NCBI GenBank assembly: GCA_027023025.1
Contig: JALVXB010000013.1
Coordinates: 1-44,856 of the forward strand
Reading direction: 5' to 3'
Length of the DNA stretch: 44,856 bases
Origin: Caldisericaceae bacterium
GTDB taxonomy: Bacteria; Caldisericota; Caldisericia; Caldisericales; Caldisericaceae
This document shows, piece after piece, positions 1 to 44,856 of the stretch. Within the stretch, counting starts at the first letter, position 1, and every line of letters starts with the position of its first letter. A program made the position numbers and the translations under genes. Under the pieces are notes generated by a model. It was not told the origin of the DNA. It was given only the letters and a program-made list of their open reading frames with translations, and made no database searches.

Positions 1-1982
1 CTTCCTCCACCAGAGAAGAAAACTGCACCGTATACATCAGACGGAGTTTCCGAAGGAGCAGAAAACTTAATAGAAAATGTATAACTTCCGTGCGGAGGGA
101 CTACCACATTTTTAGGAAAATCAACACTAATAGAATCGGGAGAAAATGTTTTTTCCGTAACACTCAAAAGAAGCACATTGTCCGAAAAGTTTTTTGCAGT
201 AAATTGTTTTGTTACTGAGGTTTCACCACTTCCAAATATTACGGAAGGAGGTGTAATTACGACATTGGACATAACGGCATCGTAAATGTTTACTCTTCCC
301 GCTCCCTGTAAAAGCGGAGTGAAGGGCATTCCGCTGTCTGGATTTTTCAAAATCGTGCTCGTGTTCATAAGAAGTGCTTTTACCTCGTCTGGTTTTAAGT
401 CTGGTTTATCCTGCAGCAGCAAAGCAGATGCCCCACTGACGAATGGTGCGGCCATAGAGGTACCTGACCAACTTTCTATTTTATTATTTAATACGGTTGA
501 ACTTATGTTTACGCCGGGAGCAACGAGGTCAGGTTTAAAGTAAAAGTCTTTAGTAGGCCCCTCAGAAGAGAAATTTGCCATAAGCCCTAATCCAAACTTA
601 TTCTTTATCGATACCCGGTTAGACTGAGTAATAATCTTTTTTAAAAGCATTCCCTGGCTGTTAGAAATAAATAAAAACGGAATGTAGTTTTTTGCATTTG
701 GATTAACTTGCGACTCTAGTTTTATTTGTGGAAGACCTGGCACATTATTATAACAGATAACTCCAATTGCCCCCGCACTTTTAAGGTTCAAGTCTTTATC
801 TCCAAAGTATATAAGTCCTCTCTTTACAAGCGCAACTTTTCCTGATACATTGATGTTTTTTATGTCTTCTTTCCTTCCGTAGCCACAATAAACGATGCTG
901 TAACTACCGTCATTAAACATTGGAGAATTACTCGCATAACTTCCGAGAATTTGTTTATTACCAGCGTAGATGATCGGATGCTCTGAATCGTCACTTGCGC
1001 CAACACCTATCGCATCTTTATTGGATCCTGGCGACCCAAAAGGGAACGGCAAAACATCAGAACGCGAGCCCCAATTGCCTGCTGCTGCCACCACGACGAC
1101 GCCACTACTTACGGCATTTTCTACGGCCGTTGACTCTGGGTCTGAGCCGTTTCCCATTCCGCCAGTCGTTCCTATAGAAATATTTATTATATTACAGTGA
1201 TCTTTAACTGCCTGGTCAATACCTTTAACGATTAGAGACTCTGATGTGGAAGATTCATTTGTTCCAAACACTCTGTACGCCCTTATTTTGGCATCTGGTG
1301 CAACACCGTACTTTGTACCAGCAATAATACCCGCAACATGGGTGCCGTGACCGTCCTTATCCATGGGATCCAGGTCGTTATCTGCAAAATCGTACCCCCC
1401 AATTACTTTACTGTTTGGAAAACCACCCCCACCCAGTTCAGAATCGTTATAGTCAACACCAGTATCAACAATTCCAACGACTATACCTTTGCCTGTAAGA
1501 TACCTTCCAAACGGATCTTTTAACTTTCTTACCCTGTCTACTCCAATTACCTGGTCTGCCTTCTGTCTGAGCAAGTATTCTTTTTCGTCTGGATATATCT
1601 TCTTTACATCACGAAGTTTTGCAAGTGCCTTCACTCCATCAGAGTTCACAGTACAGGAAAAACCGTTAAAAACATATGTAAAAGAAAAACCAAAACTTCC
1701 TTTATTCTTCTTTATAGCCGCAGAGAATACCCTTTTCTGCTTATCAATGAGTCTCCTTTCGTAAGAGCGCAATACACTTCTGTTCATTATCCGCATTATC
1801 TTATATCTAAAGGTTTTCTGGTAGGAAGATAGAGGTAAGTCCTTCAGTTCGACTATAACTTTTAGCGAAGAAGATGTATTGAGGTCTATTCCTTCCGAAA
1901 TTTTTCGCACAGATGCATTACTTCCGCTTAAAAACATTAGCGGAACGGCGACGATCAACATAAAAACTAAAATTTTTTTCAC
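1..1982 (-). CDS. Secreted subtilisin-like (S8) serine protease, C-terminus beyond window
   Basis: Translating the minus strand from GTG at 1982 gives an open frame of 660 codons that leaves the window at position 1. It begins with a signal peptide (MKKILVFMLIVAVPLMFLSG), then an inhibitor-I9-like propeptide region, then the S8 catalytic domain: Asp in GIVDTGVDYND, His in DGHGTHVAGIIAG, the oxyanion Asn region VVVAAAGNWG, and Ser in SWSGTSMAAPFVSG. A protease-associated (PA) domain with GKVALVKRG is inserted between the Asn and Ser blocks. After the catalytic domain a beta-rich extension starts. The start is supported by GGAGGG four bases upstream of GTG. It should be exported and degrade proteins or peptides outside the cell. 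The C-terminal domains and any cell-wall anchor lie outside the window. Confidence 0.93.
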   Translation of the reverse strand, partial: MKKILVFMLIVAVPLMFLSGSNASVRKISEGIDLNTSSSLKVIVELKDLPLSSYQKTFRYKIMRIMNRSVLRSYERRLIDKQKRVFSAAIKKNKGSFGFSFTYVFNGFSCTVNSDGVKALAKLRDVKKIYPDEKEYLLRQKADQVIGVDRVRKLKDPFGRYLTGKGIVVGIVDTGVDYNDSELGGGGFPNSKVIGGYDFADNDLDPMDKDGHGTHVAGIIAGTKYGVAPDAKIRAYRVFGTNESSTSESLIVKGIDQAVKDHCNIINISIGTTGGMGNGSDPESTAVENAVSSGVVVVAAAGNWGSRSDVLPFPFGSPGSNKDAIGVGASDDSEHPIIYAGNKQILGSYASNSPMFNDGSYSIVYCGYGRKEDIKNINVSGKVALVKRGLIYFGDKDLNLKSAGAIGVICYNNVPGLPQIKLESQVNPNAKNYIPFLFISNSQGMLLKKIITQSNRVSIKNKFGLGLMANFSSEGPTKDFYFKPDLVAPGVNISSTVLNNKIESWSGTSMAAPFVSGASALLLQDKPDLKPDEVKALLMNTSTILKNPDSGMPFTPLLQGAGRVNIYDAVMSNVVITPPSVIFGSGETSVTKQFTAKNFSDNVLLLSVTEKTFSPDSISVDFPKNVVVPPHGSYTFSIKFSAPSETPSDVYGAVFFSGGG

Positions 1983-2017
1983 TTTACCCTCCTTCACCTT
2001 TAAAAATTATACATTTA

Positions 2018-2046
2018 TTGACAAAAAAACAAAATGCAGTTATATT
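2018..2046 (+). promoter_or_regulatory. Sigma-70-type promoter for the HAD gene, predicting a leaderless mRNA
   Basis: TTGACA at 2018-2023, a 17-base spacer and TATATT at 2041-2046. The expected transcription start, about seven bases after the -10 box, falls on the A of the ATG at 2053. There is no Shine-Dalgarno sequence in the space, so the mRNA is probably leaderless. Confidence 0.75.
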
Positions 2047-2052
2047 TTACCG

Positions 2053-2697
2053 ATGAAAACAAAACTAATAGTGTTCGACTTCGACGGGACCATTATGGAT
2101 ACCAGAGAAGACATTGCGCGCGCAATAAATTACGCTCTGGCAAAGCACGGGCTTTCACCTGTAGACACTGAAACAGTATGGAGGTACACGGGTGACGGCA
2201 CTCCAATGCTCGTAAGCAGAGTGTTAAAGGACAAAAATGGGCCAGAGCTTCAAGAAGAGGTGCTAAAAGACACCATTCAATATTACGATACTCATTACGC
2301 AGACTTTGCACGCGTGATAGACGGCGTACCAGAAACGCTCGAAAAGTTAAAAGATAAAAAATTAGCAATACTATCAAATAAGTACGAGAATTTTGTCAGG
2401 AAGTTACTGGAGAAGTTTCACCTGGAAAAGTACTTTTTTGTCGTGTACGGAAAGGACAGTTTGAAAAAAAGCAAACCTGATCCTTATCCTTTATACAAGA
2501 TTATGGAAAAAGCTGGCGTAAACCGTAGCGAAACGATTTATGTAGGAGACAGTAAAAACGACATTCTCGTTGGCAAAAATGCAGGCGTAAAGGTATTCAT
2601 TATCCCTTCAGGGGCAACTCCAATCAAAGAGCTAAGGAGACTTGCACCGTATAAAATTCTTAAAAGTATCCGAGAGCTTGCAAACTACATAGAATAA
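2053..2697 (+). CDS. HAD-family phosphatase, phosphoglycolate phosphatase-like
   Basis: A 214-residue protein of the haloacid dehalogenase superfamily. Motif I is VFDFDGTIMDT with nucleophile Asp9 and acid/base Asp11; motif II is AILSNK; motif III is the Lys in KKSKPDP; motif IV is YVGDSKNDI. An alpha-helical cap lies between motifs I and II, as in the phosphoglycolate phosphatase/PpaX/Gph group. It should hydrolyse a small phosphate ester in the cytoplasm; the true substrate cannot be read from sequence. I chose the ATG at 2053 because homologues start just before motif I and because the promoter -10 ends six bases before it; longer in-frame starts would lie upstream of the promoter. The PII-like gene follows after 29 bases and may be co-transcribed. 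Confidence 0.88.
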   Translation: MKTKLIVFDFDGTIMDTREDIARAINYALAKHGLSPVDTETVWRYTGDGTPMLVSRVLKDKNGPELQEEVLKDTIQYYDTHYADFARVIDGVPETLEKLKDKKLAILSNKYENFVRKLLEKFHLEKYFFVVYGKDSLKKSKPDPYPLYKIMEKAGVNRSETIYVGDSKNDILVGKNAGVKVFIIPSGATPIKELRRLAPYKILKSIRELANYIE

Positions 2698-2726
2698 GCT
2701 AAAATAAGAATACAGGAGGTGTAGAT

Positions 2727-3128
2727 ATGGCATATTTACTCGTCGTCGTACTTAACAAAACTGAAAAATTAGAAGATATCCTCGAGCGTCTCATAGAAGT
2801 AGATGTTAGAGGAGCAACCATTATCGACTCAGTAGGTATGGGTAGAACACTTGAATCAGAAATTCCCATTTTCGGCACACTTCAGGAAATACTCAATGCC
2901 GGCAAAGGAAGACGGCCCGAAAACAAAACGATATTCACGGTGATAAAAGAAGAGAAAACACTAATAGATGCAGAACGCGTAATTAAAGAAGAACTTTCAG
3001 GCTTTAAAGAACCGGGCACAGGAATTATGTTTGTGTTGCCAATAATGGACTTTACGGGACTTTCACCGTCGCTAAAAGAAGAAGAGGAAGCATTGAAGGA
3101 ACATCGGAAAATAGAAAAAATAGTTTAA
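2727..3128 (+). CDS. PII-like (GlnB-superfamily) protein of unknown role
   Basis: A 133-residue protein that looks like a PII/GlnB-fold regulator: MAYLLVVVLNKTEKLEDILERL matches the first beta-alpha unit, RGATIIDSVGMG the T-loop entry, and FTVIKEEKTLIDAERVIKEE plus GTGIMFVLPI the second unit. It lacks the classic PII T-loop tyrosine motif, so it is not a canonical nitrogen regulator; PII-like proteins often bind nucleotides to report energy or metabolite state. GGAGGTG lies six bases before ATG. It follows the HAD gene by 29 bases and ends at a strong terminator. No ammonium transporter or glutamine synthetase gene is near, so its partner is unknown. Confidence 0.7.
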   Translation: MAYLLVVVLNKTEKLEDILERLIEVDVRGATIIDSVGMGRTLESEIPIFGTLQEILNAGKGRRPENKTIFTVIKEEKTLIDAERVIKEELSGFKEPGTGIMFVLPIMDFTGLSPSLKEEEEALKEHRKIEKIV

Positions 3129-3131
3129 GTA

Positions 3132-3157
3132 AAAGGCCGTGCAAATGCACGGCCTTT
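3132..3157. terminator. Bidirectional intrinsic terminator between PII-like gene and plsY
   Basis: Perfect 11-bp stem AAAGGCCGTGC / GCACGGCCTTT with a 4-base loop (AAAT), followed by a T-rich tract on plus and an A/T-rich flank that would also serve the minus strand. It sits between two convergent genes; the plsY stop codon lies inside the right arm. Confidence 0.88.
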
Positions 3158-3782
3158 ATTTTTTAAAAAATCTTTTTACATACTTCTCATACGCCCGAGG
3201 CCATTCTCTTTTTAAAGATCTGTATCCGAATATTTCCAGAACTATCACTAGAATAATCGTAACCAAAGTAAACTTAAGATCGCGCGTCATCAACCACAAA
3301 AACAACGGAAAGAATGGAAACATTACTGCAAGACTTACCACCTGCGAGTGTGTAACGATTAGCGTTAACCCCCAGGGGATTGCAAGATAAAAAATTAGAA
3401 GAAACATCCAGAAGTGCATCTCAACAAATAGAACAAATAGGAAAGACCCCAGCGTCGTCGCAACACCCCTTCCACCTTTAAACTGCAAAAATGGAGAATA
3501 AATGTGCCCAAATACGGAAACAATCGCAAAACACGCAAGTATCCATGCAGGGAAGTGGTACAAAAAGTATATAATCATTACGGCGAAAAACCCCTTGCCC
3601 ATATCACCGAGTAAGGTGACAATACCTGCCTTTATGCCAATAGTATGAAATACATTCCCTGCACCAGGATTCTTACTACCGTACTCTCTTATGTCAATTC
3701 CTTTAGTAACTTTTCCAACTATGTAAGCAAAAGGAATTGCACCCATAAAAAACGCTAAAATAGCCGAAATTATATACTTCAT
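3156..3782 (-). CDS. plsY: Glycerol-3-phosphate acyltransferase PlsY
   Basis: A 208-residue membrane protein with the PlsY pattern: IPFAYIVGK in the first helix, GSKNPGAGNVFHTIG (phosphate-binding loop), FKGGRGVATTLG (second glycine-rich motif) and several hydrophobic helices. PlsY transfers the acyl group from acyl-phosphate to glycerol-3-phosphate at the inner face of the membrane, the first committed step of phospholipid synthesis. PlsX, which makes acyl-phosphate, is encoded at 11931-12950 in this window. Length is typical for the family. There is no Shine-Dalgarno site before the ATG; a TAAAAT -10 box ends six bases upstream, so the mRNA is probably leaderless. Its promoter is back to back with that of the sigma factor. 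Confidence 0.95.
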   Translation of the reverse strand: MKYIISAILAFFMGAIPFAYIVGKVTKGIDIREYGSKNPGAGNVFHTIGIKAGIVTLLGDMGKGFFAVMIIYFLYHFPAWILACFAIVSVFGHIYSPFLQFKGGRGVATTLGSFLFVLFVEMHFWMFLLIFYLAIPWGLTLIVTHSQVVSLAVMFPFFPLFLWLMTRDLKFTLVTIILVIVLEIFGYRSLKREWPRAYEKYVKRFFKK

Positions 3783-3788
3783 ATTTAT

Positions 3789-3839
3789 ATTTTATTGAAA
3801 CTTTCCGTTTTTGCAAAAAACTGCTTAAAAATTTATAAT
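3789..3839. promoter_or_regulatory. Divergent promoters sharing one palindromic -35 box
   Basis: TTGCAA at 3811-3816 is its own reverse complement. Rightward it is 17 bases from TATAAT at 3834-3839 (sigma-factor gene). Leftward it is 16 bases from TAAAAT, read on minus from 3794 to 3789 (plsY). The leftward start of transcription should coincide with the plsY ATG; the rightward one should fall at about 3846-3850, at the third in-frame ATG of the sigma gene. RNA polymerase presumably cannot occupy both directions at once. Confidence 0.65.
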
Positions 3840-3849
3840 GATGACAACA

Positions 3850-4416
3850 ATGGACGAAAAAACTTTTATTGAAAGATTAAAAGCAGGCGATAGAAGCGCA
3901 CAGGAGCTATTAGTCAGAGAATACAGTAGTTTTTTATTTAATGTAGTAATACAGATAGTTCGAAGAAAAAGCCTCGCAGAAGACATAGTGGAAGACGCAC
4001 TGCTTTCCGCAATAAACAGTATTAAGCGCTTTAAAAGCGAGTCTTCAGTAAAAAGTTGGATGTACAGAATAGCAGTGAATAAAGCAAAAACAGCACTTAC
4101 AAAAGAAACGCGTCTTAATAGACTAAAAGAAAAACTTGCAGAACAGGAAAAATTGTACGACTTTCACGACATACCGCGTGAGTTCAGCACTGACAAGAAA
4201 AAAGCAATTATATGGCAGGGAATGGAGTACTTAAATGAAAACGAAAGAGAAATTATTACTTTAATAGACATTGAAGGAATGAGTTACAAAGAAGTAAGCG
4301 CTTTGCTTGGAGTTCCCGTCGGCACGGTACGCTCAAGAATATCGCGTGCAAGAGAGCATTTAAAAGATATAATTTTAAAATGGAACTTTTTCGGGATGAA
4401 GGTGTCTAATAAGTGA
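3850..4416 (+). CDS. ECF-type RNA polymerase sigma factor
   Basis: About 188 residues. Region 2 is seen in DRSAQELLVREYSSFLFNVVIQIV through LAEDIVEDALLSAINSIKRF and VKSWMYRIAVNKAKT; region 4 in YLNENEREIITLIDIEGMSYKEVSALLGVPVGTVRSRISRAREHL, a helix-turn-helix that reads -35 DNA. It should direct RNA polymerase to a stress or envelope regulon. ATGs also exist in frame at 3838 and 3841, but the -10 box covers 3834-3839, so those would precede the transcript; MDEKTFIERLKAGD at 3850 is also the usual way ECF factors begin. The next gene starts within its stop codon and encodes the likely anti-sigma factor, the usual arrangement. Confidence 0.9.
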   Translation: MDEKTFIERLKAGDRSAQELLVREYSSFLFNVVIQIVRRKSLAEDIVEDALLSAINSIKRFKSESSVKSWMYRIAVNKAKTALTKETRLNRLKEKLAEQEKLYDFHDIPREFSTDKKKAIIWQGMEYLNENEREIITLIDIEGMSYKEVSALLGVPVGTVRSRISRAREHLKDIILKWNFFGMKVSNK

Positions 4417-5045
4417 TGGACAAAGAAAAAATAAACGAAGTAGTAGATAAAAAATTAAGCAGAGAAGAGGCAAAAAAACTTCTCAATAAAGAAGAATTTT
4501 CAGAATACGAGAAGCTCTCTGAGATAAAATCCGTGCTTTCAGAAATGCACATTGAAGCACCAGAAACAATAAAAGAACAAGTGCTTAGCCAGGTGCAAAA
4601 AAAGAGAAGGCGCACAAAGATTTACTTTGCCTTTGCAGGTGCACTTTCTATACTCATTGTATCTTTCCTTATACTACACAGTTTCACGCCGTTAAATGCA
4701 CCTGTTAGGATGAAGTCCACACCACCTGCGTCAAATTCGTTGAAAGAAACAGCACCAAGCACAAACACAGGCAGAAAAAACATCGAAGTAAAAACACTTG
4801 CACCTGAAAGCATGCCTACGATAAAAGTAAAGCTAAATAAAAAGTACTCCAGTGAAGAACTGTTCAACGCTCTTAAAAAGTGCGGTAATGTAAGCAGTAA
4901 TACAGTAGAAATAAACAAAGAAAATTTTACACGATGCGTAAACACCTTAAAAGAATATGGTATAATACAAACGGACATAAACAGAATAGAAAGTAAAGTT
5001 CAGAAAGGCAAAACAATTAAAGTAAAAATCGAGGTGATAAAATGA
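4416..5045 (+). CDS. Probable membrane-anchored anti-sigma factor
   Basis: A 209-residue protein with a charged cytoplasmic N-terminal part (about residues 1-70, rich in Lys and Glu), one transmembrane helix (IYFAFAGALSILIVSFLILH) and an extracytoplasmic part containing a Pro/Thr/Ser-rich linker and a lysine-rich C-terminal domain. It has no His-x3-Cys-x2-Cys zinc motif, so it is not a ZAS-type anti-sigma factor. The role is inferred from topology and from translational coupling to the sigma gene (TGATG, one-base overlap). A GTG at 4413 would give a start one codon earlier. The external domain would be the sensor or protease target. I recognise no named family in that domain. Confidence 0.65.
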   Translation: MDKEKINEVVDKKLSREEAKKLLNKEEFSEYEKLSEIKSVLSEMHIEAPETIKEQVLSQVQKKRRRTKIYFAFAGALSILIVSFLILHSFTPLNAPVRMKSTPPASNSLKETAPSTNTGRKNIEVKTLAPESMPTIKVKLNKKYSSEELFNALKKCGNVSSNTVEINKENFTRCVNTLKEYGIIQTDINRIESKVQKGKTIKVKIEVIK

Positions 5046-6052
5046 ATGTTTTAATGTCGGGGATTAGCTGCAGTTCGTCAAAGGAAATTGCAAAAAAGCT
5101 CGCCAAATTAGACAAAACGATTGCTTCGTACGACATAGGAGATACGATCTTCGAAATTGCAAAAGAGTTAAACATAAAACTGTCCAACGAAAAAGTCCTT
5201 GATATGGATCCACGGATTTTGAAATTGCTCAGGGAACTTTCCTTCCAGAGAATTCTTATGCGCTCCTCAAAGCAAAAGAACACAATTCTTTCACTGCACC
5301 TTACATTCAGGTGGCACAGGCGCCTGATGGCAGGATTCTCCTTTACAGAATTAGACCAGTTTACTCCAGACATTTATATAAACATAAACGACGAACTGAA
5401 AAGTGTTATTGATTGCATGAAAAAAGATAAGTGGGCAAGAGAGCTATCTCTTGAAACCGTAAACACCTGGATTGACGAGGAAGAGTTTACGACGAAACTC
5501 CTTGCAGACCTGCACAAAAAACCGTTCTACCTCGTGCCTAAAAACATGGACTTAAACCAGATTCTTGAATTAATAAATACAAACAAGAAAAAGGCGTATT
5601 TAAGCTATCCAATCACCCTGCTCGAGAAAACGCAGCCCGAAAAAATAGAAAAGATAAGAAAGTTTGGCAACCAGCTAAAAAAAGAATTGATAATTTTTGA
5701 TCCTCTATACATTAGCGACCTTCTCGACATAGAAAACTTGAAAAAGAAAAAAGGGACGCTACCTATCGAAACAGTTACAGAAGAAGCAGAAAAAATGACA
5801 AAAGAAAGAGTCGTTGCACGGGACTTCCAGTTTATCGACCAGAGTGACTATGTTATCGTATACTATCCGACTAAACTGCTTTCCGCAGGCGTTATGAGCG
5901 AAATAGTACACGCATACGCGCACAACAAAGAAGTTTACGCAATATACCCGTTTGAGGTAAGCCCGTTCCTTGAATACTACTGCACGAAAATTTTCAAGTC
6001 AATTGAAGAATTTAGTGACTTTCTGAAAAAGGAAATGAAGTTTAAACTGTAA
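5042..6052 (+). CDS. Two-domain protein: degenerate P-loop-like domain plus nucleoside deoxyribosyltransferase-like domain
   Basis: 336 residues, overlapping the upstream gene by ATGA. The N-terminal half begins MNVLMSGISCSSSKEIAKKL, where a Walker A P-loop would be expected, but the GKS/T triad is replaced by SSK, followed by an adenylate-kinase-like region. The C-terminal half has AYLSYPITLL, then RDFQFIDQSDYVIVYYP and SAGVMSEIVHAYAHNKEVYAIYP, resembling nucleoside 2-deoxyribosyltransferase-like (DUF4406-type) folds: the conserved Asp of DYVIVYYP and the Glu of SEIVHA sit where catalytic or binding residues do. Activity is not certain. Being coupled to a sigma/anti-sigma pair suggests nucleotide handling or sensing under that sigma factor. 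Confidence is moderate for the fold and low for function. Confidence 0.6.
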   Translation: MNVLMSGISCSSSKEIAKKLAKLDKTIASYDIGDTIFEIAKELNIKLSNEKVLDMDPRILKLLRELSFQRILMRSSKQKNTILSLHLTFRWHRRLMAGFSFTELDQFTPDIYININDELKSVIDCMKKDKWARELSLETVNTWIDEEEFTTKLLADLHKKPFYLVPKNMDLNQILELINTNKKKAYLSYPITLLEKTQPEKIEKIRKFGNQLKKELIIFDPLYISDLLDIENLKKKKGTLPIETVTEEAEKMTKERVVARDFQFIDQSDYVIVYYPTKLLSAGVMSEIVHAYAHNKEVYAIYPFEVSPFLEYYCTKIFKSIEEFSDFLKKEMKFKL

Positions 6053-6053
6053 C

Positions 6054-6356
6054 TTACCAGTATTGCGGCCTTGAAAGGGTACGTCCGCAGGGATTTCTCA
6101 ACTTCCTGTTCCCAAATTCGTCGAGGAAAAAAGTTTTGTTTTTCCCTTTTGACTTTAACTCTTTTAATGTTTTTCTTAAAAAGTCCGTCTGGACGGCTTT
6201 GTATCCCCGCTCTTCAATGGTTTTTCTTACTACATCAGATAGTGCTTCTTTGTAAACAATGTAAACCTCATCAAATTCCTTATGCTTATTCAAATATTCT
6301 TCTATTCCAAGAATGTCATCCCTACCTATTTGCCTTCTAAAACCTATAAAAATCAA
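6054..6356 (-). CDS. Small conserved-looking protein of unknown function
   Basis: 100 residues from a TTG start at 6356: (M)IFIGFRRQIGRDDILGIEEY followed by an alpha/beta-looking stretch (EFDEVYIVYKEAL, VVRKTIEERGYKAVQTDF) and a basic C-terminus. I do not recognise the family. The TTG is preceded by AGGAG nine bases upstream; the frame extends further upstream but that part overlaps the methyltransferase gene and has no better start. It is the last gene of the rpmF-trmD operon and follows an RNA methyltransferase by 16 bases, so a role in RNA metabolism is possible but unproven. Its stop is one base from the stop of the convergent plus-strand gene. Confidence 0.6.
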   Translation of the reverse strand: MIFIGFRRQIGRDDILGIEEYLNKHKEFDEVYIVYKEALSDVVRKTIEERGYKAVQTDFLRKTLKELKSKGKNKTFFLDEFGNRKLRNPCGRTLSRPQYW

Positions 6357-6372
6357 TTTCCACCTCTCCTTT

Positions 6373-6921
6373 TCATCGCCCGAACAATCTGTCCATAATG
6401 ATTGCTGCAGCACTCCGCACTGATAAGTGGTTAAAGTCCGTAGGTCCCTTCACTGGCGGCAGAAAGTAATCAAACTGATCCTCTATCTCCCTTGCAATAC
6501 CCCATCCTGTTCCAAACACGAGAAGCACTGGCGCACCTCTACTTTCCAATTCGGAAAGTTCTCTGTACGAAATCCCTTTGCCTCGCTCTTTTGCAGAGGT
6601 GCCCACAATAACCGGTTTTCTCCCTTCAAGTGCTTCAACTTCTTCTACAACCTGGGAAAATTCGTCTTTTACGACAACTATGCTTATTGCATCTGACCTA
6701 TTTGGATTGTATTCTTTACCGCCTTCATTCCAGAACTTAGTAATTCGCTTAACGATTTCCTGTTCTTTTTCAAACGGCTGCACGATGTAAAACCGCTTTG
6801 CACCATAAGTGCGCCCGCACCTTGCAATGTCGTGTATGTCGTGGATTACTATGCTCGTCACGATAATTTCTTTATTCTTGTTGTAAACGGGATAATGAAG
6901 CAGTGCAAGATAAAAGCTCAT
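6373..6921 (-). CDS. SPOUT-like RNA methyltransferase (TM1570 type, PF09936)
   Basis: 182 residues matching the family of knotted SAM-dependent RNA methyltransferases encoded beside trmD: MSFYLALLHYPVYNKNKEII, HDIARCGRTYGAKRFYIVQP, PVLLVFGTGWGIAREI (SAM-binding trefoil-knot region) and DFNHLSVRSAAAIIMDRL at the C-terminus. The RNA target is not known for most members. It overlaps trmD by ATGA, so the two are translationally coupled. In Thermotoga the same neighbour follows trmD, from memory of that genome. Family assignment is firm; the substrate is not. Confidence 0.85.
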   Translation of the reverse strand: MSFYLALLHYPVYNKNKEIIVTSIVIHDIHDIARCGRTYGAKRFYIVQPFEKEQEIVKRITKFWNEGGKEYNPNRSDAISIVVVKDEFSQVVEEVEALEGRKPVIVGTSAKERGKGISYRELSELESRGAPVLLVFGTGWGIAREIEDQFDYFLPPVKGPTDFNHLSVRSAAAIIMDRLFGR

Positions 6922-7673
6922 TTTAAAATTTCCTTTGCAGTTTTATTTACTTCCTCTAACACTTCTTTTAATAATGCTTTTTCCTCGTCTGTAAAATGGT
7001 GCTTCAAAATCAGGTCGGGACGCTTAACGAGCGTGCGCTTTATAGACTCTTTTAGCCGCCACTTCCGAATATTCTCGTGATGGCCGCTGAGCAATACATC
7101 AGGGACATCTTCGTTATTTATACTGCGCGGACGCGTATATTGAGGGTACTCAAGAAGCTGTGATTCAAAACTTTCCTCGTAAAGAGACTCCCTATTGCCC
7201 AGCACATTTGGCAAAAGACGCACTACTGCATCTATTACGAGAAGCGCAGCGACCTCTCCTCCGCTGAGAATAAAATCACCTACAGAAAGTTCCATATCCA
7301 CCGCGGATACAACCCGCTCGTCCATCCCCTCGTAGTGCGCAGGGATAAAAAGCAACTGTTCCTTTTTTGAAAGAAAGTGCGCAATGCGTTGATTAAATGT
7401 TTCACCCTGAGGCGTGAGAAGTACTTTGTATGTATTTCCAAAACGAGATTCTATCTGACTAATTCCTGTAAGCACCGGTTTTGCAAGCATCACCATACCC
7501 GCGCCTCCACCATAAGGCGTATCGTCGGTCGTCCTGTGCCTATCTTCGGTAAAATCCCTGAGATTGTGAATGTAGAGTCTTGCAGCGTTTCGCTCTTCAG
7601 AAATTTTTATAATGCCGCTCTGTTTTACGCATTCAAAAAGTTCAGGAAAGATCGTAAGAATGTGTATGTTCAT
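6918..7673 (-). CDS. trmD: tRNA (guanine-37-N1)-methyltransferase TrmD
   Basis: 251 residues. Typical TrmD blocks are MNIHILTIFPELFECVKQSG, DDTPYGGGAGMVM, the SAM-binding knot LSVGDFILSGGEVAALLVID, LLEYPQYTRP and LLSGHH. It methylates G37 of tRNAs to keep reading frame during translation. The start is fixed by the conserved N-terminus, yet there is no Shine-Dalgarno site; a hairpin with a T-rich tail sits directly upstream. It lies downstream of ylqD. The rimM gene that commonly precedes trmD is absent here, and rplS does not follow. Confidence 0.96.
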   Translation of the reverse strand: MNIHILTIFPELFECVKQSGIIKISEERNAARLYIHNLRDFTEDRHRTTDDTPYGGGAGMVMLAKPVLTGISQIESRFGNTYKVLLTPQGETFNQRIAHFLSKKEQLLFIPAHYEGMDERVVSAVDMELSVGDFILSGGEVAALLVIDAVVRLLPNVLGNRESLYEESFESQLLEYPQYTRPRSINNEDVPDVLLSGHHENIRKWRLKESIKRTLVKRPDLILKHHFTDEEKALLKEVLEEVNKTAKEILK

Positions 7674-7685
7674 GATAAAAAGAAA

Positions 7686-7701
7686 GGGGGCATTGACCCC
7701 C
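7686..7701 (-). terminator. GC hairpin with T-rich tail just upstream of trmD
   Basis: On minus: GGGGG, loop TCAATG, CCCCC, then TTTCTTTTT directly before the trmD ATG. It has the form of a short intrinsic terminator inside the operon, between ylqD and trmD, and could lower trmD expression relative to the ribosomal genes upstream. Confidence 0.6.
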
Positions 7702-7708
7702 GAGCGTG

Positions 7709-8125
7709 TTATTCTTCCTTAATGGAAACGACAATTCCGTCTTTTATAACGACCTCTGTTCCCATCGTCTTCTTGAAGAGGTCGTCACCTTCTTTTACAT
7801 CTACAAAGCCTTCAATCACTGTGTAAGGAAATAGATCTCCCTCTTTAAGTTTGTCCACTTCTGAAATTCTGTTTTTAATATCCTGCGCAAGCGCTTCCTG
7901 CATTAAACGCTCTTCCTCGATCCGTGCCTTCAACGATTCAACATACGCAGCATCTTTCATACCGGCACTTCCGATAACGAGTTTTGCAAGGGAAGAACGC
8001 AATTCTTTTGCTTTATTCTCAGCAGCAGTAAGCTGTTTGCTCAATTCGGTTTTATACTCTTCTTTAAACTTATCAGTTACTATAACCTTTACTACTACAC
8101 TCTGCTTAAGATGGAGCACACTCAT
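7709..8125 (-). CDS. ylqD: YlqD-family protein
   Basis: 138 residues: MSVLHLKQSVVVKVIVTDKF, a central charged coiled-coil region (about residues 25-90, LTAAENKAKELRSSLAKL and LKARIEEERLMQEALAQDI) and a C-terminal beta-rich part ending GTEVVIKDGIVVSIKEE. This order and the location between khpA and trmD match YlqD, a protein of unknown function found in rpsP operons of Bacillus and relatives. GGAGAG lies nine bases before ATG. Function cannot be stated. Confidence 0.82.
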   Translation of the reverse strand: MSVLHLKQSVVVKVIVTDKFKEEYKTELSKQLTAAENKAKELRSSLAKLVIGSAGMKDAAYVESLKARIEEERLMQEALAQDIKNRISEVDKLKEGDLFPYTVIEGFVDVKEGDDLFKKTMGTEVVIKDGIVVSIKEE

Positions 8126-8145
8126 CGGGTTTAACTCTCCGAGAA

Positions 8146-8391
8146 CTATGCGCCCTTCGGCTTGGAATTAATCTGGACGCTTGCGTTCTTTCCGATCTTG
8201 CTGGAAGCTGCTTTAACGATTACTCTAAGTGCGTTAGCAGTCCTTCCCTGTTTGCCAATTACCTTTCCGATATCCTGGTCGGCTACTTTAATCTCGTAAA
8301 TAACTGCCTGCTCGCCGGCAATCTCGTTTACTACGACTTCTTCCGGTCTGTCAACCAGCGCCTTTACAATAGTTTCAATAAGTTCTTTCAT
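8146..8391 (-). CDS. khpA: KH-domain RNA-binding protein KhpA
   Basis: 81 residues containing one KH domain with the GxxG loop as GKQG in IGKVIGKQGRTANALRVIVKAA. KhpA-type proteins bind RNA as dimers and influence translation and cell division genes. It starts at the stop of rpsP (one-base overlap) and is followed by ylqD, the normal order for this operon. Confidence 0.93.
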   Translation of the reverse strand: MKELIETIVKALVDRPEEVVVNEIAGEQAVIYEIKVADQDIGKVIGKQGRTANALRVIVKAASSKIGKNASVQINSKPKGA

Positions 8392-8672
8392 CAGTCATTA
8401 CCTCCTTCTCCTTTAAGTTTAAGAAACTCGTTCCACACTTTGCCTCTTTTCAGGATCTTTTTAACAGATTCAGTAGGCTGAGCACCTTTCTTTAACCAGT
8501 CCAGTATACGCTCTTTTTTCAAGTTGAGCTCTTCTTCTTCAGGTACTGGATTCCAGAAGCCAACTATTTCAATAAAATTGCTATCCGTTGCACTTCTTGA
8601 ATCTGTCACTATTATTCTATACGCCGCCCGATGAGGCGCTCCTACTCTTGCTAATTTAATTTTAGTTGCCAA
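8391..8672 (-). CDS. rpsP: 30S ribosomal protein S16
   Basis: 93 residues: MATKIKLARVGAPHRAAYRIIVTDSRS, then FIEIVGFWNPVPEEEELNLK and ERILDWLKKGAQPTESVKKILKR, the full S16 pattern. It uses a TTG start codon; the choice is fixed by the conserved N-terminus and by GAGGAGG eight bases upstream. Part of the small ribosomal subunit, needed for its assembly. Confidence 0.97.
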   Translation of the reverse strand: MATKIKLARVGAPHRAAYRIIVTDSRSATDSNFIEIVGFWNPVPEEEELNLKKERILDWLKKGAQPTESVKKILKRGKVWNEFLKLKGEGGND

Positions 8673-8714
8673 TTTAAAACCTCCTCGTATAATTTATTCA
8701 ATTTGCTTCCTATT

Positions 8715-10028
8715 TTATCTTAATTTCAAAATCTGGTCAATACTTTTTATGTTTTTCATACTTCTCATCATTTTTTTGAAAGTTTTGAAATTCTTGAGCA
8801 GGACATTAATGTCGTGCTTCGTAACTCCAGAGCCCCTGGCGATCCTGCGCTTGCGCGAGCCGTCAATAATCTCGGGATGTGCTCTCTCTTCCTTCGTCAT
8901 TCCATTAATAATTGCTTCCGTCTTTTTCAACATTTCTTCGTCGTTCAAAGCAGAGAGATTTAACCCCGGAATTGCAGGCAAAGAAGAAAGAATTGAGGCA
9001 AACCCACCCATTTTTTTGATGCCCTCTAACTCTCGCTTAAAGTCGTTTAAGTCAAATGTATCGTCCCGAACTTTTTTTAGAAGCGAAAGGCTTTCTTCTT
9101 CAGAAATCGCCTTTGACGCCTTCTCCGCAAGGGAGGCAAGGTCGCCCCTTCCTACAATTCTTGAAATTACCCTGTCGGGATAAAATACTTCGAGGTCCGT
9201 AATTTTTTCTCCGGTTCCTACAAACTTAATCGGCTTGCCTGTCACATATCTGAAAGAAAGAATCGCACCGCCTTTAGCGCTACTGTCAAACTTGGTAAAA
9301 ATGCCACCTGTAAGGTCTACAATTTCACTGAATCCTTTTGCAACTTTAAGCGCACCCTGCCCTATTGTGCTGTCTGATACGAAAAGTACATCCGAAAATT
9401 TGAACTTTGCGTAAACATCGCTTAGTTCGCGCATCATTTCTTCGTCAATTTCTTTCCTGCCTGCAGTATCTATGATTGCTATCTGAATGCCGTTTTTCTG
9501 CATGTAGGAAAGCGCTTTTTCAAGCGTAGGCACAGGCTCTATAAGCGTATCTCTAAATACTTCAAGACCATTTTTCTCCGCAAGCGCAACGAGTTGTTCT
9601 TTTGCGGCAGGCCTCTTAAAATCAAAAGGTATAAGAAGTGCTTTCTTTCCCTGGTTTTTCAAAAAGTAAGCGAGCTTTGCAGCCGTCGTCGTTTTACCGT
9701 TTCCCTGAAGGCCAACGAGCATTATTAAATTTGTTTCGTTTGGAACGATGTTTAAAGGAACCGCATCTCCTAATATTGCAACGAGTTCGTTGTAAAGAAT
9801 CGTGATTATTTGCTCTGCAGGAGTAAGGCTCTCTATCACTTTCTGGGAGCGCGCCTGTTCCTCTACGCGTTTTATCACTTCTTTAACGATCTTGTAGTTT
9901 ACATCTGCCTCAAGCAGTGCTACGCGGATTTCCCTTAAGCCCTCCTTTATGTCCTGTTCGGAGAGCCTTCCTTTGCTTCTGAAAAACTTAAATGCTTTCT
10001 GTAAGTTGTTTTTTAAACTGTTAAAAAT
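8715..10028 (-). CDS. ffh: Signal recognition particle protein Ffh (SRP54)
   Basis: About 437 residues with N, G and M domains. G motifs: GLQGNGKTTTAAKLA (P-loop, with Asn where Ser or Ala is usual), DTAGRKEIDEEMM and TKFDSSAKGG. The M domain carries GSRKRRIARGSG, the SRP RNA-binding motif. It binds signal sequences at the ribosome and docks with FtsY, encoded just upstream. The start is unusual: family members begin M-F-x-S-L, and here that position is ATT (IFNSLKNNLQKAF), seven bases after GGGAGGG. A TTG two codons earlier (10034) is only one base from that ribosome-binding site, so ATT initiation is the better reading. Confidence 0.95.
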   Translation of the reverse strand: MFNSLKNNLQKAFKFFRSKGRLSEQDIKEGLREIRVALLEADVNYKIVKEVIKRVEEQARSQKVIESLTPAEQIITILYNELVAILGDAVPLNIVPNETNLIMLVGLQGNGKTTTAAKLAYFLKNQGKKALLIPFDFKRPAAKEQLVALAEKNGLEVFRDTLIEPVPTLEKALSYMQKNGIQIAIIDTAGRKEIDEEMMRELSDVYAKFKFSDVLFVSDSTIGQGALKVAKGFSEIVDLTGGIFTKFDSSAKGGAILSFRYVTGKPIKFVGTGEKITDLEVFYPDRVISRIVGRGDLASLAEKASKAISEEESLSLLKKVRDDTFDLNDFKRELEGIKKMGGFASILSSLPAIPGLNLSALNDEEMLKKTEAIINGMTKEERAHPEIIDGSRKRRIARGSGVTKHDINVLLKNFKTFKKMMRSMKNIKSIDQILKLR

Positions 10029-10042
10029 AAGCAATCCCTCCC

Positions 10043-10414
10043 TTAATTGTTCTTCTCAATTTTTCTCACGAGGTTCTGCATTTCTTCAACATCCCGCTCT
10101 ACTCCCTGTACTTTATCCTGTAGAGCAGAAAGTTTTTTGTTTAATTCCTTTAAGTACTTTATCCGTGCATTCCTCTTGCGCAGAAAGCGCACATTCTTTT
10201 CACAGTTTTCCATTCTCTCAAGCGCTCTCTGGATGTGGTCGTGCACGGCCTGCCTGGATACATTAAGTTTTCGTGCGATACTTGCGCCTGTCATATTTGG
10301 CTTCACAAATAGTTTCAGAATGTATCGCTCCTTTTCAGTAAGAAGACCCGGGTACACATCCATGAGTTCTTTTATTCGCATCTTTTTCAATATTTTTTTA
10401 GACTTTTTCTGCAT
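10043..10414 (-). CDS. YlxM-like helix-turn-helix protein (UPF0122 type)
   Basis: 123 residues. The middle part, LLTEKERYILKLFVKPNMTGASIARKLNVSRQAVHDHIQRAL, is a sigma-region-4-like helix-turn-helix, followed by a long basic coiled coil ending in VRKIEKNN. Placement between ftsY and ffh matches YlxM, a small protein linked to the signal recognition particle in Firmicutes. The ATG at 10414 has AAGGAG eight bases upstream; a GTG nine bases earlier overlaps that site and is unlikely. Its stop precedes the ffh ribosome-binding site directly. Confidence 0.78.
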   Translation of the reverse strand: MQKKSKKILKKMRIKELMDVYPGLLTEKERYILKLFVKPNMTGASIARKLNVSRQAVHDHIQRALERMENCEKNVRFLRKRNARIKYLKELNKKLSALQDKVQGVERDVEEMQNLVRKIEKNN

Positions 10415-10434
10415 CCCTAACACTCCTTTTACTA

Positions 10435-11265
10435 TTACATAAGCTGATTTATATAAAATTCCTTATCAAAAAGTTTCAAATCGCCAATCCCTTCACCAAC
10501 GCCAATAAATTTTACGGGAATTTTGTATCTTTCTATAATAGGAACAATAATACCACCACTTGAGCTACCGTCGAGTTTCGTAAGCACAATACCAGTAACA
10601 TTTACGGCCTGCGTAAATACTTCAACTTGTTCAACTGCATTTTGTCCTGTATACGCGTCAAGAACGAGCAACACTTCGTTTGCAGAGCGTCCTATCTTTT
10701 TTTCTATAACTCTTTGCAGTTTTGAAAGTTCGTTCATCAAGTTCTTTTTCGTTTCAACCCTCCCTGCACTGTCAATTAAAACGACATCCACTTTCTTTTT
10801 TAGCGCACTTTCAAGACCGTCAAATACAACAGATGCAGGGTCACTACCAAGCTGCTGTTTTACAATAGGCACATTTAGCTTATCCGCCCACTTCGTAAGC
10901 TGTTCTATTGCAGCAGCCCTGAATGTATCACCTGCAATAAGCAAGACTTTTTTGCCTTGATTTCTAAAAAAATATGCAACTTTTGCAATGCTCGTCGTTT
11001 TACCTGAACCGTTCGTGCCCACAAACAAAAATACAATCGGGCGTCCATCCAGACTTAAAGAAGTATCGACGCTATCAAGAATATCTTCTATCTTCTTTCT
11101 GAGAAATCCTACAGGGTCTTTTACCCTGTTTTCTTTGAGCTCTTCTAAAAAGTGCTCTGTAAACTCTACTCCAAAGTTATTTTCGATAAGGAATTCTTCT
11201 ATGTCGTCTATCGTACTATCCGTTTTTCTTTTCAGTATCTTCCTGAACTTCTCGAATAAACTCAC
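10435..11265 (-). CDS. ftsY: Signal recognition particle receptor FtsY
   Basis: 276 residues with N and G domains only; the acidic A domain of many FtsY proteins is absent. Motifs: GTNGSGKTTSIAKVAYF (P-loop, about 83-91), AGDTFRAAAIEQL, DSAGRVETKKNLMNEL, LVLDAYTGQNA, LTKLDGSSSGG and FIGVGEGIGDL. It is the membrane-side GTPase that receives Ffh-ribosome complexes. The GTG start lies nine bases after GGGAGG, inside the 3' end of rnc, overlapping it by 50 bases in another frame. Confidence 0.95.
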   Translation of the reverse strand: MSLFEKFRKILKRKTDSTIDDIEEFLIENNFGVEFTEHFLEELKENRVKDPVGFLRKKIEDILDSVDTSLSLDGRPIVFLFVGTNGSGKTTSIAKVAYFFRNQGKKVLLIAGDTFRAAAIEQLTKWADKLNVPIVKQQLGSDPASVVFDGLESALKKKVDVVLIDSAGRVETKKNLMNELSKLQRVIEKKIGRSANEVLLVLDAYTGQNAVEQVEVFTQAVNVTGIVLTKLDGSSSGGIIVPIIERYKIPVKFIGVGEGIGDLKLFDKEFYINQLM

Positions 11266-11962
11266 TGTTCAAAGCCTCCCTTGCAGCATGTTCTTCGGCA
11301 TCCTTTTTTGAACCACCCTCTCCACGCCCAAGCATTCTTCCTTTAACAAAAACTTCAGAAACAAAACGCTTATTCGTTGGAGTACCGGATTCCGAAACGA
11401 TTTTATAGCTTGGTATGTCGTGGAAGTTTCTCTGCGCAATTTCCTGTAAACGCGTTTTAAAGTCAGTTGTTTCTATATCTCTTACTTTTTCGAGCTCTTC
11501 TTTAAATATGCGCCAGACGAAACACTCTGCTCTTTTGAAACCGTAAGCAAGGAATACTGCTGCAACGATAGACTCAAGCGCATCTGCAAGAAGTGCACGC
11601 TTGTACTTGCCTCCATTCTTTTCCTCACCTTTACCAAAAAGCAACATCTCTCCTAAGTCCAGTTTCAACGCCTTCTCGGAAAGTCCTTTTTCACTTACGA
11701 TGTACGCTCTTTTCTTACTCAACTCGCCTTCTGGAAGATCCTTATAGTACTTAAAAAGGTAGTGCGTCACGGCAAGGGAAATTACAGAATCGCCTAAAAA
11801 TTCAAGCCGCTCGTTAGAAGGATACTTTGGATACTCTCCACTAAACGAAGAATGAGTAATGGCAACGGTAAATAAGCGTCTGTTTTTACTCGTTATTTTT
11901 TTCCCGAGCAATGTTTCGAGCTTTCGTAATTTACTGTCTATCTTTTCCCGTAAATACTTCAT
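11216..11962 (-). CDS. rnc: Ribonuclease III
   Basis: 248 residues. The catalytic signature is ERLEFLGDSVISL (about 51-63), with the second acidic block in LLADALESIVAAVFL; a double-stranded RNA-binding domain follows (DFKTRLQEIAQRNFHDIPSYKIV to GSKKDAEEHAAREAL). It cuts double-stranded RNA during rRNA and mRNA processing. The ATG at 11962 overlaps plsX by 32 bases and has no clear Shine-Dalgarno site, so translation may be coupled. Its 3' end overlaps ftsY. Confidence 0.95.
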   Translation of the reverse strand: MKYLREKIDSKLRKLETLLGKKITSKNRRLFTVAITHSSFSGEYPKYPSNERLEFLGDSVISLAVTHYLFKYYKDLPEGELSKKRAYIVSEKGLSEKALKLDLGEMLLFGKGEEKNGGKYKRALLADALESIVAAVFLAYGFKRAECFVWRIFKEELEKVRDIETTDFKTRLQEIAQRNFHDIPSYKIVSESGTPTNKRFVSEVFVKGRMLGRGEGGSKKDAEEHAAREALNSEFIREVQEDTEKKNG

Positions 11963-12950
11963 TTTGCAATTGTTCAGCAGTTTTCTTAATTACCTCTTCA
12001 GAAACCATTCTGTAGCAAGTTTTTATTGCATTCTTAATCGCCCTGTGTGACGAACGACCGTGCGCAATAATAGAAACTCCGTTTACCCCAAGCAAAGGCG
12101 AACCTCCAAATGTTTCGTAGTCAAACTGCTTAAATATGTTTTTCAATGCACCTTTCATAATCAATGCACCTACCGCTGCAAGTTTGCTATTTCTGATCTG
12201 GTCTCTAAATGCTTCCACAATTCTTTCTGCCGTACCTTCTATTGACTTTATTGCAACATTTCCCGTGAAACCGTCAGTCACGATTACATCTACCTTATCT
12301 GCAAGAATGTCGTTCCCTTCCACATTGCCTTTAAAGTTGGGGAATGCCTGCTCGAATAGTTCGTATGCTTTCTGAGTAAGTTTAGAACCTTTCTCTTTTT
12401 CAGCACCTATATTAAGTAAGCCTATCGTAACAGGCCTTGAAAGAATGTTTTCAAGATACACCTTACCAAGTAGGCCAAACTGTAAAAGTTCTCTTTCTTT
12501 CACATCGGCATTTGCTCCTGCGTCTATTAAAATGCCCATTTTACCGTGAGGGTAAGGAAGAGGCACGGCAATTGCAGGACGAATAATCCCTTTAATTCTA
12601 CCAAGCACAAAAAGCGATATTGCCATCTGGGCACCCGTATTACCAGCACTTACGATACCATCAGCATCCCCATCTCTTACGAGTTCTATTGCCTTGTAAA
12701 GCGAGGAATCCTTTTTCATAAGTAAGGCATCCTTTGGATGGTCGTGCATCGTAATAACCTGACTCGTCGGATAAATTGAAATACGCTCGGTAAGTTCCTC
12801 CGAATATCTTGAAAGCTCTTTCCTTAAGTCCTGCTCTAAACCAGTAAGCACAATAAATAAATCTGAAAATTCTTTTAACGCTTCAATTGCGCCTTTTACA
12901 ACTTCGCGGGGGGCATAGTCACCCCCCATTCCGTCAAGTGCAATTCTCAT
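11931..12950 (-). CDS. plsX: Phosphate acyltransferase PlsX
   Basis: 339 residues: MRIALDGMGGDYAPREVVKGAIEAL, DGIVSAGNTGAQMAIS, LIDAGANADVKERELLQFG, IVTDGFTGNVAIKSIEG and FGGSPLLGVNGVSIIAHG are the usual PlsX blocks. It converts acyl-ACP and phosphate to acyl-phosphate, the substrate of PlsY (3156-3782 here). Its ATG directly follows the rpmF stop (TAAATG); rpmF-plsX pairing is widespread in bacteria. Fatty-acid synthesis genes that often follow are not present. Confidence 0.96.
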   Translation of the reverse strand: MRIALDGMGGDYAPREVVKGAIEALKEFSDLFIVLTGLEQDLRKELSRYSEELTERISIYPTSQVITMHDHPKDALLMKKDSSLYKAIELVRDGDADGIVSAGNTGAQMAISLFVLGRIKGIIRPAIAVPLPYPHGKMGILIDAGANADVKERELLQFGLLGKVYLENILSRPVTIGLLNIGAEKEKGSKLTQKAYELFEQAFPNFKGNVEGNDILADKVDVIVTDGFTGNVAIKSIEGTAERIVEAFRDQIRNSKLAAVGALIMKGALKNIFKQFDYETFGGSPLLGVNGVSIIAHGRSSHRAIKNAIKTCYRMVSEEVIKKTAEQLQNEVFTGKDRQ

Positions 12951-13154
12951 TTATGCAGCTTTTTCCTTCTTCTTTTTCTTCTCAACCACTATAACGGGCC
13001 TACCGTTATAATACCCGCAATACGGACATACATGATGGGGAAGAATAAGATGATGGCAATGAGGACACTCCACTAAGTTTGGAGAGGAAATTTTTTCCTT
13101 CCACTGTCTCATTCCCTTTCTGCTTTTTGTCGTCTTCTTCTTTGGATTTGCCAT
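12951..13154 (-). CDS. rpmF: 50S ribosomal protein L32
   Basis: 67 residues: MANPKKKTTKSRKGMRQW at the N-terminus and a zinc ribbon CPHC...CPYC in the middle, followed by a Lys-rich C-terminal tail that is longer than usual (VVEKKKKKEKAA). Four cysteines mark the zinc-binding L32 form. GAGAGGAG precedes the ATG. First gene of the rpmF-to-6054 operon. Confidence 0.96.
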   Translation of the reverse strand: MANPKKKTTKSRKGMRQWKEKISSPNLVECPHCHHLILPHHVCPYCGYYNGRPVIVVEKKKKKEKAA

Positions 13155-13188
13155 TTTTAATCAACTCCTCTCATTTATTGAACAAATT

Positions 13189-13216
13189 ATTATACAGGAA
13201 TATTATTTTATTACAA
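13189..13216 (-). promoter_or_regulatory. Probable promoter of the rpmF operon
   Basis: On minus: TTGTAA (13216-13211), 16-base spacer, TATAAT (13194-13189), starting inside the last codons of leuS. It predicts a leader of about 30 bases with a Shine-Dalgarno site before rpmF, so the long operon need not depend on leuS transcription. Confidence 0.6.
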
Positions 13217-15668
13217 TGTTCAATAATTTATCTTTTACAAAAATTATCTTTACAACTTCTTTGCCGTCAATAAACTTCTTGATTTTAGGATTTTCAAGCG
13301 CAAATTTTTCCACTGCTTCTTTAACCGTTCCTTTAGGAAATTTTACCTTATCGCGAACTTTTCCGTTTACCTCAAGCACTATCTCCACTTCGCTTTCCTT
13401 ATACAAACCCTTTGGAGTAGGCCAGGAAGAGCGATGGACACTTTCTTTATGCCCAAACATTGACCAGAGTTCGTCTGCTACATGTGGGGTTGCAGGTGCA
13501 ATCATCTGAACAAATATCTCTGCAGACTTGAAGAATGCATCTGTCCTGAGCAGTGAACTATCTTCATTTTTAATCTTGTATAAATAATTCAGCCACTCCA
13601 TAAAACTGCTCAGCATCGTATTAAATTTAAAAGATTCGATTTGCATAGTAATTTTTTCAATCCACTTATCTGCTTCAGCCAGAATTTCCTGCTCCTTTTC
13701 ACTTTTTGCTACACCTTCTTTACGCGCATCAAGCATTTCGTTAAACAAATTCCAGAATCGATTTATAAATCTGTGCACTCCGTTTATGCCTTTCGTACTC
13801 CACGCAGCATCGCTGTCCAGCGGGCCGATAAACAATATATAGGCACGCAATGTATCAGCGCCGTACTTCTGGATTACATCGTCAGGATTAATAACATTCC
13901 CTCGGGACTTACTCATCTTCTGGTGGTCAGGGCCCAGTATCATTCCCTGATTAAGCAATTTTTTAAACGGTTCGTCAAAGTCAATAAGTCCTGCATCGTG
14001 CATTACTTTCGTGTAGAACCGTGCATATAAAAGGTGCATTACTGCATGCTCTGCTCCACCTATGTAAAGGTCAACTGGAAGCCAGTAGTCTGCTTTCTCT
14101 TTGTCAAAAGGTGCCTTATCGTTGTGCGGATCTACATACCTTAAGTAGTACCAGGAAGAACAGGCAAAACCATCCTGCGTATCCGTCTCCCTTTTTGATG
14201 GCTTTCCACAAATAGGGCACACAGTATTTACAAAATTAGGGTCATTTGCAAGTGGGGATTCGCCCGTACCTCTCGGAGAAAAGTCTACTTCGTCTGGAAG
14301 CAGAACAGGTAAGTCTTTTTCAGGCACAGGCACTGCACCGTGCTCAGGGCAGTGAATAATAGGTATCGGAGCACCCCAATACCTCTGACGGGAAATAATC
14401 CAGTCTCTTATATGGTATCTCACGACACCCTTCCCAATACCTTTTTCTTCCATAAACCTAACGATTTTTTCCCGCGCTTCCGCACTTTTTAAACCACTGA
14501 ATTCCCCAGAATTTATCAAAATGCCATCTTCCGTAAATGCTTCTTTTAACTTGCCGCTTTCCTTCCCGTCAGGACTGATTACCTGCCGTATAGGTATGCT
14601 GTGTTTTTTTGCAAATGTAAAGTCTCTTGAGTCGTGTGCGGGCACACCCATAACGGCACCTGTTCCGTATGAATATATAACATAATCACCTACATAGATC
14701 GGCACCTTTTCATTTGTTAACGGATTTATAGCAAAACTTCCCGTAAATACACCAGTTTTTTCCCGCTCTGTTGAAAGCCTGTCAATGTCTCTTTTGCGTT
14801 TCGCTTCTTCAACATACTTTTCCACTTCTGTTTTGCGGGATTCCGTAGTAAGTTTTTCAACGAGTGGATGCTCAGGGGCAAGCACGAGGAAAGTTACTCC
14901 AAAAACCGTATCAACCCTCGTGGTAAAAACAGGGACATCGTGCCTATTTCCTTCTCTATCTATTGCAATAAAGTTTACCTCGGCACCTTTGCTTTTGCCA
15001 ATCCAGTTTCTCTGCATGGACTTAATGCGTTCCGGCCAATCAATTTTTCCAAGACCTTCGAGAAGTTTATCAGCGTAGTCCGTAATCTTGAAGAACCACT
15101 CTTTTAATTCCTTTTTTACGACGGGCGTCCCACACCTCCAGCACTTTCCATCAATAATCTGTTCGTTTGCAAGAATCGTTTTGCAGTGAGGGCACCACCA
15201 TTCCTGACTAACGCTCTGGTAAGCAAGACCACTTTTAAACAATAATTCAAAAAACCATTCCGTCCACTTGTAGTATTCTGGATCTGATGTGTTTATTTCA
15301 CGCGACCAATCGTAAGAAAGCCCAAGATTTTTTAACTGTTTCCTGAATGTTTCTATGTTTTTTTTCGTGCTATCTTTGGGGTGTACACCCTTTTCAATTG
15401 CATAGTTTTCCGCAGGAAGCCCAAACGCATCGTAGCCAATAGGGTGAAGCACATTAAATCCCTTCATTCGCTTATAACGAGCAACGACATCGGCAGGGAT
15501 GTAATTCCTGCAGTGGCCAACATGCAAACCAGAACCCGAAGGATACGGGAACATTACGAGAATGTAAAACTTAGGTTTTTCCGAGAAGTCCTCGGCTTTG
15601 TAAAAATTGTGCTCTTCCCAGTATTTTTGCCACTTATGCTGTATTTCTAAGAAATTGTATGTCTTCAT
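13203..15668 (-). CDS. leuS: Leucyl-tRNA synthetase
   Basis: 821 residues, bacterial-type LeuRS. HIGH box as HVGH in FPYPSGSGLHVGHCRNY; zinc-binding pairs WWCPHC and CWRCG; CP1 editing domain with TTRVDTVFGVTF and SYGTGAVMGVPAHDSRD; KMSKS in HQKMSKSRGNVINP; C-terminal anticodon domain. It charges tRNA-Leu and removes mischarged amino acids. The ATG at 15668 has AAGGGG five bases upstream; the frame continues upstream only through the tRNA-Ala gene and is not coding there. Transcribed directly behind tRNA-Ala, whose 3' end is 26 bases away. Confidence 0.97.
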   Translation of the reverse strand: MKTYNFLEIQHKWQKYWEEHNFYKAEDFSEKPKFYILVMFPYPSGSGLHVGHCRNYIPADVVARYKRMKGFNVLHPIGYDAFGLPAENYAIEKGVHPKDSTKKNIETFRKQLKNLGLSYDWSREINTSDPEYYKWTEWFFELLFKSGLAYQSVSQEWWCPHCKTILANEQIIDGKCWRCGTPVVKKELKEWFFKITDYADKLLEGLGKIDWPERIKSMQRNWIGKSKGAEVNFIAIDREGNRHDVPVFTTRVDTVFGVTFLVLAPEHPLVEKLTTESRKTEVEKYVEEAKRKRDIDRLSTEREKTGVFTGSFAINPLTNEKVPIYVGDYVIYSYGTGAVMGVPAHDSRDFTFAKKHSIPIRQVISPDGKESGKLKEAFTEDGILINSGEFSGLKSAEAREKIVRFMEEKGIGKGVVRYHIRDWIISRQRYWGAPIPIIHCPEHGAVPVPEKDLPVLLPDEVDFSPRGTGESPLANDPNFVNTVCPICGKPSKRETDTQDGFACSSWYYLRYVDPHNDKAPFDKEKADYWLPVDLYIGGAEHAVMHLLYARFYTKVMHDAGLIDFDEPFKKLLNQGMILGPDHQKMSKSRGNVINPDDVIQKYGADTLRAYILFIGPLDSDAAWSTKGINGVHRFINRFWNLFNEMLDARKEGVAKSEKEQEILAEADKWIEKITMQIESFKFNTMLSSFMEWLNYLYKIKNEDSSLLRTDAFFKSAEIFVQMIAPATPHVADELWSMFGHKESVHRSSWPTPKGLYKESEVEIVLEVNGKVRDKVKFPKGTVKEAVEKFALENPKIKKFIDGKEVVKIIFVKDKLLNIVIK

Positions 15669-15694
15669 ATTTACCCCTTCACAAATAAAAAATT

Positions 15695-15770
15695 TGGTGG
15701 AGCTAAGGGGATTTGAACCCCTGACCTCCTCCACGCCAAGGAGGCGCTCTCCCAACTGAGCTATAGCCCC
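15695..15770 (-). tRNA. tRNA-Ala (anticodon GGC)
   Basis: On minus, a 76-base cloverleaf with the CCA end encoded. Acceptor stem GGGGCTA / TAGCTCC includes the G3-U70 wobble pair that marks tRNA-Ala. D arm TAGCTCAGTTGGGAGAGC, anticodon stem CCTCC/GGAGG with loop TTGGCGT (anticodon GGC), T arm with GGTTCAAATCC. Confidence 0.97.
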
Positions 15771-15780
15771 ACTCTCACAC

Positions 15781-15808
15781 AATATACATTTTTCGGAATC
15801 GTTGTCAA
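15781..15808 (-). promoter_or_regulatory. Promoter of tRNA-Ala and leuS
   Basis: On minus: TTGACA (15808-15803), 16-base spacer, TATATT (15786-15781), ending ten bases before the tRNA. No terminator separates tRNA-Ala from leuS, so they are likely one transcript cut by tRNA processing. Confidence 0.75.
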
Positions 15809-15867
15809 GTCTTTACATTAAACAAAAATAACATACTACTGTCAGAAAATGTAAATAAAATAAAAAC

Positions 15868-15888
15868 GGGGCGCTCTTATTACGCCCC
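15868..15888 (-). terminator. Intrinsic terminator after secF
   Basis: On minus: GGGGCG, 9-base loop, CGCCCC, then GTTTTTATTTTATTT. It ends the rpsO-pnp-secDF operon 15 bases after the secF stop. Confidence 0.85.
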
Positions 15889-15902
15889 TGAAAGTTAGTA
15901 AA

Positions 15903-16979
15903 CTATCTTTTCCTCTTTTTGGATTTTTTCTTTTTACCTTTCTTTTTACTCGTAGTTTTCGGTTTAGCAGGAGATTTTCCTTCGCTTACGGAACCAGCAC
16001 TACCAGCAGTTTCCACCTGGAGATTTCCTACACTCTTTGGTTCCACGCTTGCAACTGCTTTTCTCTCCTTTGCAGTCCTGTTTTTGCCTTTGTGCCAGAG
16101 AACGAGCAGAGGTGACGCAATGTAGATTGAAGAGTAAGTTCCAGAAAGCAAACCAAACATCAGCGTCATTGAGAAGTCCCTTAATGTGGGCCCGCCAAAC
16201 AGGACGAGCGAGAACGAGGCAAGGAATGTCGTAATGGATGTGTTCATAGAACGCACCCACACTTCTGTAATACTCCTATTCACGAGATCGGGGAACGATT
16301 CTTTGGTTCTAAACCGTAAGTTCTCTCTGATTCTATCCATTACGACGACGCTATCTTCCACAGAGTAGGTCATAATAGTAAGGAATGCACCGATAAACGG
16401 AGCGTTCAGTTCTACTCTAAATAGTGCAAGCATGCCAAGCGTAACGAGAATGTCGTGCAGTAACGCAAGCACCGTTGCAAGTGCAAACTGGAATGTGAAA
16501 CGCACAGTGATGTAAAACAAAATAAAAAGTAATGCAAGGGCAAGCGCAATAGAGCCACTCTTTTCAAGTTCTTTTCCTATAACGGGCGCTATTGATGTAA
16601 CGCCTGTTGCGTCTTTATTCACAGGTGCAACTTCCTGTGATATCTGGTTTATGATCTTCTGCACATCGTCAGGGCTGATCGTCTTTGCATTAAGCTTAAT
16701 AGAAATTTTATTGCCCTGCGCTTCCTGGACAATCGCATCTTTATAGCCGTCTTTTGCAAGAATTTCTTTTACTTTTACTGCATCAGGCTGCTTCGTACAG
16801 GTTATAGAGATAACTGTTCCACCCTGAAAGTCAATACCCAGATTAAACGGTGAACCAATCGTTATCTGGTTGAACACCATTGCTCCAATACCAATTAAAA
16901 TAATTGTAAGGGATATGGAAAACCACAGTTTAGTATGTTTTATAATCTGCCAACTTCTGATTCTTTCTCTAAAAGTCAT
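15903..16979 (-). CDS. secF: Protein translocase subunit SecF
   Basis: 358 residues with six predicted transmembrane helices. The conserved loop after helix 1 is NLGIDFQGGTVISI; the C-terminal membrane block includes YSVEDSVVVMDRIRENLR and VNRSITEVWVRSMNTSITT. Together with SecD it pulls exported proteins across the membrane using the ion gradient. The ATG at 16979 follows GGGGGTG; the frame upstream is the end of secD. The last 45 residues form an unusual Ser/Pro/Lys-rich cytoplasmic tail ending KKKGKKKKSKKRKR, which may contact ribosomes or acidic lipids. Confidence 0.96.
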   Translation of the reverse strand: MTFRERIRSWQIIKHTKLWFSISLTIILIGIGAMVFNQITIGSPFNLGIDFQGGTVISITCTKQPDAVKVKEILAKDGYKDAIVQEAQGNKISIKLNAKTISPDDVQKIINQISQEVAPVNKDATGVTSIAPVIGKELEKSGSIALALALLFILFYITVRFTFQFALATVLALLHDILVTLGMLALFRVELNAPFIGAFLTIMTYSVEDSVVVMDRIRENLRFRTKESFPDLVNRSITEVWVRSMNTSITTFLASFSLVLFGGPTLRDFSMTLMFGLLSGTYSSIYIASPLLVLWHKGKNRTAKERKAVASVEPKSVGNLQVETAGSAGSVSEGKSPAKPKTTSKKKGKKKKSKKRKR

Positions 16980-16989
16980 CACACACCCC

Positions 16990-18261
16990 CTATATACCAA
17001 ACAACCAAGGTCTCTTCGTAGCAGATGGAGGAAGCATTAAGTTGACCAATGCGTGCGTCACCACGACTCCACTAAAGAAACCAGACAATATACCTATAGA
17101 AACGGTGATTGCAAATCCCCTAATTACACCTGTACCCAGATAGAAAAGAATAATAGCACCAATCAAAACGGTAAGGTTTGAGTCAAACACCGTTCTAAAC
17201 GCTTTTGCAAATCCAGCAGAAATAATTGCCTTTATAGACTTCCCGGCGCTCAGTTCTTCTTTCATCCTCTCAAATACGATTACATTAATGTCCACCGCCA
17301 TACCAAGAGAAAGAATAGCACCTCCAATCGCAGGCAAAGAGAATGTTGCATGTAACAGAAGCAGTAGAGAAATTTCCAGTGTAAGATAGAAAATTAGTGC
17401 AATAGACGCAATCAATCCCAAGTATCTATAGAAAACGATCATGTAAAGGAATATCAGCAAAATTGCAATAATTGCTGCAATGCCTGCCATTTTTACGGAG
17501 TGCGAACCAAGAGTAGGCCCGACGACTTCTTCACTGAGGAACTTAAGTTTAACTGGCAGCGCACCACTTCTCAAAAGTGCTGCGTACTCAGCTGCCTGCT
17601 CTTTTGTAAACCCACCGCTGATAATTCCTTCTCCGTCCGTAATAGGTTGTTTTACGACGGGACTCATAAGCAACTTGTTGTCGAGATAAATTGCAATTTT
17701 CTTGCCTACATTTTCCTGCGTAATCTTTGCAAACTGTTTTGTACCTACTGCATCAAGTTTAAACTCAATAATGGGCTGTCCAAGAGTTTGCGGATCTTTA
17801 CTGAACGCAAGACGCGCATCCTTAATGTGTGCACCAGTCATTACGACTTTTCCGCTCTCGTCCTTAAACTGCAACAGTGCTGTTTGTCCGATAAGTTGTT
17901 TTGCCTTTTCGGGATCCTTCCAGCCAGGCAGTTCCACATCAATCCTTCTCCAGTTTGCGCCTTTTTCTTGAACGACCACTGCTTCACTCAATCCAAGATT
18001 ATTAACCCTCTTTTTCAAAACTTCAAGCGTGGTTTGCATTGCCTCTGGAGTTACTTTAACATTTTTCGTATCCTCAGCCTCAAGTACGAATCGTACACCT
18101 CCGTGTAAATCCAAACCAAGACGCGGTTTCACAAATGCTTCAATACCGCTTAACTGTTCCAGCGGTTTGTTCGCCACTTTGAAGCCGGTAATGTCAATCC
18201 AGAGGGAGAACACAAAAACAAGAAGAATAATACTGATAACAATTATATTCTTTTTCTTCAT
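16990..18261 (-). CDS. secD: Protein translocase subunit SecD
   Basis: 423 residues. First helix IIVISIILLVFVFSLWIDI, the D1 motif KPRLGLDLHGGVRFVLEAE, the periplasmic head domain, and the D4-D6 membrane part GGAILSLGMAVDINVIVFERMKEEL. It works with SecF in protein export. The ATG at 18261 has AGGAGG nine bases upstream; another ATG nine bases earlier abuts that site. secF follows after 10 bases. Confidence 0.96.
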   Translation of the reverse strand: MKKKNIIVISIILLVFVFSLWIDITGFKVANKPLEQLSGIEAFVKPRLGLDLHGGVRFVLEAEDTKNVKVTPEAMQTTLEVLKKRVNNLGLSEAVVVQEKGANWRRIDVELPGWKDPEKAKQLIGQTALLQFKDESGKVVMTGAHIKDARLAFSKDPQTLGQPIIEFKLDAVGTKQFAKITQENVGKKIAIYLDNKLLMSPVVKQPITDGEGIISGGFTKEQAAEYAALLRSGALPVKLKFLSEEVVGPTLGSHSVKMAGIAAIIAILLIFLYMIVFYRYLGLIASIALIFYLTLEISLLLLLHATFSLPAIGGAILSLGMAVDINVIVFERMKEELSAGKSIKAIISAGFAKAFRTVFDSNLTVLIGAIILFYLGTGVIRGFAITVSIGILSGFFSGVVVTHALVNLMLPPSATKRPWLFGI

Positions 18262-18279
18262 ACTACACATCCTCCTAAT

Positions 18280-18855
18280 CTAATTTTTTTCTTTCATCTT
18301 TTCAAGCAATTCTTTTAGTTTATTAAAATCTTCTATTAGTGTTTTTTTAAGAGCGTTGTGGTAAAGAGCCGCAGCAGGATGGTAAAGCGGCATAAAAGTG
18401 AAACCGTCTTTTTCCAGAACAGTTCCATGCACTTTACCGATCGTAAGCCGTGGAGATATTAGCGTATTAAGCGGCGTATTTCCCAGTGTGCAGATTACCT
18501 TTGGTTGAATAATTGCAATCTGCGCATAAAGATACGGCTTACACGCCTCCACTTCCGTGGTAAATGGCGTCCTGTTGTTCGGCGGCCTACACTTCACCAC
18601 ATTCCCTATAAAAACATCTTTTCTGCTTAAATTAATACCTTTTAATAAAAAGTCAAGAAGCCTTCCAGCAGCACCTACAAAAGGCCTACCCGTGAGGTCT
18701 TCCTGTCTTCCTGGACCTTCGCCGACAAACATCACTTCTGCATTCAAAGAGCCTTCGCCTGGCACAGGATGGTGCCTCGTTTCGTACAGGGGGCACTTTC
18801 TACAACCTTCAATTTCCCTCGTTATTTCCTCAAACAGCGTTTTTTTATCAGTCAT
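18280..18855 (-). CDS. Family 4 uracil-DNA glycosylase (iron-sulfur)
   Basis: 191 residues. The pattern is that of thermostable family 4 UDGs: CRKCPLYETRHHPVPGEG with two of the four cluster cysteines, VGEGPGRQEDLTGRPFVGAAGRLLD (motif A, uracil pocket), VKCRPPNNRTP and EVEACKP with the other two cysteines, CTLGNTPL and LYHPAA (motif B). It removes uracil from DNA produced by cytosine deamination, which is faster at high temperature. It overlaps the M16 peptidase gene by 8 bases. Confidence 0.94.
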   Translation of the reverse strand: MTDKKTLFEEITREIEGCRKCPLYETRHHPVPGEGSLNAEVMFVGEGPGRQEDLTGRPFVGAAGRLLDFLLKGINLSRKDVFIGNVVKCRPPNNRTPFTTEVEACKPYLYAQIAIIQPKVICTLGNTPLNTLISPRLTIGKVHGTVLEKDGFTFMPLYHPAAALYHNALKKTLIEDFNKLKELLEKMKEKN

Positions 18856-20086
18856 CTATGTCTCCGACTATCACTTTGCCTCTTTCAGAACCTGCAAGAG
18901 ACTTTGCAAAAGCGTTAAACTCGCCGTACTTAACGGATTCTATTTCCTCCATTAGTGTAGCAATCTTACGGATTTTATTAAGGAATAATCCCTGTGCACC
19001 GTTTCTCTGCATTCTGGAGGATAAGCTTTCAAGTCCTAAAAGTACACTTCCCAGAATGTACTCACGCGCGTCAATAAACTCGTCTCTCTTTACACCTTCT
19101 TTGGCAATCGAGTCAAGTTCTTTTTCTATGCCTAACTCCACCTCACTTCTGTGCGAAGGAATTGTAGATGCATAAATTACCGTGCCACCCGTATCTATAA
19201 ACCGTACGGGATATGCGTATATCGTATAGACGAGCCCTTTTTGTTCGCGCAGTTTCTGAAATAATCGCGACGACATATTGCCACCAAGCACCGTCGTGAA
19301 AATGGATTGCATAAGGCTTTCTCTGGAATACAACCTGTAACCATTCAGCGTCACTGCAATGTGCACTTGAGTGCTATCCTTTTTAAATGTGCGTTTCTCA
19401 AAGTGGTACTGAGGAGTTACGACTCGGGGGACGAAGGCATTACTATTTACATCAGAAAAATACTTTTCAATTAGAGACTCAGCATCTGAAGTAGAAATGT
19501 CTCCTGCAACAGAAATAAACATGTTCTCCTTATTAAATAGTTTTCTATAAAGAGATACAAGGTCGTCCCGCGTAATGGAAGAAACAGATTCTATCGTTCC
19601 AAGAGGATTGTTTGCAACAGATTCGTCGTCCCATATAGAGTGAAGAGATTCGGTCTGGCAGATGTCCTCCGGGCTATCCAGATACTCCTGAATTTCTTCC
19701 AATACGACATGCCTTTCGCGTTCCACTAATCTTTCGTCGAATATTGCATTTTTCACGATGTCCGAGAGTACATCAAATCCTTTTTCTGCGTGCTTACTGA
19801 GAAGTTTCACATAAAAGAGTGTGTATTCTGGCGAAGTGTATGCGTTGAGTTCTCCGCCTATTTTTTCGATCTCCCTCGAAATCTCGAATGCACTGCGCTT
19901 TTTCGTCCCTTTAAACACGGTGTGTTCGAGGAAGTGAGAAATACCCTTTTTAATGCCGTCTTCGTACCTGCTTCCTGAACGCACAAATATTCCCAACGAC
20001 ACAGAAGGAAATGCGTTGTATTCCTCTACAAAGTACTTTATCCCACCAGGGGATACCTTAATGTCGCTGTACTTATTTTCTTCCAT
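18848..20086 (-). CDS. M16-family zinc peptidase (YmxG/PqqL-like)
   Basis: 412 residues. The inverted zinc motif HFLEH is at about 51-55, with the distal Glu about 75 residues on in VVLEEIQEYLDSPED; the C-terminal half has the partner domain with GGNMSSRLFQKLREQKGLVYTIYAYP. Members cut short peptides and are often encoded directly after pnp in Gram-positive and thermophilic bacteria, as here (14-base overlap). The cellular substrate is unknown. Confidence 0.9.
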   Translation of the reverse strand: MEENKYSDIKVSPGGIKYFVEEYNAFPSVSLGIFVRSGSRYEDGIKKGISHFLEHTVFKGTKKRSAFEISREIEKIGGELNAYTSPEYTLFYVKLLSKHAEKGFDVLSDIVKNAIFDERLVERERHVVLEEIQEYLDSPEDICQTESLHSIWDDESVANNPLGTIESVSSITRDDLVSLYRKLFNKENMFISVAGDISTSDAESLIEKYFSDVNSNAFVPRVVTPQYHFEKRTFKKDSTQVHIAVTLNGYRLYSRESLMQSIFTTVLGGNMSSRLFQKLREQKGLVYTIYAYPVRFIDTGGTVIYASTIPSHRSEVELGIEKELDSIAKEGVKRDEFIDAREYILGSVLLGLESLSSRMQRNGAQGLFLNKIRKIATLMEEIESVKYGEFNAFAKSLAGSERGKVIVGDIDD

Positions 20087-22172
20087 GGGTTTCGTTCTGC
20101 TTTACGCCTTTTTTGGTAAGTTGAATCTTACCGTTCTCGTCTACTTTCATTACTTTCACGAGAAATTCGTCTCCTACATGGAGCTCTTTGTGTATGTCTT
20201 TAATGTACTTATCAGAAATCTGCGAAACGTGAAGCAACCCTACAGAATTCGGCAAAATCTGAACGAATGCACCGAAGTCTCTAATCTCGACGACTTTACC
20301 GAGATATATCTTGCCTACTTCAGGCTCCTCAACCAGTGCGAGAATCTTTTCCTTTAACTTATTGCCGATTTCTTCGTTTGGTGCAGAGATAAACACTTTT
20401 CCATCAGGTTCTATGTTAATGTCAGAATCCGTATCACCTATAATGCTTCTAATCGTTTTTCCACCAGGACCAATAAGCAAACCAATTTTGTCAGTGCTTA
20501 TCTGAAGCGTAAAGATTCTCGGTGCATACGGGGAAATGTGGTCCCGCGGCGCAGGAATTACGCTGAGCATCTTGTCCAGAATAAACAACCTCGCTTCCCT
20601 TGCCTGGTAAAGCGCCTTGCGGATAATGTCCAGGGATATACCTTTTAACTTTATGTCCATTTGCAGTGCGGTAATACCGTCTTCCGTTCCAGTTACCTTA
20701 AAGTCCATATCTCCCAGGTGGTCTTCTGCACCCTGAATGTCCGTAAGGATTGCGTACTTATCCCCTTCCTTCATAAGCCCCATTGCAATGCCCGCAACAG
20801 GTTTTTTAATGGGAACGCCTGCGTCCATCAAGGAAAGCGTCGAGCCACAGGTGGACGCCATTGATGTGGAACCATTCGATTCCAGTACTTCAGAAACGAC
20901 CCTGATCGTATACGGAAATTCCTCTTCAGGCGGAAGCACTGGAAGGAGTGCGCGCTCAGCAAGCGCGCCGTGTCCAATTTCTCTTCTGCTTGGACCTCTC
21001 ATTGGTTTTACTTCGCCAACGGAAAATGCAGGGAAGTTGTAGTAGTGCATGTATCGTTTCGTCATTTCTTCTTCGAGCGACTCAACGAGTTGTCCCTCAC
21101 CTTTTCCTGCAAGGGTTGCAATGGACAAAACTTGCGTCTGCCCTCGCGTAAACAGTGCAGAGCCGTGTGTGCGTTTCAGAAGCCCAACTTCTATACTGAG
21201 TGGCCGGATCTCAGTATACTTTCTCCCGTCCATACGCACACCAGTGTTGATCGTTTTTTCTCTAATGTACTTTTTGACGAGTTCGTCAAAAATTTCGTTT
21301 ACATCTTTTTCTTTTTCAGGATTTTCCTCAACTACTTCTTTTATTATTTCTTCTTTTATTTCGTCAAGTGCGTGTTCCCTGTTCAATTTCTCTTTGTGGC
21401 TCAGCGCTTCTTCTATCTTTGCAAGGAAAATTGGAGTAATTTTGTTCTTCAATTCTTCGTCCACGATGTATTCAGGGACGACGATCTTTTCCTTACCCAC
21501 TTTAAGCCTGAGTTGCTCCTGTGCTTCAGCAAGCTTCTGAATCTCCGGTATCGCAGCAGCCATCGCGTCTACCATTTCGTCTTCAGAAATGATGTTTGCA
21601 CCTGCTTCAATCATAAGCAATGCTTCTTTTGTGCCTGCAATACTTAAGTTCAGCTTGCTTTTTTCTTCAAGTTCACTTTCGGAAGGATTAATAACGAACT
21701 TGCCGTCAATCAACCCCACACGCACCGCACCAACTGCCTCCGTAAATGGTTCGTCAGAAATAAGAGACGCAAGAGACGCTGCATTGATGCCTAAAATCTC
21801 TGGGGCAATCTCACCTCCCGCAGAAAGCACATAAAGCACGATCTGCACGGGGCGTCTGAACTGAATTGGAAATAGAGGCCTTAAAGGCCTGTCAATCAGC
21901 CTTGCTCCAAGAATTTCCTTTTCAGACGGCCTGCCTTCCCTTTTGTAAAATCCGCCGGGGATTTTACCGGCGGCGTACATTTTTTCAAAGTAGTCTACCG
22001 TAAGAGGGAAGAAGTTTGTTGGCTCTGAGGGTTCTTTGCCCATAGTAGACGCTGCAAATACGACGGTGTCTCCACACGATGCAAGCACCGCACCACCCGC
22101 CTGTTTTGCAACTCTACCGTATTCAAATGTAATAACTTTACCGCCAATTTCAACTTCAACTTTTTCTATCAT
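20073..22172 (-). CDS. pnp: Polyribonucleotide nucleotidyltransferase (PNPase)
   Basis: 699 residues: two RNase PH domains (GGAVLASCGDTVVFAAS; HGSALFTRGQTQVLSIATL and REIGHGALAERAL), a KH domain (IGLLIGPGGKTIRSII) and an S1 domain (VGKIYLGKVVEIRDFGAFVQI). It degrades RNA from the 3' end with phosphate. It starts one base after the rpsO stop codon, the widespread rpsO-pnp arrangement. Confidence 0.97.
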   Translation of the reverse strand: MIEKVEVEIGGKVITFEYGRVAKQAGGAVLASCGDTVVFAASTMGKEPSEPTNFFPLTVDYFEKMYAAGKIPGGFYKREGRPSEKEILGARLIDRPLRPLFPIQFRRPVQIVLYVLSAGGEIAPEILGINAASLASLISDEPFTEAVGAVRVGLIDGKFVINPSESELEEKSKLNLSIAGTKEALLMIEAGANIISEDEMVDAMAAAIPEIQKLAEAQEQLRLKVGKEKIVVPEYIVDEELKNKITPIFLAKIEEALSHKEKLNREHALDEIKEEIIKEVVEENPEKEKDVNEIFDELVKKYIREKTINTGVRMDGRKYTEIRPLSIEVGLLKRTHGSALFTRGQTQVLSIATLAGKGEGQLVESLEEEMTKRYMHYYNFPAFSVGEVKPMRGPSRREIGHGALAERALLPVLPPEEEFPYTIRVVSEVLESNGSTSMASTCGSTLSLMDAGVPIKKPVAGIAMGLMKEGDKYAILTDIQGAEDHLGDMDFKVTGTEDGITALQMDIKLKGISLDIIRKALYQAREARLFILDKMLSVIPAPRDHISPYAPRIFTLQISTDKIGLLIGPGGKTIRSIIGDTDSDINIEPDGKVFISAPNEEIGNKLKEKILALVEEPEVGKIYLGKVVEIRDFGAFVQILPNSVGLLHVSQISDKYIKDIHKELHVGDEFLVKVMKVDENGKIQLTKKGVKQNETHGRK

Positions 22173-22173
22173 A

Positions 22174-22440
22174 CTACACCCTCAGCTTCAATTCTTTAAC
22201 AACCCTCTGGTATCTCTCCTTATCTACAGATTTCAGATAGTTTAAGAGCCTTCTACGCTCACCAACCATTTTAAATAAACCTCTACGAGAAGCGTAATCT
22301 TTCTTGTGCTTCTTCAGATGTTCGGTAAGTTCTTTGATTCTCTCTGTGAGAAGTGCAATCTGCACTTCTGGAGATCCCGTATCACCTTCGTGACGCTGGA
22401 ATCTCTTAATAATTTCTTCTTTCTTTTCCTTGGTAATCAT
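22174..22440 (-). CDS. rpsO: 30S ribosomal protein S15
   Basis: 88 residues with the S15 pattern: [48 protein letters not shown]. It binds the central domain of 16S rRNA. AAGGAGG precedes ATG by seven bases. First gene of the operon that runs through secF. Confidence 0.97.
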
Positions 22441-22467
22441 CTACCAGCCTCCTTAAAAAATATTCTC

Positions 22468-22509
22468 TTATCAAAGGAAACCGTCGGCCACTCGGTAACC
22501 CTCGATAAA
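22468..22509 (-). promoter_or_regulatory. Structured rpsO leader, candidate S15 autoregulatory element
   Basis: On minus, nested complementary segments TTATC/GATAA, AGG/CCT and ACCG/CGGT enclose AGTGGCCGA, forming one long interrupted hairpin between the transcription start (about 22515) and the rpsO Shine-Dalgarno site. S15 represses its own mRNA through leader structures in several bacteria; this one is inferred from position and pairing only. Confidence 0.45.
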
Positions 22510-22520
22510 AGTCAAATCAT

Positions 22521-22548
22521 ATTATATGATTTTATAAAAGTTTTGCAA
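22521..22548 (-). promoter_or_regulatory. Promoter of the rpsO-pnp-secDF operon
   Basis: On minus: TTGCAA (22548-22543), 16-base spacer, TATAAT (22526-22521). The predicted transcript has a leader of about 75 bases. Confidence 0.75.
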
Positions 22549-22557
22549 ATTTTAGAA

Positions 22558-22854
22558 TTATCGTTTATTCAGAGTAATGTGCACCTCGGTAACATCACCT
22601 TTTACTACGAGTTTTATGACTTTATCTTTATAACCGTCTTTTGAAAGTTTCAGATCGTATTCGCCAAATGCAAGTGGAACAGTTACAGGGGTCTCGCCTT
22701 TATATGCACCATTAATGTATACTTTTGCACCGACTGGCGTCGAAGTGATAGTTACATTTGCAAAGTAAGAAGGCATCGTGCCGCAACCTGCAGAAAAAAT
22801 GCCTGCATTAAAAACAAAAGAAATCAATAGCAAAACTACGAAAAGCTTTTTCAC
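22558..22854 (-). CDS. Small PEGA-domain lipoprotein
   Basis: 98 residues. The N-terminus MKKLFVVLLLISFVFNAGIF is a signal sequence followed by SAGC, a plausible though not ideal lipobox, so the mature protein would be lipid-anchored at Cys24. The rest is one PEGA domain: ITSTPVGAKVYINGAYKGETP, then LAFGEYDLKLSKDGYKDK. PEGA repeats are beta-sandwich surface modules; no enzyme activity is expected. GTG start with AAGGAGG four bases upstream. It is transcribed away from tRNA-Leu. Confidence 0.85.
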   Translation of the reverse strand: MKKLFVVLLLISFVFNAGIFSAGCGTMPSYFANVTITSTPVGAKVYINGAYKGETPVTVPLAFGEYDLKLSKDGYKDKVIKLVVKGDVTEVHITLNKR

Positions 22855-22887
22855 ACTTCCTCCTTATCTTTAGTTTTTCACACCAAC

Positions 22888-22915
22888 TTGACTGCAAACA
22901 CGCAGTTCGTATAAT
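22888..22915 (+). promoter_or_regulatory. Promoter of tRNA-Leu
   Basis: TTGACT (22888-22893), 16-base spacer, TATAAT (22910-22915); the expected start is about nine bases before the tRNA. Confidence 0.75.
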
Positions 22916-22930
22916 ACTACTGTAACTTAT

Positions 22931-23020
22931 GCCGAAGTGGCGGAATTGGCAGACGCGGCGGACTCAAAATCCGCAGGGGTTCAGAGCCCCGTGAGGGTTC
23001 AAGTCCCTCCTTCGGCACCA
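22931..23020 (+). tRNA. tRNA-Leu (anticodon CAA)
   Basis: A 90-base class II tRNA with encoded CCA. Acceptor GCCGAAG / CTTCGGC, D arm with GGCGGAATTGGCAGACGC, anticodon stem GCGGA/TCCGC with loop CTCAAAA (anticodon CAA), a long variable arm, and T arm GGTTCAAGTCC. The 3' 22 bases overlap the end of the glycosylase gene on the other strand. Confidence 0.97.
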
Positions 23021-23844
23021 CGCCTTTTCCTTATGTAGTAGTATATGTATTCCTGTGCGTATCCTGCATACTTTCCAAACATTTCTCTTCCCTTTTCAGT
23101 AACCTTTTTCGTCGTGCCTTTTACGGAAAAAAGTTCTTCCATTCCGCGCTTTATCCACACATCAACAGGGAAAGCGGAAAGTTCGTTCATAGAAAAAAGC
23201 ATAATACAGTGGGCAACTTTTATGCCAACGCCTTTTATTTTGAGCAGGGCACGCTCCTTTTCCGAAAAAGGCATTCTGGATACTTCTGTAAGCGCGTTCT
23301 CGTCGTATCGCTCAATGAATTCCCTAAACCACTTTTCCCTGAAGCCTAACTTTAAACTCTGTACTTCACTATCAGAAAGTTTCCTGAGGTTTCTGCTTTC
23401 AGGAAATGTATAAAATGCTCCAAAAGGCGTGTCTATTTTTTCGCCTGCAAGTTCTGAAAGCACATTGAGCCTGCGCCTTATCAGCGGAATTGCGCTCTGC
23501 ACGGAAAACATAAAAGAAACCGTCGTTTCAAACGGAACCTGCCGCATAATCCTGATGCCAAGTGTCTTATCGATTACTTTTGCAAAGCCGCTAACCCTCT
23601 GCGCAAGCTCGTTATTAATCGTTTCTATGTCGTCGTTTAACCCCAGCAAATTACGAACTGCTTCCTCAGATAAAGGCACACCAAATACTTTATATTCAAG
23701 AGTGTTTCCGTTTTGCTTTAGTGCAACGACAGAATTTCCGTAAGGGTACAAAAACCACCCGTCTTTTTCAAATACTCTGAATGTTTGCCCGCACTTCAAT
23801 GTGCGCTCAAGCGAAAAGTGAACAATAGGAATTTTACCTTGCAA
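22999..23844 (-). CDS. Ogg-type 8-oxoguanine DNA glycosylase
   Basis: About 281 residues. LKCGQTFRVFEKDGW matches the Ogg N-terminal domain; the helix-hairpin-helix-GVD part reads LLKIKGVGIKVAHCIMLF (Lys of GIKVA is the catalytic lysine) then AFPVDVWIKRGM (Asp of PVDVW is the catalytic aspartate). It excises 8-oxoguanine opposite C. The start is uncertain: no ATG fits; TTG at 23844 sits at the end of the dipeptidase gene, and TTG at 23877 is also possible. The last eight codons and stop lie within tRNA-Leu on the opposite strand. Likely co-transcribed with the dipeptidase. Confidence 0.88.
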   Translation of the reverse strand: MQGKIPIVHFSLERTLKCGQTFRVFEKDGWFLYPYGNSVVALKQNGNTLEYKVFGVPLSEEAVRNLLGLNDDIETINNELAQRVSGFAKVIDKTLGIRIMRQVPFETTVSFMFSVQSAIPLIRRRLNVLSELAGEKIDTPFGAFYTFPESRNLRKLSDSEVQSLKLGFREKWFREFIERYDENALTEVSRMPFSEKERALLKIKGVGIKVAHCIMLFSMNELSAFPVDVWIKRGMEELFSVKGTTKKVTEKGREMFGKYAGYAQEYIYYYIRKRRGAEGGT

Positions 23845-25156
23845 GTTCGTAGATTGCCTTTCCGTAAATCTTGGCAAGTTTTATAAGATGCTCAATGGAT
23901 ATAAACTCGTCTGGCTGGTGCTCTACCGCTTTCATCCCTGGGAACACAGGCCCAAAAGCAACGCCTTTGTCCATTGCGCGCGCGTATGTGCCGCCACCAA
24001 TTGCAAGAGTATATCCCTTTTCGCCAGTTGTTTCTTCGTACACTTTCAAAAGTTTCTGGACGACTTCTTCTTTCTCGTCAACGAAAAGCGGTTTTTGAGT
24101 GTGGGTATTGAGGACGGACAGCCCAAACTTTTGTGCAGTTTCCTCTATTCCTTTAATGATTCGCTCGTCACTATCAGTAATTGGATAGCGGATGTTAAAT
24201 GTAATTTCAGCACTATTTTCGTCTATTTTCATAATACCCAGGTTCACCGTGAGCTTTCCTGAAAGTTCGTCTTCGTTTGCTATGCCAAGGCCTTTTCCAT
24301 AGACATCGTTTCCGACAGCTTCGTTTACGAAGTCTATTACGCGCTTTACTTCGTCAGGAAGTTCTATACTTTCAAGGGCTTTGCAAAGAATTGCCACGGC
24401 ATTTTTCCCTTCCCACGGGTGTGCACCGTGAGCAGAAACGCCTTTTGCAATTAATTTATTTCCTTCAACTTCTACATCGCCAGAAATTGCACCGCTCATG
24501 TTTTTTAATTCCGCTTCTGCACGGTCAGGCACCATATTGGGCCTTTCACCGCCTCTCAGTTTTAGTGCATCGTTTTTTGCAGAAAACTTCCTTCCAACGG
24601 TAATATTTAAAATGCCTTTTTCTCTGTTAATTACGGGAAAGTTACCGTCCGGAGTAAAGCCAATCAGCGGGTCCTTTACCTTTTGCTTGAAGTATGTAAT
24701 ACCTTTCCATCCTGTTTCTTCGTTTGTCCCAAAAACAATGCGCACTCTTCTTTTAATGCTGAGCCCGCTCTCTTTCAATGCGTACAAGCCAAACAGTGCA
24801 GCAAGTATTGGGCCCTTATCGTCAATTGCGCCACGCCCGAATATTTTACCGTCCGCAATTTCTCCACCGTAAGGCAGGTGAGTCCATCCTTTACCCTCAG
24901 GCACTACATCAAGATGCCCTAAAATACTGATAACCTCACTTCCTTCTCCAAACTCTGCAAATCCTGCGTAGTTATCCAGATTTTTCACGGAAAACCCCAT
25001 TTCTTCCGCAGCAGCAAGCGCATATTCCAGAGCAAGTTTTACGCCTTCACCAAATGGCGCATTCTCAAACGGCGGCTCTTCAACGCTTCTTATCTTTAGT
25101 GCTTCCTGCACAAGCTCGATTAAGTCGTCTTTGTGCTGGTCAATAAACTTTTCCAT
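23834..25156 (-). CDS. M20-family dipeptidase (PepV-like)
   Basis: 440 residues. Zinc ligands are recognisable: ILGHLDVVPEG (His, Asp), GRGAIDDKGP (bridging Asp), FGTNEETGWKG (catalytic Glu-Glu), FTPDGNFPV, and a late His in FPGMKAVEHQPDEF. This series is the PepV/Xaa-His dipeptidase branch of M20. It should release amino acids from dipeptides in the cytoplasm, in line with a peptide-fermenting lifestyle and the secreted protease at 1-1982. The ATG at 25156 has GGAGG six bases upstream. Confidence 0.93.
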   Translation of the reverse strand: MEKFIDQHKDDLIELVQEALKIRSVEEPPFENAPFGEGVKLALEYALAAAEEMGFSVKNLDNYAGFAEFGEGSEVISILGHLDVVPEGKGWTHLPYGGEIADGKIFGRGAIDDKGPILAALFGLYALKESGLSIKRRVRIVFGTNEETGWKGITYFKQKVKDPLIGFTPDGNFPVINREKGILNITVGRKFSAKNDALKLRGGERPNMVPDRAEAELKNMSGAISGDVEVEGNKLIAKGVSAHGAHPWEGKNAVAILCKALESIELPDEVKRVIDFVNEAVGNDVYGKGLGIANEDELSGKLTVNLGIMKIDENSAEITFNIRYPITDSDERIIKGIEETAQKFGLSVLNTHTQKPLFVDEKEEVVQKLLKVYEETTGEKGYTLAIGGGTYARAMDKGVAFGPVFPGMKAVEHQPDEFISIEHLIKLAKIYGKAIYELAR

Positions 25157-25336
25157 TCTTCGCCTCCAATAAAAAGTATATTGCAAAACTTAATACAGTA
25201 TATTTACTTATCCGCTTTTGTAAACTTATCTGCCTCTCCGCAAAATTTACCACAAAAATACACTCCCCACAAATATCTATTTCCAAATATTGCAAATTTT
25301 AATCCACACTTATAATTTTATTTCACAAAATCGATA

Positions 25337-25364
25337 TTGAATAATACAATATTAGTGATAGAAT
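25337..25364 (+). promoter_or_regulatory. Promoter of the carboxyltransferase gene
   Basis: TTGAAT (25337-25342), 16-base spacer, TAGAAT (25359-25364). The start would be near 25371, leaving a 32-base leader that includes AAGGAGG. Confidence 0.6.
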
Positions 25365-25402
25365 GTTACCCGGAAGTTGATGCAAAAGTTAAGGAGGCAA
25401 AT

Positions 25403-26806
25403 ATGTCAAAAATAGGAATCACGGAGACAGTGTTGAGAGACGGCCAGCAATCGCTCATAGCAACGAGAATGAAAACAGAAGAAATGCTTCCAATATTAGG
25501 AACAGTCGACGCAGTAGGATACCACTCGATAGAAATGTGGGGTGGTGCAACATTCGACTCAGCGCTAAGGTATCTAAACGAAGACCCGTGGGAAAGGCTC
25601 CGCACAATCAGAAAACACATTAAGCATACTAAACTTCAAATGCTGCTCAGAGGGCAGAACCTGCTGGGATACAAACACTATCCTGACGATGTGGTGGAAG
25701 CATTTGTAGAAAAGTCAGTTGAAAACGGCATAGACATCATTCGCGTATTCGATGCATTGAACGATGTAAGAAATCTCGAAACGAGTATACGCGCAGCCAA
25801 AAAGGCAGGCGCACACATTCAGGGAGCAATCGTTTACACGATAAGCCCCGTGCACAACACGGAAACCTATCTGAAAACTGCGAAGGAGTTAAAAGACCTT
25901 GGTGTGGATTCTATATGTATAAAAGATATGGCAGGATTGCTTGCGCCAAGTATCGCATTTGACATCGTAAAACGCATAAAAGAAGAAACGCACCTGCCCG
26001 TCCAACTGCACAGCCACGAAACGACTGGACTTGCATCAATGAGTTACATTAAAGGAATTGAAGCAGGCGCAGATGTCGTTGACACGGCAATTTCTCCATT
26101 TGCGCTCGGCACTTCGCAGCCACCTACAGAAAGCATCGCTGCAGCGCTTCAGAATACAGAATTCGACAGTGGATTAAACCTGCACACTTTAAATAAAATA
26201 GCCCGATACTTTAAGCCAATAAGAGAAAAGTACATTAAAGAAGGCACATTAAATCCTGCACTGCTTACGGCAGATGTAAATGCGCTCGTATATCAAATTC
26301 CTGGCGGTATGCTATCAAACTTGCTTTCCCAGCTTAAACAGATGGGGAAAGCCGAACTGTTTGAAGAAGTATTAAATGAAGTTCCAAAAGTAAGGGCAGA
26401 CCTTGGGTACCCGCCGCTCGTAACACCAGCAAGCCAGATCGTAGGAACACAGGCAGTTTTAAATGTAATTAGCAAAAAGCGTTACGCCGTCGTTCCAGAA
26501 GAGGTAAAAGCTTTTGTGCGCGGAGAATACGGAAAAACTCCAGTTGAGATAAAAGACGAAATTAAGAAACTTATCCTTGGAAGTGAGCAACCTATTAAAA
26601 AAAGGCCTGCAGACAATTTAAAGCCTATGTTAAACGAAATAAAAGAAAAAGTAAAGGCGTACATTACTCAGGAAGAAGATGTTCTCACTTACGCACTATT
26701 CCCTGACATTGCAATGAAATTTTTCAAAGAAAGAAACACAGAGAAGTACAAAATCGACGAAAGTTTGATCGGAGAGGACAAAGGAATAATTTACTACCCC
26801 GTATAA
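25403..26806 (+). CDS. Biotin-dependent carboxyltransferase subunit (OadA/PycB/transcarboxylase 5S type)
   Basis: 467 residues. TIM-barrel carboxyltransferase: ITETVLRDGQQSLIATRM (metal and substrate Asp), IEMWGGATFDSALRYL, DIIRVFDALNDVRN, DSICIKDMAGLL (with the carbamylated Lys), LPVQLHSHETTGLA (His-x-His metal ligands) and DTAISPFALGTSQPPTE. The PYC/OADA conserved region follows to about residue 460, but no biotinyl domain (AMKM) is present, as in the 5S subunit of transcarboxylase. It interconverts oxaloacetate and pyruvate through carboxybiotin. No biotin carrier, biotin carboxylase or membrane decarboxylase gene is next to it. The ATG at 25403 follows AAGGAGG; earlier starts precede the expected mRNA. 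Confidence 0.9.
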   Translation: MSKIGITETVLRDGQQSLIATRMKTEEMLPILGTVDAVGYHSIEMWGGATFDSALRYLNEDPWERLRTIRKHIKHTKLQMLLRGQNLLGYKHYPDDVVEAFVEKSVENGIDIIRVFDALNDVRNLETSIRAAKKAGAHIQGAIVYTISPVHNTETYLKTAKELKDLGVDSICIKDMAGLLAPSIAFDIVKRIKEETHLPVQLHSHETTGLASMSYIKGIEAGADVVDTAISPFALGTSQPPTESIAAALQNTEFDSGLNLHTLNKIARYFKPIREKYIKEGTLNPALLTADVNALVYQIPGGMLSNLLSQLKQMGKAELFEEVLNEVPKVRADLGYPPLVTPASQIVGTQAVLNVISKKRYAVVPEEVKAFVRGEYGKTPVEIKDEIKKLILGSEQPIKKRPADNLKPMLNEIKEKVKAYITQEEDVLTYALFPDIAMKFFKERNTEKYKIDESLIGEDKGIIYYPV

Positions 26807-26824
26807 TGCAATCTAACAAAAAGC

Positions 26825-26850
26825 AACGGGAGAGCATCTGCTCTCCCGTT
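26825..26850. terminator. Bidirectional terminator
   Basis: AACGGGAGAGC, loop ATCT, GCTCTCCCGTT; an 11-bp perfect stem with TTTTG on plus and GCTTTTTG on minus. It separates the convergent carboxyltransferase and peroxiredoxin genes. Confidence 0.88.
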
Positions 26851-26877
26851 TTGTATCTTTAATGGAGGGTACTGCGG

Positions 26878-27522
26878 CTACGATAACTTCTTGTGGCAGA
26901 GCCACCAGTCAAAGCACTCTATTTCACCTTTCTTCTTTGATTCTTCTCTTTCCTTAATCGCCTTCGATGTACTTGCAGGCGGAACGATTACTCTATCACC
27001 AATAAGTTCGTTGTTGGGCCACTTGTGAGGCAGTGCAACTTTGTTTTTATCACTTACCTGCAGCGCTTTTAATGCACGCAAAATTTCGTCCCAGTCACGC
27101 CCGACTTCTGCAGGATAGTAAACAATCGCACGAATTGTGCCCTTCGGATCTACGATAAACACGGCGCGCGCAGTTGCAGAGCCACCACTTGGAATCATAC
27201 CCAACTTCTCTGCAAGCATACCCCTATCGTCTGCAATAAACGGGAATTCAATTTCTACACCAAGATTATCCTTAATCCATTCTGCCCACTTTAAGTGAGA
27301 AAATACCTGGTCAATACTCAAACCAATCACTTCTGCACCAAGTTCCTTGAACTGTTTAAGCCTGATCTGCATGCCGTAAAACTCCGTCGTACAAACTGGC
27401 GTAAAGTCTGCAGGATGTGAAAATAACACAAACCACTTACCTTTAAACTCTTCGGGCAATTTCATCTTACCGTGTGTCGTCATTACTTCTACTTCTGGAA
27501 ATTTTTCTCCAATTGCAATCAT
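26878..27522 (-). CDS. Peroxiredoxin, Prx6/archaeal type
   Basis: 214 residues. The peroxidatic cysteine is Cys44 in [13 protein letters not shown]; the family's long C-terminal arm ends [10 protein letters not shown] with Cys203 and Cys209, as in the decameric peroxiredoxins of hyperthermophilic archaea. It reduces hydrogen peroxide and organic peroxides. AGGAGGTG precedes ATG. The electron donor is not adjacent; the lipoamide-linked cluster at 40402-42866 or a thioredoxin are options. Confidence 0.95.
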
Positions 27523-27552
27523 ACCTACACCTCCTGTTATTTATTTTTTATA

Positions 27553-27580
27553 ATTATAATGATTTTTAATTATAATGCAA
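27553..27580 (-). promoter_or_regulatory. Promoter of the peroxiredoxin gene
   Basis: On minus: TTGCAT (27580-27575), 16-base spacer, TATAAT (27558-27553). A second TATAAT lies inside the spacer. The leader would be about 24 bases with a Shine-Dalgarno site. Confidence 0.65.
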
Positions 27581-27719
27581 TAGTTTTTCATTAGGATTTC
27601 AAAACTTTTTTTATAAATTGTTTACGATGCCTCTAAAAATCAAGTTTCTGAGTTTCCTAAAAATTTGAGAATGTTTTTCATTTAAAAATTTTTGTATATA
27701 ATAAAGTTAACAAAGGAGG

Positions 27720-27753
27720 ATGCCGGAGTGGACAAAACTGCCCCGGCATTTTT
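27720..27753 (+). terminator. Hairpin with T-run directly after a promoter-like box and Shine-Dalgarno-like site
   Basis: ATGCCGG (27720-27726) pairs with CCGGCAT (27743-27749), followed by five T. An inner AGT/ACT pairing is possible. No gene ends upstream, and TATAAT is only 17 bases before it, so this may be an attenuator or the end of a very short RNA. Confidence 0.5.
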
Positions 27754-27852
27754 CCGTTGGGTTTTAATTTTTCAAGATAATGTTCAATACCATTCTGAAG
27801 AATCTCTGCCTGAACAATTATGCCTCTTATTAAACAACGGCAAAATTACTCT

Positions 27853-28178
27853 CAATAAACCCTGTATTTATCAGCCTTCGTTTCAAAATCGCTAATTTAA
27901 GGCCCATAGACGCAAATCTTGAGAAAAATCGGGTAATTATACCTGCAAAACGCGTTAAACGGCCTTATTTTAGGGCATAAGAAAATTGCAATAAAGCCTG
28001 TGTTTATCAGCATTTCTCAAAAATTGCCCTGAAATTTTCAATTTGAATAAAATTAGCAAAAATAGAAACCCGCATAAATAGAGGCTTCTTTGGGTGTCAA
28101 AAATGGGTAAAATCTGGCCGAAAAGCGAAAAATTGTTCGTATATGCTCAAAATGGCAACAAAGCCAGCATTTATAAAA
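27853..28178 (+). repeat. Three degenerate copies of a 23-base motif
   Basis: Copies at 27853-27875, 27989-28011 and 28156-28178. The first two agree at 21 of 23 positions (CAATAAA-CCTGT-TTTATCAGC); the third agrees with the second at about 16 of 23. Spacing is 136 and 167 bases. They look like old duplications in the gap rather than a CRISPR array. Confidence 0.5.
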
Positions 28179-28757
28179 GTTATAAGCAATTTCTCCTGTA
28201 ACTTTGCCGTAATACAAAAACACAAAGTAAAAATGGAAACGATAACAGAAAATAAACCTTTAAATTACATCTCTTTGAAAACCTGAATTTTTATGAACAC
28301 AGTTGGTGCTTTTCGCATCAGGCAAACACAAGTCCAATTAACCTCTCATAATTAGCAGTAATATAGAAAAAAGTAATTTAAATACAAAGTGCAAAAGTAT
28401 TTATCCAAAAACAAAAATTGTGACCGAATACAAATATTAATTATCAGCGTTCAGAATTTTACAGTTTAAAGTAACAAGCAAAATAAAAATACTCGTTAAT
28501 TGCCAAAGAACAATCACTTGAAATTTAAGTTCGATTTTACTCGTAATAAAACAAACCAATTTTTCAAAAATTTGAAATGTCTCGCTTACACCCCGTTTAA
28601 AAATTTCTACCCAGCATTACTTTCAACACGCACAGATGCTAAATATAAAAAAATCTAAAACACATACATCTCTTCAATATAAAAAACTACATAGGGAAAA
28701 TTAAGCGGCACAAACGAAAATCGCTTTTTAAAAAATTTACACTTAAAAGTATATTTA

Positions 28758-28850
28758 AAACAAAAAGCGAAAGGTCTTTGCCTTTCGCTTCCCTTTAAAT
28801 GATCAGAGACAATGTTTTCCCCAAAAAACATTCCCCTTGAAAACATTGAC
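28758..28850 (-). ncRNA. Candidate small RNA of about 90 bases, unknown class
   Basis: A perfect consensus promoter directs minus-strand transcription from about 28850. The RNA would contain a 10-bp stem CAATGTTTTC (28848-28839) / GAAAACATTG (28819-28810). The internal loop holds a second AATGTTTT (28832-28825) that can pair with the same right arm to give an alternative 8-bp hairpin. It ends in an intrinsic terminator at 28790-28765. No gene follows in the same direction before the peroxiredoxin, more than 1.2 kb on, so it stands alone. A reading frame from ATG at 28846 has no stop before the terminator, so it is unlikely to be an mRNA. I do not recognise it as a known riboswitch or 6S, SRP, RNase P or tmRNA. 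Confidence 0.6.
28765..28790 (-). terminator. Terminator of the candidate small RNA
   Basis: On minus: AAGCGAAAGG, loop CAAAGA, CCTTTCGCTT, then TTTGTTTT. A 10-bp perfect stem. Confidence 0.88.
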
Positions 28851-28855
28851 ACATT

Positions 28856-28884
28856 ATTATAACAAACTAAATTCACTTTGTCAA
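28856..28884 (-). promoter_or_regulatory. Perfect consensus promoter of the candidate small RNA
   Basis: On minus: TTGACA (28884-28879), exactly 17 bases, TATAAT (28861-28856). It is the only promoter I found here with both boxes perfect and optimal spacing, which suggests strong transcription. Confidence 0.8.
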
Positions 28885-28923
28885 ATTGATAATTCACAAC
28901 GGTAGGTAAACACAAGCAAAAAA

Positions 28924-28941
28924 CGGGCGCAAAAGCGCCCG
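28924..28941 (-). terminator. Terminator of the Mrp/Nuo-like operon
   Basis: On minus: CGGGCGC, loop TTTT, GCGCCCG, then TTTTTTG, 42 bases after the stop of the last gene. Confidence 0.88.
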
Positions 28942-28982
28942 CAAAATTTTACAGCCAAACAGTTTAAAGCTACTTCGGCAAA

Positions 28983-29543
28983 TTAATACGCCTTCTGGAA
29001 AATTCCGCTGATAATCGCACCGCCTGTTTCCGTAAGCAAACCGTAAACTGAAAGGTGCTGCTTTGTTTCCTTTTCCACACTCAGGATCTTTTCGAACTTT
29101 CCTTCGGGGTTGTCCACTTCTTTTCCGGTTTTCACGAATACGAGGTCGCCTGCTTTGAGATTATCTGCACGCACGAGCACTTCTTCTTCGTCTCGCAAAA
29201 CGGGAATCTGGTGGCTTGCACTTACGACGGTCTTTTTTCCTGATTCTGTTTTCACGACAAAAAGCGGCTCGTAAACTCTGCGCCTTATGATGTTCTGCAC
29301 CTTTACAAAGCCTGTTTTTCCCAAAACTTCCATAGGTTTTTCTTTAGGAATGTCTTTCAGCCAGATGTCTTCTTCTTTTGCAACGAGGCGTTCTGCAGGA
29401 TCGGCAAGCGTGAACATATTCCTGATCGTAAACACGCCTACTTTTCCGTCAAACTTAAGCACTACCGTTTCATTTTCGGAAAACCCATTATAGAAACGGT
29501 CCATTACAGGTTCCTGGAAGTAAATTTTATCTTTCAAGTTCAT
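28983..29543 (-). CDS. Stand-alone Hint-fold (hedgehog/intein-like) protein lacking the catalytic Cys
   Basis: 186 residues. The order of Hint motifs is visible: block A-like SENETVVLKFDGKVGVFTI (about 22-40), then EPLFVVKTESGKKTVVSASH (the block B region, with SASH for the usual TxxH), IPVLR, LVRADNLKAGDLVFVK (the A-x-x-L-x-x-GD motif) and a C-terminal SVYGLLTETGGAIISGI resembling the final Hint strand. The position of the splicing or cleaving Cys/Ser before block A holds Phe, and there is no terminal His-Asn. It should therefore not splice and may be a structural or binding module. It overlaps the NuoI-GltD-like gene by ATGA and is the last gene of the respiratory operon, so a role in assembling that complex is inferred. 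Confidence 0.7.
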   Translation of the reverse strand: MNLKDKIYFQEPVMDRFYNGFSENETVVLKFDGKVGVFTIRNMFTLADPAERLVAKEEDIWLKDIPKEKPMEVLGKTGFVKVQNIIRRRVYEPLFVVKTESGKKTVVSASHQIPVLRDEEEVLVRADNLKAGDLVFVKTGKEVDNPEGKFEKILSVEKETKQHLSVYGLLTETGGAIISGIFQKAY

Positions 29544-31369
29544 TTTTCCCTCCTGCTTTTTTCCTGCAAGTATCTGTCAATACCAATCGCAGCCCTGTGT
29601 CCGTTTGCTATTGCAGAAATTGCGTTGCCCTTCGAAGTAGGCACGAGATCTCCGCCAGCAAATACTCCAGGAATGGTTGTTTCACCGTATTCGTCGACCT
29701 GAACTCTACGCCTTGGAGTGAACTTCAGTTTCTCAAATATCTCTTTCGGTATAAACGAGAAGTCGTACATCTGTCCGACGGCTTCAATGATAAATTCTCC
29801 TTCCAGTACTTTCACCTGATCCTCAAAGAATGTCGGATGGAATCTGTGGTTTTCGTCAAATACCGACTTAACCTTCACGACTTCAAGGCCTTTGATTTTA
29901 CCGTTCTCGTCAAAGATTACCTGCTTGGGACCCCATCCCGGGTTAAAGATTACGCCTTCTTCAAGTGCACCTTCTATTTCTTCCTTTGATGCCGGCATAA
30001 TGTCCCAATCTTCAAGACTCACCGTTTGCACCATCGTATCAACGCCACCGTACGAAATGTGCTGAAGCCTTACGACCGTCCTTGCAACATCCATTGCCAC
30101 ATTTCCGCCTCCGATAACGATAACGCGTTTCGCAATGTTTCTGCGGCCTTCCACTTTTACCTGTCTAAGGAAGTCAATTGCCTGGATAACATCAGGGTGT
30201 TCCTCACCCTTCAGGTGGATTGATCTTCCGTAGGAAAGCCCTATTCCCAGGTAAACCGCATCGTAATCTTTCAGCAGGTCTTCAAACTTCACATCCTTTC
30301 CAACTTCTGTGTTCAGTTTAATTTCTACGCCCATAGACTTAATGTGGTTAATTTCCTTGTCCAATTCGTATATAGGTAACCTGTAAAGAGGAATACCCAG
30401 ACCAAGTGCTCCACCTGCACGCGGCCGTTTTTCAAATATCGTCACAGAATGCCCCATCGTTGCAAGGTAGTATGCAGCAGAAAGTCCGCTTGGGCCTGAG
30501 CCAATAATTGCAACTTTCTTTCCCGTAGGTGGCATTTTTTCGACTTCAACATCTTTATAGGTTTCCAACTGGTCTGTTGCAAAACGCTTCAGCCACATAA
30601 TTTGCAGAGCGTCTCCACGGTAGTTATACACGCAGTCGTCCTGGCAATTATGCGTACAGATCCTTCCACAGATACCCGGAAGTGCGTTATCTTCAAGCAT
30701 GTACTTTACTGAAAGTTTATTGTCACCGTCAAAAATTGCCTGTATGTATTCAGGAATTTTCATGTGAGCAGGACAGCCCTGCATACAAACACCGCAACCA
30801 AGACAACGCATTGCTTCTTTCCTCGCCTGCTCTTCGTTAAATCCGAGAATAATTTCTTCAAATGTCTTTTTACGGACGTCTGGTTCAAGTTCTGGCATTT
30901 CGACTTTTTCAAGCATAAGCGGCGTAATTTCGTCCGTCTGGGTAAACCCTGGCTCCCTATTCTGTTCTTTTGCGGGAATCCACACAAACGCATCTCCGTC
31001 CGTAGATGTGTAAATTAAGTCCTTTGAAAGTTGCAGAGAACCAGTCGGGCAAACTTCAACGCACAGTCCGCAATAAGAGCAGCGTCCGTAATCGATCTGG
31101 GGCCTTAACGGATTGGTGCCCTCTTTTACTTCCACTGGGTGTATAGGAGAAGGATCCACCATCGTAATTGCAGCACACGGGCATATATCTCTGCAGTTTC
31201 CGCATCCAATACACTTGTCAATGTCGTTTATGTGAAAACCTCTGTAACGCTCTGGAACGGGTTTTTCTTCCTTTGGGTACTGTAAAGTGTGCGGCTTTTT
31301 GAAAAGATACTTTACAGATGAAAGAGGTTTTAACAAACTGCCGTTTTCGTATTCTTTTTTATCCATCAT
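29540..31369 (-). CDS. Fusion: NuoI-like ferredoxin domain plus GltD/NfnB-like NAD(P)H oxidoreductase
   Basis: 609 residues. Residues 1-115 are NuoI/MbhN-like with two [4Fe-4S] motifs (Cys53, 56, 59, 63 and Cys97, 100, 103, 107). Residues from about 165 are the glutamate synthase small subunit/Nfn large subunit type: Cys189, 192, 195, 199 and Cys234, 238, 242, 246 for further clusters, FAD motif VAIIGSGPSGLSAAYYLA, NAD(P) motif VIVIGGGNVAMDVART, and a C-terminal GVFAGGDLV. The fusion would carry electrons between NAD(P)H flavin and the NuoB-like cluster. Two ATGs at 31369 and 31366 are both possible; AAGGGGT fits the second slightly better. Confidence 0.92.
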   Translation of the reverse strand: MMDKKEYENGSLLKPLSSVKYLFKKPHTLQYPKEEKPVPERYRGFHINDIDKCIGCGNCRDICPCAAITMVDPSPIHPVEVKEGTNPLRPQIDYGRCSYCGLCVEVCPTGSLQLSKDLIYTSTDGDAFVWIPAKEQNREPGFTQTDEITPLMLEKVEMPELEPDVRKKTFEEIILGFNEEQARKEAMRCLGCGVCMQGCPAHMKIPEYIQAIFDGDNKLSVKYMLEDNALPGICGRICTHNCQDDCVYNYRGDALQIMWLKRFATDQLETYKDVEVEKMPPTGKKVAIIGSGPSGLSAAYYLATMGHSVTIFEKRPRAGGALGLGIPLYRLPIYELDKEINHIKSMGVEIKLNTEVGKDVKFEDLLKDYDAVYLGIGLSYGRSIHLKGEEHPDVIQAIDFLRQVKVEGRRNIAKRVIVIGGGNVAMDVARTVVRLQHISYGGVDTMVQTVSLEDWDIMPASKEEIEGALEEGVIFNPGWGPKQVIFDENGKIKGLEVVKVKSVFDENHRFHPTFFEDQVKVLEGEFIIEAVGQMYDFSFIPKEIFEKLKFTPRRRVQVDEYGETTIPGVFAGGDLVPTSKGNAISAIANGHRAAIGIDRYLQEKSRREK

Positions 31370-31377
31370 CTCACCCC

Positions 31378-32481
31378 TTACCTATCAATTTCCGGAGGAC
31401 ATATATCCAAACTTAACAAAATGTGCGATGCATCGGCAAGCCTTGAGCCAACGAGCAACTTCTCTGCAATGGTAAACATGTGCGGCATTGATGCACCACG
31501 CACGGATACTCTGTATGGCCTACCCGTTCCGTCTGACACCATGTAGAAACCGTGTTCACCTCTCGTTGATTCCACTTTTGCATAGGTCTCACCCTCTGGC
31601 ACATACCACTTAAACGGGTTTGGCATCTTCGTCCACACAGGGCCGCTCTTCGGCATCTTCTTTACTGCCTGCTCTATGAGGTTTAGAGAGGTCTCGAGTT
31701 CAAAACGCCTTACGATTGCGCGCGCCCAGGAATCGCCTTCCTCCATAGTAGGAATTTCAAAGTCAAGATACGGATACGCCGCATACGGGTCGTCCTTTCT
31801 CACATCCTGCGCAACGCCTGTTGCTTTGAGAATTGGCCCAGTTGCACCCCACTCGAGTGCCTGCTCTTTCGTCACCTTTGCAACACCCTTTGCTCTGTGC
31901 GCAAACATTGCGTTCTTGAAAAACAGGTTATCGTAATCAATAAGTTTATCCTTCATATACTTCACATAGGAAAGCAGTTCGTCCGTCCATCCCTGGGGTA
32001 AGTCTCTTCGCACTCCACCTGGCCAGACATACATGTGGTACACACGAGCACCTGTAAGCTCTGAGAATAGGTCAATCGCATAGTCCCTGTCGCCAGTTGC
32101 CCACTGGCCAAGCGTGTAAAGCCCAAGTGAGCCTGCGTAACCGCCCATCCATAGGAGGTATGCAGTAACCCTTGCAAGTTCCAGCACGATCGTCCTGATG
32201 TACTTTGCACGCTCAGGAATTTCAACGCCCATAAGGTCCTCGACTGCCATCGAATACGCAGTTTCGTTAATGTCTGGCTCCGGCACGCAGATACGCGGTA
32301 TAAGCGCAAGGTTCTGGATGTAAAGCCTGTATTCCATTAACTTCTCAAACGCTCTGTGGAGATAACCCGGGTCGCCTTTTGCAGAAACAATCGTGTCGCC
32401 TTCAAGTTCGAGGTGAAGCGAAAAATTCCCCGGAATACCCGGATGGTTTGGACCTATAAAAAGTTCGTAACTCTTATTCAT
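31378..32481 (-). CDS. NuoD/MbxL-like large subunit, NiFe ligands reduced to two Cys
   Basis: 367 residues related to the 49-kDa subunit of complex I and the large subunit of group 4 NiFe hydrogenases: FIGPNHPGIPGNFSLHLELEGD, GYLHRAFEKLMEYRLYIQ, and TRGEHGFYMVSDGTGRPYR. Hydrogenases have two CxxC pairs; here they read RICVPE (Cys65, Glu68) and DICPPE (Cys361, Glu364), so half of the ligands are Glu. It is therefore not a classical hydrogenase and resembles Mbx/Mbs-type proteins. The ATG at 32481 follows GGAGG; it overlaps the NuoC-like gene by eight bases. Confidence 0.9.
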   Translation of the reverse strand: MNKSYELFIGPNHPGIPGNFSLHLELEGDTIVSAKGDPGYLHRAFEKLMEYRLYIQNLALIPRICVPEPDINETAYSMAVEDLMGVEIPERAKYIRTIVLELARVTAYLLWMGGYAGSLGLYTLGQWATGDRDYAIDLFSELTGARVYHMYVWPGGVRRDLPQGWTDELLSYVKYMKDKLIDYDNLFFKNAMFAHRAKGVAKVTKEQALEWGATGPILKATGVAQDVRKDDPYAAYPYLDFEIPTMEEGDSWARAIVRRFELETSLNLIEQAVKKMPKSGPVWTKMPNPFKWYVPEGETYAKVESTRGEHGFYMVSDGTGRPYRVSVRGASMPHMFTIAEKLLVGSRLADASHILLSLDICPPEIDR

Positions 32482-32974
32482 CTTTTGCCTCCAATTCCAC
32501 TTCGTCGTGATGTCTGAAAGGCTGGAAGTGTGCATTTACATACTTCATAGAATTGAAGTCCTTTCTTAGTGGTGGAACATCGCCCTTGAAGTTTTCGAGT
32601 ATGAACGGTTTGCCTGCATCTGCATTTCCTTCAACTTTTATACCAAACATCTCTGCAATTTCACGCTCGTAGGCATGTGCAGGCGGATAAATTATTGCAG
32701 CAGTCACAAGTTTAGGATTGTCTCTTGGAATATAAGTCCTTACAATGCAATTCACCTTTTCCCTGTTACTGTAAAGCACATAGAAGACCTCAAACTGTTC
32801 TTCGTTTATGCGGTCAACTGCACTGAGTAAGGAAAGTTGGTTGAAACCGATATTTTTCAGCACATACAGCACAGAGATAAGCTTGTCCTCTTTTACATCA
32901 ACAAATATTCTGTTGTCGCGCTGAACTTTTACATTTACCCCTTCAATGCCTTTTATTTTATCAAGCACGCTCAT
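32474..32974 (-). CDS. NuoC-like 30-kDa subunit (MbxK type)
   Basis: 166 residues. NuoC signature EREIAEMFGIKVEGNADAGKPF and the C-terminal motif DVPPLRKDFNSM. It is the small structural partner of the NuoD-like subunit in the hydrophilic arm. It overlaps the upstream NuoB-like gene by ATGA. Confidence 0.9.
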   Translation of the reverse strand: MSVLDKIKGIEGVNVKVQRDNRIFVDVKEDKLISVLYVLKNIGFNQLSLLSAVDRINEEQFEVFYVLYSNREKVNCIVRTYIPRDNPKLVTAAIIYPPAHAYEREIAEMFGIKVEGNADAGKPFILENFKGDVPPLRKDFNSMKYVNAHFQPFRHHDEVELEAKDE

Positions 32975-33483
32975 CCTAACACCTTCCTTTGATTGTTCTT
33001 ATAAAACTCGTAGTTTTGCTTGTAGCGCTTGTATCCGTCTGCTTTTCCGCTGTCTATGAGGTTCATCAGGTGCTTAAACATCGTAATAATCGCTTCAGGC
33101 CTCGGCATACATCCAGCAATGTAAACATCGACGGGAATGTACGCATCGAGCCTGTTGATTACTGAGTAAGAATCGTAGTAAATGCCGCCATTAATTGCAC
33201 AGGAGCCAAAACCTATTACATACTTTGGGTCAAGCATCTGTTCGTAAACAGTAATAATACGCTTTAGCGTTTTTACATTTACATAACCCGTAACAAGCAG
33301 GATGTCTGCCTGCCTTGGCGTAACATACGGAACGATTCCAAACCTTTCCATATCGTATCTGGAAGTCATCGTAGGAGGAAGTTCCATTGCTCCACAACCC
33401 GTACAGTAGTGCAGCATCCAGAGTGAGCGCTTCCTCAACATATTACTTATTGCTCTATATTGTTCTTCTGTCATTTTATCCAT
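32971..33483 (-). CDS. NuoB-like [4Fe-4S] subunit (MbxJ type)
   Basis: 170 residues. The proximal (N2-type) cluster ligands are seen in HYCTGCGAMELPP, IGFGSCAINGG and IAGCMPRPEAI. It passes electrons to the site in the NuoD-like subunit. GGAGGAG lies six bases before ATG. Confidence 0.94.
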   Translation of the reverse strand: MDKMTEEQYRAISNMLRKRSLWMLHYCTGCGAMELPPTMTSRYDMERFGIVPYVTPRQADILLVTGYVNVKTLKRIITVYEQMLDPKYVIGFGSCAINGGIYYDSYSVINRLDAYIPVDVYIAGCMPRPEAIITMFKHLMNLIDSGKADGYKRYKQNYEFYKNNQRKVLG

Positions 33484-33495
33484 AGCATACTCCTC

Positions 33496-34383
33496 CTATC
33501 TCACGAGCACGATGATAAGGCCCAGCAATGCAAGGATTGTAGGCCATCGCCAGTAAAACCTTACCGCATCGTCCACTCTGAAACGCGGCAAAACTTCGTC
33601 AAAGAAAACATAAATTACAAATATAACGAACATCTTTGCATAGAAGTAAAACAGATTAGATGCACCGCCCATAAACAGGTCAACGAACAGAGCAAGTTCT
33701 ATGTAAATGTGGAATGCATGATTGATCATCAAAAGGCCAAGGTGCTTTCCGCCGTACTCTGCCATAGGTCCCGTTGCAATTTCGTGAGGTGCAACGGCAA
33801 CATCAAACGGATGCTCTCCAAGTGCACCGTAAGTTACGATAAACCCAACAATTGCAGAAAGAGGCAAAAGCCACATTGCCCAGTGTCCACCTGTTTGCAT
33901 CTGCATAATTTTGTAAAGGTCAGTCGTATGGTACTTCATAACGAGCGTAATAACGACGATTACAAACGGAAGGTCGTAGCCGAGCATCAGCGTGAGTGCA
34001 CGCGCTATACCAATTGTGGAGTTCGGGTTTGCACTCTCACCAGCACCAAGTGCCATAACGAGCGAACCAATCACCATAATGTAAAGCAGCGCAATAAGGT
34101 CTGCTGAGCCAGTCATTAGCTTCATGCCCGGAATGGGAATAAAGAATATCACGGTCATTGAGGCAGCAAGTGCAAGAATTGGCCCCAGGTCGTACATAAT
34201 TCCGTGAGAAATGTTTTCCTGTTTGGAAAGCAGTTTAAATGTATCAATTAACGGCTGTATAAATGTCGGACCGTACCGCCTCTGGATTCTTGCTGCAATC
34301 TTCCGCTTAAACATCATAAACGAGACGCCAAATCCGTATGCAAGAAGCGGTATGCCAATTGCAATTAGTATCGTCCTTACCAT
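33496..34383 (-). CDS. NuoH-like membrane subunit (MbxM type)
   Basis: 295 residues with about eight hydrophobic helices. Motifs include KRKIAARIQRRYGPTFIQPLIDTFKLLSKQ, GESANPNSTIGIARALTL and EHPFDVAVAPHEIATGPMAEYGG. It links the hydrophilic arm to the ion-pumping subunits. It overlaps the upstream antiporter-like gene by 7 bases. Confidence 0.93.
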   Translation of the reverse strand: MVRTILIAIGIPLLAYGFGVSFMMFKRKIAARIQRRYGPTFIQPLIDTFKLLSKQENISHGIMYDLGPILALAASMTVIFFIPIPGMKLMTGSADLIALLYIMVIGSLVMALGAGESANPNSTIGIARALTLMLGYDLPFVIVVITLVMKYHTTDLYKIMQMQTGGHWAMWLLPLSAIVGFIVTYGALGEHPFDVAVAPHEIATGPMAEYGGKHLGLLMINHAFHIYIELALFVDLFMGGASNLFYFYAKMFVIFVIYVFFDEVLPRFRVDDAVRFYWRWPTILALLGLIIVLVR

Positions 34384-36257
34384 AATTTGCCTCCTATGAG
34401 CAACACGAATGCAACAATCGTAATTAGCACCACGATGTAAGAACTGTATGTTTCAAGGTTGCCCGTATACACTCTTCTCATGTAATCGCCAAACACTTTT
34501 GTGGCACGCGCCCAGGCCTCGTACATCTTATCAGCACTCCACTTGAAAATGGGATTTATCACTCTGCCGAAGAACATATAGAATCCGTAACTGTAGTTGT
34601 ACTTAGTTTCCGGAGTTACGACCTGTCCTGCAGCGTATGTATCGTACTGTGAAACAAACCTTTCTTTTGGAAGCATTAAGTAAAGAGCAAGCACTACGAT
34701 AAATGCAATAATCAAAACACTCGAGATGTTAATTACCTTAAGTGAACTCATTGCAGTCCCCTGAGGGAAACCGTAAAGAGTGTACTTAATCGGAGTGATG
34801 CCGAGGAATTTTTCTCCCTGCGCAATAACATTCATTGCAAGCCCCGGCCAGATGCCAAACACAATGGTAAGCGCAGAAAGAATCCATATGGGAAGCTGCA
34901 TAAGGAAAGGCACTTCTTTCACATCCTTATACTTTTCAGGAAGCTGTCCTAAAAATACGGAGTGGATAAAACGATATAGGTATAGGAAAGCGCCCGTACT
35001 TCCGACAAACGCCATAATAAGTAAGAATACTTCTTTTTTCTGCAGAAGCGCTTCGTATATCATCCACTTGGAAACGAACCCGTTTAGAGGCGGAACGCCC
35101 GAAAGTGCGACAATACCAAACAGCGCGCCAATAAATGACACGGGCATCTTTTTAATCAGTCCACCCAGTTCGCTCATATTACGCGTGCCCGTTCTGTAAA
35201 TTACGCCTCCAATTACGAAGAACAGCAAGCTTTTGAAAATTGCGTGGTTCAACGCATGGAACAAACCACCTGCAATTCCCAGGGAAGAACCCATTGCAAT
35301 GCCGAGCACCACATAGCCGATCTGAGATATGGAAGAATAAGCAAGCAACCTTTTTGCATCTTCCTGTAAAATTGCGAGGAATGTAGCCAGTACTATAGAA
35401 ATCGCTGCAAGCCATTCCACGATGTAAAGAAGAAGCGGAGTCGGCAAAATCGTAGGTGCGAGTTTTCCAATCAGTTGCACAGACAAAAATCCGTAGAATA
35501 AAACTGTTAATCCGTATGCACCCATCTTTATAAGCACGCCAGAAAGAAGCGGCGAAACAGGTGAAGGTGCTTCAGAGTGCGCATCTGGCAGCCAGGTGTG
35601 AAGCGGCATAACTGCTGCTTTTACGAACAGGCCAATGCCGAAGAGCACGAAGAACCAGATGACGAATGCAGGGGAGGATTGTGAGAGAAGCATCGACACA
35701 TTTTTGAACACGAGGCTGTGCGCACGCCCAAATACCATCGCAATTGCAACGAACATCGAGTATGCACCAATTACACTCATAATAATATACTTGTAGCCTG
35801 CAGTAATTGACTTCTTTCCTCCCTGGATAATAAGGAAGTAGGAAGTCCAGCTCATAAGTTCCCAGAACATAAAGAAGGTGATAAGGTCGCCGGCAAGGGT
35901 AATACCCAGCATCGCGCCTTCGACGAACAACAGTTCCAGATAGTAAAAGTCAAGTCCTTTATGGCCTTCCACATCGTTAATTGAGAACAAAATTACGAGA
36001 AAGGAAATACCCGTTACGATAAAAGCAAAGATCCACGAAATCGGGTTAATCTGCAAAACTAAAACAGAGCCAAAAAGCCTTCCCCACACATAATTTCCTA
36101 CCGTTGTGTTATAGAAAAAGAAGATTTCAATAAACGCAAGTAGAGAAAACAGAATAGCAAATGTGTATCGCACCCATCTGTGTATTTTGCCGCCAAGATA
36201 GGCAAGAATTCCACCGACAAACGGTGTGGCGAGCAATACACCCAGTGACATATCCAT
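34377..36257 (-). CDS. Antiporter-like membrane subunit (NuoL/MbxH' type)
   Basis: 626 residues, many transmembrane helices. Core motifs: TFFMFWELMSWTSYFLIIQG, KAAVMPLHTWLPDAHSEAPSPVSPLLSGVLIK, DAKRLLAYSSISQIGYVVLG and HALNHAIFKSLLFFVIGGVIY, which hold the charged residues used for ion transfer. The long C-terminal part (YAAGQVVTPETKYNYSYGFY onwards) carries an extra helical segment. It is the second of two MrpD-like subunits; two copies are a mark of Mbx/Mbs complexes. Confidence 0.93.
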   Translation of the reverse strand: MDMSLGVLLATPFVGGILAYLGGKIHRWVRYTFAILFSLLAFIEIFFFYNTTVGNYVWGRLFGSVLVLQINPISWIFAFIVTGISFLVILFSINDVEGHKGLDFYYLELLFVEGAMLGITLAGDLITFFMFWELMSWTSYFLIIQGGKKSITAGYKYIIMSVIGAYSMFVAIAMVFGRAHSLVFKNVSMLLSQSSPAFVIWFFVLFGIGLFVKAAVMPLHTWLPDAHSEAPSPVSPLLSGVLIKMGAYGLTVLFYGFLSVQLIGKLAPTILPTPLLLYIVEWLAAISIVLATFLAILQEDAKRLLAYSSISQIGYVVLGIAMGSSLGIAGGLFHALNHAIFKSLLFFVIGGVIYRTGTRNMSELGGLIKKMPVSFIGALFGIVALSGVPPLNGFVSKWMIYEALLQKKEVFLLIMAFVGSTGAFLYLYRFIHSVFLGQLPEKYKDVKEVPFLMQLPIWILSALTIVFGIWPGLAMNVIAQGEKFLGITPIKYTLYGFPQGTAMSSLKVINISSVLIIAFIVVLALYLMLPKERFVSQYDTYAAGQVVTPETKYNYSYGFYMFFGRVINPIFKWSADKMYEAWARATKVFGDYMRRVYTGNLETYSSYIVVLITIVAFVLLIGGKLW

Positions 36258-37744
36258 TATAGCCCTCCTAACACAGAATTAATGTACACGCTTCTTCCAA
36301 CGAGGTCAGCTGCAGCTTTATGAGCAAAGTTGATAACGGGTGTAGGATAGAAACTCAAAACGAGAATGATTACGACGAGGGTAATCGCAGGAATAAGCAT
36401 CCAGGCAGGTGCTTCACGCACTTCCTTTTCTTCTTTTGCTTCTTTAAAGAACATTACCTGCATTACTCTGAAGAAGTATGCAGCTTCTATAAGAGACATA
36501 AACAGCACAATTACGACAAACGCGATAGTATATACATTTACGCGCTCAAGCGTGGCAAAGATAATTTTCAGTTTGCTCCAGAACCCAAAGAACGGGGGGA
36601 GCCCCATTAAAGAGAATGCAGCAATTGCAAACAGGAATGCGCTTAGTTTCATCTTCCGTCCAATGCCTGCAAAGTCGTCTATGTTGCGTGAACCAACAGA
36701 GAAAATGATCCCACCCACGACGAGGAACAGCGTTGCCTTGGCAAGGGAGTGGTTCATCATCTGCAGGAAAGCACCCTGCATGCCATTTATGCTGCCAAGA
36801 GAAAACGCATAAAAGAAAAGTCCTGTCTGTCCAATCGTGGAATACGCAAGCATCCTCTTAATGTCTTTCTGGAAGAATGCCGCAGTTTCACCAAACATCA
36901 AAGTAAGCAAACCAAACAGAATAAGGAATAATATAACCTGATAGTAATTAAAGATCGTAACAGTCACCCTGATAATTCCGTAAATTGCAGCAGTCGTCAT
37001 AATACCTGAAAGGATTGAAGAAACGGACGACGGTGCTGCAGGGTGCGCATCGGGCAGCCAGGCATTCAACGGGAAAAGTGCGCCTTCTATGCCCAAACCC
37101 GTAAATATAAACGCATAAGGCAATAATTTTTGCTTGAATGTGAAACGCATAATCTTTTCTGCAATGTCTGCCATATTCAGCGTGCCGGTTGCAGCATACA
37201 GCATTACCACGCCGATAAGCAAAAGCGAGGCACCGATAGAACCCATAACGAGATACTTGAAACCTGCTTCTGCAGCATCTTTATCCCTGTGGAAGCCGAC
37301 GAGCCCAAATGCTGAAATTGAAGTTACTTCAAATGCAACGAACATATTAAAGAGGTCGCCCGTAACTATCATCCAGGTAATGCCCGTAACGAGAAGGGTA
37401 AACAAAATGTGGAATTTTTCAGCAGGTTCTTCTTTTATATAAACGAGATTGTAAATGGAAACGAGGAAACCCAGAAGTGTAGCAATCAATACGAGGAACA
37501 GGCTCAGTCTATCCACTGCCACATTGATTGCAAACGGTGGCTTAATTCCTGCAGTAGTTGCAATAACGATTCCATTATCTAAAACATCAGGAATCAATTC
37601 AAAAACGACGAGAAGATTTAAACCGAATGCAATCACAGGAATGTACTTTACGCCTTTTTTAAGCCACGGTGCAAGCACTGCTATAAGAAATGCAAAAAGC
37701 AAAGGAATTGCAATCAGTAAAATGGGATTTGCTATGTTTACCAT
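36257..37744 (-). CDS. MrpD-type antiporter subunit (MbxH type)
   Basis: 495 residues. GDLFNMFVAFEVTSISAFGLVG, EGALFPLNAWLPDAHPAAPSSVSSILSG, DIKRMLAYSTIGQTGLFFYA and MMNHSLAKATLFLVVGGIIF are typical MrpD/NuoN blocks. It is a Na+/H+ exchanging subunit. It overlaps mrpC by 7 bases and touches the next gene at one base. Confidence 0.94.
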   Translation of the reverse strand: MVNIANPILLIAIPLLFAFLIAVLAPWLKKGVKYIPVIAFGLNLLVVFELIPDVLDNGIVIATTAGIKPPFAINVAVDRLSLFLVLIATLLGFLVSIYNLVYIKEEPAEKFHILFTLLVTGITWMIVTGDLFNMFVAFEVTSISAFGLVGFHRDKDAAEAGFKYLVMGSIGASLLLIGVVMLYAATGTLNMADIAEKIMRFTFKQKLLPYAFIFTGLGIEGALFPLNAWLPDAHPAAPSSVSSILSGIMTTAAIYGIIRVTVTIFNYYQVILFLILFGLLTLMFGETAAFFQKDIKRMLAYSTIGQTGLFFYAFSLGSINGMQGAFLQMMNHSLAKATLFLVVGGIIFSVGSRNIDDFAGIGRKMKLSAFLFAIAAFSLMGLPPFFGFWSKLKIIFATLERVNVYTIAFVVIVLFMSLIEAAYFFRVMQVMFFKEAKEEKEVREAPAWMLIPAITLVVIILVLSFYPTPVINFAHKAAADLVGRSVYINSVLGGL

Positions 37745-38079
37745 TTCAAACTCCTTATCTTCTTAATGTCAAGTGTTCCGTAATGCCTGTAAAGGATTAC
37801 GACGAACGCAGCAGCAAGGGCAAGTTCTGATGCACCAATAACAATTGCAGTAAGAGTGAGTGCTTGAGGAACAGGGTCAACCATCATCTTTGCAAGAATG
37901 TTTCCTTTCGAAAAAATTGGGGCTGTGCCACCTTTTACATAACCAATGCTCACGATGAGCAGGTTAGTTCCGGAAGCAATAAGGTCAAGCCCAATTAAAA
38001 TTTTGATCAAGTTTTTCTTTATAATAATTGCATAAAGGCCAATTGCAATAAGAAGGAATGCGCCAATGTAGTAAATCAT
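37738..38079 (-). CDS. mrpC: MrpC-like (NuoK-like) antiporter subunit
   Basis: 113 residues with three helices: IGAFLLIAIGLYAIIIKKNL, IKILIGLDLIASGTNLLIVS and DPVPQALTLTAIVIGASELALA, the standard MrpC/NuoK pattern. It overlaps its upstream neighbour by ATGA. Confidence 0.93.
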   Translation of the reverse strand: MIYYIGAFLLIAIGLYAIIIKKNLIKILIGLDLIASGTNLLIVSIGYVKGGTAPIFSKGNILAKMMVDPVPQALTLTAIVIGASELALAAAFVVILYRHYGTLDIKKIRSLKW

Positions 38080-38789
38080 TTTTCACCTCCGCTGCAAACA
38101 GCCTCGCACATCATATCGTCCACAATGCCAGCAAATTCTGATGCTACCTTAAAACCAATCGCAATGTAAATAATCGGTAAAATTCCGGCACTGAAAATCA
38201 TATTGAGTTGCCCTTTGGGTAAGAAGTTAAACAGGAAAGAGTTTCCCTGCGTAAACAGTCCCCAGAGGCCAAGCCCTGCAAATGTAATGCCAGCAATTCC
38301 TTCAACGACTGAAAGTTTACTTCTGTTCACCCTTTCACCAGGGTATGCAAGATAAAGCAAAAGGAATCCAGATGCAATAATTGAGCCTCCCTGGAAACCT
38401 CCGCCCGGCGTTAAGTGACCGTGGATGAAGATGTACGAACCAAATAGAAGAATGAACGGGAAGATAATTCTCGAACCTACGCGCACAACGAAGTTCGGAT
38501 AAACCTGCCTCTCTCTTTTCTTTTTGTCTTCTTCGAGTACATAGAACAGAATTGCGACACCTGTAGCCGCAGCAAACAACACGGTAACTTCTCCAAGCGT
38601 ATCAAATCCTCTGTAGTCAAGCGTTACCGCAGTGACCACATTTGCCGCGCCAGTTTGGTTTATATCGTTTTTTAAGTAATACTTGCCAACTGCCATTTTG
38701 TTTTTTCCGAACGGGAAGGCAGCAAAGAAAAGAATTAGAGACAGAACAATTATGCCGAGAAAAATACCGTATGTAATTTTACGAATCAT
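38076..38789 (-). CDS. Fused MbhE-like and MrpB-like subunit
   Basis: 237 residues. The N-terminal part has DYRGFDTLGEVTVLFAAATG, typical of MbhE/MrpA C-terminal segments; the second half is MrpB, with FIHGHLTPGGGFQGGSIIASG. In many Mrp operons these are separate genes. It overlaps both neighbours by 4 bases. Confidence 0.9.
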   Translation of the reverse strand: MIRKITYGIFLGIIVLSLILFFAAFPFGKNKMAVGKYYLKNDINQTGAANVVTAVTLDYRGFDTLGEVTVLFAAATGVAILFYVLEEDKKKRERQVYPNFVVRVGSRIIFPFILLFGSYIFIHGHLTPGGGFQGGSIIASGFLLLYLAYPGERVNRSKLSVVEGIAGITFAGLGLWGLFTQGNSFLFNFLPKGQLNMIFSAGILPIIYIAIGFKVASEFAGIVDDMMCEAVCSGGEK

Positions 38790-39025
38790 TTTTCTCTCCT
38801 TTCTGTCTTTCTCACGACAATTATATAAATAGCCATAGTAAGTGCAGCACCAATACTCGCTTCTGCCATAGCAACATCAGGCGCCTGCAAAAACAGGAAA
38901 AGAAGTGAGATAATCAAACTTACCGCACCCATCGCAACGACAGCAGCAATCAAGTCTTTGAATTCTATGGAGAGAATTGCAAGAACGATCATCGCAATAA
39001 TGAGCAACCAGGACGCGTATATCAT
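38786..39025 (-). CDS. MbhD-like (DUF4040) membrane subunit
   Basis: 79 residues, three helices. FKDLIAAVVAMGAVSLIISL and LQAPDVAMAEASIGAALTMA match the MbhD domain, which in standard Mrp systems is part of MrpA. It overlaps mrpG by ATGA. Confidence 0.88.
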   Translation of the reverse strand: MIYASWLLIIAMIVLAILSIEFKDLIAAVVAMGAVSLIISLLFLFLQAPDVAMAEASIGAALTMAIYIIVVRKTERREK

Positions 39026-39369
39026 TTCGTTTCCTCCTTTTCACCTTCTCCAAAAAATTCCTTGCCTTTATCAACAATGGTTCTTTTATCAAGTGGTACA
39101 CCGGTTTTATAACCTGCACGCATAAGGGCACTGGAACTAACAGGAGCAGTAAGTAGAATAAATAGTGCAACGACTAAGCACTTCACAAACCACTGCGGGT
39201 ACAGTACGCCAACGCCAAGCACAGAAGAAAGCGCGCCAAGCGTAGTGGACTTCGTAGATGCCTGCATTCTCGTGTAAAGATCGGGCAAACGGATTAAACC
39301 AAATGCACCTAAAAAGAGAAATGCCGCACCAAAGTAAAGAAGGAAGTACCCTATGATTATTTTTACCAT
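39022..39369 (-). CDS. mrpG: MrpG antiporter subunit
   Basis: 115 residues. GLIRLPDLYTRMQASTKSTT is the MrpG signature; three helices follow the usual pattern. The ATG at 39369 follows GAGGGGGT and the mrpF stop by one base; the frame upstream belongs to the end of mrpF. Confidence 0.92.
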   Translation of the reverse strand: MVKIIIGYFLLYFGAAFLFLGAFGLIRLPDLYTRMQASTKSTTLGALSSVLGVGVLYPQWFVKCLVVALFILLTAPVSSSALMRAGYKTGVPLDKRTIVDKGKEFFGEGEKEETK

Positions 39370-39370
39370 A

Positions 39371-39628
39371 TCAGAACCCCCTCTCAATAAACCGCGCAAT
39401 TACGAGGACACCAATAAACGCAAGTAGTCCGTACACGAGTGCAACATCAATGTAGATGTATCGCTGGAAGATCATTGCAAAGAAAACAAACAGTGCAATT
39501 GTGATCGTGGTAAGCACATCCAGCCCAATCACCCTGTTCGTCAGGTCAGGGCCTGCGATCATTCTTACGACTGCCAGAATAATACCCACAGAAACGATAA
39601 TTAGATAGATCCAATTTAGTATGCTCAT
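39371..39628 (-). CDS. mrpF: MrpF antiporter subunit
   Basis: 85 residues with three helices; MIAGPDLTNRVIGLDVLTT is the MrpF motif. It overlaps mrpE by ATGA. Confidence 0.93.
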   Translation of the reverse strand: MSILNWIYLIIVSVGIILAVVRMIAGPDLTNRVIGLDVLTTITIALFVFFAMIFQRYIYIDVALVYGLLAFIGVLVIARFIERGF

Positions 39629-40131
39629 CCGAAGATCTCCTTTAAGAATTTCTCAAACCGCCCGCCAATTTCGCGGGTTGCACCCTCTACAGTTTCTTCC
39701 TTCACATAGATCCAGTGGACAAGTAGCGTGTCGTCTTTGACATCAATAGTCAGTGTGCCTGGAGTAAGCGTAATAGAGTTTGCAAGTGCAAGTTTGCCCG
39801 TGTCCGTCTTGAGGTCTGTATGGACTTCGACGATTCCGGGCTTTATCGGCATACTTGGAGCAAGCACTCTATAAGCCATGTCAAAGTTTGCAAGTATCAT
39901 TTCCCACAAGTAGTAAGGAATGTAGATAGCTAAATACCATAAGCGTTTCGGAGAAAGATGCTTCAAGCCGTACTCACTCAGGTAGTCATAAGTTCCAATA
40001 GCAACGAGCAAAGAGACTATCAAACCTACGATAAGTTCGTCTTTACGAAAAGTTGCAGTTAGAAGAATCCATGATACATAAAGCACGATTACAGCGAAAA
40101 TGTACCTGTTGAATTTCCCTGCCTTTTCCAT
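39625..40131 (-). CDS. mrpE: MrpE antiporter subunit
   Basis: 168 residues: two N-terminal helices, then YIPYYLWEMILANFDMAYRV and NSITLTPGTLTIDVKDDTLLVHWIYV, the MrpE signature. First gene of the 14-gene operon. The ATG at 40131 has AAAGGTGG six bases upstream; the upstream in-frame start lacks a site. Confidence 0.93.
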   Translation of the reverse strand: MEKAGKFNRYIFAVIVLYVSWILLTATFRKDELIVGLIVSLLVAIGTYDYLSEYGLKHLSPKRLWYLAIYIPYYLWEMILANFDMAYRVLAPSMPIKPGIVEVHTDLKTDTGKLALANSITLTPGTLTIDVKDDTLLVHWIYVKEETVEGATREIGGRFEKFLKEIFG

Positions 40132-40190
40132 TTTCCACCACCTTTCATTCGTAATAAATACCAATTCAATTTTAACTTTTTAAAGTGTTC

Positions 40191-40245
40191 AGTCAAGTAT
40201 TTTTTTTCACATTTATTTATTTGTGAACTAAATAAATGCAGTTCA
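40191..40245. promoter_or_regulatory. mrpE-side promoter element with overlapping palindromes
   Basis: TTGACT on minus (40196-40191) could be the -35 box for mrpE, with a weak AAAATT 17 bases on. Immediately upstream are two overlapping inverted repeats: CATTTATTTA (40210-40219) with TAAATAAATG (40229-40238), and TGAACT (40224-40229) with AGTTCA (40240-40245). They are good operator candidates for the adjacent ArsR-type regulator. Confidence 0.45.
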
Positions 40246-40365
40246 TAAAAGGTTTTATACAGATTTTACCATTGCTATAATTTCTATACAAAATCGTAAA
40301 AAACCTCACAAGTACTAATTAGTGTGATATGTATCTAATAAAGTGAAAATTTTCATTAAATACTA

Positions 40366-40393
40366 TTGACAAATTTAAAAATCATTATATAAT
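40366..40393 (+). promoter_or_regulatory. Promoter of the ArsR gene, predicting a leaderless mRNA
   Basis: TTGACA (40366-40371), 16-base spacer, TATAAT (40388-40393). The ATG at 40402 is eight bases after the -10 box and no Shine-Dalgarno site fits between. Confidence 0.75.
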
Positions 40394-40401
40394 CATTTGT
40401 G

Positions 40402-40710
40402 ATGAAAGAGAACAAAGTAAACAGCGTAAAAAACAGAGCACAGTGCAATACAATAGAAAAAATTGCAAAGGCAATGAGCGGAGAAACACGCGTAAGGATT
40501 TTGTGCCTAATAGCAAAACAGGAACTGAATGTGGGAGAAATTGCAGAAGCACTTAACCTTACGCAGTCCACCACCTCGCTCAGCCTAGAGAAGCTATTTA
40601 ACGAGAAACTCGTCACGAAAAAAAGAAGAGGAAAATTTGTTTACTACAGCACGAATAAAAAACGCATAGAAGTATTTTTAAAGTTGATAACCCAAACATT
40701 TTTAAAATAA
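40402..40710 (+). CDS. ArsR-family transcriptional regulator
   Basis: 102 residues with a winged helix: IAKAMSGETRVRILCLIAKQELNVGEIAEALNLTQSTTSLSLEKL and KKRRGKFVYYST. The cysteines (Cys15 near the N-terminus and one in the second helix) are not in the classic metal-binding CVC motif, so the signal may be redox or another cue rather than arsenic. A GTG one codon earlier is also possible. It likely controls the genes that follow, the divergent mrpE operon, or both. Confidence 0.88.
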   Translation: MKENKVNSVKNRAQCNTIEKIAKAMSGETRVRILCLIAKQELNVGEIAEALNLTQSTTSLSLEKLFNEKLVTKKRRGKFVYYSTNKKRIEVFLKLITQTFLK

Positions 40711-40732
40711 AATTTATCAGGGAGGTGAGAGT

Positions 40733-41086
40733 ATGTCAGCATTAGCAGCAGACATGCAGAAGTATTACGATCAATTTATGGACTTGCTCAAAAAAGCAGG
40801 TGAAGCAGAACCAGGTTATGCAAAAGCATTGATGGAATTCGTAAAACAGGCAGAAAAACCCGGAGCACTTTCAACAAAAACGAAGGAACTTATCTCAATT
40901 GCGCTTGGAGTAACGGCACACTGCCCGTTCTGCATTGCATTCCACACAAAGAACGCCATCAAAGAGGGTGCAACTAAACAGGAAATTCTTGAAGCAGGAC
41001 TCGTTGCAGGACTTATGGGCGGCGGACCGGCAGTAGCATATCTGAGGTATGTGATCGACGCCTGCGACCAATTCGGAGCAAAGTAA
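40733..41086 (+). CDS. AhpD-like carboxymuconolactone decarboxylase-family protein
   Basis: 117 residues. The AhpD signature E-x11-C-x2-C-x3-H is exact: Glu52, Cys64, Cys67, His71 (HCPFCIAFH). In Mycobacterium AhpD takes electrons from lipoylated protein and dihydrolipoyl dehydrogenase and reduces a peroxiredoxin. The next two genes here encode just those two partners, so a thiol-disulfide role is more likely than decarboxylation. GGGAGGTG precedes the ATG. Confidence 0.88.
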   Translation: MSALAADMQKYYDQFMDLLKKAGEAEPGYAKALMEFVKQAEKPGALSTKTKELISIALGVTAHCPFCIAFHTKNAIKEGATKQEILEAGLVAGLMGGGPAVAYLRYVIDACDQFGAK

Positions 41087-41095
41087 ACTTTACCC

Positions 41096-41118
41096 GTCCC
41101 TCCTGCAGCGGGAGGGAC
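41096..41118 (+). terminator. GC-rich hairpin between the AhpD-like gene and lpd
   Basis: GTCCCTCC (41096-41103), 7-base loop, GGAGGGAC (41111-41118). The T tract starts only seven bases later, so it may be a partial terminator or an mRNA stability element that makes the first two genes more abundant. Confidence 0.5.
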
Positions 41119-41171
41119 ACTTCTATTTTTGTTTAATCGTTGTAAACTGTCACAAATGGAGGTGAAGTAAA

Positions 41172-42557
41172 ATGGAAGAGTTTGATGTTGCAGTAATAGG
41201 CTCTGGTTCAGCAGGCTATGTATCAGCAATTCGTGCCGCAGACCTTGGCAAAAAAGTCGTTATTATAGAACACAGGGAAATAGGTGGAACCTGTTTAAAT
41301 CGCGGATGCATCCCCACAAAAGCATTATTAAAGGTTGCAGAAGTATACGAAACGATAAAAGACTCAAAAACATTCGGAATTTCTACAGAAAGTGTTTCGT
41401 ACGATCCAGAAGCGATTCAAAGAAGAAAACAATTCGTCGTAAAAAGGCTCGTTTCAGGTGTAGAGTTTCTTTTAAAAGCAAGAAAAGTCGTAATTAAAAG
41501 GACGAAAGGCACACTTCTTGACGAGCATACCGTTTCACTTGAAAACGGAGAAACGGTGAAAGCAAAAGACATCGTCATTGCGACGGGCTCAGAACCTGCA
41601 CTTATTCCGGTATTTAAAATTGACCACAAGAATGTACTTACGAGCGACGACGCACTAAACCTCACTGCATTTCCAAAAGACATACTGATCGTGGGGGCAG
41701 GTGCAATAGGGACGGAGTTCGCCACATTCCTTTCAACATTCGGCGTAAAAGTTACAATTGTAGAAATGATGCCACAGGTCGTACCTACACTAAAAGACAA
41801 AAAACTCGCAGGACTCGTAAAACGCACTTTAGAAAAACGCGGAGTAAAAATATACACGGATACGAAAATTGAAAGCGTAGAAGTAGTAAAAGACGGCGAA
41901 GTAGTGTCAACGCTTTCAAACGGCGAAGAAATTCACACGGAAAAGGTCCTCGTATCAATCGGTAGAAAACTGAATTCCGACGGAATAGGTCTTGAAAAGT
42001 TAGGCGTAAAGACGGAGAGAGGGAAAATAGTAGTGGACGAAAGGCTCCGGACGAACATTCCTAATGTATACGCAATTGGCGATGTAACGGGAGGTATGCT
42101 GCTTGCACACAAAGCAATGAAAGAAGGAGAGACAGCAGCAGAAGTCATTGCAGGTCTGGATAGAAAAATGGATTACAGAGTCGTTCCGTGGGCAATTTTC
42201 TCAGAGCCAGAAATTGCATCAGTTGGACTCACTGAAGAAGAGGCAAAAGAAAAAGGTATTGAAGTAATAACTGGGGAGTTCCCGTTTACTGCAAACGGAA
42301 AGGCAATATCGATGAACCAAGCAGACGGAGAGGTAAAACTCGTTGCAAGGAAAGACACAAACGAGGTAATTGGCGGACAAATCGTAGGGCCAGATGCATC
42401 CGTGCTTATTGCAGAAGTTGCACTTGCCGTGGAAAAACACCTCTCAATTAGAGACATTGCAGACACAATTCACACACACCCTACCCTGCCTGAAGCCACG
42501 ATGGGTGCAGCAAAAGCAGCAATTGGAGAAGCAGTGCATATCGTTGTAAGGAGGTAA
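41172..42557 (+). CDS. lpd: Dihydrolipoyl dehydrogenase
   Basis: 461 residues. FAD motif VAVIGSGSAGYVSAIRAADLG, redox-active GGTCLNRGCIPTKAL (Cys41, Cys46), second nucleotide motif ILIVGAGAIGTEFATFL, and the C-terminal HTHPTLPEA (catalytic His-Glu). It oxidises dihydrolipoamide with NAD+ or runs in reverse to supply reduced lipoamide. GGAGGTGA precedes the ATG. No 2-oxoacid dehydrogenase genes are nearby; its partner is the lipoyl protein three bases downstream. Confidence 0.96.
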   Translation: MEEFDVAVIGSGSAGYVSAIRAADLGKKVVIIEHREIGGTCLNRGCIPTKALLKVAEVYETIKDSKTFGISTESVSYDPEAIQRRKQFVVKRLVSGVEFLLKARKVVIKRTKGTLLDEHTVSLENGETVKAKDIVIATGSEPALIPVFKIDHKNVLTSDDALNLTAFPKDILIVGAGAIGTEFATFLSTFGVKVTIVEMMPQVVPTLKDKKLAGLVKRTLEKRGVKIYTDTKIESVEVVKDGEVVSTLSNGEEIHTEKVLVSIGRKLNSDGIGLEKLGVKTERGKIVVDERLRTNIPNVYAIGDVTGGMLLAHKAMKEGETAAEVIAGLDRKMDYRVVPWAIFSEPEIASVGLTEEEAKEKGIEVITGEFPFTANGKAISMNQADGEVKLVARKDTNEVIGGQIVGPDASVLIAEVALAVEKHLSIRDIADTIHTHPTLPEATMGAAKAAIGEAVHIVVRR

Positions 42558-42560
42558 AAG

Positions 42561-42866
42561 ATGGCTGACAAAAAGGAATTAGAAGGCGTAATTGCCGAAG
42601 TAAAAGACGGGATTGCATACATTTACTTAAGTAAGGATAAAGCAGAGGAATTAAGCGACGCAAGTTTTGTAGAACTTCCCAAAGCAGGAACAGAAGTAAA
42701 AGAAGGTGAGCAGTTTGCAAGTGTTGAAACGGCAAAGTCAGTTGAAAGTTTGAAAAGCCCCGTAAGTGGAGTAGTAGATAAAGTAAGCGAAGAATTGAAA
42801 GACGACCCTTCGTCCATATCGCAAAAAACATCTGCAGAAAACTTTATAATTACCGTAAAACTGTAG
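42561..42866 (+). CDS. Short GcvH-like lipoyl carrier protein
   Basis: 101 residues, shorter than the usual 125-130 of glycine cleavage H protein. The lipoylation site is Lys59 in FASVETAKSVESLKSPVSG, which has the GcvH form (E-x-x-K with SP-x-SG following). The N-terminal GVIAEVKDGIAYIYLS replaces the longer GcvH start. The Shine-Dalgarno AGGAGG overlaps the stop of lpd. No gcvT or gcvP is nearby, so it is likely a dedicated lipoamide carrier for the enzymes encoded beside it. Confidence 0.88.
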   Translation: MADKKELEGVIAEVKDGIAYIYLSKDKAEELSDASFVELPKAGTEVKEGEQFASVETAKSVESLKSPVSGVVDKVSEELKDDPSSISQKTSAENFIITVKL

Positions 42867-42892
42867 AGCAAACGACCCTTATTATACTCCTT

Positions 42893-42920
42893 ATGCGGGG
42901 GTTAAAAAATGCCCCCGCAT
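42893..42920 (+). terminator. Terminator after the lipoyl carrier gene
   Basis: ATGCGGGGG (42893-42901), 10-base loop, CCCCCGCAT (42912-42920), followed by TTTTATTTT. Confidence 0.9.
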
Positions 42921-43034
42921 TTTTATTTTCTCTTCTCGTTTTTTCACACGCTTTTTTACTACAAACCCTTAATCGTCAAAGTCTGATTCACTATGATGCA
43001 TTGTTAATAACATAACGATGGCATTGATTGCCAA

Positions 43035-43076
43035 TTGTGAAATTTAATTGCAATAGTTTGATAAATGTATTACAAT
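43035..43076 (+). promoter_or_regulatory. rex promoter with candidate Rex site
   Basis: TTGCAA (43048-43053), 17 bases, TACAAT (43071-43076). An imperfect palindrome, TTGTGAAATTTAATTGCAA (43035-43053), overlaps the -35 box and begins with a perfect Rex half-site (TTGTGAA), which suggests autoregulation. The whole space 42921-43100 holds no gene. Confidence 0.5.
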
Positions 43077-43100
43077 TGTGCAAGGAGGTGAACTTAAAAA

Positions 43101-43724
43101 ATGAAGAATATACCCATTGCATCTGTGGAACGGGTTGCAAAGTACATCAGATGCTTAAAACACTTACAAAAGAAAGGCGAAGAAATCGTTTCGTCTAAAA
43201 AACTCGCTGAACATACGCAGGTCACTCCAGAACAGGTAAGGAAAGACCTGTCTTACTTCGGAAAGTTCGGCAAGACGGGGACTGGATACAACATAAAGAA
43301 AGTAGTAAAGCGTTTAAGCAACATACTTAAAGGGAGAAAAAACTGGAATGTCTGTATAATCGGCGCAGGTGCGCTTGGTACGGCACTTTCCCGTTACCAG
43401 GGTTTCAAAAGTGCAGGATACAACATCGTTGCACTGTTTGACAAAGATCCGGAAAAAATCGGAAAAAAGATAGGAAGTGCTGAAGTATACGACATTAAAA
43501 AATTCAGCGACATAACGAAGAAAAAAGACATCAAACTCGCAATTATTGCCGTTCCTGCAGAATCTATAGAGGAAGTGGAAGAATACATTGCAAAAAGTCA
43601 GATTAAAGGCGTCCTTAACTTTGTGCCCGTCACTCTCAACTTTAATACGAAGAGGAAAATTGCAATAATCGAAGTTGACCTTGCACAAAAATTATATATA
43701 CTGTCGTATCTTACAAAAAAATAA
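43101..43724 (+). CDS. rex: Redox-sensing transcriptional repressor Rex
   Basis: 207 residues. Winged helix SSKKLAEHTQVTPEQVRKDL plus YFGKFGKTGTGYNI, then a Rossmann domain with VCIIGAGALGTALSRYQGF and IVALFDKDPEKIGKK. Rex binds DNA when NADH is low and lets go when NADH rises, so it turns on fermentation genes. AAGGAGGTG precedes the ATG. acetate kinase follows after 17 bases. Confidence 0.96.
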   Translation: MKNIPIASVERVAKYIRCLKHLQKKGEEIVSSKKLAEHTQVTPEQVRKDLSYFGKFGKTGTGYNIKKVVKRLSNILKGRKNWNVCIIGAGALGTALSRYQGFKSAGYNIVALFDKDPEKIGKKIGSAEVYDIKKFSDITKKKDIKLAIIAVPAESIEEVEEYIAKSQIKGVLNFVPVTLNFNTKRKIAIIEVDLAQKLYILSYLTKK

Positions 43725-43741
43725 GGAAAGGGGAGATAAAT

Positions 43742-44856
43742 ATGGATATACTTACATTGAACTGCGGAAGCTCATCAGTAAAGTATCAGGTTTACAGATG
43801 GGAAGAAAAGCAGATTCTTGCAAAAGGCGTCGTTGAAAGAGTAACGATCGGCGGTTCTTTCATTAAACACGAAGTTCCAGGAAAAGATAAAGTCGTAAAA
43901 AAACAGGAGTGCCCAACTCATAAAGAAGCAATTGAACTTATCATGGAAACGATCACAAGCCCGGAATACGGCGTAGTAAAAGACATAAAGTCAATTAAAG
44001 CAGTCGGACACAGAGTCGTGCACGGAGGAGAAAAGTTCAACAAGTCCGTAATCATTGACGACGAAGCAATGAAAACATTCGAAGAACTTTCAGACCTCGC
44101 GCCTTTACACAACCCACCAAACATTTTAGGAATAAAAGCAGCAAAAGCAGTATTGCCTGATGTTCCACACATGGCAATTATGGATACGGCCTGGCACCAG
44201 ACGATGCCGAACTTTGCATACATTTACGCACTTCCTTACGAATGGTACGAAAAGTATCACATAAGAAGATACGGATTCCACGGTACATCTCTTTTGTACG
44301 TTGCAAAGAGGGCAGCAGTGCTGCTTGGCAAAAACCCGTTCGAAGTAAACCTCGTATCCGCTCACATAGGTAACGGCGTAAGCTTCAACGCAGTGCAAAA
44401 TGGACTTTCAGTGGATACGAGCATGGGATTTACACCACTTGAAGGCGCAGTAATGGGTACACGCGCAGGTGACCACGACGCAGCAATCGACCTCTATATG
44501 ATGGACAAGTTAGGACTTTCCACAAAAGAGATGAACACGATCCTCAATAAAAAGAGCGGTGTTTTAGGAATCACAGGGAAGTACACGGACAGAAGAGACA
44601 TTGAAATTGCCGCAGAAAAAGGTGACGAGCGCGCAAAACTTGCAATTGCAATTGAAGGATACAGAGGCAGAAAGTACATTGCAGCATACATGGCAACGCT
44701 TGGCAGGGTGGATGCAATTGTGTTTACTGCAGGAGTTGGAGAAATGTCGCCCATTATGAGAAGAGAAATGACGAAGAATCTCGAATACTTCGGCGTAAAG
44801 ATCGACCCAGCAAAGAACGAACTTGCCCACACGAGAAATGCAGAAATGGACATCAG
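43742..44856 (+). CDS. ackA: Acetate kinase, C-terminus beyond window
   Basis: 371 codons are in the window, most of the roughly 400 expected. Blocks: LTLNCGSSSVKYQVY (phosphate binding), VGHRVVHGGEKF, MDTAWHQTMPNFAYIYALP, RRYGFHGTSLLYV, AHIGNGVSFNAV, DTSMGFTPLEGAVMGTRAGD and VDAIVFTAGVGE. It makes ATP and acetate from acetyl phosphate. GGGGAG precedes the ATG at 43742. Rex just upstream suggests redox control. Some positions differ from the most common form (DTAWHQ for DTAFHQ, AHIGNG for CHLGNG), within family range. Confidence 0.96.
   Translation, partial: MDILTLNCGSSSVKYQVYRWEEKQILAKGVVERVTIGGSFIKHEVPGKDKVVKKQECPTHKEAIELIMETITSPEYGVVKDIKSIKAVGHRVVHGGEKFNKSVIIDDEAMKTFEELSDLAPLHNPPNILGIKAAKAVLPDVPHMAIMDTAWHQTMPNFAYIYALPYEWYEKYHIRRYGFHGTSLLYVAKRAAVLLGKNPFEVNLVSAHIGNGVSFNAVQNGLSVDTSMGFTPLEGAVMGTRAGDHDAAIDLYMMDKLGLSTKEMNTILNKKSGVLGITGKYTDRRDIEIAAEKGDERAKLAIAIEGYRGRKYIAAYMATLGRVDAIVFTAGVGEMSPIMRREMTKNLEYFGVKIDPAKNELAHTRNAEMDI

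Follow-up and report, generated by a model that had tools for sequence, protein, structure and literature searches.

A Non-Splicing Hint Protein Closes a Respiratory Operon in Two Groups of Heat-Loving Bacteria and Is Probably an Accessory Part of the Enzyme

Introduction

What does a protein with the fold of an intein do as the last gene of a respiratory operon? Accessory subunits and assembly factors of complex I are small, lineage-specific proteins on a conserved core complex; to our knowledge, none of them has a Hint fold, and the known Hint domains act on their own chain. Published accounts describe autoprocessing for Hint-family proteins (PMC7664689) and a use as splicing switches for exapted inteins (PMC8987985). 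In the open-access literature we found no report of the protein treated here, nor of any Hint protein in a respiratory operon. It is encoded in a stretch of 44,856 nucleotides from a Caldisericaceae bacterium (GCA_027023025.1, contig JALVXB010000013.1), hereafter the window. The placement of the source organism in Caldisericota agrees with the protein itself, which shares 97% identity with its counterpart in a Caldisericales MAG.

Results

The gene occupies positions 28983-29543 of the (-) strand and is an open reading frame of 186 amino acids plus stop, with its own start codon and no cysteine. The Pfam family Intein_splicing (PF14890) matched the protein with 38.7 bits (E 1.1e-9), above the curated cutoff of 35.8. 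The top match in a single-sequence search of the PDB was the mini-intein of Mja TFIIB (E 2.6e-7), and a profile of the protein's own family retrieved the Mja KlbA intein (E 1.5e-5). An AlphaFold2 model based on a 13-sequence alignment reached a mean pLDDT of 73.6 and a pTM of 0.61. When this model was searched with Foldseek, all 43 PDB matches at E<=1e-3 were inteins, Hedgehog or BIL domains, with TM-scores of up to ~0.6. The ordered blocks of a Hint domain, which the initial annotation had read from the letters, were borne out by the Pfam, PDB and Foldseek matches, and the structure prediction that it had proposed as a check gave a Hint-like model. With both the fold and the ordered sequence blocks of the Hint superfamily found, the identity of the protein as a Hint protein is settled at the level of the fold, as judged from sequence matches and a predicted structure. 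A redox or metal protein was ruled out, there being no cysteine and H111 being the sole conserved histidine.

The residues needed for splicing were then compared with those of inteins. Alignments of block A (residues 21-31; 29451-29483, (-) strand) place either F21 or G20 at the position of Cys1. The two registers are one residue apart: anchoring on Thr26 gives F/Y21, and alignment with the TFIIB intein or TIGR01445 gives G20. In both of them, and in all 13 aligned sequences, the residue is a non-nucleophile, neither the Cys, Ser or Thr of position 1 nor the Ala of class 2 inteins. The earlier identification of Phe at the nucleophile position thus holds as to the loss of the nucleophile, and as to Phe under the Thr26 anchoring, but the other register moves it by one residue to Gly. 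An invariant Ser22 adjoins both candidate positions. In blocks F and G (residues 164-186; 28986-29054, (-) strand), alignment with the KlbA intein shows Gly168 in place of the block F Asp and Gly175 in place of the block F His; according to the family alignment, the latter is Gly in the window protein and not in all relatives. The C-terminus of the family is Lys-Ala/Ser-Tyr, about one residue from where inteins end in His-Asn, and the terminal Tyr is present in 13 of 13 sequences where inteins have Asn or Gln. The window protein itself ends in K-A-Y-COOH, in agreement with the reported lack of a terminal Asn.

Features of other routes to splicing or cleavage were also looked for. The W-C-T motif of class 3 inteins is missing from this cysteine-free protein; instead of lying in frame between the N- and C-exteins of a host, it has its own reading frame, which ends at the Hint C-terminus. 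For autocleavage of the BIL or Hog type, it appears to offer only a 20-residue N-terminal arm and no nucleophile at residue 1. An intein inside the neighbouring fusion gene was ruled out as well, since the fusion runs to its full length and the Hint reading frame begins at a start codon of its own. With Cys1, both block F residues (Asp and His) and the closing His-Asn all gone, splicing by this protein is excluded on known mechanisms, so far as its residues can tell. What had been described as a protein without splicing residues nevertheless keeps one element that was not noted at first: the block B motif S108-x-S110-H111 (29211-29222, (-) strand), identified in the intein and family alignments as the counterpart of the intein T-x-x-H with Ser replacing Thr, is invariant in 13 of 13 family sequences. 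Some residual chemistry is conceivable on this reading of the alignment, given that neither S-x-S-H nor S22 varies.

The gene directly follows a PRK13984-like NuoI-GltD fusion (29540-31369, (-) strand), which profile matches and the loci of relatives identify as its obligate genomic partner. The rest of the Mrp/Nuo-type (Mbx-like) operon (31378-40164, (-) strand) encodes NuoD, NuoC, NuoB, NuoH, two NuoL/N-type antiporter subunits, and MrpC, MrpB, MrpG, MrpF and MrpE, the Mrp subunits being named from similarity and gene order rather than from a family search. The stop codon of the fusion overlaps the start codon of the Hint gene in an ATGA (29540-29543, (-) strand), and the translational coupling proposed in the initial annotation is real in the sense that this 4-nt overlap recurs in the nearest relatives; in more distant relatives the two genes are separated by a short spacer that carries a ribosome site of the GGAGG type. 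The Hint gene is the last of the operon and is followed by an intrinsic-terminator-like hairpin (28923-28942, (-) strand).

Two neighbouring elements were also observed. Downstream of this terminator, at 28755-28884 on the (-) strand, stands a perfect sigma-70-like promoter (12/12), which reads TTGACA-17-TATAAT and has its second hexamer preceded by TG; the ~96 nt that follow it fold into two hairpins (z -3.7), the second of which is terminator-like. The stretch is highly conserved at the related locus L010, a search of Rfam returned no family above cutoff, and it is a candidate small RNA. Divergent from the operon and upstream of it, a small open reading frame at 40399-40710 on the (+) strand resembles ArsR-type regulators on sequence impression and may control the operon.

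The gene is kept under constraint. For close pairs the dN/dS values were 0.02-0.06 (distant pairs are poorly estimable because synonymous sites are saturated), and the gene was intact in 14 of 14 genomes; it is under strong purifying selection. Its protein diverges faster than the fusion, with 65% versus 91% identity between the window and locus L011. Conservation is uneven along the chain. The N-terminal arm (residues 1-20; 29484-29543, (-) strand) lies outside the Hint fold, as delimited by the alignment, a conservation test and low pLDDT, whether the protein was modelled by itself or in the read-through described below, and its conservation exceeds that of the Hint body. Of the 22 N-terminal residues, all ahead of the Hint fold or at its beginning, 14 are invariant or nearly so, against 41 of the remaining 164 (Fisher p 4e-4, uncorrected for relatedness), and D5, I7, E11, P12, D15, F17, N19 and G20 of the arm are invariant. 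Within the body, the family alignment shows a family-specific invariant loop, E51-R52...K56-x-E58-x-I60-W61-x-K63 (29355-29393, (-) strand).

The distribution of the gene was strictly tied to that of the fusion. Nine of 54 Caldisericota genomes and 5 of 25 genomes of the Desulfurella class contained the Hint gene, and the fusion occurred in the same nine and the same five, that is, in 14 of 79 genomes when the two groups are pooled. In all 14 the Hint gene came directly after the fusion and was last (in G066 as judged from coordinates). A sixth match in the Desulfurella class, L038 (G076:C15), was rejected as an ordinary intein within an 1866-residue frame. No other intein was found in the window genome.

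We also searched a domain-wide set of 386 genomes, with Thermotoga maritima as the positive control, and found a close PRK13984-type fusion in 21. The 12 fusion-bearing genomes outside Caldisericota had no Hint gene, either beside the fusion or elsewhere in the genome, and shared the operon layout where the contig allowed. Neither did the Hint gene occur in 103 genomes from the phylum of the top fusion match, and with the gene missing from these and from the 12, a general component of Mbx complexes was ruled out. The operons without it include the sister clade of the Hint-bearing ones, where a survey of one phylum covered only four genomes and carries little weight. The survey of Mbx-type operons that had been suggested at the outset gave a divided answer: every close relative of the operon has the gene, but the 12 more distant ones with the same fusion lack it. 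In a maximum-likelihood tree of the fusion, all Hint-bearing proteins formed one clade (100/100), inside which the Desulfurellales were nested among the Caldisericota. This nesting indicates that the operon was transferred together with its Hint gene between phyla, into the Desulfurellales, and the absence of the gene from related operons elsewhere (the 12 genomes, sister clade included) leads us to conclude from the tree and the survey that it arose once, in this branch. At loci L012, L013, L014 and L015, Desulfurellales MAGs have the operon of the Caldisericota type in full, with protein identities reaching ~80%, which looks like a transfer between phyla.

Which subunit might be the partner was approached through residues fixed in the presence of the Hint gene and never found in other operons. 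These clade-specific invariants numbered 33 of 609 positions in the fusion, 9 of 385 in NuoD, 4 of 170 in NuoB and 2 of 166 in NuoC, so that among soluble subunits they are densest in the fusion. Several of them lie beside its Fe-S ligands (C65, M196-Q197-G198 and Q243-x-D245-x-V247-Y248). The MrpD-like subunit, MrpB and MrpC had densities like that of the fusion or above it, with sometimes no more than two to six sequences compared, and because of these membrane subunits the signal pointing to the fusion as the partner is suggestive only. Residue 65 of the fusion (31175-31177, (-) strand) is an extra cysteine, forming C-P-C beside a NuoI-type Fe-S cluster motif in all Hint-bearing fusions compared and absent from 12 of 12 other fusions. 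One Desulfurellales locus provides a natural in-frame read-through of the fusion plus Hint; its predicted fold (pTM 0.59), from a shallow alignment and with the NuoI half poorly predicted, did not order the N-terminal arm, residues 605-629 staying below pLDDT 50.

Discussion

The association of the Hint gene with the NuoI-GltD operon is strongly supported by genome sequences. The gene shares both the location and the inheritance of the operon, as that of a subunit should, and we consider it somewhat likely that a domesticated, non-splicing Hint module works here in the cytoplasm as a soluble subunit, either accessory or for assembly, of the Mrp/Nuo-type NAD(P)H-linked complex, its most likely place being the NuoI-GltD end. 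For the stricter statement, that the module has lost its splicing chemistry and become an obligate structural or regulatory subunit of an ion-pumping respiratory complex, docked through its ex-extein arms and playing a non-autocatalytic role in energy metabolism, we see about an even chance. We infer binding to the complex along the following lines. The inert Hint horseshoe would serve as a scaffold at the peripheral arm, and the conserved N-terminal arm and the invariant Lys-x-Tyr C-terminus, which leave the fold at the former extein sites, would be its docking elements. Bound to the fusion, the protein might stabilise it, guide its assembly, or adjust how electrons pass between the flavin/Fe-S domain of GltD and the NuoI clusters. 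Against a subunit it can be said that related operons work without the gene, that the protein diverges faster than the fusion, that the read-through fold lent docking no support and that S-x-S-H and S22 would allow some residual chemistry. The initial annotation had imagined that an Mrp-coupled complex took over the fold of a dead intein. The fold, the lost residues, selection and the co-occurrence and adjacency in 14 genomes of two phyla all fit this picture, which is partly supported; the gene is no general Mbx feature, and its product may be a subunit, an assembly factor or something else.

The main rival is that Hint chemistry persists, in the form of autoprocessing of the protein's own N-terminal arm or of a partner. 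S22 would then be the nucleophile, an unusual one, and S108 and H111 of block B the catalysts. The invariance of these residues in the 13 aligned sequences and of N19-G20 just before S22 speaks for it, as does a literature note that the Hint superfamily accepts widely varying residues in its active sites (PMC7664689). We nevertheless regard it as unlikely: S22 misses the canonical position 1 by one or two residues, neither the Asp and His of block F nor a terminal His-Asn is left, there is no C-extein, and the arm is conserved like a functional part and unlike a discarded peptide. That same conservation, of both the arm and the C-terminus, weighs against a decaying, functionless intein remnant hitch-hiking with the operon. 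The lost splicing residues and the lack of any other intein in the genome would suit such a remnant, but intactness in 14 of 14 genomes and above all the dN/dS values essentially rule it out, and we hold it to be very improbable.

The remaining rivals accept a function and place it elsewhere. A regulator or sensor that shares the operon of the complex but acts outside it, for example by controlling its synthesis or responding to redox or energy state, would agree with a small, soluble, operon-last protein that evolves faster than the enzyme subunits. It is rather unlikely in our view: neither Pfam nor the alignment revealed a DNA-binding, receiver, cysteine or metal motif, and such a role would leave unexplained why the gene is tied to a single operon clade. 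Still more doubtful is an accessory factor for the Mrp antiporter or the NuoB/C/D module that follows the fusion only as the operon ends there. The operon subunits all travel together and gene order alone names no partner, but the overlap or short spacing with the fusion, and the density of clade-specific invariants, highest there among soluble subunits, argue for the fusion.

If the accessory subunit is real, it would show that proteins can take up the fold of a selfish element as an everyday component, strongly selected for another purpose, tied to one respiratory operon and moved with it between phyla. This branch of the Mrp-coupled respiratory complexes has been little studied, and the Hint protein gives it a simple, testable candidate for an accessory subunit.

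The nearest structural relatives, the archaeal mini-inteins (Mja TFIIB, 5o9j; Mja KlbA, 2jmz; Pho RadA, 4e2t), resemble the window protein in their near-full-length Hint fold, in the patterns of blocks A, B and F and in the S/T-x-x-H motif, but it stands alone and lacks Cys/Ser/Ala1, the block F Asp and His, the terminal His-Asn and a C-extein. BIL and Hedgehog Hog domains, which were matched in the fold search, are likewise endonuclease-free Hint domains with host functions. They autoprocess an attached N-terminal domain via a Cys1-type nucleophile, whereas the window protein has a 20-residue arm and no such nucleophile. The Thermotoga-type Mbx operon (PRK13984 / NF010590) has the same layout and ends in the NuoI-GltD fusion; none of the other 12 fusion-bearing genomes has the Hint gene. 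Finally, the protein is like the accessory subunits and assembly factors of respiratory complex I in being a small, lineage-specific addition to a conserved core.
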